Positions 1 to 64,000 of a stretch of DNA of 64,000 nucleotides are shown here, piece after piece. The stretch lies in assembly GCF_000813745.1 (NCBI RefSeq), contig NZ_JWLC01000001.1, positions 62,001 through 126,000 of the forward strand, read 5' to 3'. The notes below the pieces were generated by a model. It was not told the origin of the DNA, did no database searches, and saw only the letters and a list, made by a program, of their open reading frames with translations. The position numbers and the translations under genes are program-made. Every line of letters starts with the position of its first letter. Position 1 is the first letter of the stretch. Source of the stretch: Leisingera sp. ANG-M1. GTDB lineage: Bacteria > Pseudomonadota > Alphaproteobacteria > Rhodobacterales > Rhodobacteraceae.

Positions 1-186
1 CACGGCCTGCCGATGATGGTGCACCGGGTTTTGCCGGATCCTGACTATCAGGCGGCCATTGGCGAGGCGGCCCGCGCCTTCGAGCAAACCGTGCAGGGCA
101 TCATCGCCGACTACCGCACGGCCACTGCCAACGACGCTGTCTACACCCCCACTGAACGTATCGACTATGAAGGGATGATCCTGTGA
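1..186 (+). CDS. C-terminal fragment of a phage nuclease, possibly YqaJ-like exonuclease
   Basis: The window opens inside this gene. Only the last 61 residues are present, containing MMVHRVLPDPDYQAAI, followed by a helical tail. The pattern of a basic/hydrophobic strand followed by a D-x-x-Y/F-x-x-x-I helix resembles the end of lambda-type (YqaJ) exonucleases, and the following genes are recombination-type phage genes. The catalytic part is outside the window, so the family call is inference. Its stop codon overlaps the GTG start of the next gene by 4 bases, which indicates translational coupling. Confidence 0.4.
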   Translation, partial: HGLPMMVHRVLPDPDYQAAIGEAARAFEQTVQGIIADYRTATANDAVYTPTERIDYEGMIL

Positions 187-872
187 CCTCTATTCTGCAC
201 ACCATCGCCGCCAAGTCCGACCAGCTGAACGCCGATGACCTGATTGGCGGCGACCGCACCATCCGCGTGACTGGCGTTAGGGTGAACACCTCCGAAGAAC
301 AGCCCGTCTGGATCCAGTTCGAAGGCGACAACGGCAAGCCGTTCAAGCCCTGCAAGACCATGCGCCGGCTGCTGATCCGCGTCTGGGGTGATGACAGCGC
401 CGCTTACGTCGGCCGCTCCATGACGCTCTATCTCGATCCCGATGTGAAGTACGGCGGCATGAAGGTCGGCGGCATCCGCATCTCGCACCTTTCCCACATG
501 GAGGCGCCGCAGTCGTTCTTTCTCGCTGAAACGCGGGGCAAGAAGAAGCAGCACACGGTCACGCCGCTGGCAGCACCCCAGGGGCAGCAGATGCCCGCCG
601 AACCGACTGCCGAGGAAATCAACGCCGTCCTGCATGACGCTGAAAAAGCTGCGAAACGCGGCAAGGCTGCTTTCACCGCCTGGTGGAACAGCGAGAAGGT
701 CAAAGCCAACGACAACTGGGCGCGCAAAGTCGTCAACGGTCTGCTGCCCGGCACCGAGATCAAGCTCGACGCGCTGCAGAAGATGGCAGTGCAGGCCGAC
801 CTGGCCGCCACCGAGGATGACGACGCGGTGACCGAGGATGATCCGTTCAACACCAGTGAGCAGGCCGCGTAA
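183..872 (+). CDS. Phage-type protein of unknown function in a recombination gene set
   Basis: This is a 229-residue soluble protein starting at GTG in a GTGA overlap with the exonuclease-like gene. The first 130 residues are beta-rich (for example RTIRVTGVRVNTSEEQPVWI and SMTLYLDPDVKYGG), and the C-terminal third is helical and charged, ending in an acidic tail. I do not recognise a named family. Position between an exonuclease-like tail and NinB-like/HNH genes suggests a DNA-binding or recombination accessory role, for example the partner of the exonuclease. That is inference only. Confidence 0.6.
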   Translation: MTSILHTIAAKSDQLNADDLIGGDRTIRVTGVRVNTSEEQPVWIQFEGDNGKPFKPCKTMRRLLIRVWGDDSAAYVGRSMTLYLDPDVKYGGMKVGGIRISHLSHMEAPQSFFLAETRGKKKQHTVTPLAAPQGQQMPAEPTAEEINAVLHDAEKAAKRGKAAFTAWWNSEKVKANDNWARKVVNGLLPGTEIKLDALQKMAVQADLAATEDDDAVTEDDPFNTSEQAA

Positions 873-1282
873 TGGACAAGGCTCCCGATATCCTGCTGAT
901 CAAGACGCCGGGCGGCCTTGAACCCTACGGCCGGCACAGCGCGCCGATGCTAGAGGATCTGGTGCCCGGCCAGGTTTTGACCGCCAAGCCCCGCAAGGGC
1001 CGCGGCCTGCCCCGGAACTCCGCCTATTGGGCGGGCCTGCACACCGCCATCGAGCATTGCGACGTCTGGCCCACCACCGAGCGTCTGCACGCCGACCTCA
1101 AGAAATACTGCGGCTATGTCGACGAGTATTTCAGCCCTCTGACCGGGCAATGGGAGATCCGCGTGCAGTCCACGGCTTTCAGCAAGATGAACGAAAGCCA
1201 GTTCGCCCAGTACTTCCGCAAGGCGCAGCTGCGCTTCATTTCGGAGATGGGCTTTGACCCCTGGCTACAGGTGGCGAAATGA
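872..1282 (+). CDS. DUF1367/NinB-like phage recombination protein
   Basis: 136 residues, with its ATG overlapping the previous TAA by one base. The central part (RNSAYWAGLHTAIEH, then STAFSKMNESQFAQYF and a helix around RFISEMGFDP) resembles the DUF1367/NinB group of phage proteins, some of which (NinB/Orf) act in RecBCD-independent recombination by loading on single-stranded DNA. It is shorter than typical DUF1367 members. Operon position between nuclease genes supports a recombination role. The assignment rests on pattern recognition and not on a search. Confidence 0.55.
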   Translation: MDKAPDILLIKTPGGLEPYGRHSAPMLEDLVPGQVLTAKPRKGRGLPRNSAYWAGLHTAIEHCDVWPTTERLHADLKKYCGYVDEYFSPLTGQWEIRVQSTAFSKMNESQFAQYFRKAQLRFISEMGFDPWLQVAK

Positions 1283-1620
1283 ACATCATGAACAAGCCGC
1301 CGCTTGGCCTCAAGCAGCCCAAGGCCAAGCCGAACCCGGAGTACCTGCGTAAAGTCCGCGCCCTACCCTGCTGTATTTGCGAGGCTTTCGGCTACACCCA
1401 GCTTTCCCCGACCACGGCGCACCACCCGATCTGCGAGCGCCACGGCGGCGAGCGCGTTCCGGACCACGAGGCAATCCCCCTCTGCGACGGCCACCACCAG
1501 GGCGATTTCGACACGTCCAAAACCGCCATCCACCGCGACCGCGCGCTCTGGGTCGAATGGTACGGCTCCGACCGGGACTGGATCGCTGCCACCCAGGACC
1601 GCATCCGCACTGCGCCATGA
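1279..1620 (+). CDS. Ref/DUF968-like HNH nuclease-type phage protein
   Basis: 113 residues, overlapping the preceding gene by 4 bases (ATGA). Visible metal-site motifs are LPCCICEAFG (a CxxC pair), TTAHHPICERH, and IPLCDGHHQGDFDTS, matching the Cys/His zinc and HNH layout of Ref-type (recombination enhancement, RecA-dependent nuclease; DUF968) proteins common in phages. Ref nicks DNA at RecA-bound sites, but whether this shorter protein does so is unknown. Neighbouring NinB-like and exonuclease-like genes fit a recombination module. Confidence 0.65.
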   Translation: MNIMNKPPLGLKQPKAKPNPEYLRKVRALPCCICEAFGYTQLSPTTAHHPICERHGGERVPDHEAIPLCDGHHQGDFDTSKTAIHRDRALWVEWYGSDRDWIAATQDRIRTAP

Positions 1621-1758
1621 CAGCAACCGGGCACCCGAACCAGCATGAAGCAGCCGCACACCGCGTCCTGCATGAAACCTGCCCGCCAGGTTCACTCTCT
1701 TTGCCGCAATACCCGCCCGGTTGCTTTCAAGACGCAGTTTGACCCTTTGGAGATTATC

Positions 1759-2280
1759 ATGGAACTTTGCTTGAACGAGGAATCCCGCGCCACGCTTGAA
1801 GCGATCAAGCAGATGGGTCGCGATAGCTGGGATGGTGAAACCGGAGAGCGCCGGGCGGAAAGCATGGAAAAGCTGCTGACCCGTGTCCTCCCCGAATATG
1901 CCGCAGCCCTCGATCTTAGCCAGGACGAGGTTCTGGCCGCGCTGGAGCGCAACCGGAGTTACAGTGCCATCAACTACTATCAGGACGCAAAGCTGCCGCC
2001 GATCAGCGAAATCCCGGTTCACGCTACCCTTGCCGATTTCAAAGCCCTCATTCCGAGCAGGAAATTTCGCTGCCCTTCCTGTCACGGCATTTCGACCGAC
2101 CCTTACGAATGCGACAGCGGGGTCATCCGCGATAGCTCGCCCTGCAACTGGAAAGCCTACGGCCTCTTCGGAACCCTTGGGCGGGGATATCGCTGCGTGG
2201 TGAAAGAGACGTTCCTTGAGCATCCGGTTGTCCACGAGGTTTTCATGCCGGTTGAGTTCGAACCGGCGCTGTCCGCCTAG
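1759..2280 (+). CDS. Hypothetical phage-type protein with a CPSC zinc-binding-like segment
   Basis: 173 residues when started at the ATG at 1759, which has a GGAG ribosome-binding site 7 bases upstream. The frame is open further back to 1645, but that extension has no such site. The N-terminal half is helical (EESRATLEAIKQMG). The C-terminal half carries FRCPSCHGISTDPYECDSG and a further SPCNW, which together could form a four-cysteine zinc site. No family recognised. It lies between the recombination genes and the AlpA-like gene. Confidence 0.55.
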   Translation: MELCLNEESRATLEAIKQMGRDSWDGETGERRAESMEKLLTRVLPEYAAALDLSQDEVLAALERNRSYSAINYYQDAKLPPISEIPVHATLADFKALIPSRKFRCPSCHGISTDPYECDSGVIRDSSPCNWKAYGLFGTLGRGYRCVVKETFLEHPVVHEVFMPVEFEPALSA

Positions 2281-2366
2281 GTCACCTAAGTCGACACCAC
2301 GGAGAAGGCAGTATGACCGTTAGACCGCACACTTGCCCCCGCGCCGCACTACAGGAGATGAAATAG

Positions 2367-2576
2367 ATGGGAAAGCATGAGCCGGCAGCGTTCAAGGAAG
2401 CCAATGCTGCGGCCTATCTTGATCTGTCCGTGTCGCGCTTCCGCAAGCTGGTGAGCTGCGGCGCGCTGCCGCGGCCCGTGCGTTTGGCCGATGGCGTGGA
2501 GCGCTGGCGCACCGACGATCTACGGGCCATTCTGAGCGGTGAGGCCGCCCGACCAGCCGAGGACTTTGAGCTTTGA
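2367..2576 (+). CDS. AlpA/excisionase-like helix-turn-helix protein
   Basis: 69 residues preceded by AGGAG. The core FKEANAAAYLDLSVSRFRK followed by LVSCGALPRPVRLADGVERW is the MerR-like winged-helix layout of AlpA and excisionase proteins (recognition helix, then a PxPxRL hairpin and an RW strand). Such proteins control integrase expression or direct excision. The gene overlaps the integrase start by 4 bases (TTGA), so the two are coupled, which favours an excisionase or recombination-directionality role over a general regulator. Confidence 0.75.
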   Translation: MGKHEPAAFKEANAAAYLDLSVSRFRKLVSCGALPRPVRLADGVERWRTDDLRAILSGEAARPAEDFEL

Positions 2577-3619
2577 GAAAGCCCGCCAAGCCACGGATCA
2601 CAAAGCCAAACCTGACTTGGAAGCTGAACAGGCGCCAGGATGCCTGGGAGCCGTACCACCGTGTCACTTGGACTGAGGGCGGCAAGCGAAAAGAGAAGAC
2701 CGTCAAACTGGACTGGCGAGGCGACGCGGAGCGCCTGGACGCGCTCTATTGGGAATGCCGGTCCGGGAAGCATGTGAAGCAGGCCAAACCGGCAAAGTAC
2801 ACATGGCGGGCGCTGATTGACGCCTGGAGAAACGATCCGCGCATTCAGGGCAAGCTAGCGGAAGGCACAAAGCAAAAGTACCGCCGCGACATGGAGCGCA
2901 TTCTTGAGAAGAATGCGGGTAAAGATGTGCGCAACACAACCCGGCAAGCAATTCGCGCTGCGCACACCAAACTCGGAGAGACACCGCGCATGGCCGATCG
3001 CTATCTGCAAGTGGTCAGCCTCTTGTGGAATTACGGTGCGAACAAACTGGATTGGCCTCTAGGACCGAATCCGGCCAAAGGTATCGATCATTTCGGCAAG
3101 CAAAGCGAATATGAGCCCTGGCCGGAATGGATGGTCAACAAGTTGGAAGAAGCGCCTGAGACAGTGCGCACCGCTGCCTTTCTGATCCTGAACACCGGCC
3201 AGCGCCCGAATGCTGCAATCACCATGAAGTTCTCCGACTTCGACGGCGACTGGATGAGTGTTCTGGACGAGAAGAGCGATGAGCGGATCGAGGTATTCTG
3301 CCCTGCTGCTCTGCGCCAGTTCATTGCAGATGCCCCGCGCCAGGGAGCCCACGTGCTCGCAAAGAACCTGACCCAGCCCCGCGGGTATTATGCGGTGTCC
3401 TCAGCCTTCCGCAATTGGCGCGGGAAGCTAGGCCCTAAGGCCAAAAAGTATGTGCTGCACGGGTTGAGGAAGCTGGCAATCATCCGGCTTGCAGAGGCTG
3501 GCTGCAGCGACGCCGAAATCCAGGCAGTCACCAATCAAAGCCCTGAGATGGTCGCCTATTACCGCAAGAAGGCGAGCCGAAAGGCCCTTTCTCGCGCGGC
3601 TCAGCAGCGCCGGAAATGA
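2573..3619 (+). CDS. Tyrosine recombinase (phage integrase family)
   Basis: 348 residues starting at TTG within the TTGA overlap. Residues about 78-165 form the SAM-like core-binding domain. The catalytic domain follows with R211 (NTGQRPN), H296-x-x-R299 (LHGLRK) and the probable nucleophile Y330 (AYYRKKA). The usual GH motif between R299 and the tyrosine reads TNQS, so the second conserved histidine is replaced. It ends 111 bases from tRNA-Leu, its likely target. Function: site-specific integration and excision of the element. Confidence 0.9.
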
Positions 3620-3730
3620 CTGCAGAACAGAAGGAAAACAAAACGGGATGTGGGAGTCGCTTGTGGGAGTAAGGCAAAATGGAGCCAATCTCCGCCCTTA
3701 CCAAGATCGCGATTTTCCCTTTGAAATCAA

Positions 3731-3785
3731 TGGTGCGGACGGCGGGACTCGAACCCGCACGGCCATAAAGCCAGGAGATTTTAAG
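3731..3785. other. Probable attachment site (3' half of tRNA-Leu)
   Basis: Tyrosine recombinases commonly recombine at the anticodon or T-loop part of a tRNA gene and restore the tRNA on integration. The integrase ends at 3619 and this tRNA end faces it. The exact core cannot be defined because the partner site lies outside the window; the range given is only the segment likely to contain it. Confidence 0.45.
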
Positions 3786-3816
3786 TCTCCGGTGTCTACC
3801 ATTCCACCACGTCCGC
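3731..3816 (-). tRNA. tRNA-Leu (anticodon TAA)
   Basis: The minus strand folds as a class II tRNA: acceptor stem GCGGACG (3816-3810) with CGTCCGC (3741-3735), discriminator A, encoded CCA at 3733-3731, anticodon loop CTTAAAA with TAA at complement 3783-3781, a long variable arm as expected for leucine, and GGTTCGAGTCC in the T arm. 86 nucleotides. The 3' half faces the integrase gene and probably forms the att site. Confidence 0.95.
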
Positions 3817-3896
3817 ACAAAGCGCCGGAGCACGGCGCCTTAGGGCAGGTCTAGCCTCCTGTTTTGGCGCGGACAATCGGTTTTCGAAGTTTGCGG

Positions 3897-3918
3897 AAAA
3901 ATTTTCCCGCGGTGCGGG
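3897..3918 (-). terminator. Probable terminator of the TPR gene
   Basis: On the minus strand, just after the stop of the TPR gene, CCCGC-ACC-GCGGG forms a short stem followed by AAAATTTTT. The stem is only 5 base pairs. Confidence 0.4.
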
Positions 3919-3923
3919 CAAAG

Positions 3924-4547
3924 CTACAGTTCCACATCCCCGGCCCCCGGCAGTGCAAGCGGGCCGCCCGGATCGGCGAGATGACGCTCCGGCAGCCAGG
4001 GGTTCAGCGCCAGCGCTTCAGCCAGGGCGACACGCGCCTCGTCCAGCCGTGACAGCCCATAGAGCGAGAGCGCGCGGCCGCTCATGGCCGCGATGTGCCG
4101 GGGCGACAGTTCCAGCGCCTTGTCCAGATCTATCAGGGCAGAGGCAAAATCCCGGCGCAGGTAGTGGACAAAAGCGCGCTGATTGTAGCCCTCTGCATAG
4201 TCCGGGCAATAGGCGATCAGCTGATTGAAGTCCGCCAGCGCCCCGAGGAAGTCGAATGACGACCTCCGGGTCATGCCCCGGTTCAGTATTTCCTGCGCCT
4301 GCTCATCCGGGGCATCGGCCCAAAGCTCCCACATTCTGCCGGCGATCTCGCGCGCCTGGCCTTCAGTTTCGGCCTGCTGAACCTCACTCAGAAGTGCATC
4401 CAGCGGTGTGCTGTGGTCAGGTGCGGCGGGGCAGTCCGCTGCGGCGGCTGACGCACCCGCAAAAAGGCAGACCGCGGCTGCGACAGCAGACGCGGACCGG
4501 AACGGAGCTTGGATTACAGATAACAGCATTCTCCTATGCTGGCACAT
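3924..4547 (-). CDS. Exported TPR-repeat protein
   Basis: 207 residues. An N-terminal hydrophobic segment (AVAAAVCLFAGASAAAA) reads as a Sec signal peptide with cleavage near residue 37. Tetratricopeptide-like helices follow, for example SFDFLGALADFNQLIAYCPDY and RDFASALIDLDKALELSPRH, i.e. about three repeats. TPRs mediate protein-protein contacts, so a periplasmic scaffold or assembly role is likely; no specific partner can be named. An internal ATG at 4529 is an alternative start, but its AGGAG is only 1-2 bases away, so neither start is decided. Confidence 0.75.
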   Translation of the reverse strand: MCQHRRMLLSVIQAPFRSASAVAAAVCLFAGASAAAADCPAAPDHSTPLDALLSEVQQAETEGQAREIAGRMWELWADAPDEQAQEILNRGMTRRSSFDFLGALADFNQLIAYCPDYAEGYNQRAFVHYLRRDFASALIDLDKALELSPRHIAAMSGRALSLYGLSRLDEARVALAEALALNPWLPERHLADPGGPLALPGAGDVEL

Positions 4548-4584
4548 TTGCAGCAGCGATCAAGTCAACTGGCCGTGCGCAGCG

Positions 4585-5067
4585 TCAAAGCGGCCCCATT
4601 GCCCCGTCTTCCTTCACTGCTTCCATCGCCACATAGGTGGAGGTCGAGGCCACATGCGGCAGCGAAGAAATCTTCTCGCCCAGCACCGCGCGGTAATCGG
4701 TCATCGATCCTGTGCGCACTTTCAGCAGGTAGTCGAAATGCGAGGCCATCATATGGGCCTGTTCGATTTCCGGCAGCCTGGCCACTGCAGCGTTGAACTT
4801 GGCCAGCGCGGCCTCGCGGGTGTCGTTCAGTTTCACCTCGACAAAAGCCACATGGTCCAGCCCCAGCCGGATCGGATCCACCAATGCCCGGTAGCCTGTA
4901 ATGATGCCATCCGACTCCAGCCGCCGGAGCCGGGTCTGGGTCGGGGTCTTGGACAGGCCGATCCTGCGGGCGAGATCGGCAATGGAGATCCGGCCGTCCT
5001 CAGCCAGGACATTCAGAATCGCGCGGTCGAACCGGTCAAGATCTGCAGAGTTCATTTGGACTGCCAT
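4585..5067 (-). CDS. putR: Lrp/AsnC-type regulator of proline utilisation
   Basis: 160 residues: an N-terminal AsnC helix-turn-helix (FDRAILNVLAEDGRIS, then RIGLSKTPTQTRLRRLES) and a C-terminal ligand-binding RAM domain (VAFVEVKLNDTR, HFDYLLKVRTGSMTDY). It is transcribed divergently from putA across 114 bases. In alphaproteobacteria an Lrp-type PutR next to putA activates it in response to proline, so proline sensing is inferred from context and family. Confidence 0.85.
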   Translation of the reverse strand: MAVQMNSADLDRFDRAILNVLAEDGRISIADLARRIGLSKTPTQTRLRRLESDGIITGYRALVDPIRLGLDHVAFVEVKLNDTREAALAKFNAAVARLPEIEQAHMMASHFDYLLKVRTGSMTDYRAVLGEKISSLPHVASTSTYVAMEAVKEDGAMGPL

Positions 5068-5181
5068 TTGCTGGAATTTTTATGATCACGAACTACGTAT
5101 ACCGCACCTTTAGGCAATTGTCCTGCCAGAAAGGGTGTATCCTAAGCAAAAGCCCTGCACACCTTCTGTGGAGTTACCTGC
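5068..5181. promoter_or_regulatory. putR-putA divergent promoter region
   Basis: 114 bases hold both promoters. A near-palindrome AGGCAATTGTCCT (about 5113-5125, core CAATTG) sits in the middle and is a candidate PutR/Lrp operator. putA has GGAG about 10 bases before its ATG. The exact binding sites are inference. Confidence 0.45.
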
Positions 5182-8100
5182 ATGACCACCCAAGCCAAAC
5201 TGCGCTACCGGATTGATGCCGGAACCTATGCCGACCAGACCGCGGTCCGCGACCAGCTGATTTCCCAGGCTGCCCTCACCGAGTCAGACCGCGCCCGCAT
5301 CTGCTCCAACGCCGCCGCCCTGGTGCGCGATATCCGCGGCCATTCGGCGCCGGGCCTGATGGAGGTGTTCCTGGCCGAATACGGGCTGTCGACCGACGAG
5401 GGTGTGGCGCTGATGTGCCTGGCCGAGGCGCTACTGCGGGTGCCGGATGCCGACACCATCGACGCGCTGATCGAGGACAAGATCGCACCCTCCGACTGGG
5501 GCAAGCATCTGGGCAAATCCACCTCCTCGCTGGTCAATGCTTCAACCTGGGCCTTGATGCTGACCGGCAAAGTGCTGGATGAGGAGCGCAGCCCCATCGG
5601 TGCCCTGCGCGGCGCCATCAAGCGCCTGGGCGAGCCGGTGATCCGCACCGCCGTCAGCCGCGCGATGAAGGAAATGGGCCGCCAGTTCGTGCTGGGCGAG
5701 AGCATCGAAAGCGCCATGGACCGCGCGGCGGGCATGGAGGCCAAAGGCTATACCTATTCCTACGACATGCTGGGCGAGGCCGCTCGCACCGAGGCCGACG
5801 CGGCCCGGTATCACCTGGCCTATTCCAAGGCGATCTCTGCCATTGCCGCCGCCTGCAACAGCGACGACATCCGCAAGAACCCCGGTATTTCGGTGAAACT
5901 CTCCGCCTTGCACCCGCGCTATGAACTGGCGCAGGAAGAGAGTGTGATGGAGCATCTGGTGCCGCGCCTGAAAGCGCTGGCGCTCTTGGCCAAGGCGGCC
6001 AAGATGGGTCTCAACGTCGACGCCGAGGAAGCCGACCGCCTGTCACTGTCTCTGGAAGTGATCGACGCGGTGGTCTCGGATCCCGCGCTGGCGGGCTGGG
6101 ACGGCTTTGGCGTTGTGGTACAGGCCTATGGCCCGCGCACCGGGCTGGCGATCGACGCACTGCATGAGATGGCAGAAAAATACGACCGCCGCTTCATGGT
6201 GCGGCTGGTGAAAGGCGCCTATTGGGACACTGAAATCAAACGCGCCCAGGTCGAGGGCGTCGACGGCTTCCCGGTTTTCACCTCCAAGGCGCTGACCGAT
6301 GTGTCCTATATCTCCAACGCCCGCAAGCTGTTGGGGCTGACGGACCGGATCTACCCGCAGTTCGCCACCCACAACGCGCATACCGTCTCCGCTATCCTGC
6401 ATATGGCCGAAGGCATCGGCAATGAGCGGTACGAATTCCAGCGCCTGCATGGCATGGGCGAAACGCTGCACCAGATGGTGCTGGAGCAGAACAAGACCAA
6501 CTGCCGGATCTATGCGCCGGTGGGCGCCCACCGCGATCTCCTGGCCTATCTGGTGCGCCGTCTGCTGGAGAACGGCGCCAACTCTTCCTTTGTGAACCAG
6601 ATCGTGGATGAGAACGTCGCCCCGGAAGAGGTCGCCGCTGATCCTTTCCTGGAAGTTGCCGACATCACCCGCAAGATCCCGACCGGGCCAGAGCTTTACG
6701 CGCCGGAACGCCCCAATTCCAAGGGTTTCGACCTTGGCCATGCTCCGACGCTGGCGCGCATCGAAGAGGCCCGCGCGCCCTGGCGGACCCACACCTGGGA
6801 GGCAGGGCCGCTGATCGCGGGCGAGGCCCAGCCCGAGGCGCCGCTGGATGTGACCAACCCCGCCGACCTTAGCGCGGTAGGCAAGGTGCGCTATTGCTCC
6901 AGCGCCGATCTGGAAACCGCACTGGCCGCTGCTGCGCCCTGGGCTGCCCCGGCCAGCGAACGCGCGGCCATCCTAAACAAGGCCGCGGACCTCTACGAGG
7001 AACATTTTGGCGAGCTGTTTGCCATCCTCGCCCGCGAAGCCGGCAAGACCATCCCCGACGCGGTGGCCGAGCTGCGCGAGGCGGTGGACTTCCTGCGCTA
7101 CTACGCCGCCCGCATCCCCGATGCGGAACCGGCAGGCGTGATCTCCAGCATTTCCCCTTGGAACTTTCCTCTGGCCATCTTCACCGGCCTGATCTCGGCG
7201 CCGCTGGCCACCGGCAACGGCGTTCTGGCCAAGCCTGCCGACCCGACCCCGCTGGTGGCCCACCGCGCGGTGCAGCTGCTGCATGAGGCCGGTGTACCGC
7301 GCCATGCGCTGCAGTTGCTGCCGGGCCGCGGCTCCAAGGTCGGCGCCGCCATCACCGGCGACGCGCGGGTTGCAGGCGTCAGCTTCACCGGCTCCACCGC
7401 CACCGCCATGCGCATCCGCGCCACCATGGCCGAGACCATGCGCCCTGGCGCACCGCTGGTGGCAGAAACCGGCGGGCTGAACGCGATGATCGTGGATTCC
7501 ACCGCGCTGCCGGAACAAGCGGTGCAATCAGTGGTCGAAAGTGCATTTCAATCCGCAGGCCAGCGCTGCTCGGCCCTGCGCTGCCTCTACCTGCAGGACG
7601 ACATCGCCGACAACGTGCTGGAGATGCTGCAGGGCGCCATGGACCTCTTGCAAGTGGGCGACCCCTGGCATTTGTCCACCGACAGCGGCCCGGTGATCGA
7701 CGACAAGGCGCGCTCCGGCATCCTGGCCCATATCGCCAAGGCCCGATCCGAAGGCCGGGTGCTGAAAGAAATCCGCCCGCCGCAGGCCGGCACTTTTGTC
7801 GGCCCGACCCTGATCGAAATCCCGGATATCGCCTGGATGGAAGAAGAGATCTTTGGCCCGGTCCTGCATGTGGTGCGCTTCAAGTCCCAGGAGCTGGATA
7901 AGATCATCGACGACATCAACGCCACCGGCTATGGGCTCACCTTTGGTCTGCACACCCGCATCGACGACCGGGTGCAGCATGTCTGCGACCGGGTGCATGC
8001 GGGCAACCTTTATGTTAACCGCAACCAGATCGGCGCCATCGTCGGCAGCCAGCCCTTTGGCGGCGAGGGCCTGTCGGGCACCGGCCCCAAGGCGGGCGGC

Positions 8101-8595
8101 CCCGACTACCTCAGCCGCTTCTGCGCGCCGGACCGGCAGCAAAGCAGCAGCCAGTGGGAGACCTCCACCGCGCACGTGCCCGCAGTCAGCGGCGTGCCAG
8201 CCCAGCCGGTAACCACCAGCCTGCCCGGCCCGACCGGCGAGTCGAACCGCCTGACCCTCTCCGCCCGCCCGCCGCTTCTGTGCATGGGGCCGGGCGCCGA
8301 GGCGGCTGAGGCGCAAGCCCAGGAGGTCATCAGCCTGGGTGGCACTGCCATGAAAGCAGACGGCATGTTCGACCTGCACCGGCTGGAAACCATTGAAGGC
8401 ATTTCCGGCGTGCTGTGGTGGGGCGACGAAGACACCGGCCGCGGGATCGAACGCGCGCTGGCCAAGCGCGACGGCCCGATCACCCCGCTGATCCCCGGCA
8501 AGCCCGACCGCGCCCGCGTCCTGGCCGAACGCCACGTCTGCGTCGACACCACCGCCTCGGGCGGCAACGCACAGCTCTTGGGCGGCAACGCCTGA
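5182..8595 (+). CDS. putA: Bifunctional proline dehydrogenase / L-glutamate-gamma-semialdehyde dehydrogenase
   Basis: 1137 residues. Oxidises proline to glutamate in two steps with channelling of the P5C intermediate. Residues about 80-470 are the FAD-dependent proline dehydrogenase barrel (VRLVKGAYWDTEIKRAQ), and about 540-1010 the aldehyde dehydrogenase (SISPWNFPLAIFTG, VSFTGSTATAM, VAETGGLNAMIV, catalytic Cys796 in GQRCSALR). The remaining ~110 residues form a C-terminal domain as in Rhodobacter-type PutA. No N-terminal ribbon-helix-helix domain is seen, so it is not a self-regulator; the divergent putR supplies regulation. Confidence 0.97.
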   Translation: MTTQAKLRYRIDAGTYADQTAVRDQLISQAALTESDRARICSNAAALVRDIRGHSAPGLMEVFLAEYGLSTDEGVALMCLAEALLRVPDADTIDALIEDKIAPSDWGKHLGKSTSSLVNASTWALMLTGKVLDEERSPIGALRGAIKRLGEPVIRTAVSRAMKEMGRQFVLGESIESAMDRAAGMEAKGYTYSYDMLGEAARTEADAARYHLAYSKAISAIAAACNSDDIRKNPGISVKLSALHPRYELAQEESVMEHLVPRLKALALLAKAAKMGLNVDAEEADRLSLSLEVIDAVVSDPALAGWDGFGVVVQAYGPRTGLAIDALHEMAEKYDRRFMVRLVKGAYWDTEIKRAQVEGVDGFPVFTSKALTDVSYISNARKLLGLTDRIYPQFATHNAHTVSAILHMAEGIGNERYEFQRLHGMGETLHQMVLEQNKTNCRIYAPVGAHRDLLAYLVRRLLENGANSSFVNQIVDENVAPEEVAADPFLEVADITRKIPTGPELYAPERPNSKGFDLGHAPTLARIEEARAPWRTHTWEAGPLIAGEAQPEAPLDVTNPADLSAVGKVRYCSSADLETALAAAAPWAAPASERAAILNKAADLYEEHFGELFAILAREAGKTIPDAVAELREAVDFLRYYAARIPDAEPAGVISSISPWNFPLAIFTGLISAPLATGNGVLAKPADPTPLVAHRAVQLLHEAGVPRHALQLLPGRGSKVGAAITGDARVAGVSFTGSTATAMRIRATMAETMRPGAPLVAETGGLNAMIVDSTALPEQAVQSVVESAFQSAGQRCSALRCLYLQDDIADNVLEMLQGAMDLLQVGDPWHLSTDSGPVIDDKARSGILAHIAKARSEGRVLKEIRPPQAGTFVGPTLIEIPDIAWMEEEIFGPVLHVVRFKSQELDKIIDDINATGYGLTFGLHTRIDDRVQHVCDRVHAGNLYVNRNQIGAIVGSQPFGGEGLSGTGPKAGGPDYLSRFCAPDRQQSSSQWETSTAHVPAVSGVPAQPVTTSLPGPTGESNRLTLSARPPLLCMGPGAEAAEAQAQEVISLGGTAMKADGMFDLHRLETIEGISGVLWWGDEDTGRGIERALAKRDGPITPLIPGKPDRARVLAERHVCVDTTASGGNAQLLGGNA

Positions 8596-8617
8596 GGCAC
8601 AGCCGATAAGTGCTTGA

Positions 8618-8648
8618 CGCTGGGCCATTTCCGGCCCAGCGTTTCCCC
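8618..8648 (+). terminator. putA terminator
   Basis: CGCTGGGCC-ATTTCC-GGCCCAGCG is a perfect 9-bp stem at 8618-8641, followed by TTTCCCC. It lies inside a possible 13-codon GTG extension of the rhomboid gene, which argues for the later ATG start of that gene. Confidence 0.7.
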
Positions 8649-9419
8649 ATGTTTCCAATCCGAGATCACAATCCTTCCGGCCGCACGCCCTATGTCGTCT
8701 ACGCGCTGATGGCAGTGAATATCCTGGCCTATATTTACTACACTGCCAGCTTTGCCTCGCCCCGCGCGCTGGCCGTTTTCTATGACACCTATGCAGTGGT
8801 GCCGGCCGAGATCAGCCACGGTTACGGGTTCGAGACCCTGTTCACCTCGATGTTCATCCATGCAGGGCTAATGCACCTGGGCGGCAACATGCTGTTCCTG
8901 TGGATCTTCGGCGACAACCTGGAGGATGAGATGGGCCATCTCCCCTTCCTCCTCTTCTACCTCGCCAGCGGCATCGGCGCCGGGCTGATCCATGTGCTCT
9001 CGGCCCCCGGCTCCTGGGTGCCCACGGTCGGTGCCTCCGGTGCCATCGCAGGCGTCATGGGCGGCTACCTCCTGATGTTCCCCAAGGCCCGCGTCGATAT
9101 CCTCTTGGTGCTGATCATCTATTTCCGCATCTTCACCATCCCTGCATTCATCATGCTGGGCCTGTGGCTGGCGATGCAGTTCTTCGGAGGCCTCGGTTCC
9201 GACCCCGACCAGGGCGGCGTTGCCTATTGGGCCCATGCCGGAGGCTTTGCGGTGGGGCTGGTCCTCTGCCTGCCCCTATGGCTGCGCCGCGGAGGTCCTG
9301 CGTTTTGGAACAAGACCCACGGGCAGCCGCCGCATCCGGAGAACGAGTACGAATACTCCGCCAGCCGCATCCCCAAGCTGCCGCGTAAGAAGCCGCGTCC
9401 GGGGCCCTGGGGGAAGTGA
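8649..9419 (+). CDS. Rhomboid family intramembrane serine protease
   Basis: 256 residues from the ATG at 8649. Six or so membrane segments; FTSMFIHAGLMHLGGNMLFL is the conserved loop/TM region, VGASGAIAGVMGG carries the catalytic serine (GASG), and YWAHAGGFAVG carries the catalytic histidine. Rhomboids cleave substrates within the membrane; the substrate is not predictable. The C-terminal ~40 residues are a basic, proline-rich cytoplasmic tail. The GTG at 8610 is rejected as start because it lies before the putA terminator hairpin. Confidence 0.92.
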   Translation: MFPIRDHNPSGRTPYVVYALMAVNILAYIYYTASFASPRALAVFYDTYAVVPAEISHGYGFETLFTSMFIHAGLMHLGGNMLFLWIFGDNLEDEMGHLPFLLFYLASGIGAGLIHVLSAPGSWVPTVGASGAIAGVMGGYLLMFPKARVDILLVLIIYFRIFTIPAFIMLGLWLAMQFFGGLGSDPDQGGVAYWAHAGGFAVGLVLCLPLWLRRGGPAFWNKTHGQPPHPENEYEYSASRIPKLPRKKPRPGPWGK

Positions 9420-9469
9420 AACCCAGCAGCTTTCCGAAATTTTAATCTCTCAAACCGTTAATGCGTCTC

Positions 9470-9892
9470 TTACTGCCATCTGTCAGGCATTTCATTGTAG
9501 CAAAGGATCCGTACAAACTCCTCTGCACTCTGCTCAACCCTTCCTAAAACACGATCTTCAATCGAAACGTTCGGGCTGGCAATTCCTTGAAGAGTATACT
9601 TGCCATCACTCAATACTCCCAAAAATGTTCTGAAGTCGTCTTCGAGCCCGCCAGAATTCATGGCCTTGACTTCACCGCAAGTACGCTCGACCGTTTTTCC
9701 ATTTGAGTAGGTGAGACGGGTTTTGCGAATACCTCGAAACTCAGCAGTTTCTGGATGAATGAGAGCCGATCGGGTAACGCTTTCAACTTCTCTCTTTTCT
9801 GCAGCTGAAATCGGAAGGTTTTGCACAGTAGTGACGCTCGTGCACGCCGTCAGACCCAACACAGACAAACAGGTCAAGAAAAGGGATTTCAT
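9470..9892 (-). CDS. Small lipoprotein of unknown function
   Basis: 140 residues with a lipoprotein signal: MKSLFLTCLSVLGLTAC, lipobox LTAC with Cys17. The mature part has two further cysteines (ERTCGE and RILCYNE) that could pair in the periplasm. No family recognised. The gene is visibly less GC-rich than its neighbours, with AT-ending codons common, and it stands alone between rhomboid and GFA genes, so it may be a lineage-specific acquisition. Confidence 0.75.
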   Translation of the reverse strand: MKSLFLTCLSVLGLTACTSVTTVQNLPISAAEKREVESVTRSALIHPETAEFRGIRKTRLTYSNGKTVERTCGEVKAMNSGGLEDDFRTFLGVLSDGKYTLQGIASPNVSIEDRVLGRVEQSAEEFVRILCYNEMPDRWQ

Positions 9893-10028
9893 CGGTTTCC
9901 TATACGCATTCTATTCAATGAACAGGAAGTTACGTGCCTCTGGCTCGTTATGAAAGCCCTTGCTTCTGGCAATTCGCCAAGAAAGTGCACAAACTCGGGA
10001 GTGCCGTACATCAACAAAGGAAGCACCA

Positions 10029-10406
10029 TTGAAGCAGCTCAAAGCCACCTGCCACTGCGGCGCCGTTGAGATCGAGGCGGAGTTTCCTGAAGGCCTCGCC
10101 TCTGCGGCGCGTTGCGACTGTTCCTTCTGCCGCCGCCGCGGGGCGGCTGCCGTCACCGCCATTGCCGCCAGCCTCAAGGTGCTGAAGGGGGCGGAGAACC
10201 TCAGCCTCTACACCTGGGGCACCCATACCGCGAAACACTTTTTCTGCAAGACCTGCGGCATCTACACCCACCACCAGCGCCGCTCCGACCCCAAGGAATG
10301 CGGCGTCAACCTGGGCTGTATCGAAGGCGCCAATCCGCGGACGCACCCGGAAACCTATGGCGAGATTCCTTGGAACGACGGGGTGAATCATCCGTCCGAC
10401 AGGTAG
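10029..10406 (+). CDS. GFA/CENP-V family zinc protein
   Basis: 125 residues starting at TTG 10029, preceded by AAAGGA 7 bases away; the open frame extends to 9960 without a ribosome-binding site. Zinc ligands typical of the glutathione-dependent formaldehyde-activating (GFA) fold are visible: CHCGAVEIE near the start, CDCSFCRRRG and FFCKTCGIYTHHQ. Members include Gfa-like glutathione-binding proteins, many of unproven function. No formaldehyde-pathway genes are adjacent, so the substrate is open. Confidence 0.85.
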   Translation: MKQLKATCHCGAVEIEAEFPEGLASAARCDCSFCRRRGAAAVTAIAASLKVLKGAENLSLYTWGTHTAKHFFCKTCGIYTHHQRRSDPKECGVNLGCIEGANPRTHPETYGEIPWNDGVNHPSDR

Positions 10407-10414
10407 CGCTGGGG

Positions 10415-11869
10415 TCAGTTCAGCGCCAGCACACGCTGGGTCAGCCGGTCCAGGACCGCACCGATGCCTTCGCCTTCACTGATCTGCGGCAGCGAGGGGG
10501 TCAGCCCCTGCTCCGCCTCCCGCGCGGCAACCAGCTTTCTTGCATGTTCCCCAGCGGCCCGGAAATCTCGGGTCTCCGCCAGCGCCTCCACAATGAAGGC
10601 CCGGCCCCAGTCGGTGAACTCCTGGCTGTCCCTGCAGCCAAAGGAATTCCTGTCCGCCGCGGACGCGGTCAGCACCAGGCGGCCGGGGCCCTCCAGCTCA
10701 TCCACAAAGGAGCCGGAATAGCAGGCCGAGATCACCAAAACCGCGTTCTGAATGCCGGAAGCGTCCAGCGCTGCGGCAACTTCCCGCGACGTGAGGTCCC
10801 CCTCGCTCAGGCCGTAAAACGAGGTCGAGATGGTATCGGGCATCCCATGCGAGGTCAGGAAGATCAGCGCCACATCCTCTGCCGGGTTCATGCGGCTGGC
10901 CAGCGCCTGCAGGGCCTGGCTGAGGTTGGTCCGGTTGAGAAGCGGCCGCCCCGCGGGCAGCAGCTTCTGCGCCCCCAGCCGCATCACACGGCCCTTGGCA
11001 TCATAGCTTCGGGCCAGCAGCGCGGACATTGCCGCAACTTCGCGCTGGAAGACTTCCTGATAAGGTGTTCCGGCGCCGACGATGGCATAGAGATCCACCT
11101 GCCCCGGCTCCTCCGCCCGCAGCGCCTCCGCCTGTTTCGCAACCATGCCCGCTTGGATGGGATAGATCACCTCGGGGTCCGGGAAGGACCAATCCGGCAC
11201 TCCATCTTCGCCAGCATAGTCTTCACCGCCGGCGCCATAGGTTAAAAAATAGCCGGTCTCAAAGATATACGGTGTCGCCATCGCCTGAGCAGCCGCCAGG
11301 GCTGCAACACAAAACCCTGGAAAGGCGCGTCGCAATGCGCCCTCGGCCAGCAGGCAAGTCACGGCTATAAGCCCCGGCAGGTTTCCGGCTGAAACGCTCA
11401 GCCAATAGGTCCACGCTTCAGAAGCACCCGCCGCCCCCAGGCCGAAAAAGAGCATCATGATTAGAACATTGCCTGCGGCACTGGCCGCAAAAGCTGCCAC
11501 CAGCAGCGGCCCGGCCTGCGCCCCTTTGCCAAACAGAAGCGCTGCCAGCACCAGCGTTAGCACCCAAGCTGCTGAAATCCCCAGGTTGAGCTGCACCCCG
11601 TATATGTCAAGCGCAACCGTGTAGCTGCCGGCCGCAGCAAAGAAGCCGTATTGGATCAGCACCGTGATTGCGAAGTAAAGCGCGATGGCGGCCAGCACGT
11701 CGCCGGGCCGCCCGGTAATGCCCTGGGCCGGACGCCGCCAGACGCACAGCTGCAACGCGGCCAGCGCATTCATCAGGGGGTTCCGTTGACGCTGCCACGG
11801 AGACAGGGTTCTGGAGCCGAACGGCCGGTCAACCCGGGCTTCACCAGAAGGATGGGGTGTATCAGACAT
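10415..11869 (-). CDS. Membrane-anchored C13 family (legumain-like) cysteine peptidase
   Basis: 484 residues. The N-terminal half (about 55-210) has five or six hydrophobic segments, for example AAIALYFAITVLIQYGFFAA and WVLTLVLAALLFG. The C-terminal half is a soluble C13 domain with the His motif IFLTSHGMPD and the Cys motif VLVISACYSGSFVD, the clan CD (caspase-like fold) dyad. A DLYAIVGAGTPYQEVF strand precedes it. Bacterial C13 proteins are rarely characterised; cleavage after Asn/Asp is the eukaryotic precedent. Substrate unknown. It converges with the GFA gene at its 3' end. Confidence 0.85.
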   Translation of the reverse strand: MSDTPHPSGEARVDRPFGSRTLSPWQRQRNPLMNALAALQLCVWRRPAQGITGRPGDVLAAIALYFAITVLIQYGFFAAAGSYTVALDIYGVQLNLGISAAWVLTLVLAALLFGKGAQAGPLLVAAFAASAAGNVLIMMLFFGLGAAGASEAWTYWLSVSAGNLPGLIAVTCLLAEGALRRAFPGFCVAALAAAQAMATPYIFETGYFLTYGAGGEDYAGEDGVPDWSFPDPEVIYPIQAGMVAKQAEALRAEEPGQVDLYAIVGAGTPYQEVFQREVAAMSALLARSYDAKGRVMRLGAQKLLPAGRPLLNRTNLSQALQALASRMNPAEDVALIFLTSHGMPDTISTSFYGLSEGDLTSREVAAALDASGIQNAVLVISACYSGSFVDELEGPGRLVLTASAADRNSFGCRDSQEFTDWGRAFIVEALAETRDFRAAGEHARKLVAAREAEQGLTPSLPQISEGEGIGAVLDRLTQRVLALN

Positions 11870-11952
11870 GCCCGAGGCTTAGACCGCAATTGCGGCCGAA
11901 CTGCGGCCTTCCAGAACTTGTTTACTTGCCCGCGAAAACAACCCTAACGTTA

Positions 11953-11980
11953 CAACAAACGCGCCCCAATCAGGGCGCGC
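11953..11980 (-). terminator. suhB terminator
   Basis: Downstream of suhB on the minus strand, GCGCGCCC-TGATT-GGGGCGCG is followed by TTTGTTG. Confidence 0.65.
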
Positions 11981-12008
11981 TCGATCGCGGCCTCGTAGGA
12001 TCTTCAGA

Positions 12009-12794
12009 TCAGCCGCGGATCACCTTGGCGAAGTTCTCAAAAATCGGCTCGTTCGAACACAGCACAGAACCGCTGTCGATGATGCCCGCTTCCGGGTCGA
12101 TCGCCTCGGCCAGACCGCCGGCCTCTTTCACGATGATGATGCCAGCGGCCAGATCCCAGGCGTTCAGGCGGCGCTCCCAGAAGCCCTCATAGCGGCCAGC
12201 CGCCACATAAGCCATGTCCAGCGCGGCAGAGCCCCAGCGGCGCACGCCGGCGCAGGCAGGCATGATACGGGCCAGGTCCTGCAGCGTCAGCGGCAGGTCG
12301 GAGCGGCCGCCGAAGGGAACGCCAGTGGCGAAGATGGACTCGATCATCCGGTGGCGGCCCGAGACACGGATGCGGGTGTCGTTCATCCAGGCGCCCGCGC
12401 CCTTCTCGGCAAAGAACATCTCGTCCTTGGCAGCGTCATAGATCACGCCGGCGACGATCTTGCCCTTGTGCTCCAGCGCGATGGAGATCGCCCAATGCGG
12501 CAGCCCGTGCAGGAAGTTGGTGGTGCCGTCCAGCGGATCGACGATCCAGCGGCGGGTCGGGTCTTCGCCCTCGATCTCGCCGCCCTCTTCCGCGATCCAG
12601 CCATAGGTCGGGCGGGCGTTGCGCAGCTCTTCCTTGATGATCTTCTCAGCGGCGATGTCGGCCTTGGAGACAAAGTCGCCCGCGCCTTTCATCGACACCT
12701 GCAGGTTCTCCACCTCGCGGAAGTCTTTCACCAGGGAACGGCCTGCCTTGCGGGCGGCCTTGATCATCACATTGAGGTTTGCGCTGCCAATCAT
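12009..12794 (-). CDS. suhB: Inositol-1-monophosphatase family protein SuhB
   Basis: 261 residues. Metal-binding and catalytic motifs of the family are complete: WIAEEGGE, WIVDPLDGTTNFLHG and AWDLAAGIIIVKEAGG. SuhB hydrolyses inositol monophosphate and in enterobacteria also joins the rRNA antitermination complex. Which role dominates here cannot be read from sequence. Stand-alone gene with its own downstream hairpin. Confidence 0.92.
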   Translation of the reverse strand: MIGSANLNVMIKAARKAGRSLVKDFREVENLQVSMKGAGDFVSKADIAAEKIIKEELRNARPTYGWIAEEGGEIEGEDPTRRWIVDPLDGTTNFLHGLPHWAISIALEHKGKIVAGVIYDAAKDEMFFAEKGAGAWMNDTRIRVSGRHRMIESIFATGVPFGGRSDLPLTLQDLARIMPACAGVRRWGSAALDMAYVAAGRYEGFWERRLNAWDLAAGIIIVKEAGGLAEAIDPEAGIIDSGSVLCSNEPIFENFAKVIRG

Positions 12795-12985
12795 GTCTGC
12801 AGAATCCTGTCAGGTCGGGGAGATGCCGGGTCAATGCGTGCCTATACGCCCCCTGCCCCCGCTTGCCAAGGGGTTATACTGCCAGGAGTCTAACAGGATT
12901 GACGTCCCGTCAAAGCCCGGCCGCCAGTTGAAATCCCGGCAGGCGGCGCTCAAACTCCGGCACAAGCAAACAAAGGAATCCCCCC

Positions 12986-14005
12986 ATGACCGGACAGATG
13001 CAGCGCATTGTGCTGGCAAGCCGCCCCGAAGCCCAGGCCAGCGAAGAGAACTTCCGCCTTGAAGCGCTGGACTTGCCCCAGCCCGGTGAAGGCGAAGTGC
13101 TTGTAAAAGTTCACTATATGTCGCTGGACCCCTATATGCGCGGCCGCATGAACGCAGGCAAATCCTACGCTCCGCCTGTCGAAATCGGAGAGGTCATGAC
13201 CGCAGGCGGTGTGGGTGAAGTGCTTGCCTCCAACAGCCCCGGTTTCAAGCCCGGCGACTTTGCCCTGGGCATGTTCGGCTGGGCCAGCCATGCCAGTGCC
13301 AAGGCCTCGGAGATCCGCAAGCTAGACCCGGGTATGGCACCGCTCACCACCGCGCTTGGCGTTCTCGGCATGCCGGGGTTTACCGCCTGGCATGGCTTGC
13401 AGGCGTATGGCCAGCCCAAAGCCGGTGAAACCCTGGTGGTTGCGGCCGCCACCGGCCCGGTTGGTTCAATGGTCGGGCAACTGGCAAAACAAGCAGGCCT
13501 GCGCGTGGTCGGCGTCGCGGGCGGCGCGGACAAGTGCAAGCTGGCGGTTGAGACCTTCGGCTTTGACGCCTGCCTTGATCACAGCGCCTATGCCAGCGCC
13601 GAAGCGCTCAGCGAGGCGCTGGCGGCGGAGTGCCCGGACGGCATCGACATCTATTACGAAAACGTCGGCGGCAAGGTGCTGGAAGCAGTCCTGCCCCTGA
13701 TGAACAACTTCGGCCGCATCCCGGTCTGCGGCATGATCGCCTGGTACAACAGCGCCGAAACGGATCTGACCGCGCCGGCCATCTGGCGTTCTGTGCTGAC
13801 CAAATTCCTGTCCGTGAACGGCTTCATCATTTTCAACCACTACGACCGCTACCCGCAGTTCCTGCAGGACGTTGCCCCCAAAATCTCCAGCGGCGACATC
13901 AAATACCTGGAGGACATTGCCGAAGGCCTGGAGAACGCGCCCAAGACCTTCCTGTCGATGATGCAGGGCGGCAATACCGGCAAGCAGATCGTCAAGCTGG
14001 TCTGA
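12986..14005 (+). CDS. NADP-dependent MDR-family oxidoreductase (CurA-like)
   Basis: 339 residues. Zinc-independent medium-chain reductase: the N-terminal catalytic domain has the YMSLDPYMRGRM motif, the Rossmann domain has VVAAATGPVGSMVGQLAK, and IYYENVGGKVLEAVLPL follows. These match the leukotriene B4 12-hydroxydehydrogenase / curcumin reductase (CurA) group, which reduce alpha,beta-unsaturated carbonyls. Probably a detoxifying alkenal reductase; the substrate is not given by context. Confidence 0.88.
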   Translation: MTGQMQRIVLASRPEAQASEENFRLEALDLPQPGEGEVLVKVHYMSLDPYMRGRMNAGKSYAPPVEIGEVMTAGGVGEVLASNSPGFKPGDFALGMFGWASHASAKASEIRKLDPGMAPLTTALGVLGMPGFTAWHGLQAYGQPKAGETLVVAAATGPVGSMVGQLAKQAGLRVVGVAGGADKCKLAVETFGFDACLDHSAYASAEALSEALAAECPDGIDIYYENVGGKVLEAVLPLMNNFGRIPVCGMIAWYNSAETDLTAPAIWRSVLTKFLSVNGFIIFNHYDRYPQFLQDVAPKISSGDIKYLEDIAEGLENAPKTFLSMMQGGNTGKQIVKLV

Positions 14006-14101
14006 TCCTGGCCGCAAGGCCGCAGTATTGCGCAACCGCGCGGAGCGGGCACGGAAGCCGGAACGGCGCCAGGCCGCTCCGCGCTTCGCCACGCACCCCG
14101 C

Positions 14102-15007
14102 CTATTGATGCTGCAGCTTGCGCGCCTCGACCTTGGCGAGCCGGATCAGCTCCTGCATATAAGGCTTTTCCCGGTCCTCGGTCCGGATCGCCGCATACAG
14201 CCGCCGGGTGATGCCTGATTTGGTCAGCGGGCGGGTCACATAGTCCGAGGAATATTTCACCTCCCGCACCACCCAGTCCGGCAGTGCCGACACGCCGCGG
14301 TTCGAAGCCACCAGCAGCAGGATCACTGCGGTCAGTTCCACCTGCCGGATCGAGGCGGGCTCAACCCCGGCCGGGATCAGCAACTGGCTGAACACGTCCA
14401 GCCGGGTTTTCTCCACCGGGTAGGTGATCAGGTTCTGGCCGACGAAATCCTCGGCCTCGACATAGGGCTTCTCTGCCAAAGGATGCTGAGCCGAGGCAAC
14501 AAACACCGCATTGTAATCAAACAGCTCGATAAACTCGACGCCGGCGATGTCCTCGGGGTCGGAGGAGACCACCAGATCCACCTCCTCTTTCTGCAGCGCG
14601 GGCAGCGCGTCAAAGGCAAGGCCGGGGCGGATATCCACATCCACATCGCCCCAGTTCTTGCGGAACCCCTCAAGCACCGGGAACAGCCATTCGAAACAGG
14701 CGTGGCATTCGATGGCGATATGCATCCGGCCGGTGTTGCCCTCGCGCAGAGAGGAAAATTCCGCTTGCGCTGCCTCCACTTGCGGCAAAACCTGTTCCGC
14801 CAGCCTGAGCAGGCGCAGCCCCGCCGGTGACAGTTTCATCGGCTTGGAGCGGCGGATGAACAACTCGACACCCGCCTGCTCCTCCAAGCCCTTCACCTGA
14901 TGGCTCAGCGCGCTTTGGGTGATGTTCAGCTGCTCCGCAGCCCTTGCCAGCCCGCCGGCCTCGTGAATGGCCTTGATGGTGCGGAGATGGCGGAATTCGA
15001 TGTGCAT
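14102..15007 (-). CDS. metR: LysR-type regulator MetR
   Basis: 301 residues from the ATG at 15007 (MHIEFRHLRTIKAI); a 20-residue upstream extension in frame is unlikely. The LysR helix-turn-helix is RAAEQLNITQSALSHQVKGLEEQAG. It is divergent from metF, with a MetR-type operator between them. In proteobacteria MetR activates methionine-synthesis genes with homocysteine as co-effector. Identification rests on the metF neighbour plus the operator and on sequence style. Confidence 0.88.
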   Translation of the reverse strand: MHIEFRHLRTIKAIHEAGGLARAAEQLNITQSALSHQVKGLEEQAGVELFIRRSKPMKLSPAGLRLLRLAEQVLPQVEAAQAEFSSLREGNTGRMHIAIECHACFEWLFPVLEGFRKNWGDVDVDIRPGLAFDALPALQKEEVDLVVSSDPEDIAGVEFIELFDYNAVFVASAQHPLAEKPYVEAEDFVGQNLITYPVEKTRLDVFSQLLIPAGVEPASIRQVELTAVILLLVASNRGVSALPDWVVREVKYSSDYVTRPLTKSGITRRLYAAIRTEDREKPYMQELIRLAKVEARKLQHQ

Positions 15008-15041
15008 CCTATCAGATCGCTCATGTTGTTCTTGAGAATTA

Positions 15042-15054
15042 TGAAATTGTCTCA
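15042..15054. promoter_or_regulatory. Candidate MetR-binding site
   Basis: TGAAATTGTCTCA differs by one base from the MetR consensus TGAA-N5-TTCA. It lies 52 bases before the metF start and 35 bases before metR, in the shared promoter region, so it could serve autoregulation and metF activation. Confidence 0.6.
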
Positions 15055-15105
15055 CAATGCTGCGCATGCAACAAGAGGCGAAATCAACCTAGCGAGAGAC
15101 CTGAG

Positions 15106-15975
15106 ATGACGACGCCCAAGATTTCCTTTGAATTCTTCCCGCCGCAGAATCTCGAAGCCTCCTTCCGGCTTTGGGACACCGTGCAAGTCCTCGCCCCGAT
15201 GGACCCGCGGTTTGTGTCCGTGACCTATGGCGCAGGCGGCACCACCCGCACCCTGACCCGCGATGCGGTGGCAACGCTGCACAAATCCTCCGGCCTGAAC
15301 GTGGCGGCGCATCTGACCTGCGTAAACGCCTCCAAGGCGGAAACGCTGGAGATCGCCGACCAGTTCGCCGAGGCCGGGGTGACCGAGATCGTGGCCCTGC
15401 GCGGCGACCCGCCCAAGGGCGAAGGCAAGTTCACCCCGCACCCCGACGGCTTCTCCAACTCGGTGGAGCTGATCAAGGGGCTGAAAGCGCGCGGCAACTT
15501 CAACATAAAGGTCGGCGCCTACCCGGACCGCCACCCGGAGGCCGCCGATCAATCCGCCGATGTGGAGTGGCTGAAGCGCAAGCTGGATGCCGGTGCGGAC
15601 GAGGCGCTGACCCAGTTCTTCTTCGAGGCCGAGACCTTCTTCCGCTTCCGCGATGCCTGCGAGAAGGCCGGGATCGACGGCAGCAAGCTGACCCCCGGCA
15701 TCCTGCCGATCGAAAACTGGAAAGGCGCCCGCAACTTTGCCAAGCGCTGCGGCACCATCATCCCGGATTGGGTCGAGAACGCCTTTGACAAAGCTCTGCG
15801 CGATGACCGCGAAGAACTGCTGGCCACAGCACTTTGCACCGAGCTGTGCTCGGACCTGATGGAGGGCGGTGTGGACAAGCTGCATTTCTACACGCTGAAC
15901 CGGCCCGAGCTGACCCGCGACGTCTGCTTTGCCCTGGGCATCACCCCCAAAGTGGCTCTGTCGAACGTGGCGTAA
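15106..15975 (+). CDS. metF: 5,10-methylenetetrahydrofolate reductase
   Basis: 289 residues. MetF reduces methylene-THF to methyl-THF for methionine synthesis using NADH and FAD. The TIM-barrel family motifs are clear: ISFEFFPPQN, VSVTYGAGGTTRTLT, VAHLTCVNASK-like segment, EIVALRGDPPKGEG and ILPIENWKGARNFAKRCG. Normal length for the short bacterial form. Divergent from metR. Confidence 0.96.
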   Translation: MTTPKISFEFFPPQNLEASFRLWDTVQVLAPMDPRFVSVTYGAGGTTRTLTRDAVATLHKSSGLNVAAHLTCVNASKAETLEIADQFAEAGVTEIVALRGDPPKGEGKFTPHPDGFSNSVELIKGLKARGNFNIKVGAYPDRHPEAADQSADVEWLKRKLDAGADEALTQFFFEAETFFRFRDACEKAGIDGSKLTPGILPIENWKGARNFAKRCGTIIPDWVENAFDKALRDDREELLATALCTELCSDLMEGGVDKLHFYTLNRPELTRDVCFALGITPKVALSNVA

Positions 15976-16039
15976 GCGTTGCACCCATGGCTGCGCGGTT
16001 TCTAATGGAGGGGACTTCCCCGCCAAGGACCCCCGCGCC

Positions 16040-16525
16040 ATGTACTACGCCACAAAACCTGCCGACCTGCTGACAATGGAGCAGATCACCCGGATCTCCG
16101 GGCTCGAGTTCATGCAAGGTATTCTGGACGGCCGCCTGCCCGGCCCGCCGATTGCCGAAACCCTTGGCTATCATCTGCACAGCGTAGAAGACGGCCAGGT
16201 GGTCTTTCGCGGCACGCCGGAATTCCATGTCTGCAACCCGATGGGCACCGTGCACGGTGGCTGGTACGGCACGCTTCTGGACAGCGCCATGGCCTGCGCT
16301 GTGATGACCAAGGTTCCGCAGGGCTCGGTCTATACAACGCTGGAATACAAGATCAACATTCTGCGGCCGATCCCGCTGGGCACTCAGATCGACTGCACCG
16401 GCACCATTGACCACGTGGGCCGCTCCACCGGCATCGCCCATGGCGAGCTGCGAGGCGTGGACGACGGCCGCCTCTATGCAACTGGCTCCACCACCTGTAT
16501 CGTGATGCAGATCGCCCCCAGGTAA
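16040..16525 (+). CDS. PaaI-type hotdog thioesterase
   Basis: 161 residues from the ATG at 16040 (AAGGA 11 bases upstream). The hotdog-fold core includes FHVCNPMGTVHGGWYGTLLDSAMACAV (the HGG-containing catalytic helix region of PaaI/YbgC-like enzymes) and the STGIAHGELR strand. These enzymes hydrolyse acyl- or aryl-CoA esters. The substrate is not evident. The open frame extends to 15929, overlapping metF, but without support. Confidence 0.85.
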   Translation: MYYATKPADLLTMEQITRISGLEFMQGILDGRLPGPPIAETLGYHLHSVEDGQVVFRGTPEFHVCNPMGTVHGGWYGTLLDSAMACAVMTKVPQGSVYTTLEYKINILRPIPLGTQIDCTGTIDHVGRSTGIAHGELRGVDDGRLYATGSTTCIVMQIAPR

Positions 16526-16607
16526 CAGCGCCGACTCCGGCCTTGCTGCCCGTCTGCATGCCTTTATGCTGCAGCGTGCAACCTGCCCTGCCGGAAAAGG
16601 ACTGTCC

Positions 16608-17108
16608 ATGCCGCCCAGCAGCTTCGCCCGCGCCGCCACCGCCCGCATTCAAGTCCTTGCCCCCGCCAATGAGCTGGACTTCCTGGACACTCAGTCCGTT
16701 GTCCTGCCCAAGCCGCTGACACCGCTGGAAGCCTGGAATCTGATGCACGCCCGCCCGCTGCCGGGCCTGAAACTGGCCTTCTGGCTGCGGGACACGGTCT
16801 CGGCCTGCTTCGGTGTCAAACGCATCGGCGGATTTTCCGGCCAGCCGCGCACATCTGTGCAGGCCGGAGACAAGCTGGATTTCTTCCTGGTGGAGGCGGT
16901 GTCGGACACGGTCCTGACCCTCACCGTGCGGGACAGCCATCTGGACGTGATGACCTGCCTCACCGTCAACAGCGGCGTGCTGTCCATCACCTCGTCAGTC
17001 AAGACCCACAACTGGTTTGGCCGCATCTACATGATCCCAGTCCGCCCGGCCCATAAGCTGATTGCGGCCGCATCACTGAAACGTCTGCAGCATCAGGAAT
17101 CCAGCTAA
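16608..17108 (+). CDS. DUF2867 family protein
   Basis: 166 residues from the ATG at 16608, preceded by AAAAGGA. The pattern of ELDFLDTQSV, AFWLRDTVSACFGVKRI, DFFLVEAVSDTVLTLTVRD and HNWFGRIYMIPVRPAHK is typical of DUF2867, a family of ~150-180 residue proteins without a proven function and sometimes fused to short-chain dehydrogenases. It follows the thioesterase by 82 bases. Confidence 0.8.
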   Translation: MPPSSFARAATARIQVLAPANELDFLDTQSVVLPKPLTPLEAWNLMHARPLPGLKLAFWLRDTVSACFGVKRIGGFSGQPRTSVQAGDKLDFFLVEAVSDTVLTLTVRDSHLDVMTCLTVNSGVLSITSSVKTHNWFGRIYMIPVRPAHKLIAAASLKRLQHQESS

Positions 17109-17157
17109 AATTGCGGCTGTGGACTTTCCCTCTGGCCACCCTCCAAGGAAAAGAAAA

Positions 17158-17697
17158 TTGAACCTCAGGCCGTTCTCGCGGGTATTTCTGGCATCGCTCG
17201 CATGTCTGACCATTCTGGCGGTCTGCAACAACAGGACTCACACAGCCCGCGCCGACTTAGGGGCAGGCAAGCGGGTCAGTATGTCGATTAGGGCAATGTT
17301 TGGGATCCACAGCGACTGGCACCGGAAACTCCGCATCTCTAACGGACTGAAAAGCGAAACAGTCCGCCTGGACGGGGACACAGGCTGGTGGCGCGGATCA
17401 AACCTCTATCTGCACAGCTCAGGCCTCTATGTGCTCCACGAAGGACAGGCCGGCTGCTTCAGTTTTGACTTGAACCGTGTGGGTGTTGAGCAGCCCAGCC
17501 CCATTCTGTGTCGGAAAGCAAGCGAAGTTAGAACGCCAGGGCTGCCTCCATCCAAGAACGGATACCCGCAGTCTCATTTCTATGAAAACCTGTACTACAT
17601 AGGGCATTTCAATGAAACGGCGCGGAAAGGCGGACAACGGGCACTCTTTACCCCGCACGCCAGCACACCCGAGCCGGAACTGCCTGACGTTCTATAA
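17158..17697 (+). CDS. Hypothetical exported protein
   Basis: 179 residues if started at TTG 17158, which has AAGGA about 9 bases before it; an in-frame GTG at 17119 is possible. A hydrophobic stretch FLASLACLTILAVC near the start is a signal peptide or membrane anchor. The rest is beta-rich with repeated Trp/Tyr/Gly (GWWRGSNLYLHSSGLYVLHEG) and mentions no known motif. The middle of the gene is less GC-rich than neighbours. Function unknown. Confidence 0.6.
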   Translation: MNLRPFSRVFLASLACLTILAVCNNRTHTARADLGAGKRVSMSIRAMFGIHSDWHRKLRISNGLKSETVRLDGDTGWWRGSNLYLHSSGLYVLHEGQAGCFSFDLNRVGVEQPSPILCRKASEVRTPGLPPSKNGYPQSHFYENLYYIGHFNETARKGGQRALFTPHASTPEPELPDVL

Positions 17698-17729
17698 TCC
17701 TTACTGCATCCGCGCATGGAAGCGGACCA

Positions 17730-18803
17730 TCAGGTCTTGGAAGCCGTAGCCCCCCAGGCTGCAGCCGCCCCCTTTTCCGAAGCGGCGCTGACACTGCTGT
17801 GCAGACGCTCGCTGCCGTCCAGCCCGACCCGGCGGCGACTGCGCAGCAGGAAGATCTTGCCCCAGCCCCGCCAGGTGCCGACTGACGGGGCGCTGGGATC
17901 CACCGGGAACCGCATCCGCCAGTCCAGCGGCAGCGGCAAACCCCGGTCCTCAGCCTTTTCCAGCATCCAGACCAGGGAAAGATTGGCCTTGGGACGGGCC
18001 TCTTCGTAGCCGCCAAGCTGGCCGCCGATATCGCCATGGGCGCCGCGGAACCAGACCTGCTCCATCCGTCCGGTCCAGCCTTCCGGGCAATCCCACAGCA
18101 CCGGCTTGAACACATCGCGCGTTTCATCCATCGCCAGCGCGTGAAAGCCGCTTTTGACATGGTGGCCCAGGTGGTGGTTGTGGAAATTATGCCGGTTCTC
18201 CGCCCAGCGCCACAAAAGCGGCAGCCGCAGGCCCAGCGCCTTGACGGTGTCCCAAACCCCGACCATCTCAATCTCAACCTCGTCATGGCAATGCGCCTGA
18301 GTAAAGGCGCCGGCGGTCTTGGACCGCCCGTTCAGCCGGTAATGGCGGTAAGCGGTGCGGATATTGCGGACGGTGGCGTGCTCTGCCGTCAGCAGGCCAA
18401 TGCGGTCAATGACACCTGCCAGCGAGCGCACCGCATAGGCGCCGCGGGAGTAGCCCAGCAAATAGATCTTGTCGCCGGGCCGGTAGCGCGAAGCGAGATA
18501 GCCATAGGCGCGGCGGATCTGGCGGTTGATGCCCCGCCCCATCATCACATCCGGCGCGCTGCCCCAGCCTTTCCATTGCACACCGGATTCATAGAAAACC
18601 GAGACCTGCCCGCCCATCTCCCGGCACAGCTTGTAGGCTTGCCCGGCGTGGGTTTCGTGGCCCTCCTCCAGCGTCGACATGGTGCCGTCCAGGATGATCA
18701 CATGGGCATGCGGCCCGCGCAGCTTGGTTTCGCCGGAATGCTCCGAGCGCAGCGGCCGTCCCAGCCACCCTAAAACCCTTTTACTCAGCTGCGTCAGAAA
18801 CAT
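17730..18803 (-). CDS. DUF2235 alpha/beta-hydrolase
   Basis: 357 residues. IYLLGYSRGAYAVRSLAG is the nucleophile-elbow GxSxG of DUF2235, with IILDGTMSTLEEG near the start and FRGAHGDIGGQ late in the fold, the other conserved blocks. The family includes type VI secretion phospholipase effectors (Tle1) and many stand-alone bacterial proteins. No T6SS or immunity gene is nearby, so a house hydrolase is more likely. Its start overlaps the end of the upstream molybdenum hydroxylase gene by 23 bases, indicating co-transcription. Confidence 0.85.
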   Translation of the reverse strand: MFLTQLSKRVLGWLGRPLRSEHSGETKLRGPHAHVIILDGTMSTLEEGHETHAGQAYKLCREMGGQVSVFYESGVQWKGWGSAPDVMMGRGINRQIRRAYGYLASRYRPGDKIYLLGYSRGAYAVRSLAGVIDRIGLLTAEHATVRNIRTAYRHYRLNGRSKTAGAFTQAHCHDEVEIEMVGVWDTVKALGLRLPLLWRWAENRHNFHNHHLGHHVKSGFHALAMDETRDVFKPVLWDCPEGWTGRMEQVWFRGAHGDIGGQLGGYEEARPKANLSLVWMLEKAEDRGLPLPLDWRMRFPVDPSAPSVGTWRGWGKIFLLRSRRRVGLDGSERLHSSVSAASEKGAAAAWGATASKT

Positions 18804-21078
18804 CCCTAAGCACTTCCCAAATCCTCAGCGGGGTGAACGGCATGTCCACCTGCCGTACGCCGCGGTCCCAGACCGCGTCCTGCACCGCGTTTGCCACAGC
18901 AGCCAAAGCGCCGACGGTGCCCGCCTCGCCGCAGCCTTTCATCCCCATCGGGTTCTGTGTCGAAGGCACCGGCTCGGAGGTAAATCCAATCATGGGGACG
19001 CCATCTGCGCGCGGCAAGGCATAGTCCATGAACGATGCCGTGAGCAGCTGGCCGTCCCCGTCATAGACGACGCGCTCCAGCATGGCCTGTCCCAGTCCCT
19101 GCGCAACCCCGCCATGCACTTGACCCTCGGCCAGCATCGGGTTGATCAGATTACCAAAATCGTCAACTACAGTGTAGCGCTCCACGGCGGAATGCCCAGT
19201 CTCCGGATCGATCACGACCTCGGCAACATGGGCGCCGTTCGGAAACGAGCGCCCCGGCAGCCGGGCCCGCGCCGCGTGACGCTGCAAATCGAGCCGCCCT
19301 TGCGCGCGGGCCATCTCTGCCGCCTCCAGCATGGTGGGCGTCAGATTTGACCCGGGAGCCCGGAAGGTTTCGCCGTCAAACTCGACTGCATCTTCCGCAA
19401 CCCCCATTTCTTCTGCCAGGAAGGGCGTAAAGGCGGCAATCATCGCGTCCACTGCCGCCAGCGTGGCATTGGCCTGGGTGGTGACCGAGCGCGAACCGCC
19501 GGTGCCGCCGCCCTGGGCGATGCGGTCACTGTCGCCCTGGATCACCTGGATATTCTCCGCCGGGATACCGCTCTGGTCGGCAAGGAACTGGGCGTAGACG
19601 GTTTCATGCCCCTGCCCGTTGCTTTGCGTGCCGACATAGATATTCACCCGGCCCTCCTCCAGAAACTCCACTTCCGCGCCTTCTGAAGGATCGCCCAAAA
19701 TGCTTTCGATATAGTAACACAAACCCACGCCCCGGTACTTGCCGCGTTTACCATCTTCGGCACGCCGGGCAGCGAATCCCGCAATATCAGCCTCTTGCGC
19801 GGCACGGCTTAAGACTTTGCTAAAATCCCCTACATCATAGGTCTCCCCGGTCACGGTCCCATAGGGGAATGCCGCAGGTTTGATGAAGTTGCGCCGCCGC
19901 AGCTCCCAGGGGTCCACGCCCAAATCGCGCGCGGCCCGGTCCATGACGCGCTCCAGTACATAAATCGCCTCCGGGCGTCCGGCACCGCGGTATGCGTCAA
20001 CCTGGGTGGTGTTGGTATAGATCCCCTCCACCTGCAGCCAGGCGGTCTGGATGTCATAGACACCTGCTAGCACCCGGCTGAACAGCTGGGTTTGGATCGG
20101 CTGCCCGAAATGCGCGTTATAGGCGCCAAGGTTGCAGCGGGTTGTCACCCGGTAGGCGGTGATCTGCAGATCATCGTCAAAGGCCAGCTCCGCCAGCGAG
20201 GTCAGATCGCGGCCGCCATTGTCACTCAGCATCGCCTCGGTGCGGTCTGCAATCCAGAAAACGGGGCGGCCAAGGGTGCGGGCGGCATAGGCCACGGCGA
20301 AATACTCCGGATAGGCAAAGGCCTTCATGCCAAAGCCGCCGCCGACGTCGGGGATGGTGACCTTCACATCCGCCTCATCCAGTCCCAGCTTGGCAGACAT
20401 CTGGGACTTCAGCCCCCAGACACCCTGCCCGCCGAAGCAGAAGTGCAGCCTGCCGTTCTCCCATTCGGCAAAACAGCCGCGCGGTTCCATCGAGTTCACG
20501 ATGATCCGGTTGTCCTCAACCTGCAGCGCAATAGTATGGGCAGCGCTCCGGAAGGCTTCTTCCGTCGCCGCCTCATCCCCCGTGCCCCAGTCAAAAGCCT
20601 TGTTGTCCGGGACATCATCATGCAGCGCTTCGCCGCCCGGCATCAAATCCATCTTCACCGTCAGATCATCGATATCCAGCTCGATCAGTTCGCCCGCATC
20701 GCGCGCCTGCTCCAGCGTGTCCGCGATCACCACAGCCACCGGCTCACCCACATAACGCACCCGGTCGCGCGCCAGCATCAGCCGCTCCGGCGACGCACCG
20801 TCCGAGCCGTCCCGGTTTTTGACCGTCACACCGTCCATGCAGACATCGACGCCAGCCGCTTCCAGATCTGCGAGAGTGATGACCAATTGGACGCCATCGC
20901 TCTCGCGGGCATCCTCCACATTCAGCGCCGTAATCACCCCATGCGCCACCGGGCTGCGCAGCACCCAAGTACGCAAGGCCCCAGCGGGGGCGGCGTCCTC
21001 GATGTAGCGTCCCTGGCCGGTCAGGAAACGGGTGTCCTCAACCCGTTTTACCGGCTGGCTCTTTCCGAATTTTTCCAT
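18781..21078 (-). CDS. Xanthine dehydrogenase family molybdopterin-binding subunit (CoxL form II-like)
   Basis: 765 residues. Opens with a typical CoxL N-terminus (KRVEDTRFLTGQGRYIED). FGGQGVWG and VGGGFGMK are pterin-binding segments; VDAYRGAGRPEAIYVLERVMD shows the AYRGAGR active-site signature of form II enzymes, not the AYRCSFR of true CO dehydrogenase; GTGGSRSVTTQ and MKGCGEAGTVGALAAVANAV (catalytic Glu) follow. The family hydroxylates aldehydes or heterocycles. No [2Fe-2S] or FAD subunit gene lies on either side, so its electron-transfer partners must be encoded elsewhere. Confidence 0.92.
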   Translation of the reverse strand: MEKFGKSQPVKRVEDTRFLTGQGRYIEDAAPAGALRTWVLRSPVAHGVITALNVEDARESDGVQLVITLADLEAAGVDVCMDGVTVKNRDGSDGASPERLMLARDRVRYVGEPVAVVIADTLEQARDAGELIELDIDDLTVKMDLMPGGEALHDDVPDNKAFDWGTGDEAATEEAFRSAAHTIALQVEDNRIIVNSMEPRGCFAEWENGRLHFCFGGQGVWGLKSQMSAKLGLDEADVKVTIPDVGGGFGMKAFAYPEYFAVAYAARTLGRPVFWIADRTEAMLSDNGGRDLTSLAELAFDDDLQITAYRVTTRCNLGAYNAHFGQPIQTQLFSRVLAGVYDIQTAWLQVEGIYTNTTQVDAYRGAGRPEAIYVLERVMDRAARDLGVDPWELRRRNFIKPAAFPYGTVTGETYDVGDFSKVLSRAAQEADIAGFAARRAEDGKRGKYRGVGLCYYIESILGDPSEGAEVEFLEEGRVNIYVGTQSNGQGHETVYAQFLADQSGIPAENIQVIQGDSDRIAQGGGTGGSRSVTTQANATLAAVDAMIAAFTPFLAEEMGVAEDAVEFDGETFRAPGSNLTPTMLEAAEMARAQGRLDLQRHAARARLPGRSFPNGAHVAEVVIDPETGHSAVERYTVVDDFGNLINPMLAEGQVHGGVAQGLGQAMLERVVYDGDGQLLTASFMDYALPRADGVPMIGFTSEPVPSTQNPMGMKGCGEAGTVGALAAVANAVQDAVWDRGVRQVDMPFTPLRIWEVLRDVSDAAE

Positions 21079-21126
21079 GCTCGCCCCCTATCCCGCGCTG
21101 GCTGGTGTTCCGGGGCGAGACTACTG

Positions 21127-22278
21127 TTAGCTGGCCGGTTGTCCAGCCAGCTCGATCACCGTCGCCACGTCAGAAAGACCGTAGCCGTTGAACTGCGTGC
21201 TCATGGCCGAGGAATAGGCACCAAGCCCCGGGAACAGTACATAATCGCCCGTCGCCGCATCACAAGGCAGCGGCAGCCCGTCGGGCAGCCGGTCAAGGCT
21301 GTCGCAGGTCGGCCCGAACACCACCCGCGGCTGGCGGTCGCCTGCACGGTGCTTGCCATCGGAGGAGACCACCTCCACCCGGCCCGGCAGACCCATATCG
21401 CGGATGTCCACCAGCCCGCCGTAGATACCATCGTTCAGGAATACGACCTCGCCGTCCTTGCGCATCCCCTTGATACGCGCGGCCAGAGTGAAGCTTTCGG
21501 AAACCATCGCCCGGCCCGGCTCGCAGATCAGAATGGGACGGTCGGCGCCAAAAGCCTTGTCGGCCGCTTTTTCAATCGCGGCAAAGACCTTCTCCAGATC
21601 GGGCGCCTCGCCATCGCGGTTGGCGGCAAAACCGCCGCCGACATTCAGGCGGGCAATCTGAACACCGGCTTCATCAACAATCTTCTTTGCGGCGTGGATA
21701 TATTCCACCCAAGCCGCCTCATCCTCGCACTGGGTGCCCGGGTGGAAGCACAGTGCCGGGGTCCAGCCCTTGGCCGCCACTTGCTTCAGCAGTTCCACGG
21801 CCTCTTCCGGTGCCGCCCCGAATTTGCTGCCAAAGTCATATGCCGCCCCCGCCACCGGCAAGGCAAAGCGCACCGCCAGCTCGCAGGAGCGCGGCACCGC
21901 GTCCAGCTTCTCCAGCTCGCTCAGCTCATCCACCGACCAGCTGGCCACACCATGCTCGATCCCGGCAGCGATCTCTGCCTCCGACCGCATCGGGTTATTG
22001 TAGTGCATCACCGCATCGGGGCTGGCGGCACGTACGGCCTCCATCTCGGCGGGCGAGGCCACATCAAAGGCGGTGATCCCCGCGGCCACCAGATTAGACA
22101 ATACAGCGGGATGCGGGTTGGCCTTCACCGCATAGGTAACCAGCCCTGGAAACCCGCTGCGGAACCGCCGCGCCACCTCATGCAGCACCCGCGGAGAGAA
22201 ATACAGGATCGGGTGATCCGGCGCGCTGCGGGCCAGGTGGGATTCAGGCGAAAGCCAAAGCGGAGGAATCTGCTGCAT
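21127..22278 (-). CDS. PLP-dependent ornithine decarboxylase-like enzyme (fold III)
   Basis: 383 residues. The PLP lysine lies in TYAVKANPHP; LNVGGGFAANRDGE is the phosphate-binding loop, CEPGRAMV the following motif, and FGPTCDSLDR the catalytic-cysteine motif of eukaryote-type ornithine/lysine decarboxylases. It would make putrescine from ornithine. Lysine or diaminopimelate as substrate cannot be excluded. Divergent from an Lrp-family gene with a perfect palindrome between them. Confidence 0.88.
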   Translation of the reverse strand: MQQIPPLWLSPESHLARSAPDHPILYFSPRVLHEVARRFRSGFPGLVTYAVKANPHPAVLSNLVAAGITAFDVASPAEMEAVRAASPDAVMHYNNPMRSEAEIAAGIEHGVASWSVDELSELEKLDAVPRSCELAVRFALPVAGAAYDFGSKFGAAPEEAVELLKQVAAKGWTPALCFHPGTQCEDEAAWVEYIHAAKKIVDEAGVQIARLNVGGGFAANRDGEAPDLEKVFAAIEKAADKAFGADRPILICEPGRAMVSESFTLAARIKGMRKDGEVVFLNDGIYGGLVDIRDMGLPGRVEVVSSDGKHRAGDRQPRVVFGPTCDSLDRLPDGLPLPCDAATGDYVLFPGLGAYSSAMSTQFNGYGLSDVATVIELAGQPAS

Positions 22279-22350
22279 CGGGTAACCCTCATTCGTTTTT
22301 CATATTTTCCGGGAATTTCCCGTCGATATCGCTTGGCACTTCGCTTATAG

Positions 22351-22368
22351 TGACGAAAATTTTCGTCA
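22351..22368. promoter_or_regulatory. Perfect palindromic operator TGACGAAAATTTTCGTCA
   Basis: An 18-base perfect inverted repeat in the 105-base gap between the decarboxylase (start 22278) and the Lrp gene (start 22384). It is 15 bases before the Lrp ATG, so binding would block or pause that promoter. The likely ligand is the Lrp-type protein encoded next door. Confidence 0.7.
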
Positions 22369-22383
22369 TATCGCAGGCCACAC

Positions 22384-22821
22384 ATGCAAACCGACGACAC
22401 CGATCAGCGCCTTGTCACCCTGCTGCGCGAAAACGCCCGCCGCCCGGTAGCTGAGCTCGCCCGCCATCTGGGCCTCGCCCGCACCACCGTTCAAGCGCGG
22501 ATCGAACGGCTGGAGTCCACCGGCGTGATCACCGGCTATACGCTTAAATCCTCCGCTGCCGCCCGGCCGCCGCTGCAGGCGACGGTGCTGATGTCGATCG
22601 AGCCGCGCTCCGGGCCGGAGGTACTTGCCCGCCTGCGCAGCCTGCCGGGGGTGGAGGTGGTTCACACGACCTCGGGCCGGTTCGACTTGCTGGCCCAGGT
22701 GGTGGCGCAAAGCACAGCGGAACTGGACGACACCATCGACCATATCGCAGAGGCACGGGGGGTGCGGTCGTCGGAAAGCCTGATCCATCTGGCGACTAAG
22801 CTGGACCGGACCGGGCAATAG
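22384..22821 (+). CDS. Lrp/AsnC family regulator
   Basis: 145 residues: helix-turn-helix LVTLLRENARRPVAELARHLGLARTTVQARIERLE, then a RAM domain (ATVLMSIEPRSGPEVLARL, VHTTSGRFDLLAQVVAQS). Divergent from the ornithine decarboxylase-like gene and flanked by the 18-base palindrome, so it probably controls that gene and itself, with an amino acid such as ornithine or lysine as effector. The effector is inference. Confidence 0.85.
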   Translation: MQTDDTDQRLVTLLRENARRPVAELARHLGLARTTVQARIERLESTGVITGYTLKSSAAARPPLQATVLMSIEPRSGPEVLARLRSLPGVEVVHTTSGRFDLLAQVVAQSTAELDDTIDHIAEARGVRSSESLIHLATKLDRTGQ

Positions 22822-22940
22822 ACGCTTCCGGTTACTCAAGTTTCGCGCGGCGGCACGCCGGGCAGCGCCTGACCTTCCCCCCTGTAATGGCGCTACACGC
22901 CTCCCCAAGGTCAGCAGGCGCCGCGCTCAGATGCTAGGCT

Positions 22941-23822
22941 TCAAACCATCCGCACATAATCCAGCAGCCAGTCCCGGAACAACCGGGCTGCCGGGCGCAT
23001 GGCGCTGCGGTCCGGATAGACCAGGTGGTAGGCCTCCTGCCCGGGCACGGAAACCTCAGGCAAGCACGGTACCAGCCCGGCTGCCTTCATCGCCGTACCG
23101 GATGCAGGGGCACGGGCCAGCGCAATACCAACACCCTGCGCCGCCAGTTCGGCGGCCATCAGCGAATTATCGGCAAAGAAGTAGCGCGCCTGCCCGTGCG
23201 GCAGCCGCAGATGCTCAAACAGCTGTACCCAGCTGGCACGGTGCGTCGACACTTCAATCAGCGGGAATTGAAACAGGTCTTGCGGCGTTTGTATTTGCGC
23301 CGCAACCTCTGGCGGCGCGACCGGGTAGAGCGCCTCGCGCAGCAGCTCGTCGCTGTCAGTCCCGAACAAAGCGGGATTTCCGAACACGATCTGCAAGTCC
23401 GTAAACCGGTTGGCAAAATCCGCAGCCATATTGCCGGTACTGAGCGCAAGATTGACCTGCGGATGCGCGGCCTGAAAGTCCGGCAGCCCCCGCGCCAGCA
23501 CCCCATGGGCAAACAGCAGCACTGACTGCACAAACAGCCGCTGCTCGCGGCTCTCGCCGAACAGCCCGGTGGTGGCGGTCTCCAGCATCAGCAGCGACTG
23601 CTGCACCGAAGGCAGATAGGCCCGCCCCGCCTCGGTCAGCGTCACGGCGTGGGCATGGCGGTGAAACAGCGGCGTGCCCAGCTGCGTCTCCAGCGCCTTC
23701 ACCTGCTGGCTGACGGCAGCAGCCGACATGTTCAGCTGCGCCGCCGCCCGGGCAAAGCTTTCGGTGCGCGCTGCCGCCTCGAAAACGCGCAGCCAGTTGA
23801 GAGAGGGAATCCGTGTCGCCAT
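22941..23822 (-). CDS. LysR-type regulator (GcvA-like)
   Basis: 293 residues from the ATG at 23822 (an in-frame GTG two codons earlier exists). The helix-turn-helix is SFARAAAQLNMSAAAVSQQVKALETQLGTPLF, and the IPSLNWLRVFEAAART opening is typical of the GcvA/AmpR-like LysR group. Divergent from the fatty acid hydroxylase gene; regulation of that gene and the PanB-like gene is likely. Target and effector unknown. Confidence 0.85.
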   Translation of the reverse strand: MATRIPSLNWLRVFEAAARTESFARAAAQLNMSAAAVSQQVKALETQLGTPLFHRHAHAVTLTEAGRAYLPSVQQSLLMLETATTGLFGESREQRLFVQSVLLFAHGVLARGLPDFQAAHPQVNLALSTGNMAADFANRFTDLQIVFGNPALFGTDSDELLREALYPVAPPEVAAQIQTPQDLFQFPLIEVSTHRASWVQLFEHLRLPHGQARYFFADNSLMAAELAAQGVGIALARAPASGTAMKAAGLVPCLPEVSVPGQEAYHLVYPDRSAMRPAARLFRDWLLDYVRMV

Positions 23823-23962
23823 GCGCACAGGCTAAGCTGAACTTAGCCTTACCGGCAAGACATACCGTTCTGAGAATTTCCGCCGCCGCCCTAACCTCAC
23901 AGCCAGCGAACAGAGATGCGCCTCGCGCAGCCTCACCCAACCAGCCAGATGAGAGACGAGAC

Positions 23963-24964
23963 ATGACAAGTCCCGCCAACGCGCCGCGCCCCAAGCGCAA
24001 GATTTGGAACTTCACCCCGCAGCTGCCGATCCAGACCTCCCCCTATTGGGACTGGCCGATGAAGCCGCTGGCCACGATTAAATACCTGCTGCAAAGCTGG
24101 AACCCGCTGGCGCTTCGGGCGCTGTTGCTGGTCTTTGCCATCATCACCTGGAGTTTCTTCACTCCATCCCTGGATCGCATCGCCACGCTCAGCTGGGACT
24201 GGGTGGCGGAGATCTGGTTCCGCAACTTCTGCATCCTGATGGTGGTGGCCGGCGGTCTGCACCTGGCGCTGTGGAAATTCCGCACCCAGCAGGACGAATA
24301 CCGCTATGACATGCGCCCGATGATGAAAGGCGCCAAGGTCTTCACTTTCAAGAACCAGGTCTGGGACAACATGTTCTGGACCCTGGGCCCGGCGCTCACC
24401 TTCTGGACCTTCTGGGAGAGCTTCATCCTATACGCCTATGCCAACGGCTGGGTCACTATGATCACGCTGGACGAGAACCCGGTCACCATGATCCTGATGA
24501 CCCTCTTCATTCCGATCTGGGCAGGCTTCCATTTCTACTGGCTGCACCGGCTGCTGCATGTGGGCGTGCTTTATACCAAGGTGCACGCCTGGCATCACCG
24601 CAACATCAACACCGGCCCCTGGTCCGGCCTGGCGATGCATCCGGTCGAAAGCTTCTTCCTGATGTTCGACACCATGATTTTCTTCCTGCTGCCGTCGCAC
24701 CCGGTCCTGGCGATCTTCCTGCTGTTCCACCACGGCATCGGCGCCCCGACCTCGCACGCAGGCTTTGAGAACATCAAGTTCGGCAACAAGGCCAAGTTCC
24801 TGGTCGGCGACTTCTTCCACCAGCTGCATCACAGGTTCTTCGACTGCAATTACGGCACCTGGGAGACACCTTGGGACAAGTGGTTCAACACCTTCCACGA
24901 CGGCACCGACGAGGGCAACGAAATGGTCAAGGAACGCCGCCGCAAAATCTGGGCTGCCGAGTAA
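23963..24964 (+). CDS. Fatty acid hydroxylase / sterol desaturase family membrane protein
   Basis: 333 residues from the ATG at 23963. Several membrane spans and the complete tri-histidine diiron motif: WLHRLLH, HAWHHRN and FHQLHHRFFDCNYGT. Family members hydroxylate or desaturate sterols, carotenoids and fatty acids; the substrate is unclear. It heads a likely operon with the PanB-like gene, separated by a 71-base gap that holds a hairpin. Confidence 0.9.
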   Translation: MTSPANAPRPKRKIWNFTPQLPIQTSPYWDWPMKPLATIKYLLQSWNPLALRALLLVFAIITWSFFTPSLDRIATLSWDWVAEIWFRNFCILMVVAGGLHLALWKFRTQQDEYRYDMRPMMKGAKVFTFKNQVWDNMFWTLGPALTFWTFWESFILYAYANGWVTMITLDENPVTMILMTLFIPIWAGFHFYWLHRLLHVGVLYTKVHAWHHRNINTGPWSGLAMHPVESFFLMFDTMIFFLLPSHPVLAIFLLFHHGIGAPTSHAGFENIKFGNKAKFLVGDFFHQLHHRFFDCNYGTWETPWDKWFNTFHDGTDEGNEMVKERRRKIWAAE

Positions 24965-24985
24965 GCACACACCACAGCACACACT

Positions 24986-25010
24986 GCCGGGCCTTTAGAG
25001 GCCCGGCTTT
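24986..25010 (+). terminator. Hairpin with T-run between hydroxylase and PanB-like gene
   Basis: GCCGGGCC-TTTAGA-GGCCCGGC is an 8-bp perfect stem followed by TTTCC. It ends 26 bases before the next ATG. It either ends the hydroxylase transcript or attenuates a shared one. Confidence 0.6.
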
Positions 25011-25035
25011 CCTATTTGAAAGACAGGGGAAAACG

Positions 25036-25860
25036 ATGAAAAACATCTACACCTTCGGCCGCCGTCCGGCGCAGCGCAACTATACCGTCCGGGACCTGAT
25101 CAACCTCAAGAAAACCGGCGAGCGCCTGACCATGTGCAACCCCGCCAACGAGGCCGAGATCCAGGCCTGCGTCGATGCAGGCATTGACTTGCTGACGCTG
25201 TGGGACGTGCATCTGGACATGGCCCGCGAAATCGCCCCCACCCATTTCGCCGGCACGGCGATGAACTGGGGCCAGTTCGCCACCAATGACGAGATCATGC
25301 GCCACGCCATCGACTGCATGGAAAACGGCGCTGACATGTATTTCACCAACCGATCCTATGACGTGGTGGAGATGCTGGCCAAGGAAGGCATCCCGGTGCA
25401 GGTGCATATGGGGCTGGTGCCCTCGCTCAGCCACTGGTGCGGCGGCTTGCGCGCCTTTGGCCGCACCGCAGAAGAAGCGATGCAGATCCATGACACCTTC
25501 AAGCGCTACGAGAACGCCGGCGCCTTTGCCTGCGAGATCGAATGCGTGGCCGAGGATACATTGCGCCTTTTGAACGGCCAGACGTCGATCGTGACCATCT
25601 CGCTGGGTTCCGGCAACGCAGGCGACGTGATCTTCCTGTTCATGGCCGACATCTGCGGCGAAGCGGAGAACCCGCCGCGCCACGCCCATGCCTTCCGAGA
25701 CCTGGGGCGGCTGCACAAGCAGATGTACCAGGAGCGTGTGGAAGCGCTGCAGGAGTTCCAGTCGGAAGTGCGCGCCAAAAACTTCCCCTACAAAGCACAG
25801 GCGATTTCCATGCACGATGGCGAACTGGAAAAGCTGCACGAAGCGCTGGACAAGCTGTAA
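25036..25860 (+). CDS. Divergent PanB-family (ketopantoate hydroxymethyltransferase-like) protein
   Basis: 274 residues. Alignable by eye with PanB: LKKTGERLTMCNPANEAEIQ, DAGIDLLTLWD, MGLVPS, and YENAGAFACEIECVAED (the catalytic glutamate region). However, the lysine of the PanB substrate segment (VKIEGG) is replaced in YFTNRS and the region with the second metal-binding Asp is shorter. The metal Asp (LLTLWD) remains. It is probably not the housekeeping PanB; substrate unknown. Confidence 0.7.
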   Translation: MKNIYTFGRRPAQRNYTVRDLINLKKTGERLTMCNPANEAEIQACVDAGIDLLTLWDVHLDMAREIAPTHFAGTAMNWGQFATNDEIMRHAIDCMENGADMYFTNRSYDVVEMLAKEGIPVQVHMGLVPSLSHWCGGLRAFGRTAEEAMQIHDTFKRYENAGAFACEIECVAEDTLRLLNGQTSIVTISLGSGNAGDVIFLFMADICGEAENPPRHAHAFRDLGRLHKQMYQERVEALQEFQSEVRAKNFPYKAQAISMHDGELEKLHEALDKL

Positions 25861-26230
25861 CTGGCGCTAATGCAGTGCGCGCCGAATGGCGCACGCTGGT
25901 TTCAGCGCCTGCGGCGCGGGAGTTGGGTATTTTTGACCAGAAAGAAGACGCAAGCGAAGCGCCCTTGCCCGCTGGCCGTCCGTCCGCCAAGGGATAATCA
26001 TGCCAGGAGCAAGGGCAGCTTCTTCCTGGTGCGGTCATCGGCTCCCCAGCCTGTACCGCACAAGGAGAGTGCGCCGATTCTGGTTAACGAAATCCTGCCG
26101 CTTCTTTCTGGTCTTAAATACCCAATAGCGCTCCAGCAGCCCCAGACGGGACGCTTGCAGCAAAATCCGCCTTCCCCTTCCCGGCCCCATTGGGTAATTG
26201 ATCGCCCAACTGCATGAGGGATCACGAGCG
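25861..26230. repeat. Gene-free 370-base region with an inverted repeat pair
   Basis: Contains two 25-base arms in inverted orientation at 25923-25947 and 26101-26125, identical in 23 of 25 positions (left arm begins TTGGGTATTT and ends GACCAGAAAGAAG). Nested between them are a GAAGC-GCCCTTGC (25957-25969) / GCAAGGGC-AGCTTC (26010-26023) pair and, before them, GTGCGC...GCGCAC (25875-25894). A related sequence recurs at 53703-53729. No convincing ORF. The last 100 bases carry the valS leader. Confidence 0.75.
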
Positions 26231-29200
26231 ATGGCGATGGAAAAGACGTTCAACGCAGGCGAGGCCGAAAGCCGCCTGTACAAGGCCTGGGAAGAAGCCG
26301 GCTGCTTCAAGTCGGGCGCAAATGCCAAACCCGAGGCCTCCGCCTATTGCATCATGATCCCGCCGCCAAACGTGACCGGCGTGCTGCACATGGGTCATGC
26401 CTTCAACAACACGCTGCAGGACATCCTGATCCGCTGGAAGCGCATGCAGGGGTTCGACACCCTGTGGCAGCCGGGCACCGACCATGCCGGCATCGCCACC
26501 CAGATGGTCGTGGAGCGCGAGCTGGCCAAAACCCAGCAGCCCTCCCGCCGGGAACTGGGCCGCGAGAAGTTCCTGGAGAAGGTCTGGGAATGGAAGGAAA
26601 AATCCGGCGGCACCATTGTCGAGCAGCTGAAACGCCTTGGCGCCTCCTGCGATTTCTCCCGCACCGCCTTCACAATGGCAGGCGCGCAGGGCGACACCCG
26701 CACCGGCCACGAGAACTCCCCCAACTTCCACGACGCCGTGATCAAGGTCTTTGTGGAGATGTACAACAAAGGGCTGATCTACCGCGGCAAGCGGCTGGTG
26801 AACTGGGACCCGCATTTCGAAACCGCAATCTCCGACCTTGAGGTCGAAAACATCGAAGTCGCCGGCCACATGTGGCACTTCAAATACCCGCTCGCAGGCG
26901 GAGCCACCTATACCTATGTGGAGAAGGACGAAGACGGCAACGTCATCCTTGAGGAAGAGCGCGACTATATCTCCATCGCCACCACCCGCCCCGAGACCAT
27001 GCTAGGCGACGGCGCGGTGGCTGTGCACCCCTCGGACGAACGCTATGCGCCCATCGTCGGCAAGCTGTGCGAAATCCCGGTTGGCCCCAAGGAGCACCGC
27101 CGCCTGATCCCGATCATCACGGATGAGTACCCGGACAAGGACTTCGGCTCCGGTGCGGTGAAGATCACCGGCGCGCATGACTTCAACGACTATCAGGTTG
27201 CCAAGCGCGGCGGCATTCCGATGTACCGCCTGATGGACATGCGCGGCCAGATGCGGGCGGACGGCGACAGTTATGAGACCGCTGCCACCCTGGCCATGGC
27301 TGTGGCCAAGGGCGAGAAGACCCTGACCGAGAATGAAGCCGACGCCGTCAACCTGGTGCCGGAGAACTTGCGCGGTCTGGACCGGTTTGAGGCCCGCAAA
27401 CTGGTGGTGGAGCAAATCACCAGCGAGGGCCTGGCGGTGATGGTCAGCGAGACCAAAACTGTCAAAGGCGAGGACGGCGAGGAGACGCAAGTCACCGAGA
27501 CCGTGCCTTACGTCGAGAACAAGCCGATCATGCAGCCCTTCGGCGACCGCTCCAAAGTGGTGATCGAGCCGATGCTGACTGACCAGTGGTTCGTGGACGC
27601 GGAAAAGGTTGTCGGCCCGGCGCTGGATGCAGTGAAGAACGGCGATGTGAAGATCCTGCCGGAAAGCGGCGAGAAGACCTATTACCATTGGCTGGAAAAC
27701 ATCGAGCCCTGGTGCATTTCGCGCCAGCTGTGGTGGGGCCATCAGATCCCGGTTTGGTATGGTGAAGGCTTCAATCAGTCTGAAGACAATCCTACCGGCA
27801 CCGAAACACTTTGTGCGGCCTCTTTCGAAGAGCTTCGCTCAATACTGATCGCTCGGTTTGGCTGTAGTGACGTCGTTGAGGTCACAGTCAAGCCGGATGA
27901 CAGCGGGCGCGAAAACTATGCAAATCCAATGGATGTGTACCTGTCCAACTTGAAAACCATCAAAGAAGGCACAGGGAAACTCTTTGTTCATCGCGACCCC
28001 GATGTGCTGGACACCTGGTTCTCCTCCGGTCTCTGGCCGATCGGCACCCTGGGCTGGCCGGAAGACACCGCCGAGATGCAGAAATACTTCCCGACCTCGA
28101 CCTTGGTCACCGGTCAGGACATCCTGTTCTTCTGGGTTGCCCGGATGATGATGATGCAGCTGGCGGTCGTGGATCAGATCCCCTTTGACACCGTCTACCT
28201 GCATGGCCTTGTGCGTGACGCCAAGGGCAAGAAGATGTCGAAATCCACCGGCAACGTGGTGGACCCGCTGGAGATCATCGACGAATTCGGCGCCGACGCG
28301 CTGCGCTTCTCCTCCGCTGCAATGGCGGCACTGGGCGGCGTGCTGAAGCTGGATATGGAACGCCTCAAAGGCTACCGGAACTTTGGCACCAAGCTGTGGA
28401 ATGCGGTGAACTTTGCCCATTTCAACAACGTCTATGACGAGAACGTCCCGGCCTATGCCTGCCCCGATGCACAGGCCGCGGTGAACCAGTGGATCATCGG
28501 CGAGACCGCCAAGGTGCGGGTGGAAGTGGACGCAGCGCTGGAGGCCTACCGCTTCAACGACGCGGCCAATGCGCTGTATGCCTTTGTCTGGGGCAAGGTC
28601 TGCGACTGGTACATCGAACTTTCAAAACCGCTGTTCAATTCGGACGACGAGGCGGTGATCACCGAGACCCGCCAGACGCTGGGCTGGGTCCTGGATCAGT
28701 GCATGATCCTGCTGCACCCGATCATGCCCTTCATCACCGAGGAGCTGTGGGGCAACACCGCGAAGCGCGACAACATGCTGGTGCATGAAGACTGGCCGGC
28801 CTACGGCACTGAGCTGGTCAATGCGGACGCGGATGCCGAAATGAACTGGGTGATCACCGCGATTGAAAACATCCGCTCCACCCGCGCGCAGATGCATGTG
28901 CCTGCGGGCGCAAAGATCCCGATGGTGGTGACCGAGTTCTCCGCTCAGGCGCGCAGCGCGTGGGAGAAGAACGAGGCGATGATCCAGAAACTGGCCCGCA
29001 TCACATCTCTAGAGCAGGTGGAGAGCTTCCCGAAGGGCTGCGCTTCAGTGGCTGCCCCCGGTGCTTCCTTCGGCCTGCCGCTGGCGGATGTGATCGACGT
29101 GGACGCTGAAAAGGCGCGCCTGGAGAAAACCCTGGGCAAGCTGGCCAAGGAGCTGGGGGGCCTGCGCGGGCGGCTGAACAACCCGAAATTCGCGGCCTCC

Positions 29201-29305
29201 GCGCCGGAAGATGTTGTTGCGGAAGCCAAGGCCAACCTCGCCGCGCGCGAGGAGGAGGAAGCCAAGGTCAAGGAGGCGCTTGCCCGCCTGGCCGAGATCG
29301 GCTGA
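26231..29305 (+). CDS. valS: Valyl-tRNA synthetase
   Basis: 1024 residues from the ATG at 26231; the open frame begins at 26198. Class I motifs are [14 protein letters not shown] and KKMSKSTGN; the DHAGIATQ and [10 protein letters not shown]-type segments (here [19 protein letters not shown]) are present, and a C-terminal coiled coil ends the protein. Between WYGEG and [11 protein letters not shown] there is a ~75-residue segment coded by bases about 27770-28000 with lower GC and rare AT-ending codons, unlike the rest of the gene. Confidence 0.97.
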
Positions 29306-29329
29306 TCCCGCCAAACACAGAGATTGGAG

Positions 29330-29361
29330 CGCCCGCCCTTCCGGCGGGCGTTTTCATTTTT
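29330..29361 (+). terminator. valS terminator
   Basis: CGCCCGCC-CTTCC-GGCGGGCG followed by TTTTCATTTTT, 24 bases after the valS stop. Confidence 0.85.
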
Positions 29362-29488
29362 CACGCAGGCCTTTGAAACAACCGAAAAATCCTGGGAAAC
29401 GGGGAAATTCTTAACATCCGCCCCATTGTCTTTGACGCGGTTTTGTATCAGCCTGCGCTCAACCATAAAATGCAGGGACACAAACGCC

Positions 29489-29782
29489 ATGCCCAAGGGA
29501 TACTGGGTAGCCCACATCGATGTGGACGATGCCGAGCGCTACAAGGACTATGTTGCCGCCAATGCTGCGCCTTTTGCGCAATACGGCGCCCGTTTTCTGG
29601 TGCGCGGAGGCCAGAAGGAAGTCCGCGAAGGCCAAATGCGCGCCCGCACCGTAGTGATCGAATTCAAGGATTTCGAAACCGCAAAAGCCTGCTATGATTC
29701 CGTGGCCTACCAGGACGCCAAGGCCTTGCGCGATCCGGTGTCCGCTGGTGATATGGAAATCATCGAAGGCTACGGCGGCTGA
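29489..29782 (+). CDS. DUF1330 family protein
   Basis: 97 residues, an ferredoxin-like (dimeric alpha/beta barrel) domain: KGYWVAHIDVDDAERYKDYV, FLVRGGQKEVREGQMRARTVVIEF and AKACYDSVAYQDAKALR are the conserved DUF1330 blocks. Function of the family is unproven. It may be expressed with the TerB-type genes 31 bases downstream, though the start codon at 29489 has no strong ribosome-binding site. Confidence 0.85.
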   Translation: MPKGYWVAHIDVDDAERYKDYVAANAAPFAQYGARFLVRGGQKEVREGQMRARTVVIEFKDFETAKACYDSVAYQDAKALRDPVSAGDMEIIEGYGG

Positions 29783-29813
29783 TGCTGCCTGCACTTCTGC
29801 CCGGGGTCCGCTA

Positions 29814-30293
29814 ATGCCACTGCTCAAGAAATTCTTCCAAGCCTTCCGCCCGTCCGAGCCGCCGGCTCTGCCGGACCCGGACGCGGAACTGGCTTTGGGG
29901 GCACTGCTGGTGCGTGTGGCGCAGTCGGACCGCGATTACCAGCTGGAGGAGATCAGCCTGATCGACCGGATCCTGGCGCGGCTTTACCAGCACAACGCCA
30001 TCGAGGCCGCCAAGGTGCGCGCCACCTGCGAAAAGCTGCACATGGCAGCCCCCGAGACCGACACCTTCGGACGGCTGATCCGCGAGACCACGGGCCTTGA
30101 GGAACGCCTGGCGGCGCTGGACGCGCTGTGGGAGGTGGTGCTGGCCGACGGCAATGAGCACCCGGGCGAAATCACCATTGTCGAGGACGCCCGCAAGGCG
30201 ATGGGCCTGTCCTATGCCGACAGCCAGAAGGCCCGCGCCCGCGCGACCGAGAAATTCACCGGCAAGGCAGCCGACGTGCAGGAGGATAGCTGA
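29814..30293 (+). CDS. TerB-like (DjlA N-terminal type) protein, copy 1
   Basis: 159 residues from the ATG at 29814. Helical TerB-type fold: LGALLVRVAQSDRDYQLEEISLIDRIL, TTGLEERLAALDALWEVVLADGNEHPGE and an acidic metal-binding-like D/E pattern. It is clearly a paralogue of the next gene. TerB-type proteins bind divalent metal and associate with membranes or stress responses; true tellurite resistance is unproven here. Its TGA shares one base with the next ATG. Confidence 0.8.
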   Translation: MPLLKKFFQAFRPSEPPALPDPDAELALGALLVRVAQSDRDYQLEEISLIDRILARLYQHNAIEAAKVRATCEKLHMAAPETDTFGRLIRETTGLEERLAALDALWEVVLADGNEHPGEITIVEDARKAMGLSYADSQKARARATEKFTGKAADVQEDS

Positions 30294-30733
30294 TGTTCAA
30301 GGAACTCCTGCACAAGCTGCTGGAGCCTGCGCCTGCGCAGCTGGATGACGAAGGCGCCCGGATGGCGCTGACCGCGCTCTTGGTGCGCATTGCCCGCTCC
30401 GACAACAACTACTCGGAGGTGGAGAAGGACCGCATCGACCGCATCCTGGGCGCCCGCTACGGGCTGGATACCGGCGGCGCGCTGATCCTGCGCGAACAGG
30501 CCGAGGCGATGGAGGCCGAAGCGCCGGACACCGTGCGCTTCACCCGCGCCATCAAGGACGCCGTCGCCTATGAGGACCGCACCGGCGTGATCGAGGCGCT
30601 GTGGCAAGTGGCGCTGGCCGATGGCCGGCGCGATGCAAATGAAGACGCGCTCCTGCGGCTGTCCGCCAGCCTGCTGGGAGTGTCGGATATGGACAGCGCT
30701 CAGGCGCGCAAACGGGCAGAGGCTGCTTTATGA
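30293..30733 (+). CDS. TerB-like protein, copy 2
   Basis: 146 residues. ALLVRIARSDNNYSEVEKDRIDRILGARY and VIEALWQVALADGRRDANED align with the corresponding blocks of copy 1, so the two arose by tandem duplication. Coupled at both ends: one-base overlap upstream and a 4-base ATGA overlap with the PhnD-like gene downstream. Confidence 0.8.
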   Translation: MFKELLHKLLEPAPAQLDDEGARMALTALLVRIARSDNNYSEVEKDRIDRILGARYGLDTGGALILREQAEAMEAEAPDTVRFTRAIKDAVAYEDRTGVIEALWQVALADGRRDANEDALLRLSASLLGVSDMDSAQARKRAEAAL

Positions 30734-31503
30734 TTGCTCACCTAGGAATGTACGACCGGCCCGAGACGGCCGAGGCAAATGACCGGTTCTGGGCTTCGGT
30801 CCGCGAACACCTGGGCGGCGGCCCCGAGGCCCTGACCCGCGGCGCCGATTTCTGGGAAGTGTGGAAGTCGCCTGATCTGCTGCTGTCGCAGACCTGCGGC
30901 TGCCCCTACCGCACCCGCCTGTACGGCGAAGTCGAACTGGTCGGCACTCCGGATTATGGCCTGCCCGGCTGTCCTCCCGGCTATTACAACAGCGTCTTCG
31001 TCGCCCGCAGCGAAGACGCGGGCAAGCCGCTCAGCAGCTTTGCAGGCCGCCGCATGGCCTATAACGAGGGGCTGTCGCAGTCCGGCTGGGCCGCGCCGAT
31101 GGTGCATTTGAACGACCGCAGCATCCTGCCTGGCGCACTGGTGGAAACCGGCGGCCACAAAGCCTCGGCCGAGGCGGTGGCAGAGGGCCGCGCCGATTTT
31201 GCCGCATTGGATGCGCTGACGTGGGAACTGGTCAAGGAATACGATGCCTTCGCCGCCGGGCTGACCGAGGTTGAGCGCACCGAGCCGACCCCCACCCTGC
31301 CCTATATCACCGCCCTTGGCGGCGATGCCGAAGCGCTGTTTGCCGCCATTGAATCCGCCATTCGCGGGTTGGACGAAGAGACCCGCAGCCTGCTGCATCT
31401 GAAAGGCCTGGTGAAAATTGCGCCCAGCGACTACCTGGCGGTGCCAACACCGCCCGGCCCGGTGCTGACCGAACAGCGCATCCGTGCCGCCGAGCTGACG
31501 TAA
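30730..31503 (+). CDS. PhnD-like phosphate/phosphonate-type binding protein without signal peptide
   Basis: 257 residues. The two-lobed solute-binding pattern of PhnD-type proteins is visible (PDLLLSQTCGCPYR, YYNSVFVARSEDAGKPLSSFAGRRMAYNEGLSQSGW, DFAALDALTWEL). It begins MIAHLGMYDRPETAEA with no hydrophobic leader, so it should stay in the cytoplasm and is not a normal transporter component; no transporter genes adjoin it. Operon with two TerB-like genes suggests a sensor or enzyme-like use of the fold. Confidence 0.75.
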   Translation: MIAHLGMYDRPETAEANDRFWASVREHLGGGPEALTRGADFWEVWKSPDLLLSQTCGCPYRTRLYGEVELVGTPDYGLPGCPPGYYNSVFVARSEDAGKPLSSFAGRRMAYNEGLSQSGWAAPMVHLNDRSILPGALVETGGHKASAEAVAEGRADFAALDALTWELVKEYDAFAAGLTEVERTEPTPTLPYITALGGDAEALFAAIESAIRGLDEETRSLLHLKGLVKIAPSDYLAVPTPPGPVLTEQRIRAAELT

Positions 31504-31514
31504 CGCCCCCTTCC

Positions 31515-31540
31515 AAAATGGCGGTTACCCCCGCCATTTT
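31515..31540. terminator. Hairpin after the PhnD-like gene
   Basis: Perfect 10-bp inverted repeat AAAATGGCGG-TTACCC-CCGCCATTTT, 12 bases after the stop. It works as a T-ended stem on both strands. Confidence 0.7.
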
Positions 31541-31637
31541 GACGCCTGCCATGCCGACTTGTGCGGTTTGAACGTTGCATTCGGTCTTTTTTTCGGTCCA
31601 ATAAGAACGAATTTCCACTCACAGGGACAGACACACC

Positions 31638-32417
31638 TTGACCGATACACCGCCCGTTCTGCAAATCCGCGGCCTGCATAAATCCTATGGCGAGCTGGAA
31701 GTGATCAAAGGCGTCGACATCACTGCCCGCAAGGGCGACGTGGTCTCGCTGATCGGGTCTTCGGGATCGGGCAAGTCCACCCTCCTGCGCTGCTGCAATC
31801 TTCTGGAGGACAGCCAGCAGGGCGAAATCCTGTTCAAGGGCGAGCCGATCACCTGGGCCGGCCAGGGCCTCCACCGCCGCCCCGCCGACGCCAAGCAGGT
31901 CCTGCGCATCCGCACCAATCTTTCCATGGTGTTCCAGCAGTTCAACCTGTGGGCCCATATGACCATTCTGCAGAACGTGATGGAGGCCCCGGTCACCGTG
32001 CTGGGCCGCGACAAGGCAGAGGTTGAGGAAAAAGCCCGCCACTACCTGGCCCAGGTCGGCATCGGCGACAAATGCGATGTTTATCCCGCACAGCTCTCTG
32101 GCGGCCAGCAGCAGCGCGCGGCGATTGCCCGCGGGTTGTGCATGGAGCCCGAAGCACTGCTGTTCGATGAACCCACCTCTGCGCTCGACCCCGAACTTGA
32201 GCAGGAGGTCATCAAGGTGATCAAGGACCTCGCTTCCGAGGGCCGCACCATGCTGATCGTAACCCACGACATGAAAATGGCGGCGGATGTCTCCAGCCAC
32301 GTGGTGTTCCTGCATCAGGGGCTGATCGAAGAAGAAGGCTCTCCGGACGAAGTCTTTGGCGGCACCCGCTCGGAACGGCTGCGCGCCTTCCTGTCCTCGA
32401 CCCGCCACGCACACTGA
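31638..32417 (+). CDS. Amino-acid-type ABC transporter ATP-binding protein
   Basis: 259 residues starting at TTG 31638. Walker A GSSGSGKST, signature LSGGQQQRAAIARGL and Walker B ALLFDEPTSALDPE are complete; NLSMVFQQFNLW is the Q-loop. Closest in style to HisP/GlnQ-type ATPases for polar amino acids. First gene of a four-gene transporter operon with the binding protein and two permeases, powering import. Confidence 0.93.
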   Translation: MTDTPPVLQIRGLHKSYGELEVIKGVDITARKGDVVSLIGSSGSGKSTLLRCCNLLEDSQQGEILFKGEPITWAGQGLHRRPADAKQVLRIRTNLSMVFQQFNLWAHMTILQNVMEAPVTVLGRDKAEVEEKARHYLAQVGIGDKCDVYPAQLSGGQQQRAAIARGLCMEPEALLFDEPTSALDPELEQEVIKVIKDLASEGRTMLIVTHDMKMAADVSSHVVFLHQGLIEEEGSPDEVFGGTRSERLRAFLSSTRHAH

Positions 32418-32462
32418 CCATAACAACAAATTCCAATAACCAATCAGAACGGGAGTAAACAT

Positions 32463-33170
32463 ATGAAATCTCTGATTCTCGGCACCGCCGCCCTGGCGCT
32501 GACCGCAGGCATGGGCCTGGCGGACACCGTACGCCTGGGCACCGAAGGCGCCTATGCGCCGTGGAACTTCGTGAATGACGCCGGCGAGATCGACGGCTTT
32601 GAGCGCGAGCTGGGCGATGAGCTGTGCAAGCGCGCCGAACTGACCTGCGAATGGGTCAAGAACGACTGGGATTCGATCATTCCGAACCTGGTGTCCGGCA
32701 ACTACGACACCATCATCGCCGGCATGTCGATCACCGACGAGCGTGACGAAGTCATCGACTTCACCCAGGCCTACACCCCGCCGGATCCGTCCGCATACCT
32801 GGCCCAGTCCGCCGATGTTGACCTGGCCGGCGGCGTGATCGCAGCCCAGGCCACCACCATTCAGGCTGCTTTCATCGCCGAGCAGGGCTGGACCCTGGTT
32901 GAATTCGCAACCCCGGAAGAAACCGTTGCCGCCGTGCGCAGCGGCGAAGCGGATGCGGTTCTGGCCGACAACAGCTTCATCGACACCATGGTCGGCGACG
33001 GCCTGGTCAAGCTTGAGCGCACTGAATCCATCGGCGGCGGCGTTGGCATGGGCTTCCGTGAATCCGACGCGGACCTGCGCGGCAAGTTCGACGCGGCGAT
33101 CCAGTCGATGAAGGACGACGGCACGCTGAACACCCTGATCGCCAAGTGGGAAGTGGCTTCCCAGTGGTAA
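32463..33170 (+). CDS. ABC transporter substrate-binding protein (amino-acid type)
   Basis: 235 residues with a signal peptide (MKSLILGTAALALTAGMGLA, cleavage near ADT). The mature protein has the family pattern VRLGTEGAYAPWNFVNDAGEIDGFE, CEWVKNDWDSIIPNL, IIAGMSITDERDEVIDFTQAY and GEADAVLADNSF. It captures the ligand in the periplasm. Downstream catabolic genes suggest an amino acid or amine, but specificity cannot be read. Confidence 0.93.
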   Translation: MKSLILGTAALALTAGMGLADTVRLGTEGAYAPWNFVNDAGEIDGFERELGDELCKRAELTCEWVKNDWDSIIPNLVSGNYDTIIAGMSITDERDEVIDFTQAYTPPDPSAYLAQSADVDLAGGVIAAQATTIQAAFIAEQGWTLVEFATPEETVAAVRSGEADAVLADNSFIDTMVGDGLVKLERTESIGGGVGMGFRESDADLRGKFDAAIQSMKDDGTLNTLIAKWEVASQW

Positions 33171-33173
33171 TCT

Positions 33174-33221
33174 GATCCGCTGATCGGATCTGCAGGCCCG
33201 CGCGCCGTAGCACGCGGGCCT
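33174..33221 (+). terminator. Hairpins after the binding-protein gene
   Basis: GATCCG-CTGAT-CGGATC is followed by AGGCCCGCG ... CGCGGGCCT (33194-33221), directly after the binding-protein stop and without a long T-run. Such stems usually protect the upstream mRNA end and lower permease expression relative to the binding protein. Confidence 0.5.
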
Positions 33222-33281
33222 CATTCATTCTCTTCCGGCCGTAACGCGGCCGGGCGCGGCCCGAGAAAGACAGGCTCATAC

Positions 33282-34166
33282 ATGTTTTCCTATTGCACGG
33301 ACCCATCCACGCTTGAGGGGCTGAGCTGGCTCAGCTGCTACCTGACCACAGGCAAGCATATGAACCTCTATATCTCGGTCTTTGTGGTGCTGGTGCTGCT
33401 GGCCATCACCGCCCCGGTTGCGCTGTTGTTCGGCTTTGGTGCCGCCAGCGCCGCCCGCTCCAAATTCCTGCCGCTGCGCTGGTTCGGGATGGGCTACACC
33501 AGCATCGTGCGCGGCGTGCCGGACATTGCCTTCTTCCTGTTCTTCGTCATCGCGCTCGACCAGGCGTTTGAGTGGATGCGCCACAAGGTGAAATGCCCTG
33601 ACTGGGATCAGCCGGTCCGCCAGGGCATCGATTTCGTGGTCTGCGACGCGGCCAAACTGCCGCTGTCCACCGCTCCGCAATGGGTGCATGAAACCTACGG
33701 CTTCTTCCTGGCCGTGCTGACCTTTTCCATCGTCTTCGGCGCCTTTGCAGCCAACGTGCTTTACGGCGCTATGCGCGCTGTTCCCCGCGCCCAGATCGAA
33801 ACCGCCGAGGCCTATGGCATGACGTCCCGCCAGGCCTTCTGGCGCATCCTGGTGCCGCAGATGTGGGTCTATGCGCTGCCCGGCCTGTCAAACCTCTGGA
33901 TGGTGCTGATAAAGGCCACTCCGCTGCTGTTCCTGCTGGGGGTTGAAGACATCGTCTATTGGGCGCGCGAACTGGGCGGCACCAAGACCGCCAGGTTCAC
34001 CGACTACCCGCACCCCAACTGGCATGTCTGGTACTTCGCTGCGCTGCTGGTCTTCTACCTCTGCTTCACCAAAGTGTCCGAGGTCGCCCTGGACCGCATC
34101 ATGAAGCGCCTGACCAAAGGCCAGGCCACCGCAGGCGGCGAAGCACAAAGAAAGGCAGCGGCATGA
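33282..34166 (+). CDS. ABC transporter permease (HisQ/GltJ type) 1
   Basis: 294 residues. Membrane segments at roughly 25-55, 65-100, 150-180, 200-230 and 245-270; the EAA-type loop is ETAEAYGMTSRQAFWRILVPQM. A ~40-residue hydrophilic stretch (HKVKCPDWDQPVRQGIDFVVC) lies between the second and third spans, longer than in HisQ. Its stop overlaps the second permease by 4 bases. Confidence 0.92.
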   Translation: MFSYCTDPSTLEGLSWLSCYLTTGKHMNLYISVFVVLVLLAITAPVALLFGFGAASAARSKFLPLRWFGMGYTSIVRGVPDIAFFLFFVIALDQAFEWMRHKVKCPDWDQPVRQGIDFVVCDAAKLPLSTAPQWVHETYGFFLAVLTFSIVFGAFAANVLYGAMRAVPRAQIETAEAYGMTSRQAFWRILVPQMWVYALPGLSNLWMVLIKATPLLFLLGVEDIVYWARELGGTKTARFTDYPHPNWHVWYFAALLVFYLCFTKVSEVALDRIMKRLTKGQATAGGEAQRKAAA

Positions 34167-34969
34167 GTTGCGTTGAAACCATCCAGGCCTATGCCTTCCG
34201 CTCCCTGGGCTTTGGCGAGCGCCTGCTGCCCAAAGGCGAGTACACCCTGTGTGAGCACTTCACCCTGATCGGCTCCGGCATGATCTGGAACGTCTACTTC
34301 GGCGTTCTGGCCCTGCTGACCGGCTTTTTCCTGGCGGTTGCGCTGGCCGTCGGCAAGTCCAGCGCCAACCCGATGTGGCGCAAGCCCGCGGAGTGGTTCA
34401 TCTTCGTGTTCCGCGGCAGCCCGCTGTTCATCCAGTTCTTCTTTGCCTACGCCTGCTTTCTCAGCCTGAAAGGCGTCTCCGGCTTCTTCGACCCCTTCAC
34501 CTCGGCCTGGCTGGGTGCGCTGATCGTGCTGTTCTGCAACACCGCGGCCTACTCGGGCGAGATCTTCTATGGCGCGCTTTTGTCGATTCCCAAGGGCGAC
34601 ATCGAGGCCGCCGATGCCTATGGCATGACCGGCTGGACCCGCTTCCGCCGGATCACCTTCCCGACCATGATGCGGCTCGCCTGGCCCGCCTATACCAACG
34701 AGGCGATCTTCCTGTTCCACGCTACCACGCTGGTGTTCTTCTCGGGCTTCCCGGCCTGGCGGCAGAAGGGCGATGCGCTTTATTACGCCAGCTATTTTGC
34801 GGACAAGACCTTCAACCCCTTTGTCCCCTACCCGATCCTGGCCTTCTACTTCATCCTGCTGACGCTGGTGATCATCTCGATCTTCGGATTCGTGAACCGG
34901 CGCCTGAACAAGCACCTGCCGCAAGAGCGGCGCAGCAAGACCAAGCTGAAGCTCAACCTGATCCGCTAA
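34163..34969 (+). CDS. ABC transporter permease (HisM type) 2
   Basis: 268 residues from the ATG in the ATGA overlap with permease 1. The spans FGVLALLTGFFLAVALAVG, AEWFIFVFRGSPLFIQFFFAYACFL and later segments form the channel half; the ATPase-contact loop is DIEAADAYGMTGWTRFRRITFPTMM. With permease 1 it should form a heterodimeric membrane domain. A strong terminator follows, closing the operon. Confidence 0.92.
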   Translation: MSCVETIQAYAFRSLGFGERLLPKGEYTLCEHFTLIGSGMIWNVYFGVLALLTGFFLAVALAVGKSSANPMWRKPAEWFIFVFRGSPLFIQFFFAYACFLSLKGVSGFFDPFTSAWLGALIVLFCNTAAYSGEIFYGALLSIPKGDIEAADAYGMTGWTRFRRITFPTMMRLAWPAYTNEAIFLFHATTLVFFSGFPAWRQKGDALYYASYFADKTFNPFVPYPILAFYFILLTLVIISIFGFVNRRLNKHLPQERRSKTKLKLNLIR

Positions 34970-34972
34970 CGC

Positions 34973-35001
34973 AAAATGGCTCCTCCGGGAGCCATTTTTT
35001 T
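34973..35001 (+). terminator. ABC transporter operon terminator
   Basis: AAAATGGCTCC-TCCG-GGAGCCATTTTTTT, an 11-bp stem with a T-run, 3 bases after the stop. Confidence 0.9.
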
Positions 35002-35100
35002 GCCCCCTCCGCCTCAGCGGTAGGAATCCACACAGATTGGAACCGTCGGAAACGCCAAATTCTCCTGAGAAATCCACGTCAAACAGCACCGCCTCGAACT

Positions 35101-35110
35101 TTTGATCAAA
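35101..35110. promoter_or_regulatory. Palindrome TTTGATCAAA upstream of the first glutamine-synthetase-like gene
   Basis: A 10-base palindrome 61 bases before the start at 35172. The same motif, longer, lies before the amidotransferase gene (36554-36567). A shared operator is likely; the regulator is not identified. Confidence 0.5.
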
Positions 35111-35171
35111 TTATCTTGGCGAATGGACTTCCTTGCGCTAGGGTTGGCGCAACAAAACCGTGGAGCCCCCT

Positions 35172-36491
35172 ATGGACCTGTCCGCCCTCAAGACCATCCG
35201 CGTCGCCGCCTGTGACATGAACGGCCAGATGCGCGGCAAGCGCCTGCCTGCCGATATGGCCGACAAGCTGGACACGGGCGCCGCACGGATGCCGATCTCC
35301 ACCTTGAACGTGGACCTCTGGGGCCAGGACATCGACAACAGCCCGCTGGTGTTCGAGACCGGCGACGCCGACGGCATCATGCTGCCCGCCGACCGCGGCG
35401 CAGTGCCGATGCCCTGGCTGGCAAACCCCTCTGCCCTGGTGCCGATGATGATGTACTGGGAAGACGGCTCCCCTTTCATGGGCGACCCGCGCCAGGTGCT
35501 GGCGCATGTGCTGGATCGCTACAAGGCACGCGGCTGGTCGGTACTGGCCGCAACTGAAATGGAGTTTTGCCTGATCGACGACAGCGGCGACACCCCCCGT
35601 CCCGCCGTCAACCCGCAGACCGGCCGCCCGCTGGACCAGCAGTCGGTGCTGTCGATCAGCGAGCTTGACGCCTTTGATGCCTTCTTTACCGACCTCTACG
35701 ACGGCGCTGAGGCGATGGGAATCCCCGCTCAATCGGCGATCTGCGAGGCCGGCATGGGCCAGTTCGAGATCAACCTGAACCACCAGACTGCCCTGCGCGC
35801 TGCCGATGATGCGTGGCTGTTCAAGGCTTTGGTCAAAGGCATGGCGCGCAAACACGGCTTTGCTGCAACCTTTATGGCCAAACCCTATGCCGAAGAAGCC
35901 GGCAACGGCATGCACGTGCATTTCTCCATCGTGGACCAGGACGGCCGCAACGTCTTTGACGATGGCACCGAACAGGGATCGGACCTCCTGCGACAGGCGG
36001 TGGCCGGCTGCCTGGCAGCGATGCCTGCCAGCACCCTGATCTTTGCCCCGCACGGCAACTCCTATGAGCGTCTGGTGCCCGGCGCCCACGCCCCCACCGG
36101 CGCCGCCTGGGCCTATGAAAACCGCACCGCCGCCATCCGCATTCCCGGCGGCAGCCCCAAGGCGCGCCGCATCGAACACCGCACCGCAGGCGGCGACATC
36201 AACCCCTATCTGATGCTGGCCACCGTCCTCGGTGCAGCCCTGCTGGGCATCGAGGACCAGATGGAACCGCCTGCCCCCTCGGATGGCAACATCTACGAAA
36301 TCGACGGCCTGCCGCAGCTGGCAGCAGACTGGGAAACCGCAATCACCTGGTTCGAAAGCGACCCGCTGATCGCCCGCATCCTGCCCAAGGACGCGATCCG
36401 CAACCTGGTGATGACCAAGCGCCAAGAGCTGCAACAGTTCGCAGACCGCCCCAGGGAGAGCCATTGGCTGTCCTGGCTCGAGGCGGTATAG
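35172..36491 (+). CDS. Glutamine-synthetase family gamma-glutamyl-amine ligase 1 (PuuA-like)
   Basis: 439 residues from the ATG at 35172 (GGAG 6 bases before); a GTG at 35160 is in frame. GS-type metal and ATP motifs are present: TEMEFCLID, AGMGQFEINLNH, NGMHVHFS, PHGNSYERLVPG and RIEHRTAGGDINPYLML. No adenylylation-loop tyrosine of GlnA is evident. PuuA-type ligases glutamylate putrescine or other amines. Neighbouring amidotransferase and PuuB-like genes support amine catabolism. Confidence 0.88.
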   Translation: MDLSALKTIRVAACDMNGQMRGKRLPADMADKLDTGAARMPISTLNVDLWGQDIDNSPLVFETGDADGIMLPADRGAVPMPWLANPSALVPMMMYWEDGSPFMGDPRQVLAHVLDRYKARGWSVLAATEMEFCLIDDSGDTPRPAVNPQTGRPLDQQSVLSISELDAFDAFFTDLYDGAEAMGIPAQSAICEAGMGQFEINLNHQTALRAADDAWLFKALVKGMARKHGFAATFMAKPYAEEAGNGMHVHFSIVDQDGRNVFDDGTEQGSDLLRQAVAGCLAAMPASTLIFAPHGNSYERLVPGAHAPTGAAWAYENRTAAIRIPGGSPKARRIEHRTAGGDINPYLMLATVLGAALLGIEDQMEPPAPSDGNIYEIDGLPQLAADWETAITWFESDPLIARILPKDAIRNLVMTKRQELQQFADRPRESHWLSWLEAV

Positions 36492-36553
36492 AGCCCTGTT
36501 GATTGCGGGGCATATCCGGGCTCTTGCCTGCTTTTGCCCCCTCAGCTAGGCTC

Positions 36554-36567
36554 AATTTGATCAAATT
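36554..36567. promoter_or_regulatory. Palindrome AATTTGATCAAATT upstream of the amidotransferase gene
   Basis: Perfect 14-base palindrome ending 9 bases before the ATG at 36577, sharing TTTGATCAAA with 35101-35110. Placement near the ribosome-binding site suits repression. Confidence 0.6.
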
Positions 36568-36576
36568 TGGTGACTC

Positions 36577-37257
36577 ATGAAAATCGGCATCCTGCAAACC
36601 GGCCACTCCCCCGAAGACCTGTTCGGCCCCTTCGGCGATTACGACGGCATGTTCCGCGACATGCTGGATGGCAACGGCTTTGAATTCCAGACCTGGGCGG
36701 TGGTGGACGGCGTGCTGCCCAACAGCGCCGATGACGCCGACGCCTGGCTGATCACCGGCTCCAAGCATGGCGCCTATGAAGACCACGCCTGGATCCCGCC
36801 GCTGGAAGCGCTGATCCGCGAGATCAACGCCAGGAAACAGCCGCTGGCCGGCATCTGCTTTGGCCACCAGATCATCGCCCAGGCGCTTGGCGGCAAGGTC
36901 GAAAAATACGCAGGTGGCTGGGCCGTCGGCCGGGTCACCTATCAGGTGGACGGCAAGGACCTGACTCTGAATGCCTGGCATCAGGACCAGGTGGTGGAAT
37001 TGCCCGCTGGCGCCCGTGTGCTGGGCGGCAACGACTTCTGTGAAAACGGCATCCTGGCCTATGGCGACCACATTATCTCCTGGCAGCCGCATCCTGAGTT
37101 TCCCAGCGCCTTTGTCGGCGGCCTGATCGAAAAACGCGGCCGCGGCGTGGTGCCGGACGACCTTCTGGACCGTGCAGCCGCCGAGCTGGACGCCCCCGTG
37201 GACAACCCTGAAATCGCAACCTTCCTCGCAGAGTTTTACAGGAAAGAGAGGACCTAA
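36577..37257 (+). CDS. Class I glutamine amidotransferase-like hydrolase
   Basis: 226 residues. The nucleophile motif is AGICFGHQIIAQAL (Cys in GICFGHQ), with the His/Glu pair in SWQPHPEFPS. Tends toward the stand-alone GMP-synthase-amidotransferase-like group. In a PuuA/PuuB setting it may hydrolyse a gamma-glutamyl conjugate, as PuuD does, but it is not a typical PuuD. Its TAA overlaps the next ATG by one base, so the two are coupled. Confidence 0.85.
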   Translation: MKIGILQTGHSPEDLFGPFGDYDGMFRDMLDGNGFEFQTWAVVDGVLPNSADDADAWLITGSKHGAYEDHAWIPPLEALIREINARKQPLAGICFGHQIIAQALGGKVEKYAGGWAVGRVTYQVDGKDLTLNAWHQDQVVELPAGARVLGGNDFCENGILAYGDHIISWQPHPEFPSAFVGGLIEKRGRGVVPDDLLDRAAAELDAPVDNPEIATFLAEFYRKERT

Positions 37258-38615
37258 TGTCAGCCTGGCTCGACACCCTTCCCGAAGCAGCACAAGCCTA
37301 TCTGGAGGGGCGTCGTCTCGACGAAGTCGAATGCGTTATCTCGGACCTTCCCGGTATCGCCCGTGGCAAGGCGGTACCGGCATCGAAATTCGCAAAGACC
37401 GACTATTTTCATCTGCCCGACAGCATCTTCTACCAGACCATCACCGGAGACTGGGCGGATGCCGCGGACGATGACGGCTGGATCGAAAAGGACATGACGT
37501 TGAAGCCGGACATGTCCACGGCCACGGCAGCGCCCTGGACCGGCGACTGGACCCTGCAGGTGATCCATGACGCCTATGACCGGGATGACAGGCCGATCCC
37601 CTTCTCTCCGCGCAACGTGCTGAAGCGCGTGGTGCAGCTCTACCACGACAAGGGCTGGAAGCCGGTTGTGGCACCGGAAATGGAGTTTTTCCTGGTCGCC
37701 CGCAACATCGACCCGGCCAAGGAAATCGAGCCGATGATGGGCCGCTCCGGCCGCCCGGCGGCGGCGCGTCAGGCCTATTCGATGACTGCAGTGGATGAAT
37801 TCGGCCCCGTCATCGACGACATCTACGACTTTGCCGAAGCGCAGGGGTTCGAGATCGACGGCATCACCCAGGAAGGCGGCGCAGGCCAGCTGGAGATCAA
37901 CCTCCGCCACGGAAACCCGGTGAAGCTGGCGGATGAAGTCTTCTATTTCAAACGGTTGATCCGCGAGGCCGCGCTGCGTCACGACTGCTTTGCCACCTTC
38001 ATGGCCAAGCCGATCGAGGATGAGCCGGGATCGGCCATGCACATCCACCACTCGATCCTGGACATCGAGACGGGTGAGAACATCTTCTCCGGCCCCCAGG
38101 GCGGCGAGACGGATGCCTTCTACCACTTTATTGCCGGGCTGCAGAACCATCTGCCGGCCGGGCTTGCGGTGATGGCGCCTTATGTGAACTCCTACCGCCG
38201 CTATGTGAAGGACCACGCTGCGCCGATCAATCTGGAATGGGCGCGCGACAACCGCACCACCGGTATCCGCATCCCCCTGTCAGGGCCGGAAGCGCGGCGG
38301 GTGGAAAACCGCATCGCCGGCATGGATTGCAACCCCTACCTGGGCATTGCGCTGTCGCTTGCCTGCGGTTACCTCGGCCTGATCAAGGAAGAGCGCCCGC
38401 GCAAGCAGTTCAAGGGCGATGCCTATGAAGGCGAAGGCGATATCCCGCAGGTGATGGGCCAAGCGCTGGATCTGTTCGAACAGGCAACCGAGCTGCACGA
38501 AGTGCTGGGGCCGGAGTTCGCCCGCGTCTACTCTATCGTGAAGCGCGCGGAGTACGAGGAGTTCCTGCAGGTGATCTCGCCCTGGGAGCGCGAGCATCTG
38601 CTGATGAACGTGTAA
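37257..38615 (+). CDS. Glutamine-synthetase family gamma-glutamyl-amine ligase 2 (PuuA-like)
   Basis: 452 residues. Complete GS core: APEMEFFLVA, EGGAGQLEINLRHGN, GSAMHIHHSILD, PYVNSYRRYVKDHAAP and RRVENRIAGMDCNPYL. N-terminal VECVISDLPGIARGKAVP is the beta-grasp part. About 25-30% similar by eye to the first ligase, so they are diverged paralogues, possibly with different amines. Together with the PuuB-like oxidase it fits the gamma-glutamylputrescine-type route. Confidence 0.9.
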   Translation: MSAWLDTLPEAAQAYLEGRRLDEVECVISDLPGIARGKAVPASKFAKTDYFHLPDSIFYQTITGDWADAADDDGWIEKDMTLKPDMSTATAAPWTGDWTLQVIHDAYDRDDRPIPFSPRNVLKRVVQLYHDKGWKPVVAPEMEFFLVARNIDPAKEIEPMMGRSGRPAAARQAYSMTAVDEFGPVIDDIYDFAEAQGFEIDGITQEGGAGQLEINLRHGNPVKLADEVFYFKRLIREAALRHDCFATFMAKPIEDEPGSAMHIHHSILDIETGENIFSGPQGGETDAFYHFIAGLQNHLPAGLAVMAPYVNSYRRYVKDHAAPINLEWARDNRTTGIRIPLSGPEARRVENRIAGMDCNPYLGIALSLACGYLGLIKEERPRKQFKGDAYEGEGDIPQVMGQALDLFEQATELHEVLGPEFARVYSIVKRAEYEEFLQVISPWEREHLLMNV

Positions 38616-38722
38616 TCCTCTGGCGCTGCCGCCCCCAGCCGGCGGCAGCGCAATTGATTATTTGGACAAAGAAGAACAGCGGGACGCTCTTATCGGCTTC
38701 CCGCCAACAGGTGAGGTGCGGA

Positions 38723-40033
38723 ATGGGGATGAATCTGCTCTATTCCAATGATCGCAAAGGCGAATATCCAAACAGCTGGTATGCGGCGACGGCCATCCCG
38801 ATGCAGCCGTTTCCGGCGCTTGCCGGCGAGGTAAAGGCTGACGTCTGCATTGTTGGCGGCGGTTATACCGGGCTGTCCGCCGCGCTGCATCTGGCTGAGG
38901 CCGGGATGGATGTGGTGCTGCTGGAAGCGCAGCGGGTGGGCTTTGGTGCCTCGGGGCGCAACGGCGGCCAGCTGGGCAGCGGACAGCGGATTGACCAGGA
39001 AGGGCTGGAAGCGCTGATGGGGGAACCCGAGGCGCAGAAGCTCTGGCAGCTGGGCGAGGACTCCAAGGATCTGGTGAAATCGCTGATCGCCAAGCACGGC
39101 GAAGACTGCCATCTGAAACCCGGCGTCGCCTGGACCGCGTTCTCGGAAAAGGAATCCGCAGAGCTGCATGAATACGGCCGCCACCTGCAGGACCGCTACG
39201 GCTATAGCGGCATCGAATTCCTGGACAAGGACGCCTGCTGGGCCATGTGCCCCTCGCCAGCCTATAAGGGCGGCATCCTGGATCACGGGGCCGCCCATCT
39301 GCATCCCCTGAACTATGCCCTAAGCCTGGCCCGCGCCGCCTCGGCTGTAGGCACCCGCATTCATGAAGGCAGTGAAGTTCTGGATATCCAGGAAGGCGCC
39401 AAGGTGCGCATCCGCACCGCAGGCGGCAGTGTCACCGCCGATCACCTGATCCTTGCCTGCAACGGCTATCTGGGCGGGCTCAATGGCCAGGTGGCGGCGC
39501 GGGTCATGCCGATCAACAACTTCGTGGCCGCAACCGAGCCGCTCGGCGATGAAGCCGCCCGGGTGCTGGCCCGCGACGTCGCCGTGGCGGATACCAAGTT
39601 CGTGGTGAACTACTTCCGCCTCAGCCACGACAAGCGGCTGCTGTTTGGCGGCGGCGAAAGCTACGGCTACCGTTTCCCGGCCGATATTTCTGCCACCGTG
39701 CGCAAGCCCATGACCGAGATCTTCCCGCATCTGAAGGACGTGAAGATCGATTACGCCTGGGGCGGAACCCTGGCAATCACCATGAAGCGGATGCCCTATC
39801 TGGCCCGCTTGGCGCCGAACATCCTGACGGCTTCCGGATACTCCGGCCACGGCGTCGGCACCGCCACCCATGCAGGCCAGCTGATGGCACAAGCCATACA
39901 AGGACAGGCCGAAGGCTTCGACACCATAGCCCGCGTTCCTGCACCGCGATTCCCCGGCGGCCCGCGGATGCGCTCGCCGCTTCTGGTGCTGGCAATGACC
40001 TGGTTTGCCTTGCGCGACCGGCTGGGGATCTGA
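38723..40033 (+). CDS. puuB: FAD-dependent amine oxidase, PuuB/DadA-like
   Basis: 436 residues. The FAD Rossmann motif is DVCIVGGGYTGLSAALHLAEAG, with GFGASGRNGGQLGSGQR downstream and YSGHGVGTATHAGQLMAQ at the C-terminus, typical of PuuB (gamma-glutamylputrescine oxidase) and related oxidases. It would oxidise the glutamylated amine to an aldehyde. Start chosen at 38723 because GTGAGG lies 6 bases before it; the next ATG at 38729 is equally plausible. Confidence 0.82.
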   Translation: MGMNLLYSNDRKGEYPNSWYAATAIPMQPFPALAGEVKADVCIVGGGYTGLSAALHLAEAGMDVVLLEAQRVGFGASGRNGGQLGSGQRIDQEGLEALMGEPEAQKLWQLGEDSKDLVKSLIAKHGEDCHLKPGVAWTAFSEKESAELHEYGRHLQDRYGYSGIEFLDKDACWAMCPSPAYKGGILDHGAAHLHPLNYALSLARAASAVGTRIHEGSEVLDIQEGAKVRIRTAGGSVTADHLILACNGYLGGLNGQVAARVMPINNFVAATEPLGDEAARVLARDVAVADTKFVVNYFRLSHDKRLLFGGGESYGYRFPADISATVRKPMTEIFPHLKDVKIDYAWGGTLAITMKRMPYLARLAPNILTASGYSGHGVGTATHAGQLMAQAIQGQAEGFDTIARVPAPRFPGGPRMRSPLLVLAMTWFALRDRLGI

Positions 40034-40171
40034 TCCCGGCCGGAATCCGCGCGAACTCCGCAACAGTTCTGTGAAATCTTGCCTGCGGCGGCAATTTCCG
40101 CCGCGCCGCCTCTTGGCACGGCCCCGTCATAGTTTTACATTTCCCGAAGCAACAATTCAGGATTTTGAAAT

Positions 40172-41377
40172 ATGGCCCTGCCGCCCAACGTTCATGACGC
40201 TGAACCCATTCCCGCAGCCGCCCGCGACGCCATCGACGCCTTGATGCAATCCGGCGACCTGTTCCGCTATACCGCTGCGGAAGACGCCCCGGTCACGCTG
40301 CTGGAACAGGAATATGCCGAACTCCTGGGCAGCAAATACGCGCTGGCGGTGTCCTCCTGCTCGGCGGCGCTGTTCCTGTCCCTGAAGGCGCTTGGCCTGC
40401 CCCGCGACGCCCGGGTGCTGATCCCCGCCTTCACCTTTGCCGCGGTGCCTTCTTCGGTTGTGCACGCCGACTGTGTGCCGGTTCTCTGCGAAGTCGCAGA
40501 CAACTACCGCATCGATATGGCGGATTTCGAGGCCAAGCTGGACAGTGTACAGGCGGTGATCATCAGCCACATGCGCGGCCATACCTCCGACATGGACGCC
40601 ATCATGGCGCTTTGCGATGCGCGCGGCATCCCGGTTGTCGAGGACGCTGCCCATTCGCTCGGCACTACCTGGAACGGCCGCAACATCGGCACCATCGGCA
40701 AGGTCGGCTGCTTCTCCTTCCAGTCCTACAAGATGGTCAACGCCGGCGAAGGCGGCATCCTGATCACCGACGACGCGGACCTGATTGCCCGCGCCGCCAT
40801 CATGTCCGGCGCCTACGAGCACAACTGGAAAAAGCACAAGGGCCCGCACGGCGAAAACACCCCGGATCTGCAGCAGGCCTTTGCCAAATGGCAGAACCAG
40901 CTGCCGCTCTATAACCTGCGGATGAGCAACCTGTCCGCCGCCGTGATCCGCCCGCAGCTGCCGGAGCTGGAACGCCGGGTGCGCCTGGGCCTTGCCAACC
41001 ACAACTACGTGGCAGAGCGGCTGAACACCTCCCCCTTCTTCCAGGTGCCGGAGCCGCTGGCGCCGGAAAGCCGCGCTCCGGATTCGATCCAGTTCAACCT
41101 GGCAGGCCTCAGCGAGGAGCAGACCCGCGCCTTTGCCATTGCCGCGGCAGACAAAGGCGTCAAGGTGCAGGTTTTCGGCCTCTCCACCGACAACGCCCGC
41201 GCCTTCTGGAACTGGCAGTTCCTGCGCGATCAGCCCGACCTGCCGCAGACCCGCGCCATGCTGATGAAGGCCTGCGACGTGCGCCTGCCGGTACGCCTCA
41301 CCCGGGCTGAGCTGGACGTGATTGCGGATATCCTTCTGGCTGCTGTGGAAGAGACCATGGGCAAGGCCGCCGCCTGA
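40172..41377 (+). CDS. DegT/DnrJ/EryC1/StrS family aminotransferase
   Basis: 401 residues. PLP enzyme of fold type I: CSAALFLSLKALGL, LIPAFTFAAVPSSVV, VVEDAAHSLGT and the PLP lysine in SFQSYKMVNAGEGG. Most members aminate nucleotide-sugars, but no sugar genes are here; its position after the PuuB-like gene suggests amino transfer to an aldehyde made by the oxidase, which is inference. It is followed by a strong terminator. Confidence 0.88.
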   Translation: MALPPNVHDAEPIPAAARDAIDALMQSGDLFRYTAAEDAPVTLLEQEYAELLGSKYALAVSSCSAALFLSLKALGLPRDARVLIPAFTFAAVPSSVVHADCVPVLCEVADNYRIDMADFEAKLDSVQAVIISHMRGHTSDMDAIMALCDARGIPVVEDAAHSLGTTWNGRNIGTIGKVGCFSFQSYKMVNAGEGGILITDDADLIARAAIMSGAYEHNWKKHKGPHGENTPDLQQAFAKWQNQLPLYNLRMSNLSAAVIRPQLPELERRVRLGLANHNYVAERLNTSPFFQVPEPLAPESRAPDSIQFNLAGLSEEQTRAFAIAAADKGVKVQVFGLSTDNARAFWNWQFLRDQPDLPQTRAMLMKACDVRLPVRLTRAELDVIADILLAAVEETMGKAAA

Positions 41378-41401
41378 CCAGCCCTTGCCTTAAGACATCA
41401 C

Positions 41402-41429
41402 AGCCCCGGCCCTCGCGCCGGGGCTTTTT
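41402..41429 (+). terminator. Terminator after the aminotransferase
   Basis: AGCCCCGGC-CCTCGC-GCCGGGGCT followed by TTTTTCG. The next gene's upstream GTG (41431) starts right at its end, supporting the later ATG for that gene. Confidence 0.85.
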
Positions 41430-41469
41430 CGTGATTGCAATCCTGGCTTGTGCGTTCCACCTTGTCGCC

Positions 41470-41991
41470 ATGACTCCGCTTCCTGAATTCGAACGGCGCC
41501 CGGCCACGGCGCTGGTGGCAATGGCCAATGCGCTCAGCATGGGCGACGCAATTCCTGATCGGGATCTGACCCGGATCATCCAGGCAGTAGTCTCCAGCCG
41601 CGCTGAGCGCGCTGCACTGCTGGCCGCCGTCCGCGCCGCCAATGATCCTGACAGCGGCCTGACCGTGGCCGACCTGCTGACCGCCTATGCCGCCGAGGCA
41701 GGTGAAGGCGAAGCCCGGGAGCGCGACAGCGATCAGGTCCTCGGCCAATGGGCGCAGCGGTTGGCGGCCGGCGCCCTGCTCGCGAGCTTCGGCGCCGCCA
41801 TCGCAGGCACCGTCACCGGCGGAGCCGCATTCGGCCTCACGCTCCTGTCCTTCTCGGGCTTCATCTTCTCCACCGCCGCCCGCCTCGGCAGCCGCAGCCG
41901 CATGCGCGTCAAGGCGCAGGAGCGCGAGGCAGCGGAAACCCTGGCCCGCCATGTTCTCGAAGCCGCCAAATCTGCAGGAGGCGAAGACTGA
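41470..41991 (+). CDS. Hypothetical membrane-associated protein
   Basis: 173 residues from the ATG at 41470. Mostly helical N-terminal part (ALVAMANALSMGDAIPDRDL), then two adjacent hydrophobic segments around residues 95-135 (LAAGALLASFGAAIAGTVTG, AAFGLTLLSFSGFIFSTAA) and a basic C-terminal helix. No family recognised. It precedes the small single-span gene by 53 bases. Confidence 0.6.
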   Translation: MTPLPEFERRPATALVAMANALSMGDAIPDRDLTRIIQAVVSSRAERAALLAAVRAANDPDSGLTVADLLTAYAAEAGEGEARERDSDQVLGQWAQRLAAGALLASFGAAIAGTVTGGAAFGLTLLSFSGFIFSTAARLGSRSRMRVKAQEREAAETLARHVLEAAKSAGGED

Positions 41992-42044
41992 TATGGAATT
42001 TTCACCCTTCTCCCCCTATATTGGTCCCGAAACCGGAGAACCGC

Positions 42045-42245
42045 ATGTTTGAGGCGTTGGGACTGAATATGGGACTGGACACTGTCATCGTCAGCGCAAT
42101 CGCAGGGGCCTGCACCCTGTCCTTTGCTGCGAGCGTCTACCTGTTCTACCGCGCCAAACCGCAGCCCGAGGCCAAGGAACTTGACGACATCGTTCAGAAC
42201 GCCCCCTATCACCGGCTGCACAACATCCTGAAAATCAAGGCGTAA
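42045..42245 (+). CDS. Small single-span membrane protein
   Basis: 66 residues from the ATG at 42045, GGAG upstream. One hydrophobic segment, VIVSAIAGACTLSFAASVYLFY, followed by a charged tail (AKPQPEAKELDDIV). No family recognised. Likely co-transcribed with the preceding membrane-associated protein. Confidence 0.7.
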   Translation: MFEALGLNMGLDTVIVSAIAGACTLSFAASVYLFYRAKPQPEAKELDDIVQNAPYHRLHNILKIKA

Positions 42246-42295
42246 TCCGGGCAGTCTCCAGGCGCACTACAGCCGCTGCCGCCAATCTTCCCGCC

Positions 42296-42326
42296 AAAAA
42301 TGAAAAGGCACCGCGCCAGCGGTGCC
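42296..42326 (-). terminator. phaR terminator
   Basis: On the minus strand, GGCACCGC-TGGC-GCGGTGCC is followed by TTTTCATTTTT. A second stem GCATTC-TTT-GAATGC lies at 42347-42361, nearer the phaR stop. Confidence 0.75.
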
Positions 42327-42407
42327 ATGCCCAACTGTGAACCGCATTCTTTGAATGCGCGTGAGCAGGCGGGAGCGCCCCCTTGCAGGAGGAGGCCCGC
42401 CCAAGGC

Positions 42408-42962
42408 TCACTTCATCTTCGACAGTTTTTCCTGCAGCTCGGCCAGCTGCTTTTTGATGTCGTCCAGATCCTCGCCGCCTTCGGATTTCTCTTCCGGCTG
42501 CGCGCCGCCGGTCCAGCCCGCAGTGCCGAAACCGCCGGTCATCGCCTTCAGGAACGCCTCCTGCTGCGCCTTCATTGCCTCGAACCCAGGAATCTGCGCC
42601 ATCGGGTTCATCGCGTTCATGTTCTCCATCATCTTCGACTGGCTGTCGCGCAGCATGTCGAAAGAGGCCTGCAGGAACTGCGGCATCACCCCGCCGCCCG
42701 GCACCATATAGCTGCGCACCAGGTCGTTCAGCACATTGACCGGCAGCACGTTCTCGCCGCGGCTTTCATGCTCCGCAATGATCTGCAGCAGGTACTGGCG
42801 GGTCAGGTCGTCGCCGGTTTTCAGATCAACGATCTGCACTTCGCGCCCGTCCCGGATGAACCCCGCGATATCTTCCAGCGTCACGTAATCACTGGTCTCG
42901 GTGTTATAGAGCCTGCGGCTCGCATACCGTTTGATCAGCAAGGGCTTGTCCTGTTCCGCCAT
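42408..42962 (-). CDS. phaR: PHB synthesis repressor
   Basis: 184 residues. The N-terminal PHB/PHA accumulation regulator DNA-binding domain is intact (IKRYASRRLYNTETSDYVTL, FIRDGREVQIVDLKTGDDLTRQYLL), with a Met/Gln-rich middle and an acidic coiled-coil tail. PhaR senses PHB and releases phasin and synthase promoters. Its CTGC-N3-GCAG targets occur upstream of phaP and phaC/phaZ in this window. It is separated from phaP by an epimerase and an adenylate cyclase gene. Confidence 0.92.
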   Translation of the reverse strand: MAEQDKPLLIKRYASRRLYNTETSDYVTLEDIAGFIRDGREVQIVDLKTGDDLTRQYLLQIIAEHESRGENVLPVNVLNDLVRSYMVPGGGVMPQFLQASFDMLRDSQSKMMENMNAMNPMAQIPGFEAMKAQQEAFLKAMTGGFGTAGWTGGAQPEEKSEGGEDLDDIKKQLAELQEKLSKMK

Positions 42963-43169
42963 CCGTTCCCTCCCCGGCGATGATGCATCGCAGCGAAGAC
43001 TATGCCAGCGCAGAACAAAATGGAAGCCTCAGCGTCATTTCAGCAATATTTGTTCTCCGAACCTCCAGCTTGCGAACATTGCTGCACCTGCATCCAAACC
43101 GCTTGACCTCAACCTGGCTTCAGCTTTTACAGATCGTACCTGCACCAGAATCTGCAGGAGAGCGCACGC

Positions 43170-44039
43170 ATGAAAGTCCTGATCCTAGGCGGCACCGGAT
43201 CCATCGGCACCGCCGTCACCCAAGAACTGATCCGCCGCGGCCATCAGGTCGCCGGGCTCAGCCGCTCGCAAGCCTCGGATGAAAGACTCGCCGCCCTCGG
43301 CGCCCGCCCCCTGCGCGGCGATCTGCGGTTTCCCGGCGATTGGTCGCGGGAGATTTCCGCCATGGACGGGCTGATCCAGCTGGCCGCGACATTTGACGAA
43401 GACATGGGTGCAGCCGACACCGCCGCCATCACCGCCATTTTGCGCCAGGCCGCCCTGTGCCCGGAACCGCTGCGGCTGATCTACACCGGCGGCTGCTGGC
43501 TGTACGGCGCCACCGGCCCCCGGGTGGCCAGCGAATCCTCTCCGATGCGCCCGATCAAGCCTTTCGCCTGGATGCACAGGAACGCCGCCAAGGTACTGGC
43601 CTCCCCGGCCGTCTCCGCCGCGGTAATCCACCCCGCCATGGTCTATCACCAGGAGGGCGGCGTGTTCTCCCGCTACCTCGAAGCCGCCCGCCAGAGGATG
43701 CCATTTGAGATTTGGGGCAGCATCGCCACCCGCTGGCCGCTGGTGCAGCGCGACGATCTTGCCCGTGCCTACTGCCTGCTGCTGGAAAACCCGCAACTCA
43801 CCGGCCATTTCAATGCCAGTGCCCAGGACGGCGTACAGGTCTCCGAGATCACCGGCGAAATTGCCCGCCGCCACGGCCATGACGGAAGCTACGTGGTGCG
43901 CTCGCTGAAACACGCGCTGATCAAATACGGCGACTGGGCCGAAGGCCCGACGCTGGACCAGCAGATGGGCTCGGACAAGCTGCGCCGCCTGACCGGCTGG
44001 CAGCCGCAGTTCACCAGTTTCCGCGACGCCCAGTTTTGA
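43170..44039 (+). CDS. NAD-dependent epimerase/dehydratase family protein
   Basis: 289 residues. N-terminal nucleotide-binding motif LILGGTGSIGTAV. The usual YxxxK catalytic pair is not clear: the corresponding segment reads WMHRNAAK, so the tyrosine appears replaced. It is probably an atypical extended short-chain dehydrogenase-like protein. The gene, together with the cyclase, lies between phaR and phaP. Function unknown. Confidence 0.8.
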   Translation: MKVLILGGTGSIGTAVTQELIRRGHQVAGLSRSQASDERLAALGARPLRGDLRFPGDWSREISAMDGLIQLAATFDEDMGAADTAAITAILRQAALCPEPLRLIYTGGCWLYGATGPRVASESSPMRPIKPFAWMHRNAAKVLASPAVSAAVIHPAMVYHQEGGVFSRYLEAARQRMPFEIWGSIATRWPLVQRDDLARAYCLLLENPQLTGHFNASAQDGVQVSEITGEIARRHGHDGSYVVRSLKHALIKYGDWAEGPTLDQQMGSDKLRRLTGWQPQFTSFRDAQF

Positions 44040-44077
44040 CAGGCAAGGCGCGCCCCCTGAACGGCAATCCGGAGTTT

Positions 44078-44093
44078 TGTGGCAAAAGTCACA
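44078..44093. promoter_or_regulatory. CRP-like site TGTGG-N6-TCACA upstream of the cyclase
   Basis: TGTGGCAAAAGTCACA matches TGTGA-N6-TCACA with one mismatch. It is centred about 41 bases before a predicted transcription start (from the -10 box at 44114-44119), the class II activator position. Confidence 0.6.
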
Positions 44094-44113
44094 GAAAAAG
44101 ATTCTCAATGTGA

Positions 44114-44119
44114 TATAAT
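44114..44119 (+). promoter_or_regulatory. -10 box TATAAT for the cyclase
   Basis: A consensus TATAAT in GTGATATAATTCGG, 38 bases before the chosen start (44157). No good -35 is visible 17 bases upstream, where the CRP-like site would sit, consistent with activator dependence. Confidence 0.6.
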
Positions 44120-44156
44120 TCGGGGCAGGTCTTTTGAGTCTGTGGTGGCAAGGAAT

Positions 44157-45896
44157 ATGGCTGACCAAAGGGACAGACAAAGACAGGCTGCCATTCTGAT
44201 TGCTGACGTGGCGGGCTTCTCCGCGCTGGTCGAGGCCGGGGAGCCTGATGCTGTGGCCGCAATCCGGCATCTGGCGGAAAACATCGTTGCGCCTGCCGCG
44301 CAACGGTACTCCGGCGAGCTTGTCAAAACACAAGGGGACGGCTTTCTGCTGGCCTTCCCCACTGCGGCGCAGGCCGTCAGGGCGGCGCTGCTGATTTCCA
44401 GAAAATCCGCGGCCCCAGCGCAGGGCAAGGCCCTGGCCCTCAGGATCGGCATTCACGCAGGCGCTGTTCTCGCAGCCGGGGGCGACCTCTACGGCAACGC
44501 CGTCAACATCGCCGCCCGCCTGGAATCCCTCGCGGCACCAGGTGAAATCTGCGTCTCCGGCACCGTCCAGCGCCAGGCCCGCGGCAAAGTTGAGGCTTCC
44601 TTCGAGGACCTGGGCCTGCAATTGGTGCGCAACATTTCCGAACCCGTCCGCCTGTTCCGCGTTTCCGGAAATTCACTGCCCGCACCCGAGGCCGAGGGCC
44701 CAGCCGCCGAAATTTCAGCCGCGGTGCTTCCCTTCGTGAGCCGCACGCCGGATGCTCCGGCCGCCGCAGCCCTGGCAGAGTGCCTGACCGAAGATGTCAC
44801 AATCGGCCTCTCCCGGTTCCGGGACCTGCGCATGGTCTCCTGCACCACCGCGCTCCGCTATGCCGCGGAAGCCGGCAACACGGCCCCCGCGGCGGTCGAG
44901 CTTGGCGTCCGTTACCTGGTGGAAGGCAGCGTGCGGAAGCTGCCTGGCAAGCTGCGGGTTACCGTGACACTGACAGAGGGCAGCAGCGGCTCGGCGCTGC
45001 TGAGCCAGCAGTATGTTCAGGAAGAGGCCGCGGGCTTCAGCGCCCAGGATGCGCTGGCAGCGGAAATCACCCAGACCCTGGCAGGACAGCTTCAGGCAGA
45101 AGCGAAACGGAAGTCGCAGCAACTGGCCGCCAGCGCCGGGCAGGAGACGCCCCGGGAAATGGTTCTGCGGGCCAAGGCTCTTATACTGGATTCGCGTGAC
45201 ACTCTGGCCCAGTGCAGAGAGCTGTACCGACAGGCCTGCCACAGCGATCCGGGAAGCGCCGCGGCCCACTCCGGCCTGGCGCTCACCTACTTGGTGGAGT
45301 GGATGAGCGGCTGGAGCACATCCCCCGAGGACACCTTGGACCTTGCCTTCCCGCTGCTGCGCCGCTCTGCCCGCATCGACCCCTTGGACAGTGTCGCACA
45401 GCGCCGGCTGGCCGTGATGCATCTGTGCAAGGGCGAATTCGCCTTGGCCGAAGATCACTTCCAGCGTGCTTTGAGTTTGAACCCGAATGACACCGATACC
45501 ATGGCATTCCGCGGCCTGTCCTACGTGTTTCAGGGCCAGCCGGACAAAGCGATAGCCGAGCTCGACAGGGCCTCGGCGCGGAACCCGTTCCACCCGACCT
45601 ATTTCCACTGGTTCCGGGGGCTCGCGCTTTACATGTGCCGGGAATACCAGCCAGGCATTGCCGAAGTGAACAAGGCGGTTGCGCTGTTTCCCGGCTTCCC
45701 GTCCCCGCACCGCCATCTTGCGGCCTGTTATGCCCAGGCGGGCGACAAGACCGCGGCCGCGCGGGAATGCGGGCGCATTCTGGATATGGAACCGGGGTTT
45801 TCCATTGCCAGTATCTGCAAGACGCTGCCCTTTGTCCGGGCTGAGGATCTGGAGCACTACTGCAAGGGCTTGCAGCGGGCCGGCCTTCCGGCCTGA
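44157..45896 (+). CDS. Class III adenylate/guanylate cyclase with TPR C-terminus
   Basis: 579 residues from the ATG at 44157. N-terminal cyclase domain ~1-170: AILIADVAGFSALVEAGEP with the metal Asp, VKTQGDGFLLAFP, and DLYGNAVNIAARLES. A linker with SVRKLPGKLRVTVTLTEG (a TolB/adenylate-cyclase-associated CadC-like domain) follows, then TPR-type repeats to the end (for example YVFQGQPDKAIAELDRASARNP). It would make cAMP, possibly tuned by partner proteins. In-frame GTG at 44079 would overlap the CRP site. Confidence 0.85.
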   Translation: MADQRDRQRQAAILIADVAGFSALVEAGEPDAVAAIRHLAENIVAPAAQRYSGELVKTQGDGFLLAFPTAAQAVRAALLISRKSAAPAQGKALALRIGIHAGAVLAAGGDLYGNAVNIAARLESLAAPGEICVSGTVQRQARGKVEASFEDLGLQLVRNISEPVRLFRVSGNSLPAPEAEGPAAEISAAVLPFVSRTPDAPAAAALAECLTEDVTIGLSRFRDLRMVSCTTALRYAAEAGNTAPAAVELGVRYLVEGSVRKLPGKLRVTVTLTEGSSGSALLSQQYVQEEAAGFSAQDALAAEITQTLAGQLQAEAKRKSQQLAASAGQETPREMVLRAKALILDSRDTLAQCRELYRQACHSDPGSAAAHSGLALTYLVEWMSGWSTSPEDTLDLAFPLLRRSARIDPLDSVAQRRLAVMHLCKGEFALAEDHFQRALSLNPNDTDTMAFRGLSYVFQGQPDKAIAELDRASARNPFHPTYFHWFRGLALYMCREYQPGIAEVNKAVALFPGFPSPHRHLAACYAQAGDKTAAARECGRILDMEPGFSIASICKTLPFVRAEDLEHYCKGLQRAGLPA

Positions 45897-45910
45897 CCCC
45901 CGCAACGCAA

Positions 45911-45939
45911 AAGGGCAGGCCTCACGGCCTGCCCTTCTT
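45911..45939. terminator. Bidirectional terminator between cyclase and phaP
   Basis: AAGGGCAGGCC-TCAC-GGCCTGCCCTT, 11-bp stem, followed by CTTC on the plus strand and TTTTGCG on the minus strand, between convergent genes. Confidence 0.85.
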
Positions 45940-45991
45940 CACGGTCCGGCACCTATCAGGGAGGAGAGCCGGGGCCGGTCCGTGGACGTTC

Positions 45992-46435
45992 TTACTTCGC
46001 AGCCGCTTTCTTGGCGGCGGTGGTCACGTCAGCGGTGGCCTTCTTCACAGCGGCGGTGGCTTCTTCCGAGGCTTCCTTGCCGGCAGCCATCATCAGTTCC
46101 ACGGTGTCCATCTGGACCTTCTTGGCAACTTCAGCAAAGGCAGCCAGGTTTTCGGCAGCCACTTCAGCAGAAGCGGAAGCGAAATCGGTTGCCGCTTTGG
46201 CATAGTCTGCCGGATCTTCCTGGACCTTGGACACGGTGCCCAGCTTGGCCAGGGTTTCTTTGGTCCACTTGCTGGAGATCTCAGCGGATTTCTCAGCAGC
46301 GTCCAGAGCAACAGCGGACAGCTTTTCGTTCAGGGCAGCGGTGGTCTTGAACGCGTCTTCCATGGCTTTGGTGTCAACCGGGAAGGCGCCCATGAAGTCT
46401 TTCATCATCGCGGTGAAGTCTTGGGTCTTTGCCAT
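45992..46435 (-). CDS. phaP: Phasin, PHB granule protein
   Basis: 147 residues, low-complexity amphipathic helix rich in Ala, Lys and Glu (TAALNEKLSAVALDAAEKSAE, AAFAEVAKKVQMDTVELM), ending in an AAVKKATADVTTAAKKAAAK tail. Phasins coat PHB granules and are strongly PhaR-regulated; two CTGC-N3-GCAG sites lie 69-109 bases upstream of the start. Confidence 0.92.
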   Translation of the reverse strand: MAKTQDFTAMMKDFMGAFPVDTKAMEDAFKTTAALNEKLSAVALDAAEKSAEISSKWTKETLAKLGTVSKVQEDPADYAKAATDFASASAEVAAENLAAFAEVAKKVQMDTVELMMAAGKEASEEATAAVKKATADVTTAAKKAAAK

Positions 46436-46503
46436 AGTTCTAATTCCTCAGAAAGCTGCGGCAGGACCATCCTGCGCTCTTCAGCATGAGGTGAATATCG
46501 TTT

Positions 46504-46544
46504 CTGCACCGCAGCATTTCAAGTTTTTTCTTGCTGCAGTGCAG
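46504..46544. promoter_or_regulatory. Two PhaR-type sites in the phaP promoter
   Basis: CTGCACCGCAG (46504-46514) and CTGCAGTGCAG (46534-46544) both match CTGC-N3-GCAG, the known alphaproteobacterial PhaR consensus (CTGC-N3/4-GCAG), and lie 19 bases apart in the 133-base gap before phaP. Confidence 0.75.
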
Positions 46545-46568
46545 AAAAATTCCGCAAAACCCGCAAAA

Positions 46569-48371
46569 TCAACGGTTTGCCTTGACCCTTACATAGGTGC
46601 CCGGCGCTGGAGCCAAAGAGGGATAGCCCGAATCCCCGACCTCGCGGGCGGGAACCTGCTTGCCCGAACGCTTCTTCAGCCACTCCTGCCAGCGCGGCCA
46701 CCAGGAGCCCTCGTGGAACTCCGCCTGCTCCATCCAGGCGGTGCTATCGCCCTTAAGATCAGTATTCGTGTAATGGCCGTATTTCTTCTTGCTGGGCGGG
46801 TTGACGATGCCCGCAATATGGCCGGACTCCGACACAATAAAGCTCTTGCTGCGCGAGCCCATCTTCTGCACGCCGGCATAGCAGTCCTTCCAGCGGGCAA
46901 TGTGATCGGTCTCGCAGGTGATCGCCATCAGCGGCACATCCACATCGCGCACATGCAGCGTGTGGCCCATCAGCTCAAAGCCATCGCCGACAAACTCATT
47001 ATTCTGGCAGAGGCCGCGCAGATACTGCACCGCCATCCGGCCCGGCAGGTTTGCACCGTCGCCGTTCCAGTAAAGCAGATCAAACGCCGGCGGCGTCTCG
47101 CCCATCATATAGCTTTTGACGGCGGGGCCATAGATCAGGTCCTTGGAGCGCAGGAAGGACATCGTCCGCGCAATCACCCAGGAGCGCAGCAGCCCCTCCT
47201 CTTCCACCTGCGCCTCGATCCCGTCGACAAAGTCGTTCTGCAGGAACGGAGTGAACTCGCCCTGGTCGCCGAAATCGGTGAGCGTGGTAAAGAAAGTTGC
47301 CGATTTCACCGATTTGTCGCCGCGCTGTTTCAGCAGAGACAGGGTCAGGCTCAGCGTGGTGCCAGCAATGCAATAGCCCACCGCGTTGACCTGTTTGACC
47401 TTGCAGATCTCCTTGACGGTCTCAATCGCGGTCAGGAAGCCTTCCTGGATGTAATCCTCCATGCCCACTTCTGCATGGCTGGCATCGGCATTGACCCAAG
47501 AGACCACAAACAGAGTATAGCCCTGCTCGGTCACCCATTTGATCAGGCTGTTCTGCGCCTTCAGGTCGAGGATGTAGAACTTGTTGATCCATGGCGGAAA
47601 CAGCACGATCGGCGTTTCATGCACGGTTTCCGTGGCCGGCTTGTACTGGATCAGCTCCATCATCCGGTTGCGGAACACCACATCGCCCCGCGTGGTCGCA
47701 ATATTGCTGCCCAGCTCAAACGCGCTCTCATCCGCCAGCCGCACCACCAGCTCGCCATTGTTGGCTTCCAGATCGGTGACCAGGTTCTCCAGCCCGTCGA
47801 TCAGCGACTGGCCTTCAGTCTTCACCGCCTTCTCCAGCGCATCCGGGTTGGTCGGCAGGAAATTGGTCGGCGACATCATCTCGATGATCTGGTCGGCAAA
47901 ATAGGTCAGCCGCTGCTTGTCCTTGCCTTCCATCTCGCCGGCATCCTGCACCGCCTTGCGGATCGCATCGGCATTGGTCAGGTACTGCTGCTTCACGTAA
48001 TGAAAATACGGGCTGGTCTCCCACAGCGGATTTGAAAAACGGCGGTCCTTGGGCCCGCCGTCATCCATAGGTTCCATCTGTCCAGCAAAGGCTTTCTGCG
48101 CTTCGGCGAAATTCAGAACCGACTTGCTCCAGTACTCCAGCTGGTGCTCCAGCAGCTTGGCGGGATTTTGCATTGCCTCCGCCCAATAGGCCGTTGCTGC
48201 ACGCGCATAAAGTTCTTGATTCGGGCCGTCCAGCGCCGGGTTATGCGGGACCTTCTGGGACAATACATCCGCCAGGCGTTTACTCAACTGCTCCACCCGG
48301 CCCATGTTTTCCTTAAGCTTTTCAATACTCTCAGGGTTTGCCGAAGCGGATAATTCTTCACTTGTTGTCAT
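46569..48371 (-). CDS. phaC: Class I polyhydroxyalkanoate synthase
   Basis: 600 residues. The nucleophile is Cys334 in VGYCIAGTTLS (the synthase lipase-like box GxCxG); the dyad partners are in ITCETDHI (Asp) and SESGHIAGIV (His). FPPWINKFYILDL precedes the core, typical of class I enzymes such as those of Rhodobacter. It polymerises 3-hydroxybutyryl-CoA. Divergent from phaZ, upstream of phaP in the same direction. Confidence 0.96.
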   Translation of the reverse strand: MTTSEELSASANPESIEKLKENMGRVEQLSKRLADVLSQKVPHNPALDGPNQELYARAATAYWAEAMQNPAKLLEHQLEYWSKSVLNFAEAQKAFAGQMEPMDDGGPKDRRFSNPLWETSPYFHYVKQQYLTNADAIRKAVQDAGEMEGKDKQRLTYFADQIIEMMSPTNFLPTNPDALEKAVKTEGQSLIDGLENLVTDLEANNGELVVRLADESAFELGSNIATTRGDVVFRNRMMELIQYKPATETVHETPIVLFPPWINKFYILDLKAQNSLIKWVTEQGYTLFVVSWVNADASHAEVGMEDYIQEGFLTAIETVKEICKVKQVNAVGYCIAGTTLSLTLSLLKQRGDKSVKSATFFTTLTDFGDQGEFTPFLQNDFVDGIEAQVEEEGLLRSWVIARTMSFLRSKDLIYGPAVKSYMMGETPPAFDLLYWNGDGANLPGRMAVQYLRGLCQNNEFVGDGFELMGHTLHVRDVDVPLMAITCETDHIARWKDCYAGVQKMGSRSKSFIVSESGHIAGIVNPPSKKKYGHYTNTDLKGDSTAWMEQAEFHEGSWWPRWQEWLKKRSGKQVPAREVGDSGYPSLAPAPGTYVRVKANR

Positions 48372-48395
48372 AGAAAGGAATCCCTCATAGGCTTT

Positions 48396-48406
48396 CTGCT
48401 ATGCAG
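48396..48406. promoter_or_regulatory. PhaR-type site in the phaC-phaZ gap
   Basis: CTGCTATGCAG matches CTGC-N3-GCAG. It lies 25-35 bases before phaC and about 99-109 before phaZ; a further half-site TTCTGCAAAA follows at about 48414. Confidence 0.7.
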
Positions 48407-48504
48407 AATAACGTTCTGCAAAATTAAGGGCAAAGCGACGATTGGTCCGATAGTCCGGATTTGCCGGTGACGTTACGCCGGTTGGGAGCGCGAAGGAGGC
48501 AGGC

Positions 48505-49782
48505 ATGCGGTACATGATGACCTACGATCTGATGGAGACCGTCCGGAACACCAACCAATGGCTGGGGGCAACGGCCCTTTCCATGGCATCTTATCCGGTC
48601 TTTTCGGCATTGCCAAACCCTGCCCTCAGCTGGATGGCGGCCTGGGGCGAAGTGACGGAACGCACCTACCAGCGCATGGTAGTCAAGCCCGATTGGGGCA
48701 TCCCCTCCTTCACCTGCGAAGACGGCAAGGACCACGTGGTTGAAATCACCAATGTGATGGAGCGCCCCTTTGGCGACCTCATCCATTTCAAGGTCAGCGG
48801 ACGCGAGGAACAGCCCCGCAAGGTGCTGCTGGTTGCCCCGATGTCCGGCCATTACGCCACCCTCCTGCGCTCCACCGTGCAAAGTCTGATCAGAAATTGT
48901 GAAGTCTATGTGACGGACTGGCACAACGCCCGCGATATCCCTGTTTCTGCAGGAAAATTCGATGTCGAGGATTATACCCTCTACCTCGTCGACTTCATGC
49001 GCGAACTGGGTCCCGACACCCATGTGATCGCAGTCTGCCAGCCGGTGCCGCTGACCCTTGCCGCCACCGCCTATCTGGCCGAGCGCGACCCCAAGGCGCA
49101 GCCCTCCTCGCTGACCCTGATCGGCGGCCCGGTGGACCCGGACGCCACCCCGACCGAAGTCACCGACTTTGGCCGCCGCGTCACCATGGGCCAGCTCGAA
49201 GAAACCATGATCCAGCAGGTCGGCTTCAAATACAAAGGCGTCGGCCGCAAGGTCTATCCGGGCCTGCTGCAGCTCGCCTCCTTCATGTCGATGAACGGAG
49301 AGCGCCACACCAAGGCTTTTGTCGACCAGATCCAGCGTGTCTCCAAGGGCGAGGCCTCGGACCACGACGCCCACAACCGTTTCTACGACGAATACCTGGC
49401 GGTGATGGACATGACCGCCGAATTCTACCTATCGACGGTCGAGCGCATCTTCAAGAACCGCGAGATTGCCCGCAACGACTTCGTCGTGAAGGGCCACAAG
49501 GTGGATTTCTCCAAGATCACCGATGTGGCGGTGAAAACCGTCGAAGGCGCCAAGGACGACATCTCCGCCCCTGGTCAATGTATTGCCGCGCTGGACCTCT
49601 GCACCGGTCTGCCGGAAAGCAAGAAAGCCAGCCATGTGGAGCCGGACGCCGGCCATTACGGCATCTTCGCAGGCCGCAGCTGGCGCAACAACATCCGGCC
49701 GCTGGTGATTGACTTCATGAACGCCAACAGCCGCAAGCAACCGGCCCGCCGCAAACCCGCGAACAAGAACACCGCGGCCTGA
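48505..49782 (+). CDS. phaZ: Intracellular PHB depolymerase
   Basis: 425 residues. Intracellular depolymerase family: KVLLVAPMSGHYATLLRSTV, YVTDWHNARDIP and the nucleophile-type HVIAVCQPVPLTLAA (Cys in place of the usual Ser). The C-terminus is a very basic tail (RKQPARRKPANKN) that could bind granules or DNA. Divergent from phaC across a 133-base gap with a PhaR-type site. Confidence 0.93.
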   Translation: MRYMMTYDLMETVRNTNQWLGATALSMASYPVFSALPNPALSWMAAWGEVTERTYQRMVVKPDWGIPSFTCEDGKDHVVEITNVMERPFGDLIHFKVSGREEQPRKVLLVAPMSGHYATLLRSTVQSLIRNCEVYVTDWHNARDIPVSAGKFDVEDYTLYLVDFMRELGPDTHVIAVCQPVPLTLAATAYLAERDPKAQPSSLTLIGGPVDPDATPTEVTDFGRRVTMGQLEETMIQQVGFKYKGVGRKVYPGLLQLASFMSMNGERHTKAFVDQIQRVSKGEASDHDAHNRFYDEYLAVMDMTAEFYLSTVERIFKNREIARNDFVVKGHKVDFSKITDVAVKTVEGAKDDISAPGQCIAALDLCTGLPESKKASHVEPDAGHYGIFAGRSWRNNIRPLVIDFMNANSRKQPARRKPANKNTAA

Positions 49783-49786
49783 CCCA

Positions 49787-50359
49787 GTGTCCGAGGCGCA
49801 GAAGTTTTCCTGCAATTGCGGGGCCTTGTGCGGTGAAGTTTCCGCAGAAGGCGTCAAGGGCGGCACCCGCGTGGTGTGCTACTGCCCCGACTGCCGCGCC
49901 AATGAGCTGTACCACGGCCAGCCGGATCCGGCGCCGGATCCGGTAGACCTGTTCCAGCTGTCGCCGGACAGCATCACCATCACCCAGGGCGCCGGGCACC
50001 TGCAGGCCATCCGCCTCGGCCCGCGCGGCCCTCTGCGCTGGTATGCCTCCTGCTGCGGCACGCCCTTTGCCAACACTCTGGCCAAACCCGGCTTGCCCTT
50101 TGCCGGAATGCGCTCCGACCTGTTCGAAGACAAGGATGCGCTCGGCAAGATCCGCGCCAAGGCCTTCATCCCGGCGCCGGGCAAACAGTCCCGCACCAAA
50201 GGCGGCGGTGTCATGGCCTGGGGCATTATCAGCCGGATGATCACGGGCCGCCTGTCCAGCCGCTGGAAAGAGACGCCGTTCTTTGACACAGACAGCGGCA
50301 AACCGGTTTCCGAGCCCGAAGTGCTCGGAAAAGAACAGCGCTCAAAGCTCTATTTCTGA
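49787..50359 (+). CDS. DUF6151-type GFA-like zinc protein
   Basis: 190 residues starting at GTG, 4 bases after phaZ. CNCGALCGEVSA, VCYCPDCRAN and YASCCGTPF give a GFA-like zinc-binding pattern. Function unknown. The tight spacing suggests co-transcription with phaZ, so it may be tied to PHB mobilisation, which is only positional inference. Confidence 0.8.
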   Translation: MSEAQKFSCNCGALCGEVSAEGVKGGTRVVCYCPDCRANELYHGQPDPAPDPVDLFQLSPDSITITQGAGHLQAIRLGPRGPLRWYASCCGTPFANTLAKPGLPFAGMRSDLFEDKDALGKIRAKAFIPAPGKQSRTKGGGVMAWGIISRMITGRLSSRWKETPFFDTDSGKPVSEPEVLGKEQRSKLYF

Positions 50360-50361
50360 TT

Positions 50362-51105
50362 TCAAGACACCGCTTCAGACGCCGGAGCGGGGACCGCCAG
50401 CCAGTGCAGCAGTGCACGGTTGACCGAATCCGGGTCCTCCAGAACCGGGAAATGCCCGGCGTCAGGCAGAATTTCCACCTTGGCGTCCGGGATCAGCTGC
50501 GCCAGCAACTCGTGCCTGGCAGGCGGCACCAGCGTGTCATGCGCTCCGCCCAGCACCAGCGTGGGCACATGCACCCGCCGCATCGTTGCCTGCTGATCTG
50601 GGCGCCGCTGCAGCGCCCGTGACTGTGCCACATACAGCTCCGGCCCCAGTTCCATTCCCATGTGGCAGAACAGGTTATGCACCTCCAGCCGCGATGGCCC
50701 CGGCGCAAGGCACTCCATCGGCAGCGACTCGCGCAGCACATCCTCCAGCCGCCCGGTGCGCGCAGCGATAATCTGCGGCTCCCGGTCCGCCGCCTTCTCC
50801 GGTGTCTCCGCCAAAGGGCTTGCGCCAATGATACACAGGCGGCTGATCCGTTCCGGTGCCCGGCGCACCAGTTCCATCGCCAGAATGCCGCCCATCGACA
50901 GCCCCGCCAGCGAGAACCGCGGCGGCAGATGGCTCAGCATCCGGGCAGCGATCTTCTCCACGGTGTCGCCGCCCGCCAGCGGCAGCACCATTACCGGCAT
51001 GCTGCCGGAAAATGTCCTGATCTGAGCTTCAAAAATCCGGCCGTCGCACATCATGCCCGGCAGCAGAACCAAAGGTTCGCGGCACGGTTGCTGGTCATAA
51101 GGCAT
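50362..51105 (-). CDS. Alpha/beta-hydrolase
   Basis: 247 residues. Catalytic triad is clear: Ser in LAGLSMGGILAMEL, Asp in LGGAHDTLVPP and His in LPDAGHFPVLEDP; VLLPGMMCDGRIFE is the oxyanion-hole region. Unspecified substrate. Converges with the DUF6151-like gene; the two ends are 2 bases apart. Confidence 0.88.
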   Translation of the reverse strand: MPYDQQPCREPLVLLPGMMCDGRIFEAQIRTFSGSMPVMVLPLAGGDTVEKIAARMLSHLPPRFSLAGLSMGGILAMELVRRAPERISRLCIIGASPLAETPEKAADREPQIIAARTGRLEDVLRESLPMECLAPGPSRLEVHNLFCHMGMELGPELYVAQSRALQRRPDQQATMRRVHVPTLVLGGAHDTLVPPARHELLAQLIPDAKVEILPDAGHFPVLEDPDSVNRALLHWLAVPAPASEAVS

Positions 51106-51227
51106 GTCCTGCCCTCGCGGTTTTGCCTTCCACCCTTGATTTCACAGTGCGGAGAACCCCCTCCGGGATCAAGAAAAACCTCACGGCAGCGCAGATTTGC
51201 AAGCCCGCTGCCGCCGCAGTGCCACGC

Positions 51228-51653
51228 CTAGTGCCCGTTCCAGCGGAACGCCCCGTCCGCCGCCAGCTTGGAAAACGGATTGAAGGCGATTTCCCAAATA
51301 TGCCCGTCCGGGCTGCGGAAATAGCCGTGATGGCCGCCCCAGAACACATCCTGCGCAGGCTTCAGCACTTCGGCACCGGCCGCCTCGGCTGCCGCCAGCA
51401 GTTCCGCGACGTCTTCCTTTGTGCGGGTGTTATGGCTCAGCGTCATCGCACCAGTGCCAAGGCCGCGCTCTGGCACACCGATCTCCGCCGCCAGCGCCGC
51501 CAGCGGATAGAGCCCCAGCGTTTGCGAGATCAGATCAAAGGCAATCACCCCGTCCGGGCTCTCCGCCCGCTGCCAGCCCAAAGCCTCGTAAAAGGCGGCG
51601 GCCCTTTCCATATCCGGCACGCCCAGTGTAATCAGGCTCACCCTTTGTTCCAT
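51228..51653 (-). CDS. VOC family (glyoxalase/bleomycin resistance-like) protein
   Basis: 141 residues from the ATG at 51653. VOC fold: RVSLITLGVPDMERAAAFYEALGW and WGGHHGYFRSPDGHIWEIAFNP (the GHIWE metal-ligand end). Enzymes, isomerases or resistance proteins all use this fold; no specific function can be named. Confidence 0.88.
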   Translation of the reverse strand: MEQRVSLITLGVPDMERAAAFYEALGWQRAESPDGVIAFDLISQTLGLYPLAALAAEIGVPERGLGTGAMTLSHNTRTKEDVAELLAAAEAAGAEVLKPAQDVFWGGHHGYFRSPDGHIWEIAFNPFSKLAADGAFRWNGH

Positions 51654-51800
51654 CAGATCAATTCCTTGTTGCAAAACCTTGGCAGGACGTCCCTGCCGGA
51701 CGGGGCCAGGCTAGCTGCTTGCCCCACCAGGAACAATACAGGAACACATTATTCCGCAGCGCTCTCTGCAGAAGAGCACCTCCGGCGGCTGAGACAGGCC

Positions 51801-52550
51801 TCAGCCCGCGCCCAGCACATCCTGAACAGCGTCTTCAATCATCGTAAGGCAGGCCTCATCCGAAAAGCGGTGATCCGCATCCTTGACCAGGTTCAGCCGC
51901 ATATCCGGGCAGGATGCGTGCTCCAGCAGCCGCAGCGCCGTCTCAGTTGTCACCGCGGTATCCGCAGTTCCTTGCAGGCAGCGCACTTTGAACGGCAAAT
52001 CCAGGGCAGACCGCAGCACCAGGTTCCTGCGCCCGTCCTCAACCATCCGCTTGGAGACGTAATAGGGCTCCATATAGTCACTGGGCAGCTCTACATAGCC
52101 TTGCGCCTCCAGTTCCGCCTTCTGTGCCTCCGAAAAATGCGCCCACCAGCCATCCTCGGTGAAATCCGGCGCCGCGGCGATGGTCACCATTCCCTTGATC
52201 CGCTGCGGCCGCGCGCGCGCCAGCAGCAGCGCCTGCCAGCCGCCCATGGAAGAGCCCACCGGCACGATTCCGCCTTCGGTCAGCTTGTCGACCGCTTCCA
52301 GCGTGTCCTCGTGCCAATCGCCGATGCAGCCGTCCTCAAACGCCTCCGAGCTCTCGCCATGGCCGGAGTAGTCAAACCGCAGAAACGCCTGGCCGCGCGC
52401 CTTGGCCCAGGCCTCCAGATGCACCGCCTTGGTGCCCTCCATGTCGGACTTCAGCCCGCCCAGGAACACCACGCACGGCCCCTGCCCGTCGCTCTTGTGA
52501 TAGGCGATGCGGCGGCCTTGTGCAGTTTCCAGGTAAGATGTGGCGGGCAT
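51801..52550 (-). CDS. Alpha/beta-hydrolase (esterase-like)
   Basis: 249 residues from the ATG at 52550, AGGAGA 8 bases before. Ser in VGSSMGGWQALLLA, Asp in LQGTADTAVTTETAL and His in VKDADHRFSDE; VVFLGGLKSDMEGT near the start. The same frame stays open far upstream on the minus strand, but only this stretch has hydrolase features. Confidence 0.88.
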   Translation of the reverse strand: MPATSYLETAQGRRIAYHKSDGQGPCVVFLGGLKSDMEGTKAVHLEAWAKARGQAFLRFDYSGHGESSEAFEDGCIGDWHEDTLEAVDKLTEGGIVPVGSSMGGWQALLLARARPQRIKGMVTIAAAPDFTEDGWWAHFSEAQKAELEAQGYVELPSDYMEPYYVSKRMVEDGRRNLVLRSALDLPFKVRCLQGTADTAVTTETALRLLEHASCPDMRLNLVKDADHRFSDEACLTMIEDAVQDVLGAG

Positions 52551-52615
52551 GTCTTTGGTCTCCTGTCCTTTTCCCAAGATGTGGCACGGCAGCGCCTGCC
52601 CCGCAAGCGGCAGCG

Positions 52616-52645
52616 CTCCCCCTTGCCAGCGCCCCCTTGCCAGCG
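52616..52645. repeat. Short tandem repeat CCCCCTTGCCAGCG x2
   Basis: Two consecutive copies of CCCCCTTGCCAGCG in the gap between the hydrolase and the DUF4105 gene, in their promoter region. May be slippage or a paired site. Confidence 0.5.
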
Positions 52646-52694
52646 ACCGGCCTGCTTCCTTATGGTCACCGGAATTTCGCAAGGACCGCGGGGC

Positions 52695-53693
52695 ATGTTC
52701 AAACTTCTCAAAGGCATAATACTTGCCGCCGTCGCCGTTGCGGTGGCGCTGGCCACCGCCTGGGCGGCGCTGGCGCTTTGGAACCGGCTGCCGTTCGAGC
52801 CTCTGCCGCGCACCGCCCTGGCCGCGGGTTTTGCCCTGCTTGGCCTGATCGTCATCGCAGGCCTGTTCCGCCGCCGCGCCCTGCGCGGGCTCACCACCTT
52901 CACCCTGGCGCTGGCCGCGGTGATTTTGTGGTGGTCCACACTCGCGCCGCCCGCCAATGGCGACTGGTCGCCCGACGTTGCCCGTCAAGTGACCGGCCAG
53001 CTTGACGGCGACATCCTTACTCTGACCGATGTGCGCAATTTCTCCTGGCGGACTCCCGAGGATTTCGAGGAAAGCTGGGAGATCCGCAGCTACGACCTGA
53101 CCCGGCTCCGGACAGTTGATCTGTTCATGTCCTACTGGGCCGGACCGCAGATGGCGCATATGATCGTCAGCTTCGGGTTTGAAGGCGGAGACCAGATCGC
53201 CTGGTCCGTCGAAGTCCGCCGCAAACGCGGCGGCGGCTTTTCCGCCATAGCCGATCTGTTCAAATCCAACACGCTGTCGATCATCGCTGCAGACGAGCGC
53301 GACCTGATCGGCACCCGCACCAATGCCCGCGGCGAGAACGTGCAGCTGTTCCGCATCGGTGTCAGCCCTGACAGCGCCCGCGCCCTGCTGCTGCAGTATG
53401 CTGAGGCCGCCAACAGCCTTGCCGCCCGGCCGCAATGGTACAACTCGCTGACCACCAACTGCACCACCGTAGTGATGGACCTGATCCGCAGCTTTGCCGA
53501 CGACGTGCCGCTGGACTGGCGGGTCGTGGCTAATGGCTACCTGCCGGACTACGCCTGGGAGCAAGGCGTTCTGGACCAGTCCCGCAGCATCGAAGAGCTG
53601 CGCGCGCTTGGCAGCATCACCCCGATTGCCCAGGCCCATGGCGTCACCGCGGATTTCTCCGCCGTGATCCGCGACGGCGTCCCCGCCCCCTGA
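52695..53693 (+). CDS. DUF4105 membrane protein
   Basis: 332 residues from the ATG at 52695. Three N-terminal hydrophobic spans to about residue 87, then a periplasmic domain with SYDLTRLRTVDLFMSYWAGPQMAHMIVSFGF and YNSLTTNCTTVVMDLIRSF, matching DUF4105 (also called the Lnb N-terminal-like, NlpC-related cysteine-protease-like fold). The NC motif holds the putative catalytic Cys. Role unproven. Confidence 0.85.
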   Translation: MFKLLKGIILAAVAVAVALATAWAALALWNRLPFEPLPRTALAAGFALLGLIVIAGLFRRRALRGLTTFTLALAAVILWWSTLAPPANGDWSPDVARQVTGQLDGDILTLTDVRNFSWRTPEDFEESWEIRSYDLTRLRTVDLFMSYWAGPQMAHMIVSFGFEGGDQIAWSVEVRRKRGGGFSAIADLFKSNTLSIIAADERDLIGTRTNARGENVQLFRIGVSPDSARALLLQYAEAANSLAARPQWYNSLTTNCTTVVMDLIRSFADDVPLDWRVVANGYLPDYAWEQGVLDQSRSIEELRALGSITPIAQAHGVTADFSAVIRDGVPAP

Positions 53694-53702
53694 GTCAGGC
53701 GC

Positions 53703-53729
53703 CTTCATTCTTCTGGCCTAAAATATCCC
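53703..53729. repeat. Third member of the GGGTATTT-type extragenic repeat
   Basis: Reads on the minus strand as GGGATATTTTAGGCCAGAA followed by a GAATGAAG end, resembling the 25-base arms at 25923 and 26101. It lies 10 bases after the DUF4105 stop. Confidence 0.55.
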
Positions 53730-53854
53730 GGGGAGCGCGAGGGGCCGGCCCCTCGCCCGCTTGACAGCTGCCGCTGCAACTGCGAAATCAGCCGGACGAC
53801 ATAACCCGCAACCGGGCGTTCAGTGGGCGCCAAACCGACGAGGAGAGCCTTTAG

Positions 53855-55801
53855 ATGGCCGAAATCTCTCTCACCTTTCCCGATGGCAATGCACGATCCT
53901 TTGACGCAGGCGTAACCCCTGCGCAGGTGGCCTCCAGCATTTCCACCTCGCTGGCCAAGAAGGCCATCTCCGCCACCGTCAACGATCAGCATTGGGACCT
54001 GCAGTGGCCGATCGATGCGGATGCCACTATCGCTATCCACACCATGAAGGACGAGGCTCAGGCAAATGAGCTGATCCGCCACGACCTGGCCCATGTCATG
54101 GCCCGTGCGGTGCAGGAAATCTGGCCCGACACCAAGGTCACCATCGGCCCGGTGATCGAAAACGGCTGGTACTACGACTTCGACCGCGCAGAGCCCTTCA
54201 CCCCCGAAGATCTCGGCACCATCGAGAAAAAGATGAAGGAAATCATCAACAAGCGTGATGAGGTCCGGACCGAAGTCTGGGAGCGCGGCCGCGCGATCCA
54301 GCATTACACCGACAATAATGAACCCTATAAGGTCGAACTGATCGAAAGCATCCCCGGCGATGAGCCGCTGCGGATGTACTGGCACGGCGACTGGCAGGAC
54401 CTTTGCCGCGGCCCGCACCTGCAGCACACCGGCCAGCTGCCGGGCGATGCCTTCAAGCTGATGTCCATTGCCGGCGCCTACTGGCGCGGCGACAGCGACC
54501 GCGCCATGCTGCAGCGCATCTACGGCGTTGCCTTCACCGGCAAAGAAAAGCTGAAGGCCCACCTGACCATGCTGGAGGAGGCCGCCAAGCGCGACCACCG
54601 CAAGCTGGGCAAGGAAATGAACCTCTACCACATGCAGGAAGAGGCGCCTGGCCAGGTGTTCTGGCATCCCAACGGCTGGAAGATTTACACCACCCTGCAG
54701 GACTACATGCGCCGCATGCAGGAGCGTGACGGCTATGTCGAAGTGAACACCCCGCAGGTCGTCGACCGCAAGCTGTGGGAGGCCTCGGGCCACTGGGACA
54801 AATACCAGGAGAACATGTTCATCGTCGAAGTGGACGAGGATCATGCCCGCGAAAAGGCAATCAACGCGCTGAAGCCGATGAACTGCCCCTGCCACGTGCA
54901 GGTGTTCAACCAGGGCCTCAAATCCTACCGCGACCTGCCGCTGCGCATGGCCGAATTCGGCTCCTGCGCCCGCTACGAGCCCTCGGGCGCGCTGCACGGC
55001 ATCATGCGGGTGCGCGGCTTTACCCAGGATGACGGCCATATCTTCTGCGCCGAGGATCAGATCGAATCCGAGACCGCAAAATTCATCGCCTTCCTGTCCA
55101 AGGTCTATGCCGACCTCGGCTTCCACAACTGGACCATCAAGCTCTCGACCCGCCCCGAAAAGCGTATCGGCAGCGACGAAAGCTGGGATCTGGTGGAAAA
55201 GGCGCTTGGCGATGCCTGCAAGGCGGCCGGCTATGACTATGAACTGCTTGAAGGCGAAGGCGCTTTCTACGGGCCAAAGCTCGAGTTCACCCTGACCGAC
55301 GCCATCGGCCGGACCTGGCAGTGCGGCACCCTGCAGGTTGACCCCAACCTGCCGGAACGGCTGGAGGCGAGCTTTATCGGCGCCGACGGCAACAAACACC
55401 GTCCGGTGATGCTGCATCGCGCCACCCTGGGTTCGTTTGAACGCTTCATCGGCATCCTGATCGAAGAGCACGCAGGCAAGCTGCCGTTCTGGCTGGCGCC
55501 GCGCCAGGTGGTGGTCGCCTCGATCACCTCGGACGCGGACGGCTATGTGCAGGAAGTCGTCGCCGAGCTGCAAAAGGCCGGCGTCCGCGCCGAGGCCGAC
55601 ATCCGCAACGAGAAGATCAACTACAAGGTCCGCGAGCACTCGGTGGGCAAGGTTCCGGTCATCCTCGCCGTCGGCCACCGCGAGGTAGAGGAGCGCACCG
55701 TCTCGGTCCGCCGCCTCGGCGAAAAGCAGACCAAGGTTGAGAGCCTGGAAAATGTTACAAAGGCGCTGGCCCTTGAAGCCACCCCGCCGGACCTTCTGTA
55801 A
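53855..55801 (+). CDS. thrS: Threonyl-tRNA synthetase
   Basis: 648 residues. TGS domain at the N-terminus, editing-domain zinc motif [15 protein letters not shown], class II motif 2 [14 protein letters not shown], motif 3-like [18 protein letters not shown], and a C-terminal anticodon-binding domain. Full length for a bacterial ThrRS. A strong terminator follows. Confidence 0.97.
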
Positions 55802-55823
55802 CATTTCGCACCATTTGCAACAC

Positions 55824-55852
55824 AAACGGCTCCCAATCGGGGGCCGTTTTTG
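55824..55852 (+). terminator. thrS terminator
   Basis: AAACGGCTCCC-AATC-GGGGGCCGTTT followed by TTGC, 23 bases after the stop. Confidence 0.8.
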
Positions 55853-55945
55853 CTTGCAGCGCCAGTAAAACACATAAAAACAACATCTTAACCCAAAGTT
55901 CTGCGCAACCCCTGCTGACGCAGCTGTGAGACACGGCCTCGTGAC

Positions 55946-55971
55946 TTAACCTCCTGAAAACCTCAGGTTAG
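55946..55971. promoter_or_regulatory. Inverted repeat in the bufferin operon promoter
   Basis: TTAACCT ... AGGTTAG arms, with a nested CCTGA ... TCAGG, lie 55-80 bases before the bufA ATG. A candidate operator or sigma-factor-linked element; no binding protein identified. Confidence 0.45.
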
Positions 55972-56023
55972 TGTTTCCATGTCATCACGACACCGCATGC
56001 TAAAACCGAAAGGACTTTACGAG

Positions 56024-56329
56024 ATGTCGAACACCGCAAAATCCCTGGCCGTTGCTGGTGCCGTTGCCGCCGCTCTGACCGCAGCATCCACCATCCCCGC
56101 CGCCGCCGCCACCAAAGAAAAGTGCTACGGCGTGTCGCTGGCTGGCCAGAACGACTGTGCTGCGGGCCCCGGCACCACCTGCGCGGGCACCTCGACCGTT
56201 GACTACCAGGGCAACGCCTGGACCCTGGTTGACGCAGGCACCTGCGAAGGCCTGGAACTGCCCGCACAGGCAGACGGTTCCGCACGCAACGGCTCGCTGG
56301 AGCCGCTGGAGCGTGACCTGCCGGCATAA
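56024..56329 (+). CDS. bufA: DUF2282 precursor peptide, bufferin-type RiPP
   Basis: 101 residues from the ATG at 56024, with AAAGGA upstream. A Sec signal ([21 protein letters not shown]) ends near residue 29. The mature part holds exactly four cysteines: Cys34 (EKCYG), Cys45 (QNDCA), Cys53 (TTCAG) and Cys74 (GTCEG), the conserved DUF2282 pattern. In known bufferins the two central cysteines become thiooxazoles that bind copper, the others form a disulfide. The product is exported to the periplasm. MNIO gene follows. Confidence 0.9.
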
Positions 56330-56345
56330 TTGCCGCTAAAATACC

Positions 56346-56375
56346 GGGGCGGGAGTGTGAATTCCCGCCCCTTTT
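56346..56375 (+). terminator. Hairpin with T-run between precursor and modification genes
   Basis: GGGGCGGGA-GTGTGAAT-TCCCGCCCC followed by TTTT, 16 bases after bufA and 24 before bufB. Would lower expression of the downstream enzymes relative to the precursor. Confidence 0.8.
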
Positions 56376-56398
56376 GCACCCTGACCACAGGACCTGCC

Positions 56399-57253
56399 AT
56401 GCTTGACGCCGCTGCACATGACAAACTGCCCGCCGCCCCCGGCGTTGGCTACAAGCCGCAGCATTTTGCCCAGATCACCGAGGATGCGGGCAGCGTCAAA
56501 TGGCTGGAAATCCACGCGGAAAACTACATGGGGGACGGCGGCCGCCCAATCGCGCAGCTGCGCCATCTTTCCGAAAATTTTGCCATGTCGGTGCATGGAG
56601 TCGGCCTCTCCATCGGCGGCGAAGGGCCGCTGGACGCAGACCACCTGGCCCGGCTCAAGCACCTGGTTTCCTGGCTGAACCCCGCCAGCTTCTCCGAGCA
56701 TCTGGCCTGGTCCACCCACGACAGCCATTTCTACAATGACCTGCTGCCGCTGCCCTATACGGATGCCAGCCTGCAGCGCATTTGCACCCATATCGACCAG
56801 CTGCAGGACACCATCGGACGCCGGATGCTGCTGGAGAACCCCTCCAGCTACCTCGCCTTTGCCGAGAGCACCTGGTCCGAGCCTGAGTTCCTGGCTGAAA
56901 TCTCCCGCCGCACCGGCTGCGGGCTGCTTTTGGACGTGAACAACGTCTTTGTCTCGGCCACTAATCTGGAGTTCTCGCCGCAGGGCTATATCGACGCCTT
57001 CCCGCTGGACAAGGTGGGGGAGATCCACCTCGGCGGCCATGACGAGGATGAAGACGACCACGGCCGCCCGCTGCTGATCGACAGCCACGGGCGCGAAGTG
57101 GTGGACCCGGTCTGGGCGCTCCTGGACTACACATTGGCCCAATCCGGCCCCAAGCCGGTGCTGATCGAATGGGACAACGACGTCCCTGATTGGCCGGTTC
57201 TGGAAGCTGAGGCCGCCCGCGCCGCAACCGCGCTGGAGCGCGTCCCGGCATGA
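56399..57253 (+). CDS. bufB: MNIO (DUF692) multinuclear iron oxidative enzyme
   Basis: 284 residues from the ATG at 56399 (AGGA 6 bases before). TIM-barrel DUF692 with the iron-ligand residues in WLEIHAENYMGDGG, MSVHGVGLSIGGEG, SEHLAWSTHDSHF, MLLENPSSYL, LLDVNNVFVSA and EIHLGGHDED. MNIO enzymes oxidise cysteines of precursor peptides; here the adjacent DUF2282 peptide is the natural substrate. Overlaps bufC by 4 bases. Confidence 0.93.
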   Translation: MLDAAAHDKLPAAPGVGYKPQHFAQITEDAGSVKWLEIHAENYMGDGGRPIAQLRHLSENFAMSVHGVGLSIGGEGPLDADHLARLKHLVSWLNPASFSEHLAWSTHDSHFYNDLLPLPYTDASLQRICTHIDQLQDTIGRRMLLENPSSYLAFAESTWSEPEFLAEISRRTGCGLLLDVNNVFVSATNLEFSPQGYIDAFPLDKVGEIHLGGHDEDEDDHGRPLLIDSHGREVVDPVWALLDYTLAQSGPKPVLIEWDNDVPDWPVLEAEAARAATALERVPA

Positions 57254-58017
57254 GCATCACCGCCACTGTCAGCCAGGCAGAGTTCACCCGCGCGATGATG
57301 GATGCGGGCCAGCCGGCGCCGGAGGGCCTGCAAGACCAAAACGCCCAGCCCGCAGGCCGCCGCTTCAGCGTCTACCGCAATAACGTCGCCGTCTCGCTCA
57401 CTGAAGCGATGCACAGCGCCTTCCCGGTAATTGCCAAACTCTTGGGCAAGCAGAACATGGACGGGCTGGCCGGCATCTACCTGCGCCAGCACCCGCCCTC
57501 CTCGCCCTTGATGATGTTCTACGGCGAGCATTTCCCGAAGTTCCTGGAAGGCATGGAGCAGCTCAAGCACCTGGGTTATCTCGGCGACACCGCCCGGCTG
57601 GAGCTCGCCTTGCGCCGCGCCTACCACGCCGCAGATGCCACTCCGATTGCCCCCGAGGCGCTTGGCGCCCTGACACCGGACGCACTGATGAACACGCGCC
57701 TGGCGCTGGCGCCTGCAGTAGAGGTGCTGCGCTCGCCCTGGCCGATCCACGGCCTCTGGCGCTACAACACTGAAGACGGCGCGCCCAAGCCTGAGCCCCA
57801 GGCACAGGACGTGCTGATCACCCGCCCCGAATTCGACCCCATTCCCCAGGTTCTGCCGCCCGCCGGCGCCGTCTGGATCCGCGCCCTGATGGGGGGCGCC
57901 ACCATCGGCGAGGCCTTGGAACAGGCCGCCGCCGAAGACGAGAGCTTCGACCTGGGTGCCACGCTGGCCCTGCTGTTGCAGGGCGGCGCAATAACTGCAT
58001 TGGACAGCAAAGGGTAA
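57250..58017 (+). CDS. bufC: DUF2063 partner protein of the MNIO enzyme
   Basis: 255 residues. The DUF2063 N-terminal domain is recognisable (GRRFSVYRNNVAVSLTEAMHSAFPVIAKLLGKQNM, IYLRQHPPSSPLMMFYGEHFP), and a C-terminal winged-helix-like domain follows. These proteins bind the precursor and deliver it to the MNIO. ATGA overlap with bufB enforces equal production. Confidence 0.92.
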   Translation: MSITATVSQAEFTRAMMDAGQPAPEGLQDQNAQPAGRRFSVYRNNVAVSLTEAMHSAFPVIAKLLGKQNMDGLAGIYLRQHPPSSPLMMFYGEHFPKFLEGMEQLKHLGYLGDTARLELALRRAYHAADATPIAPEALGALTPDALMNTRLALAPAVEVLRSPWPIHGLWRYNTEDGAPKPEPQAQDVLITRPEFDPIPQVLPPAGAVWIRALMGGATIGEALEQAAAEDESFDLGATLALLLQGGAITALDSKG

Positions 58018-58021
58018 GGCC

Positions 58022-58558
58022 ATGCACGCACTTGTCACCACGTACACTTCCCTCATCGGCAAGGCCGACCGGATGTCGGACTTCATCGTCCCCACCCTGG
58101 CACGGCTGGTGTTTGCCGCCGTCCTGCTGGTCTATTACTGGAACTCCGCCGGATTGAAGACTGACGGTTCGATCTTCTCGCCCTCGGCCGGCGCTTTCGG
58201 CCAGATCTTCCCCCACGCGGCTGAGGCGGTGCTCTATGACGTCACCCAGCTGAACATCTTCCAGCGCCTGGTCATCTTTGCCGGCACCGTCGCCGAATAC
58301 GTCCTGCCTGCGCTGATCCTTGTCGGCCTGATGACCCGCCTTGCCGCGCTTGGCACCATCGGCTTCATCTGGGTGCAGACCATCGTCGACGTCACCGGCC
58401 ACGGCGTGAAACTGGGCAGCCTGTTCAACAACGCCATCGAACTGGTCGACCAGCGCGTGATGTGGAGCTTCCTGCTGCTGGTTCTGGTCTTCAAAGGCGC
58501 CGGCGCCCTGTCGGTTGACGCCCTGGTCCGCAAGGTCGCAGCACCGGCCGAAGCCTGA
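58022..58558 (+). CDS. DoxX-family membrane protein of the bufferin operon
   Basis: 178 residues, four membrane segments (LARLVFAAVLLVYYWNSAG, VIFAGTVAEYVLPALILVGL, MTRLAALGTIGFIWVQTIVD, VMWSFLLLVLVFKGAGAL). DoxX proteins are often the fourth gene of DUF2282/MNIO operons (the Caulobacter gig layout) but their exact role is unknown. Only 4 bases after bufC. Confidence 0.88.
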   Translation: MHALVTTYTSLIGKADRMSDFIVPTLARLVFAAVLLVYYWNSAGLKTDGSIFSPSAGAFGQIFPHAAEAVLYDVTQLNIFQRLVIFAGTVAEYVLPALILVGLMTRLAALGTIGFIWVQTIVDVTGHGVKLGSLFNNAIELVDQRVMWSFLLLVLVFKGAGALSVDALVRKVAAPAEA

Positions 58559-58576
58559 TCTTTCCATTGCGAACGC

Positions 58577-58611
58577 AAAAGGCGCCCTGCCCCGGCAGCG
58601 GCGCCTTTTTC
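58577..58611 (+). terminator. Bufferin operon terminator
   Basis: AAAAGGCGCC ... GGCGCCTTTTT, with a CTGCCCCGGCAGC loop that can itself pair (CTGCC/GGCAG). Confidence 0.8.
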
Positions 58612-58628
58612 ATGTCTTGAGGCGCGGA

Positions 58629-59000
58629 TCAGAAATGCGCCTTGGGCTCATCCGGCTTGCCGGCGGCCAGTGCCAGCAGCCCGGCCAGGGCAGCAAAGCT
58701 CAGCGGGAACACCGTGAAGACGTTGAAGCCAAAGCCAGCATACATCCCCGCGGCTGAACCCAGCAGCAGAATGCCGCCCCACAAGGCCCGCGCCCGTGCC
58801 ATCGCACCGCCGGCAATCGCCAGCAGAGGCGACAAAACCGCCAGCAGCCTCAGCTGGCCCACATTATCGACCTGTTCGGCCAGGCCTTCGACCTCGCCGA
58901 AATGTTCCACCGCTGCGGTGTAGCCATAGCCGAAGAACCCGACCACCATGCCGAAAATCCCGGCGATAATTCCCAGAACAAGCGCTGCATTGCGCATCAT
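58629..59000 (-). CDS. Small four-span membrane protein
   Basis: 123 residues with four hydrophobic stretches (AALVLGIIAGIFGMVVGFFGYGYTA, LRLLAVLSPLLAIAGGAMAR, WGGILLLGSAAGMYAGFG, FPLSFAALAGLLALAAG). A DUF4064-like arrangement, but not confirmed. It converges with the bufferin operon, so no functional link is implied. Confidence 0.75.
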   Translation of the reverse strand: MMRNAALVLGIIAGIFGMVVGFFGYGYTAAVEHFGEVEGLAEQVDNVGQLRLLAVLSPLLAIAGGAMARARALWGGILLLGSAAGMYAGFGFNVFTVFPLSFAALAGLLALAAGKPDEPKAHF

Positions 59001-59039
59001 GCGTCTCCCGTCATCTGCCGGTCTGACTTAGGCAGCAGG

Positions 59040-59357
59040 CTACGAGACGCCAAGTGCCGCGCGCGTGTTCTGATCCCACCCCAGGAATAATTCCCCGTCC
59101 CGCTCGATCAGCGGCCGTTTCATCAGCGCCGGATGCGCCCGCAGCAGAGCCAGCGGCTCCCCGCCGCGCTCCTCTTCGCTGAGCCCCCGCCAAGTGGTTG
59201 AGCGCGTATTCAGCAGCTTGCTGCCAAATTGGGCATACGCCTGCTCCAGAAGCCCCTCGGGCATCCCATCCGTGCGGATATCGACCATAAGAGAACCTTC
59301 CATGCTTTTCAAAGCTTTACGGCAGGTGTCACAGTTCTTTAGCCCGTAGATTTTCAT
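59040..59357 (-). CDS. ArsC/Spx family (YffB-like) thioredoxin-fold protein
   Basis: 105 residues. KIYGLKNCDTCRKALKS has the CxxC of the Spx/YffB branch; ALLRAHPALMKRPLIERDGEL is the family C-terminal strand-loop. A true arsenate reductase is unlikely without other ars genes. Stands alone 39 bases downstream of the previous gene's start. Confidence 0.85.
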   Translation of the reverse strand: MKIYGLKNCDTCRKALKSMEGSLMVDIRTDGMPEGLLEQAYAQFGSKLLNTRSTTWRGLSEEERGGEPLALLRAHPALMKRPLIERDGELFLGWDQNTRAALGVS

Positions 59358-59547
59358 GCTACCCCCAAAGTGTCGTAACGAAATTCACACAATTTATGGT
59401 AGAATTCATCACTTTTGCTTGATTTTCATCCAGCCCGTGCAAAACTCCAAGTTGTCTGGTCTTGCCTTGCTCGCTACTGCAAAGGGACGGGCCGGATGCC
59501 CTGGGCGCTCCCCAAGGCAAAGTGTAAAGTAGAAGGAGACACGGGAA
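59358..59547 (+). promoter_or_regulatory. Leader of the cold-shock gene
   Basis: 190 bases with no gene. Long structured 5' leaders are usual for csp genes and mediate cold response, but I see no specific conserved box. AAGGAG about 9 bases before the ATG is a strong ribosome-binding site. Confidence 0.4.
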
Positions 59548-59754
59548 ATGCCAAGCGGCACCGTGAAGTGGTTTAACACCACCAAAGGGTATGGGTTTAT
59601 TGAACCTGATGAAGGCGGCAAGGATGTGTTTGTGCACATTTCAGCGGTGGAGCGGTCAGGCATGACCGGCCTCGCCGACAATATGAAGATCGGCTACGAG
59701 CTGACCGAGGGCCGTGATGGCCGCAAAATGGCGGCGGACCTCAAGGAACTTTGA
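59548..59754 (+). CDS. cspA: Cold-shock protein, CspA family
   Basis: 68 residues. The RNA-binding motifs RNP1 (KGYGFIEP) and RNP2 (VFVHIS) are complete and length is normal. An RNA chaperone that melts structures at low temperature or in stationary phase. A hairpin CTGCGCCC ... GGGCGCAG follows at 59770-59796. Confidence 0.95.
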   Translation: MPSGTVKWFNTTKGYGFIEPDEGGKDVFVHISAVERSGMTGLADNMKIGYELTEGRDGRKMAADLKEL

Positions 59755-59769
59755 TTGATTAAGTCAGCA

Positions 59770-59796
59770 CTGCGCCCGGAAGATTGCTGGGCGCAG
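59770..59796 (+). terminator. Hairpin after cspA
   Basis: CTGCGCCC-GGAAGATTGCT-GGGCGCAG, no clear T-run. Could end both cspA and the convergent folA. Confidence 0.45.
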
Positions 59797-59812
59797 GCTA
59801 TTGCGGGCGCGG

Positions 59813-60292
59813 TCAGGCCCGCCGCAGATATTCAACCATGACGCAGGCCGGATCGTTTTCACGAAGCACCATCTCTCCGGCCCTCGTCCATTCGTCTGCT
59901 TGAAACTCCGGAAAAAACGCATCCGCAGCCTCAATGGTCAGGTCCACTTCGGTGACCAGCAGCCGGTCAGCCATTGCCAGCATCCCGCGGTAGATCCCCT
60001 CCCCGCCGATCCCGTACACACGGCGGTATCCCTGGGCATAGGCCTCTTCGACCGCGGCCTCGATCGACGGCAGCACCGTCTCCGCCGCCTGCGGATTTGA
60101 CGACACAACCAGGTTCAACCGGTTCTTCAGCGGCTTGAATGGCAGGCTGTCCCAAGTGTTGCGGCCCATGATGATGGCCCCGCCCAAAGTCTCGCGCTGA
60201 AAGGCCTTCAGGTCCTCCGGCGCATGCCAGGGGATATCGTTATCCTTGCCGATAGCACCGTTGCGCGCCCGCGCAGCGATCAGGGTAATCAT
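59813..60292 (-). CDS. folA: Dihydrofolate reductase
   Basis: 159 residues. ITLIAARARNGAIGKDNDIPWHAPEDLKAF includes the catalytic Asp, MGRNTWDSLP and VYGIGGEGIYR are the NADPH-binding blocks. Reduces dihydrofolate made by the upstream thymidylate synthase; the two genes are 17 bases apart in the same direction. Confidence 0.95.
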   Translation of the reverse strand: MITLIAARARNGAIGKDNDIPWHAPEDLKAFQRETLGGAIIMGRNTWDSLPFKPLKNRLNLVVSSNPQAAETVLPSIEAAVEEAYAQGYRRVYGIGGEGIYRGMLAMADRLLVTEVDLTIEAADAFFPEFQADEWTRAGEMVLRENDPACVMVEYLRRA

Positions 60293-60309
60293 TGGTTTTT
60301 CCTTTAGAA

Positions 60310-61143
<834 letters not shown>

Positions 61144-61391
61144 GGAGTCTCCCCTGTCCTGCACCGGATTTTCACGCTCTGGCATACCCGCTGCACCGCC
61201 GGGCGCCAAGCGCAAATATCGCCTTCACACCGCACCAGAATACTACATGTGCCAACACCTGCACCACCGCAAACTACATGCAGGTAGCGCATCCGCCACG
61301 GTTGCGCCCAAATGCTTTCAGTTCAATTGACAATAGCGCCCCTCCGGCCGAAGGTAGCGCAAAACGATAAAACATATTGAGGTACAGGCAG

Positions 61392-62312
61392 ATGAGGCGC
61401 TATTGGCTAGGGCTCGCGGCGGCGTCCGCGCTGTCCGCGTGCGGCGGGGGCAATCCCTTTGCAACACCAGACCCCACCGACCCGGATACGGGCACGTCAG
61501 CGACGATTCCAGAAGCCCTAGCGGGTGATGTTGACAGCGTGAGCTACAATGCTACCGACCAGACACTGACCGTTACCGGTGTAGGCCTGGATGAAACCCC
61601 TTTCACCGCGACCTATATTCGCAAGCCCGCGCTCGACCGGAACGGCTACGAAGCTTATACAGTTCAAGATAACGCGCTCACCGAGCATTCCACAGCCTAT
61701 GTGCGTCAGGCCGAAGGCGGGTATGCTGCGGTTGTTATGACCGGCGGCCAGTTCGGAACTTTTCAAGGCGGCACAACCTATGGGCGCGACGGCAGCTATT
61801 CCGCTCCAGACACCTCCACTCCCGGCGGCATTGTCAGTTATGCCGGCACTTATGTCGGTTTGCTGAACATCGACGGCGATTCAGGTGACTTGCTCACACC
61901 CACCCCCGGTACTGATCCTTCTATTTTGCCAGGCCAGGCTGCCGAGATCACCGGCGACGCCTTTCTCAACGCTGACTTCACTGGCGACGGCGAAGTCAAA
62001 GGCCGGATCTACAACCGGCAAATAACCGACATGCCGGCTGTTGCAGTTGAGGACCTGACACTCACAAACACCACAATTGCTTCTGACGGCTCTTTCACCG
62101 GGAGTGTAGTAGCAGACAACGCCAATGTCGGTGAATACGGCGGCGTGTTCTCGGGAGCGGATGCAGCCTCGGTAGCCGGCTCCGTTCATGCTGAAAACCA
62201 TATCGAGGCTTTCTCCGGCAACACGCCTCCAATCGAGGAATTCGGCATTTTCGTGCTCGGCTCTTGCGACGGCGCCAGCCCTGACCCGGTCTGCAGCCAA
62301 CCCGATCCGTAA
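61392..62312 (+). CDS. Putative surface lipoprotein with TbpB-like C-terminal barrel
   Basis: 306 residues from the ATG at 61392. Lipobox LSAC, Cys17 (MRRYWLGLAAASALSAC), followed by a Gly/Pro/Thr-rich linker and beta strands with alternating hydrophobics in the second half, ending in EFGIFVLGSCDGASPDPVC. The latter resembles the small barrel of TbpB-like (PF01298-type) lipoproteins. A Slam-type gene follows 3 bases later, so the protein is the likely cargo. Ligand unknown. Confidence 0.65.
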   Translation: MRRYWLGLAAASALSACGGGNPFATPDPTDPDTGTSATIPEALAGDVDSVSYNATDQTLTVTGVGLDETPFTATYIRKPALDRNGYEAYTVQDNALTEHSTAYVRQAEGGYAAVVMTGGQFGTFQGGTTYGRDGSYSAPDTSTPGGIVSYAGTYVGLLNIDGDSGDLLTPTPGTDPSILPGQAAEITGDAFLNADFTGDGEVKGRIYNRQITDMPAVAVEDLTLTNTTIASDGSFTGSVVADNANVGEYGGVFSGADAASVAGSVHAENHIEAFSGNTPPIEEFGIFVLGSCDGASPDPVCSQPDP

Positions 62313-62315
62313 CTC

Positions 62316-63746
62316 ATGCGCAAGGCCGCAGCGGCACTCTTGTTGCTGGGCCTGGCAACGGCCCAGCCTCACGCACAGGAACCAGCCAGGCAGCAACTGC
62401 ATCTGTCCCTCCAGCAGGGGCAGGTTATGGCTGCGCATGCGCTGAACTCCGGCAACCCGCAGCTGGCGTTGCGGATCACAAACGCTTTGCTGCAAGCAGA
62501 TCGCAAAAATCACTCCGCTTGGCATCTTCAAGCGGCAGCCCACGCCCAAACCGGCAACCCTGGCCAAGGCCGAAAATCCGCAGCCCGCGCCTTTCGCTTT
62601 GCACAAGATGATGGGTCAAAATACCAGATGGCGCAGCTTGCCTCCCGCCTGGCATTTCAGGGCGGCAGCCCGACACTGTCGCAATACTGGCTGCGCAGAA
62701 CCGCCATCTATGCGCCGGATGACAAGGCTGAGAAGCTGATCGCCAAAGACTACGAGACTTTGCGGCGCATCAACCCCTGGGCGTTCCGGCTCAGCGGCGG
62801 GGTTAAGCCCTCCAGCAATGTGAACAACGGATCTGATACCTCAATCTCAATCATTGACGGCGTGCCGGAAACCGGCTCCTTGCTTAACCCCCGCTCAATT
62901 GCGCTGTCCGGCCTAGTATCAACGATCGACACCAGCCTCGGCCGGCGCCTCAGGCAAAGCAGTACAAGCGAAACACGCCTCAGCGGGCGGCTCCACCTCC
63001 AGCGGGTTGCGCTTTCTCCCAGCGCCAAGAGCGAGGCCGCGGCAATTGTGGCCGCCCGTCCGGGCTTGCCCATGCCCCGCAATTCCGATTTTGCTTCAAC
63101 TTACGCGGAACTCTCGCTCAGCCACGCCTTTGCTACTGGCGCGCCAGGCTCCGGCGGCTCGGCCCGCCTGGCCCTAACAGCAGCGACATCATGGTATGGC
63201 GGAGAAAAAAGCTATGACCTGATAAAATCCTCTGCCAGCCGCAGCTGGCAGCTTTCCCAGTCCAATCGGATATCCATTTTTGGCAGCGCCGAAGACCGGC
63301 TCAACCCGCGCAGCGCCGGCTATGACGCAAATGTTTATAGCCTCGGCGCATCCTTTAGCCGCACATTGTTTGGCGGCAATGTGCTCAATTTCACCCTGGG
63401 CCTGCGGGACAACAGGTCAAAGTTCGTGAACACTACGTATAAGACGGCGACCTTCCGTATCGGCTATGACTTCGAAAAACCCTTTGGCCCGGCCAAAGTC
63501 AGCAGCGGATTGATTTTGGGGCAGTCGGAATATTCTGCTTTCCTCAACCCTATCGAGGGGGCTCTGCTGCCAAAAGGCCGCCAGGACCAATCCCTTTATG
63601 CTGATCTGAATCTATTTTTTGAGGATTATGACTATGCCGGCTTTGCTCCTATGATGCGGGTCAGAGCCGGAAAACGGATGTCAAACCTAAGCCTGTATGC
63701 CGGCACCGAATTCTCCGTCTCCCTTGGCATTGAATCAAAATTCTGA
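62316..63746 (+). CDS. Slam-type (DUF560) surface lipoprotein assembly modulator
   Basis: 476 residues. Signal peptide (AAAALLLLGLATAQPHA), a TPR-like helical domain to ~140 (NSGNPQLALRITNALLQADRK), then a beta-barrel with alternating hydrophobic strands, and an outer-membrane C-terminal Phe (SVSLGIESKF). The TPR-plus-14-strand layout and FRLSGGVKPSSNVNNGSD at the barrel start are those of Slam/DUF560 proteins, which move lipoproteins to the cell surface. Adjacent to its likely lipoprotein cargo. Confidence 0.8.
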   Translation: MRKAAAALLLLGLATAQPHAQEPARQQLHLSLQQGQVMAAHALNSGNPQLALRITNALLQADRKNHSAWHLQAAAHAQTGNPGQGRKSAARAFRFAQDDGSKYQMAQLASRLAFQGGSPTLSQYWLRRTAIYAPDDKAEKLIAKDYETLRRINPWAFRLSGGVKPSSNVNNGSDTSISIIDGVPETGSLLNPRSIALSGLVSTIDTSLGRRLRQSSTSETRLSGRLHLQRVALSPSAKSEAAAIVAARPGLPMPRNSDFASTYAELSLSHAFATGAPGSGGSARLALTAATSWYGGEKSYDLIKSSASRSWQLSQSNRISIFGSAEDRLNPRSAGYDANVYSLGASFSRTLFGGNVLNFTLGLRDNRSKFVNTTYKTATFRIGYDFEKPFGPAKVSSGLILGQSEYSAFLNPIEGALLPKGRQDQSLYADLNLFFEDYDYAGFAPMMRVRAGKRMSNLSLYAGTEFSVSLGIESKF

Positions 63747-63821
63747 GAGCACACCTGCGCTTTTGCTGGCCTTCACGCCCTGCCCCGCTAAAGTCCCTGC
63801 GAACACAGACAGGAGACTGCC

Positions 63822-64000
63822 ATGCCCCTCACCTACCTGCACACCATGGTCCGGGTAAAAGACCTGGAGAAATCCATGGCTTTCTATGAGCTTCTGGGCC
63901 TCAAGCAGACCCGCCGCTGGGATTATGAGGCGGGCCGCTTCTCTCTGGTGTTCATGGCGCCGCCGGGCCAGGAGGAAACGCCGCTGGAGCTGACCTGGAA
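63822..64000 (+). CDS. gloA: Lactoylglutathione lyase (glyoxalase I), 5' part
   Basis: The window ends inside this gene; 59 residues are visible from the ATG at 63822 (AGGAG 7 bases before). MPLTYLHTMVRVKDLEKSMAFYELLGLKQ and the metal-site start H7 of the glyoxalase I family are clear. It detoxifies methylglyoxal as the glutathione hemithioacetal. Confidence 0.85.
   Translation, partial: MPLTYLHTMVRVKDLEKSMAFYELLGLKQTRRWDYEAGRFSLVFMAPPGQEETPLELTW

Follow-up and report, generated by a model that had tools for sequence, protein, structure and literature searches.

The bufferin-type gene cluster of Leisingera sp. ANG-M1 raises the question of whether an operon that has kept the gene content of its Caulobacter counterpart has also kept the way in which that counterpart is controlled. 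Here, the question is addressed in a window of 64,000 nucleotides, the whole stretch of DNA analyzed (contig NZ_JWLC01000001.1, positions 62,001-126,000), to which all coordinates refer. The operon is a known system, one further member of a large, recently defined class of copper peptides. The feature worth a second look is its promoter, which points to a regulator other than sigmaF-NrsF.

Identity of the Operon

Downstream of thrS (53855-55801), bufA, bufB, bufC, and a gene for a DoxX-like protein follow one another in that order on the plus strand, all four with intact reading frames (Table 1). The original prediction of a four-gene bufferin-type operon is borne out in gene order and strand, and the DUF2282, MNIO, and DUF2063 profiles are matched strongly above their Pfam cut-offs; of the four families it named, only DoxX is scored below the cut-off (18.7 versus 23.6 bits). 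The range it assigned, 55946-58611, contains the four genes and excludes the operator, which sits upstream. The terminator it placed at the end of the operon folds well, but the tight spacing it described fails between bufA and bufB, where a gap of 69 nt contains a strong hairpin. Profiles, gene order, synteny, and the fold of BufC all identify the locus as a Buf1 (DUF2282) bufferin operon, and this identity, together with the general function, can be accepted with high confidence.

Table 1. Features of the bufferin locus and its surroundings in window coordinates
Feature	Position	Strand	Remarks
thrS terminator	55824..55849	+	-18.8 kcal/mol, z -4.9, T run; separates thrS from the buf operon
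Operator dyad 1	55916..55929	+	TGACGCAGCTGTGA; 8/10 positions of TCACG-N4-CGTGA
Operator core	55926-55944	+	GTGANNCACNNNCNCGTGA; exact core match
Operator dyad 2	55931..55944	+	ACACGGCCTCGTGA; 9/10 positions
Candidate promoter	55945..55974	+	poor -35 CTTAAC (55945-55950), 18-nt spacer, -10 TAGTGT (55969-55974)
bufA	56024..56329	+	101-aa bufferin precursor, Sec-type signal, four Cys; PF10048, 8e-24
bufA-bufB terminator-like hairpin	56346..56371	+	-24.0 kcal/mol, z -4.25; then only four T (weak tail)
bufB	56399..57253	+	MNIO bufferin maturase, 284 aa; PF05114, NF050167
bufC	57250..58017	+	DUF2063 + RRE-like partner, 255 aa; 4-nt overlap with bufB
DoxX-like membrane protein	58022..58558	+	178 aa, short variant; PF07681, 18.7 bits, below cut-off 23.6
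Operon-end intrinsic terminator	58577..58609	+	-23.4 kcal/mol (MFE), z -4.3
Small membrane-like and ArsC/Spx-like genes	58629-59000 and 59040-59357	-	next to operon

The precursor matches DUF2282 (PF10048) at 83.8 bits against a Pfam cut-off of 22.4, as had been expected of the small peptide, and scores 19.4 bits with the NCBIfam BufA2 model, below its cut-off of 60. Translation likely starts at the ATG at 56024, which is preceded by AAAGGAC, and the features of a Sec signal are visible by eye in the translation. Numbered from this ATG, the cysteines are C34, C45, C53, and C74, exactly the four that had been claimed, and their spacing, C-x10-C-x7-C-x20-C, is identical in 108 of 111 sequences (the window and 110 loci); it is unread in L005, L030, and L091, where no correct start was picked or the locus opens within the gene. 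Tandem DUF2282 genes, two per genome, occur at L021 (G007) and L198 (G100).

The maturase assignment of BufB is drawn from the Pfam family MbnB_TglH_ChrH (MNIO, PF05114; 2.9e-102) and the NCBIfam equivalog NF050167 MNIO_BufB (373.6 bits, cut-off 310); the same protein falls under the NCBIfam cut-off for HvfB. Its solved relative is 3bww (E 3e-44). In an alignment of 84 rows, E37, H39, E41, H66, E100, H101, E146, D179, N182, H210, D228, H230, E257, and D259 are invariant and H214 is conserved at 98%, and the alignment retains the putative metal ligands. The Asp in the ERDF stretch of 3bww is the counterpart of D259, which probably also corresponds to D249 of FonB, the proposed catalytic base in the available text of PMC13097082.

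BufC matches DUF2063 (PF09836; 4e-23, 81.9 bits) and reaches 47.3 bits with the NCBIfam HvfC model, under its cut-off of 142. Sequence searches against solved structures returned no relatives of BufC, and fold comparison alone gave matches. A structure model built from an input alignment of 43 of 81 sequences has a pLDDT of 92.4 (one from the single sequence, pLDDT 45, was set aside), and its Foldseek matches in the PDB at E <= 0.001 are TglI (8hci and 8hi7) and NGO1945 (3dee), with TM-scores of 0.47-0.60. Both TglI and NGO1945 are MNIO partners according to the accessible part of PMC12452194.

DoxX (PF07681) is the usual, although not obligatory, fourth gene of Buf1 operons. The ANG-M1 protein scores 22.3 bits with the NCBIfam HvfX model, below the cut-off of 80. 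A longer variant at the same place in L034 (6612-7172), 52% identical to the short form, scores 31.1 bits with PF07681. Identity of the doxX DNA to that of the Leisingera loci L034, L035, L038, and L040 drops to 57-76% and is back to 84-87% in the 300 nt that follow, and strain ANG-Vp (L033) retains the ANG-M1 type (98%), so that doxX looks as if it had been swapped between Leisingera strains.

Distribution and Known Relatives

Far from being rare in the lineage, the operon is widespread and ordinary there, because DUF2282 is present in 85 of 120 family genomes (ANG-M1 included) and tblastn finds bufA, bufB, bufC, and doxX together in all 80 of the best-matching loci, which were picked by similarity as the 80 best among 570 confirmed MNIO relatives. 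The thrS gene accompanies them in 78/80 loci by the same method. Across the phylum, DUF2282 occurs in 63 of 299 genomes. ANG-M1 itself has one MNIO and one DUF2282 gene. Among the named matches listed the closest are Leisingera strains, with BufB 98% identical to that of Leisingera sp. ANG-Vp, and a plasmid collection yielded four matching records at a query coverage of at most 46%, the two best being large Tritonibacter mobilis replicons. Two further genes adjoin the operon: that for an ArsC/Spx-like protein has relatives in 75/80 of the best-matching loci (tblastn), and that for a small membrane-like protein with no Pfam match has them in 64/80 (tblastn).

Comparison with the Buf1 operon of Caulobacter vibrioides (CC3254-CC3257) had been proposed as a check, and it succeeds for the genes and fails for the promoter. 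As described in the available portions of PMC12452194 and PMC3511200, the Caulobacter operon shares the DUF2282 precursor, MNIO, DUF2063 partner, and DoxX in the same order and is transcribed from a sigmaF-dependent promoter, GTAACC-N16-CGAA, with sigmaF and its anti-sigma factor NrsF encoded beside it. The ANG-M1 operon, in contrast, lacks both NrsF and the sigmaF promoter and has a tandem dyad operator and an upstream thrS instead. The gig operon of Cupriavidus metallidurans, a bufferin cluster according to the accessible text of PMC12452194, has a like gene set, a likeness taken from that description. The Buf_EGKCG, oxazolin, and captophorin clusters, as far as the available text of PMC13097082 describes them, have in common with ANG-M1 an MNIO and a DUF2063-RRE partner, thiooxazole chemistry, and a Cys-rich precursor; the ANG-M1 precursor differs from theirs in belonging to DUF2282 and in having no EGKCG repeats, and the ANG-M1 BufB passes the BufB cut-off but stays below that for HvfB.

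A Tandem Operator Upstream of bufA

Across genera, the DNA 5' of bufA carries the pattern TNACG-N4-CGTGA-NN-CACG-N4-CGTGA, with dyad centers 15 bp apart, and in promoters of genomes without NrsF the dyads are far better conserved than their flanks (column counts over 47 family promoters). The stretch that follows in ANG-M1 is likely the promoter, a reading that goes beyond the moderate conservation of the -10 place, which is TANNNT-like (of the 47 promoters, 27 have the T, 32 the A, and 33 the final T). A CueR-type interpretation of the inverted repeat near 55949-55970 was set aside, as this stretch is poorly conserved.

A profile built from an alignment of 48 rows, the ANG-M1 bufA promoter among them, finds its best site in the ANG-M1 genome at this promoter (E 2.7e-7, for a training row); the second best, inside the rpsD coding region, is at chance level (E 0.18). 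A genome-wide operator regulon was considered and rejected, since 78 places match at two or fewer mismatches and the reversed control already gives 57. Of four such stretches whose surroundings were inspected, three lie in the coding regions of rpsD (contig C45), an ABC transporter ATPase (C5), and an ABC-transporter periplasmic binding protein (C23); another, on C24, lies by eye 5' of a GST-like gene and is an unproven candidate. The sole exact TCACG-N4-CGTGA of the genome (L236, 1501-1514) overlaps comF at its stop codon, and a glutaredoxin gene follows 82 nt further on.

Neighbors of the 47 operator loci, inspected by eye, include no regulator gene consistently linked to the operator; the commonest regulator-like neighbors are a LysR-type ORF (6/47) and an ArsR-type ORF (4/47). 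Among the literature matches listed, which cover the main text of freely accessible papers, none deals with bufferin regulation in roseobacters.

Possible Exchange of Regulatory Systems in the Family

Neither mark of Caulobacter-type control is present in ANG-M1: its genome contains no match to NrsF, and reading of the 200 nt before bufA reveals no sigmaF-type promoter. How general this is can be judged from a draw of family genomes in which 83 of 84 bufA promoters were read (L030 starts at a contig end; two loci with tandem precursors contributed one precursor each). The operator was scored at two or fewer mismatches and the sigmaF-type promoter as GTAA(C/T)-N17-CGA, and genomes were classed by NrsF anywhere in the genome, not by sigmaF itself. 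On this basis, the operator is found in 47 of 69 NrsF-less genomes versus 1 of 14 with NrsF, and the sigmaF-type promoter in 0/69 versus 9/14, whereas shuffled promoters give mean matches, out of 83, of 0.25 for the operator and 0.1 for the sigmaF pattern. Fisher values for the two contrasts (2.8e-5 and 6.1e-9) treat genera as independent and overstate significance because the genomes share descent.

The exceptions fall on both sides. Among the 22 of 69 NrsF-less promoters without the operator at two mismatches, the profile at E <= 0.1 matches eight (L007, L014, L018, L021, L190, L208, L216, and L219), some weakly, and none of the other 14; the same threshold, applied to all 36 family loci on which the profile had not been trained, gives 8/22 without NrsF and 0/14 with it. 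The sigmaF pattern is missing from 5 of the 14 NrsF promoters. NrsF lies on a different contig from bufA in two of the 14 genomes, G083 and G118, and the latter (L017), where the NrsF match is partial, is the only NrsF genome with the operator and has the sigmaF pattern too. Of the 29 loci in the phylum draw, 5 have unreadable promoters; among the rest, the sigmaF pattern is present in 12/18 and the operator in 0/18 promoters outside the family; inside it, the operator is present in 4/6 and the sigmaF pattern in 1/6.

Shared descent explains part of this contrast because NrsF genomes cluster on the BufB tree, where 13 of the 14 and one other row form one group, weakly supported (72/91). L011 (G010) stands among the operator type on this tree, although it carries NrsF together with a sigmaF promoter. 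An adjoining thrS ORF is found at 35/47 operator loci, 9/22 others, and 0/14 NrsF loci (loci of 3 to 9 kb).

A single dyad resembling TCACG-N4-CGTGA (8-10 of 10 positions), within 40 nt 5' of the -35, accompanies all nine family promoters that have both NrsF and the sigmaF pattern, a score of at least 8/10 being reached by 1% of shuffles. At sigmaF sites of the phylum draw, the dyad reaches 9/10 in 4 of 13, one of these four in the family, and 4 to 7 in the rest. Because a single dyad accompanies sigmaF promoters, it appears to have existed before sigmaF was lost, and it probably predates the regulatory switch. The same observation lends itself to a different account, in which the operon is as described but the motif just marks where a general regulator binds, or is left over from the ancestral sigmaF promoter region, with constitutive expression; the want of a consistently linked regulator gene also fits it. 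A remnant fits poorly with a dyad that is doubled and stands out so clearly from its surroundings in NrsF-less promoters, and a wide regulon of equivalent sites fits poorly with a double site that is solitary in the ANG-M1 genome, so that this account appears doubtful.

The hairpin between bufA and bufB bears on the output of the promoter. A hairpin at -12 kcal/mol or better is found at this place in 58 of 81 loci (the window and the 80 named) as compared with 9/81 in a control with one base shuffle per locus; the search was loose, and some of the best matches are long or unclean. The hairpin may attenuate transcription, and a partial stop after bufA would leave more BufA than enzyme.

On the promoter evidence, the regulation of the ANG-M1 bufferin looks rewired. 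It is reasonably probable, if far from assured, that in most of the family the bufferin operon left sigmaF-NrsF; that another dimeric regulator binds the tandem TNACG-N4-CGTGA, an operator grown from the single dyad; that G010 (L011) represents a swap in the reverse direction; and that a conserved partial terminator sets the ratio of precursor to enzyme.

Predicted Chemistry and Physiological Role

In the Caulobacter bufferin, the central pair of cysteines is converted to thiooxazoles, and a disulfide joins the outer pair (PMC12452194, in the legend of Fig. 3). By homology, modification of the central cysteines and copper binding may be expected of the Leisingera BufA. The precursor would be synthesized with its Sec signal, and BufB, aided by BufC, would oxidize C45 and C53 to 5-thiooxazoles, with a disulfide between C34 and C74; the modified peptide would then be exported and chelate surplus copper in the periplasm. 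A putative, linked stress function would fall to the DoxX-like membrane protein. Transcription would proceed from a sigma70-like promoter whose -35 is poor, controlled not by sigmaF-NrsF but by a dimeric regulator, presumed along with the sign of its action, that occupies the tandem dyads at 55916-55944, and the hairpin after bufA would pass part of the transcripts, to yield precursor in excess of enzyme.

How the maturation proteins recognize BufA has been considered elsewhere: preliminary evidence in the available text of PMC12452194 assigns the signal peptide to the recognition sequence. A C-terminal G-(S/Q)-L tail, kept in 20 of 24 precursors of the phylum draw (29 loci, L151-L179, 5 unread), was examined as a recognition site for BufC and set aside, its case being one of conservation and that source pointing to the signal peptide. 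The motif lies past the DUF2282 domain and in the Leisingera BufA is part of a 12-residue C-terminal stretch (56291-56326).

The peptide might also act on another metal, or in oxidative or sulfur stress, and not on copper. The Caulobacter buf genes under sigmaF respond to chromate and cadmium (PMC3511200, in the part available), DoxX and MerC are connected with other stresses in the discussion of PMC12452194 as far as accessible, and promoter control differs in ANG-M1; the DUF2282 domain and four-cysteine pattern are, in turn, those of the copper-chelating Buf1 family, and a role apart from copper is rather unlikely. An operon that is unmodified, non-functional, or decaying, for which the sub-threshold Pfam score of the DoxX-like protein might speak, is scarcely credible given four intact frames, the putative metal ligands retained in the BufB alignment, and genes present at every one of the best-matching loci.

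Implications for the Control of Copper Peptides

The trigger that has been worked out, in Caulobacter, is sigmaF-NrsF. The marine group to which Leisingera belongs seems mostly to be without it, and therefore a sensor other than sigmaF-NrsF probably times the production of the copper peptide there. The conserved double motif, the less ordinary part of the operon, seems to be a substitute for the switch known elsewhere, and the conserved element of 45 bp in which it lies offers a direct handle on the regulator of bufA.
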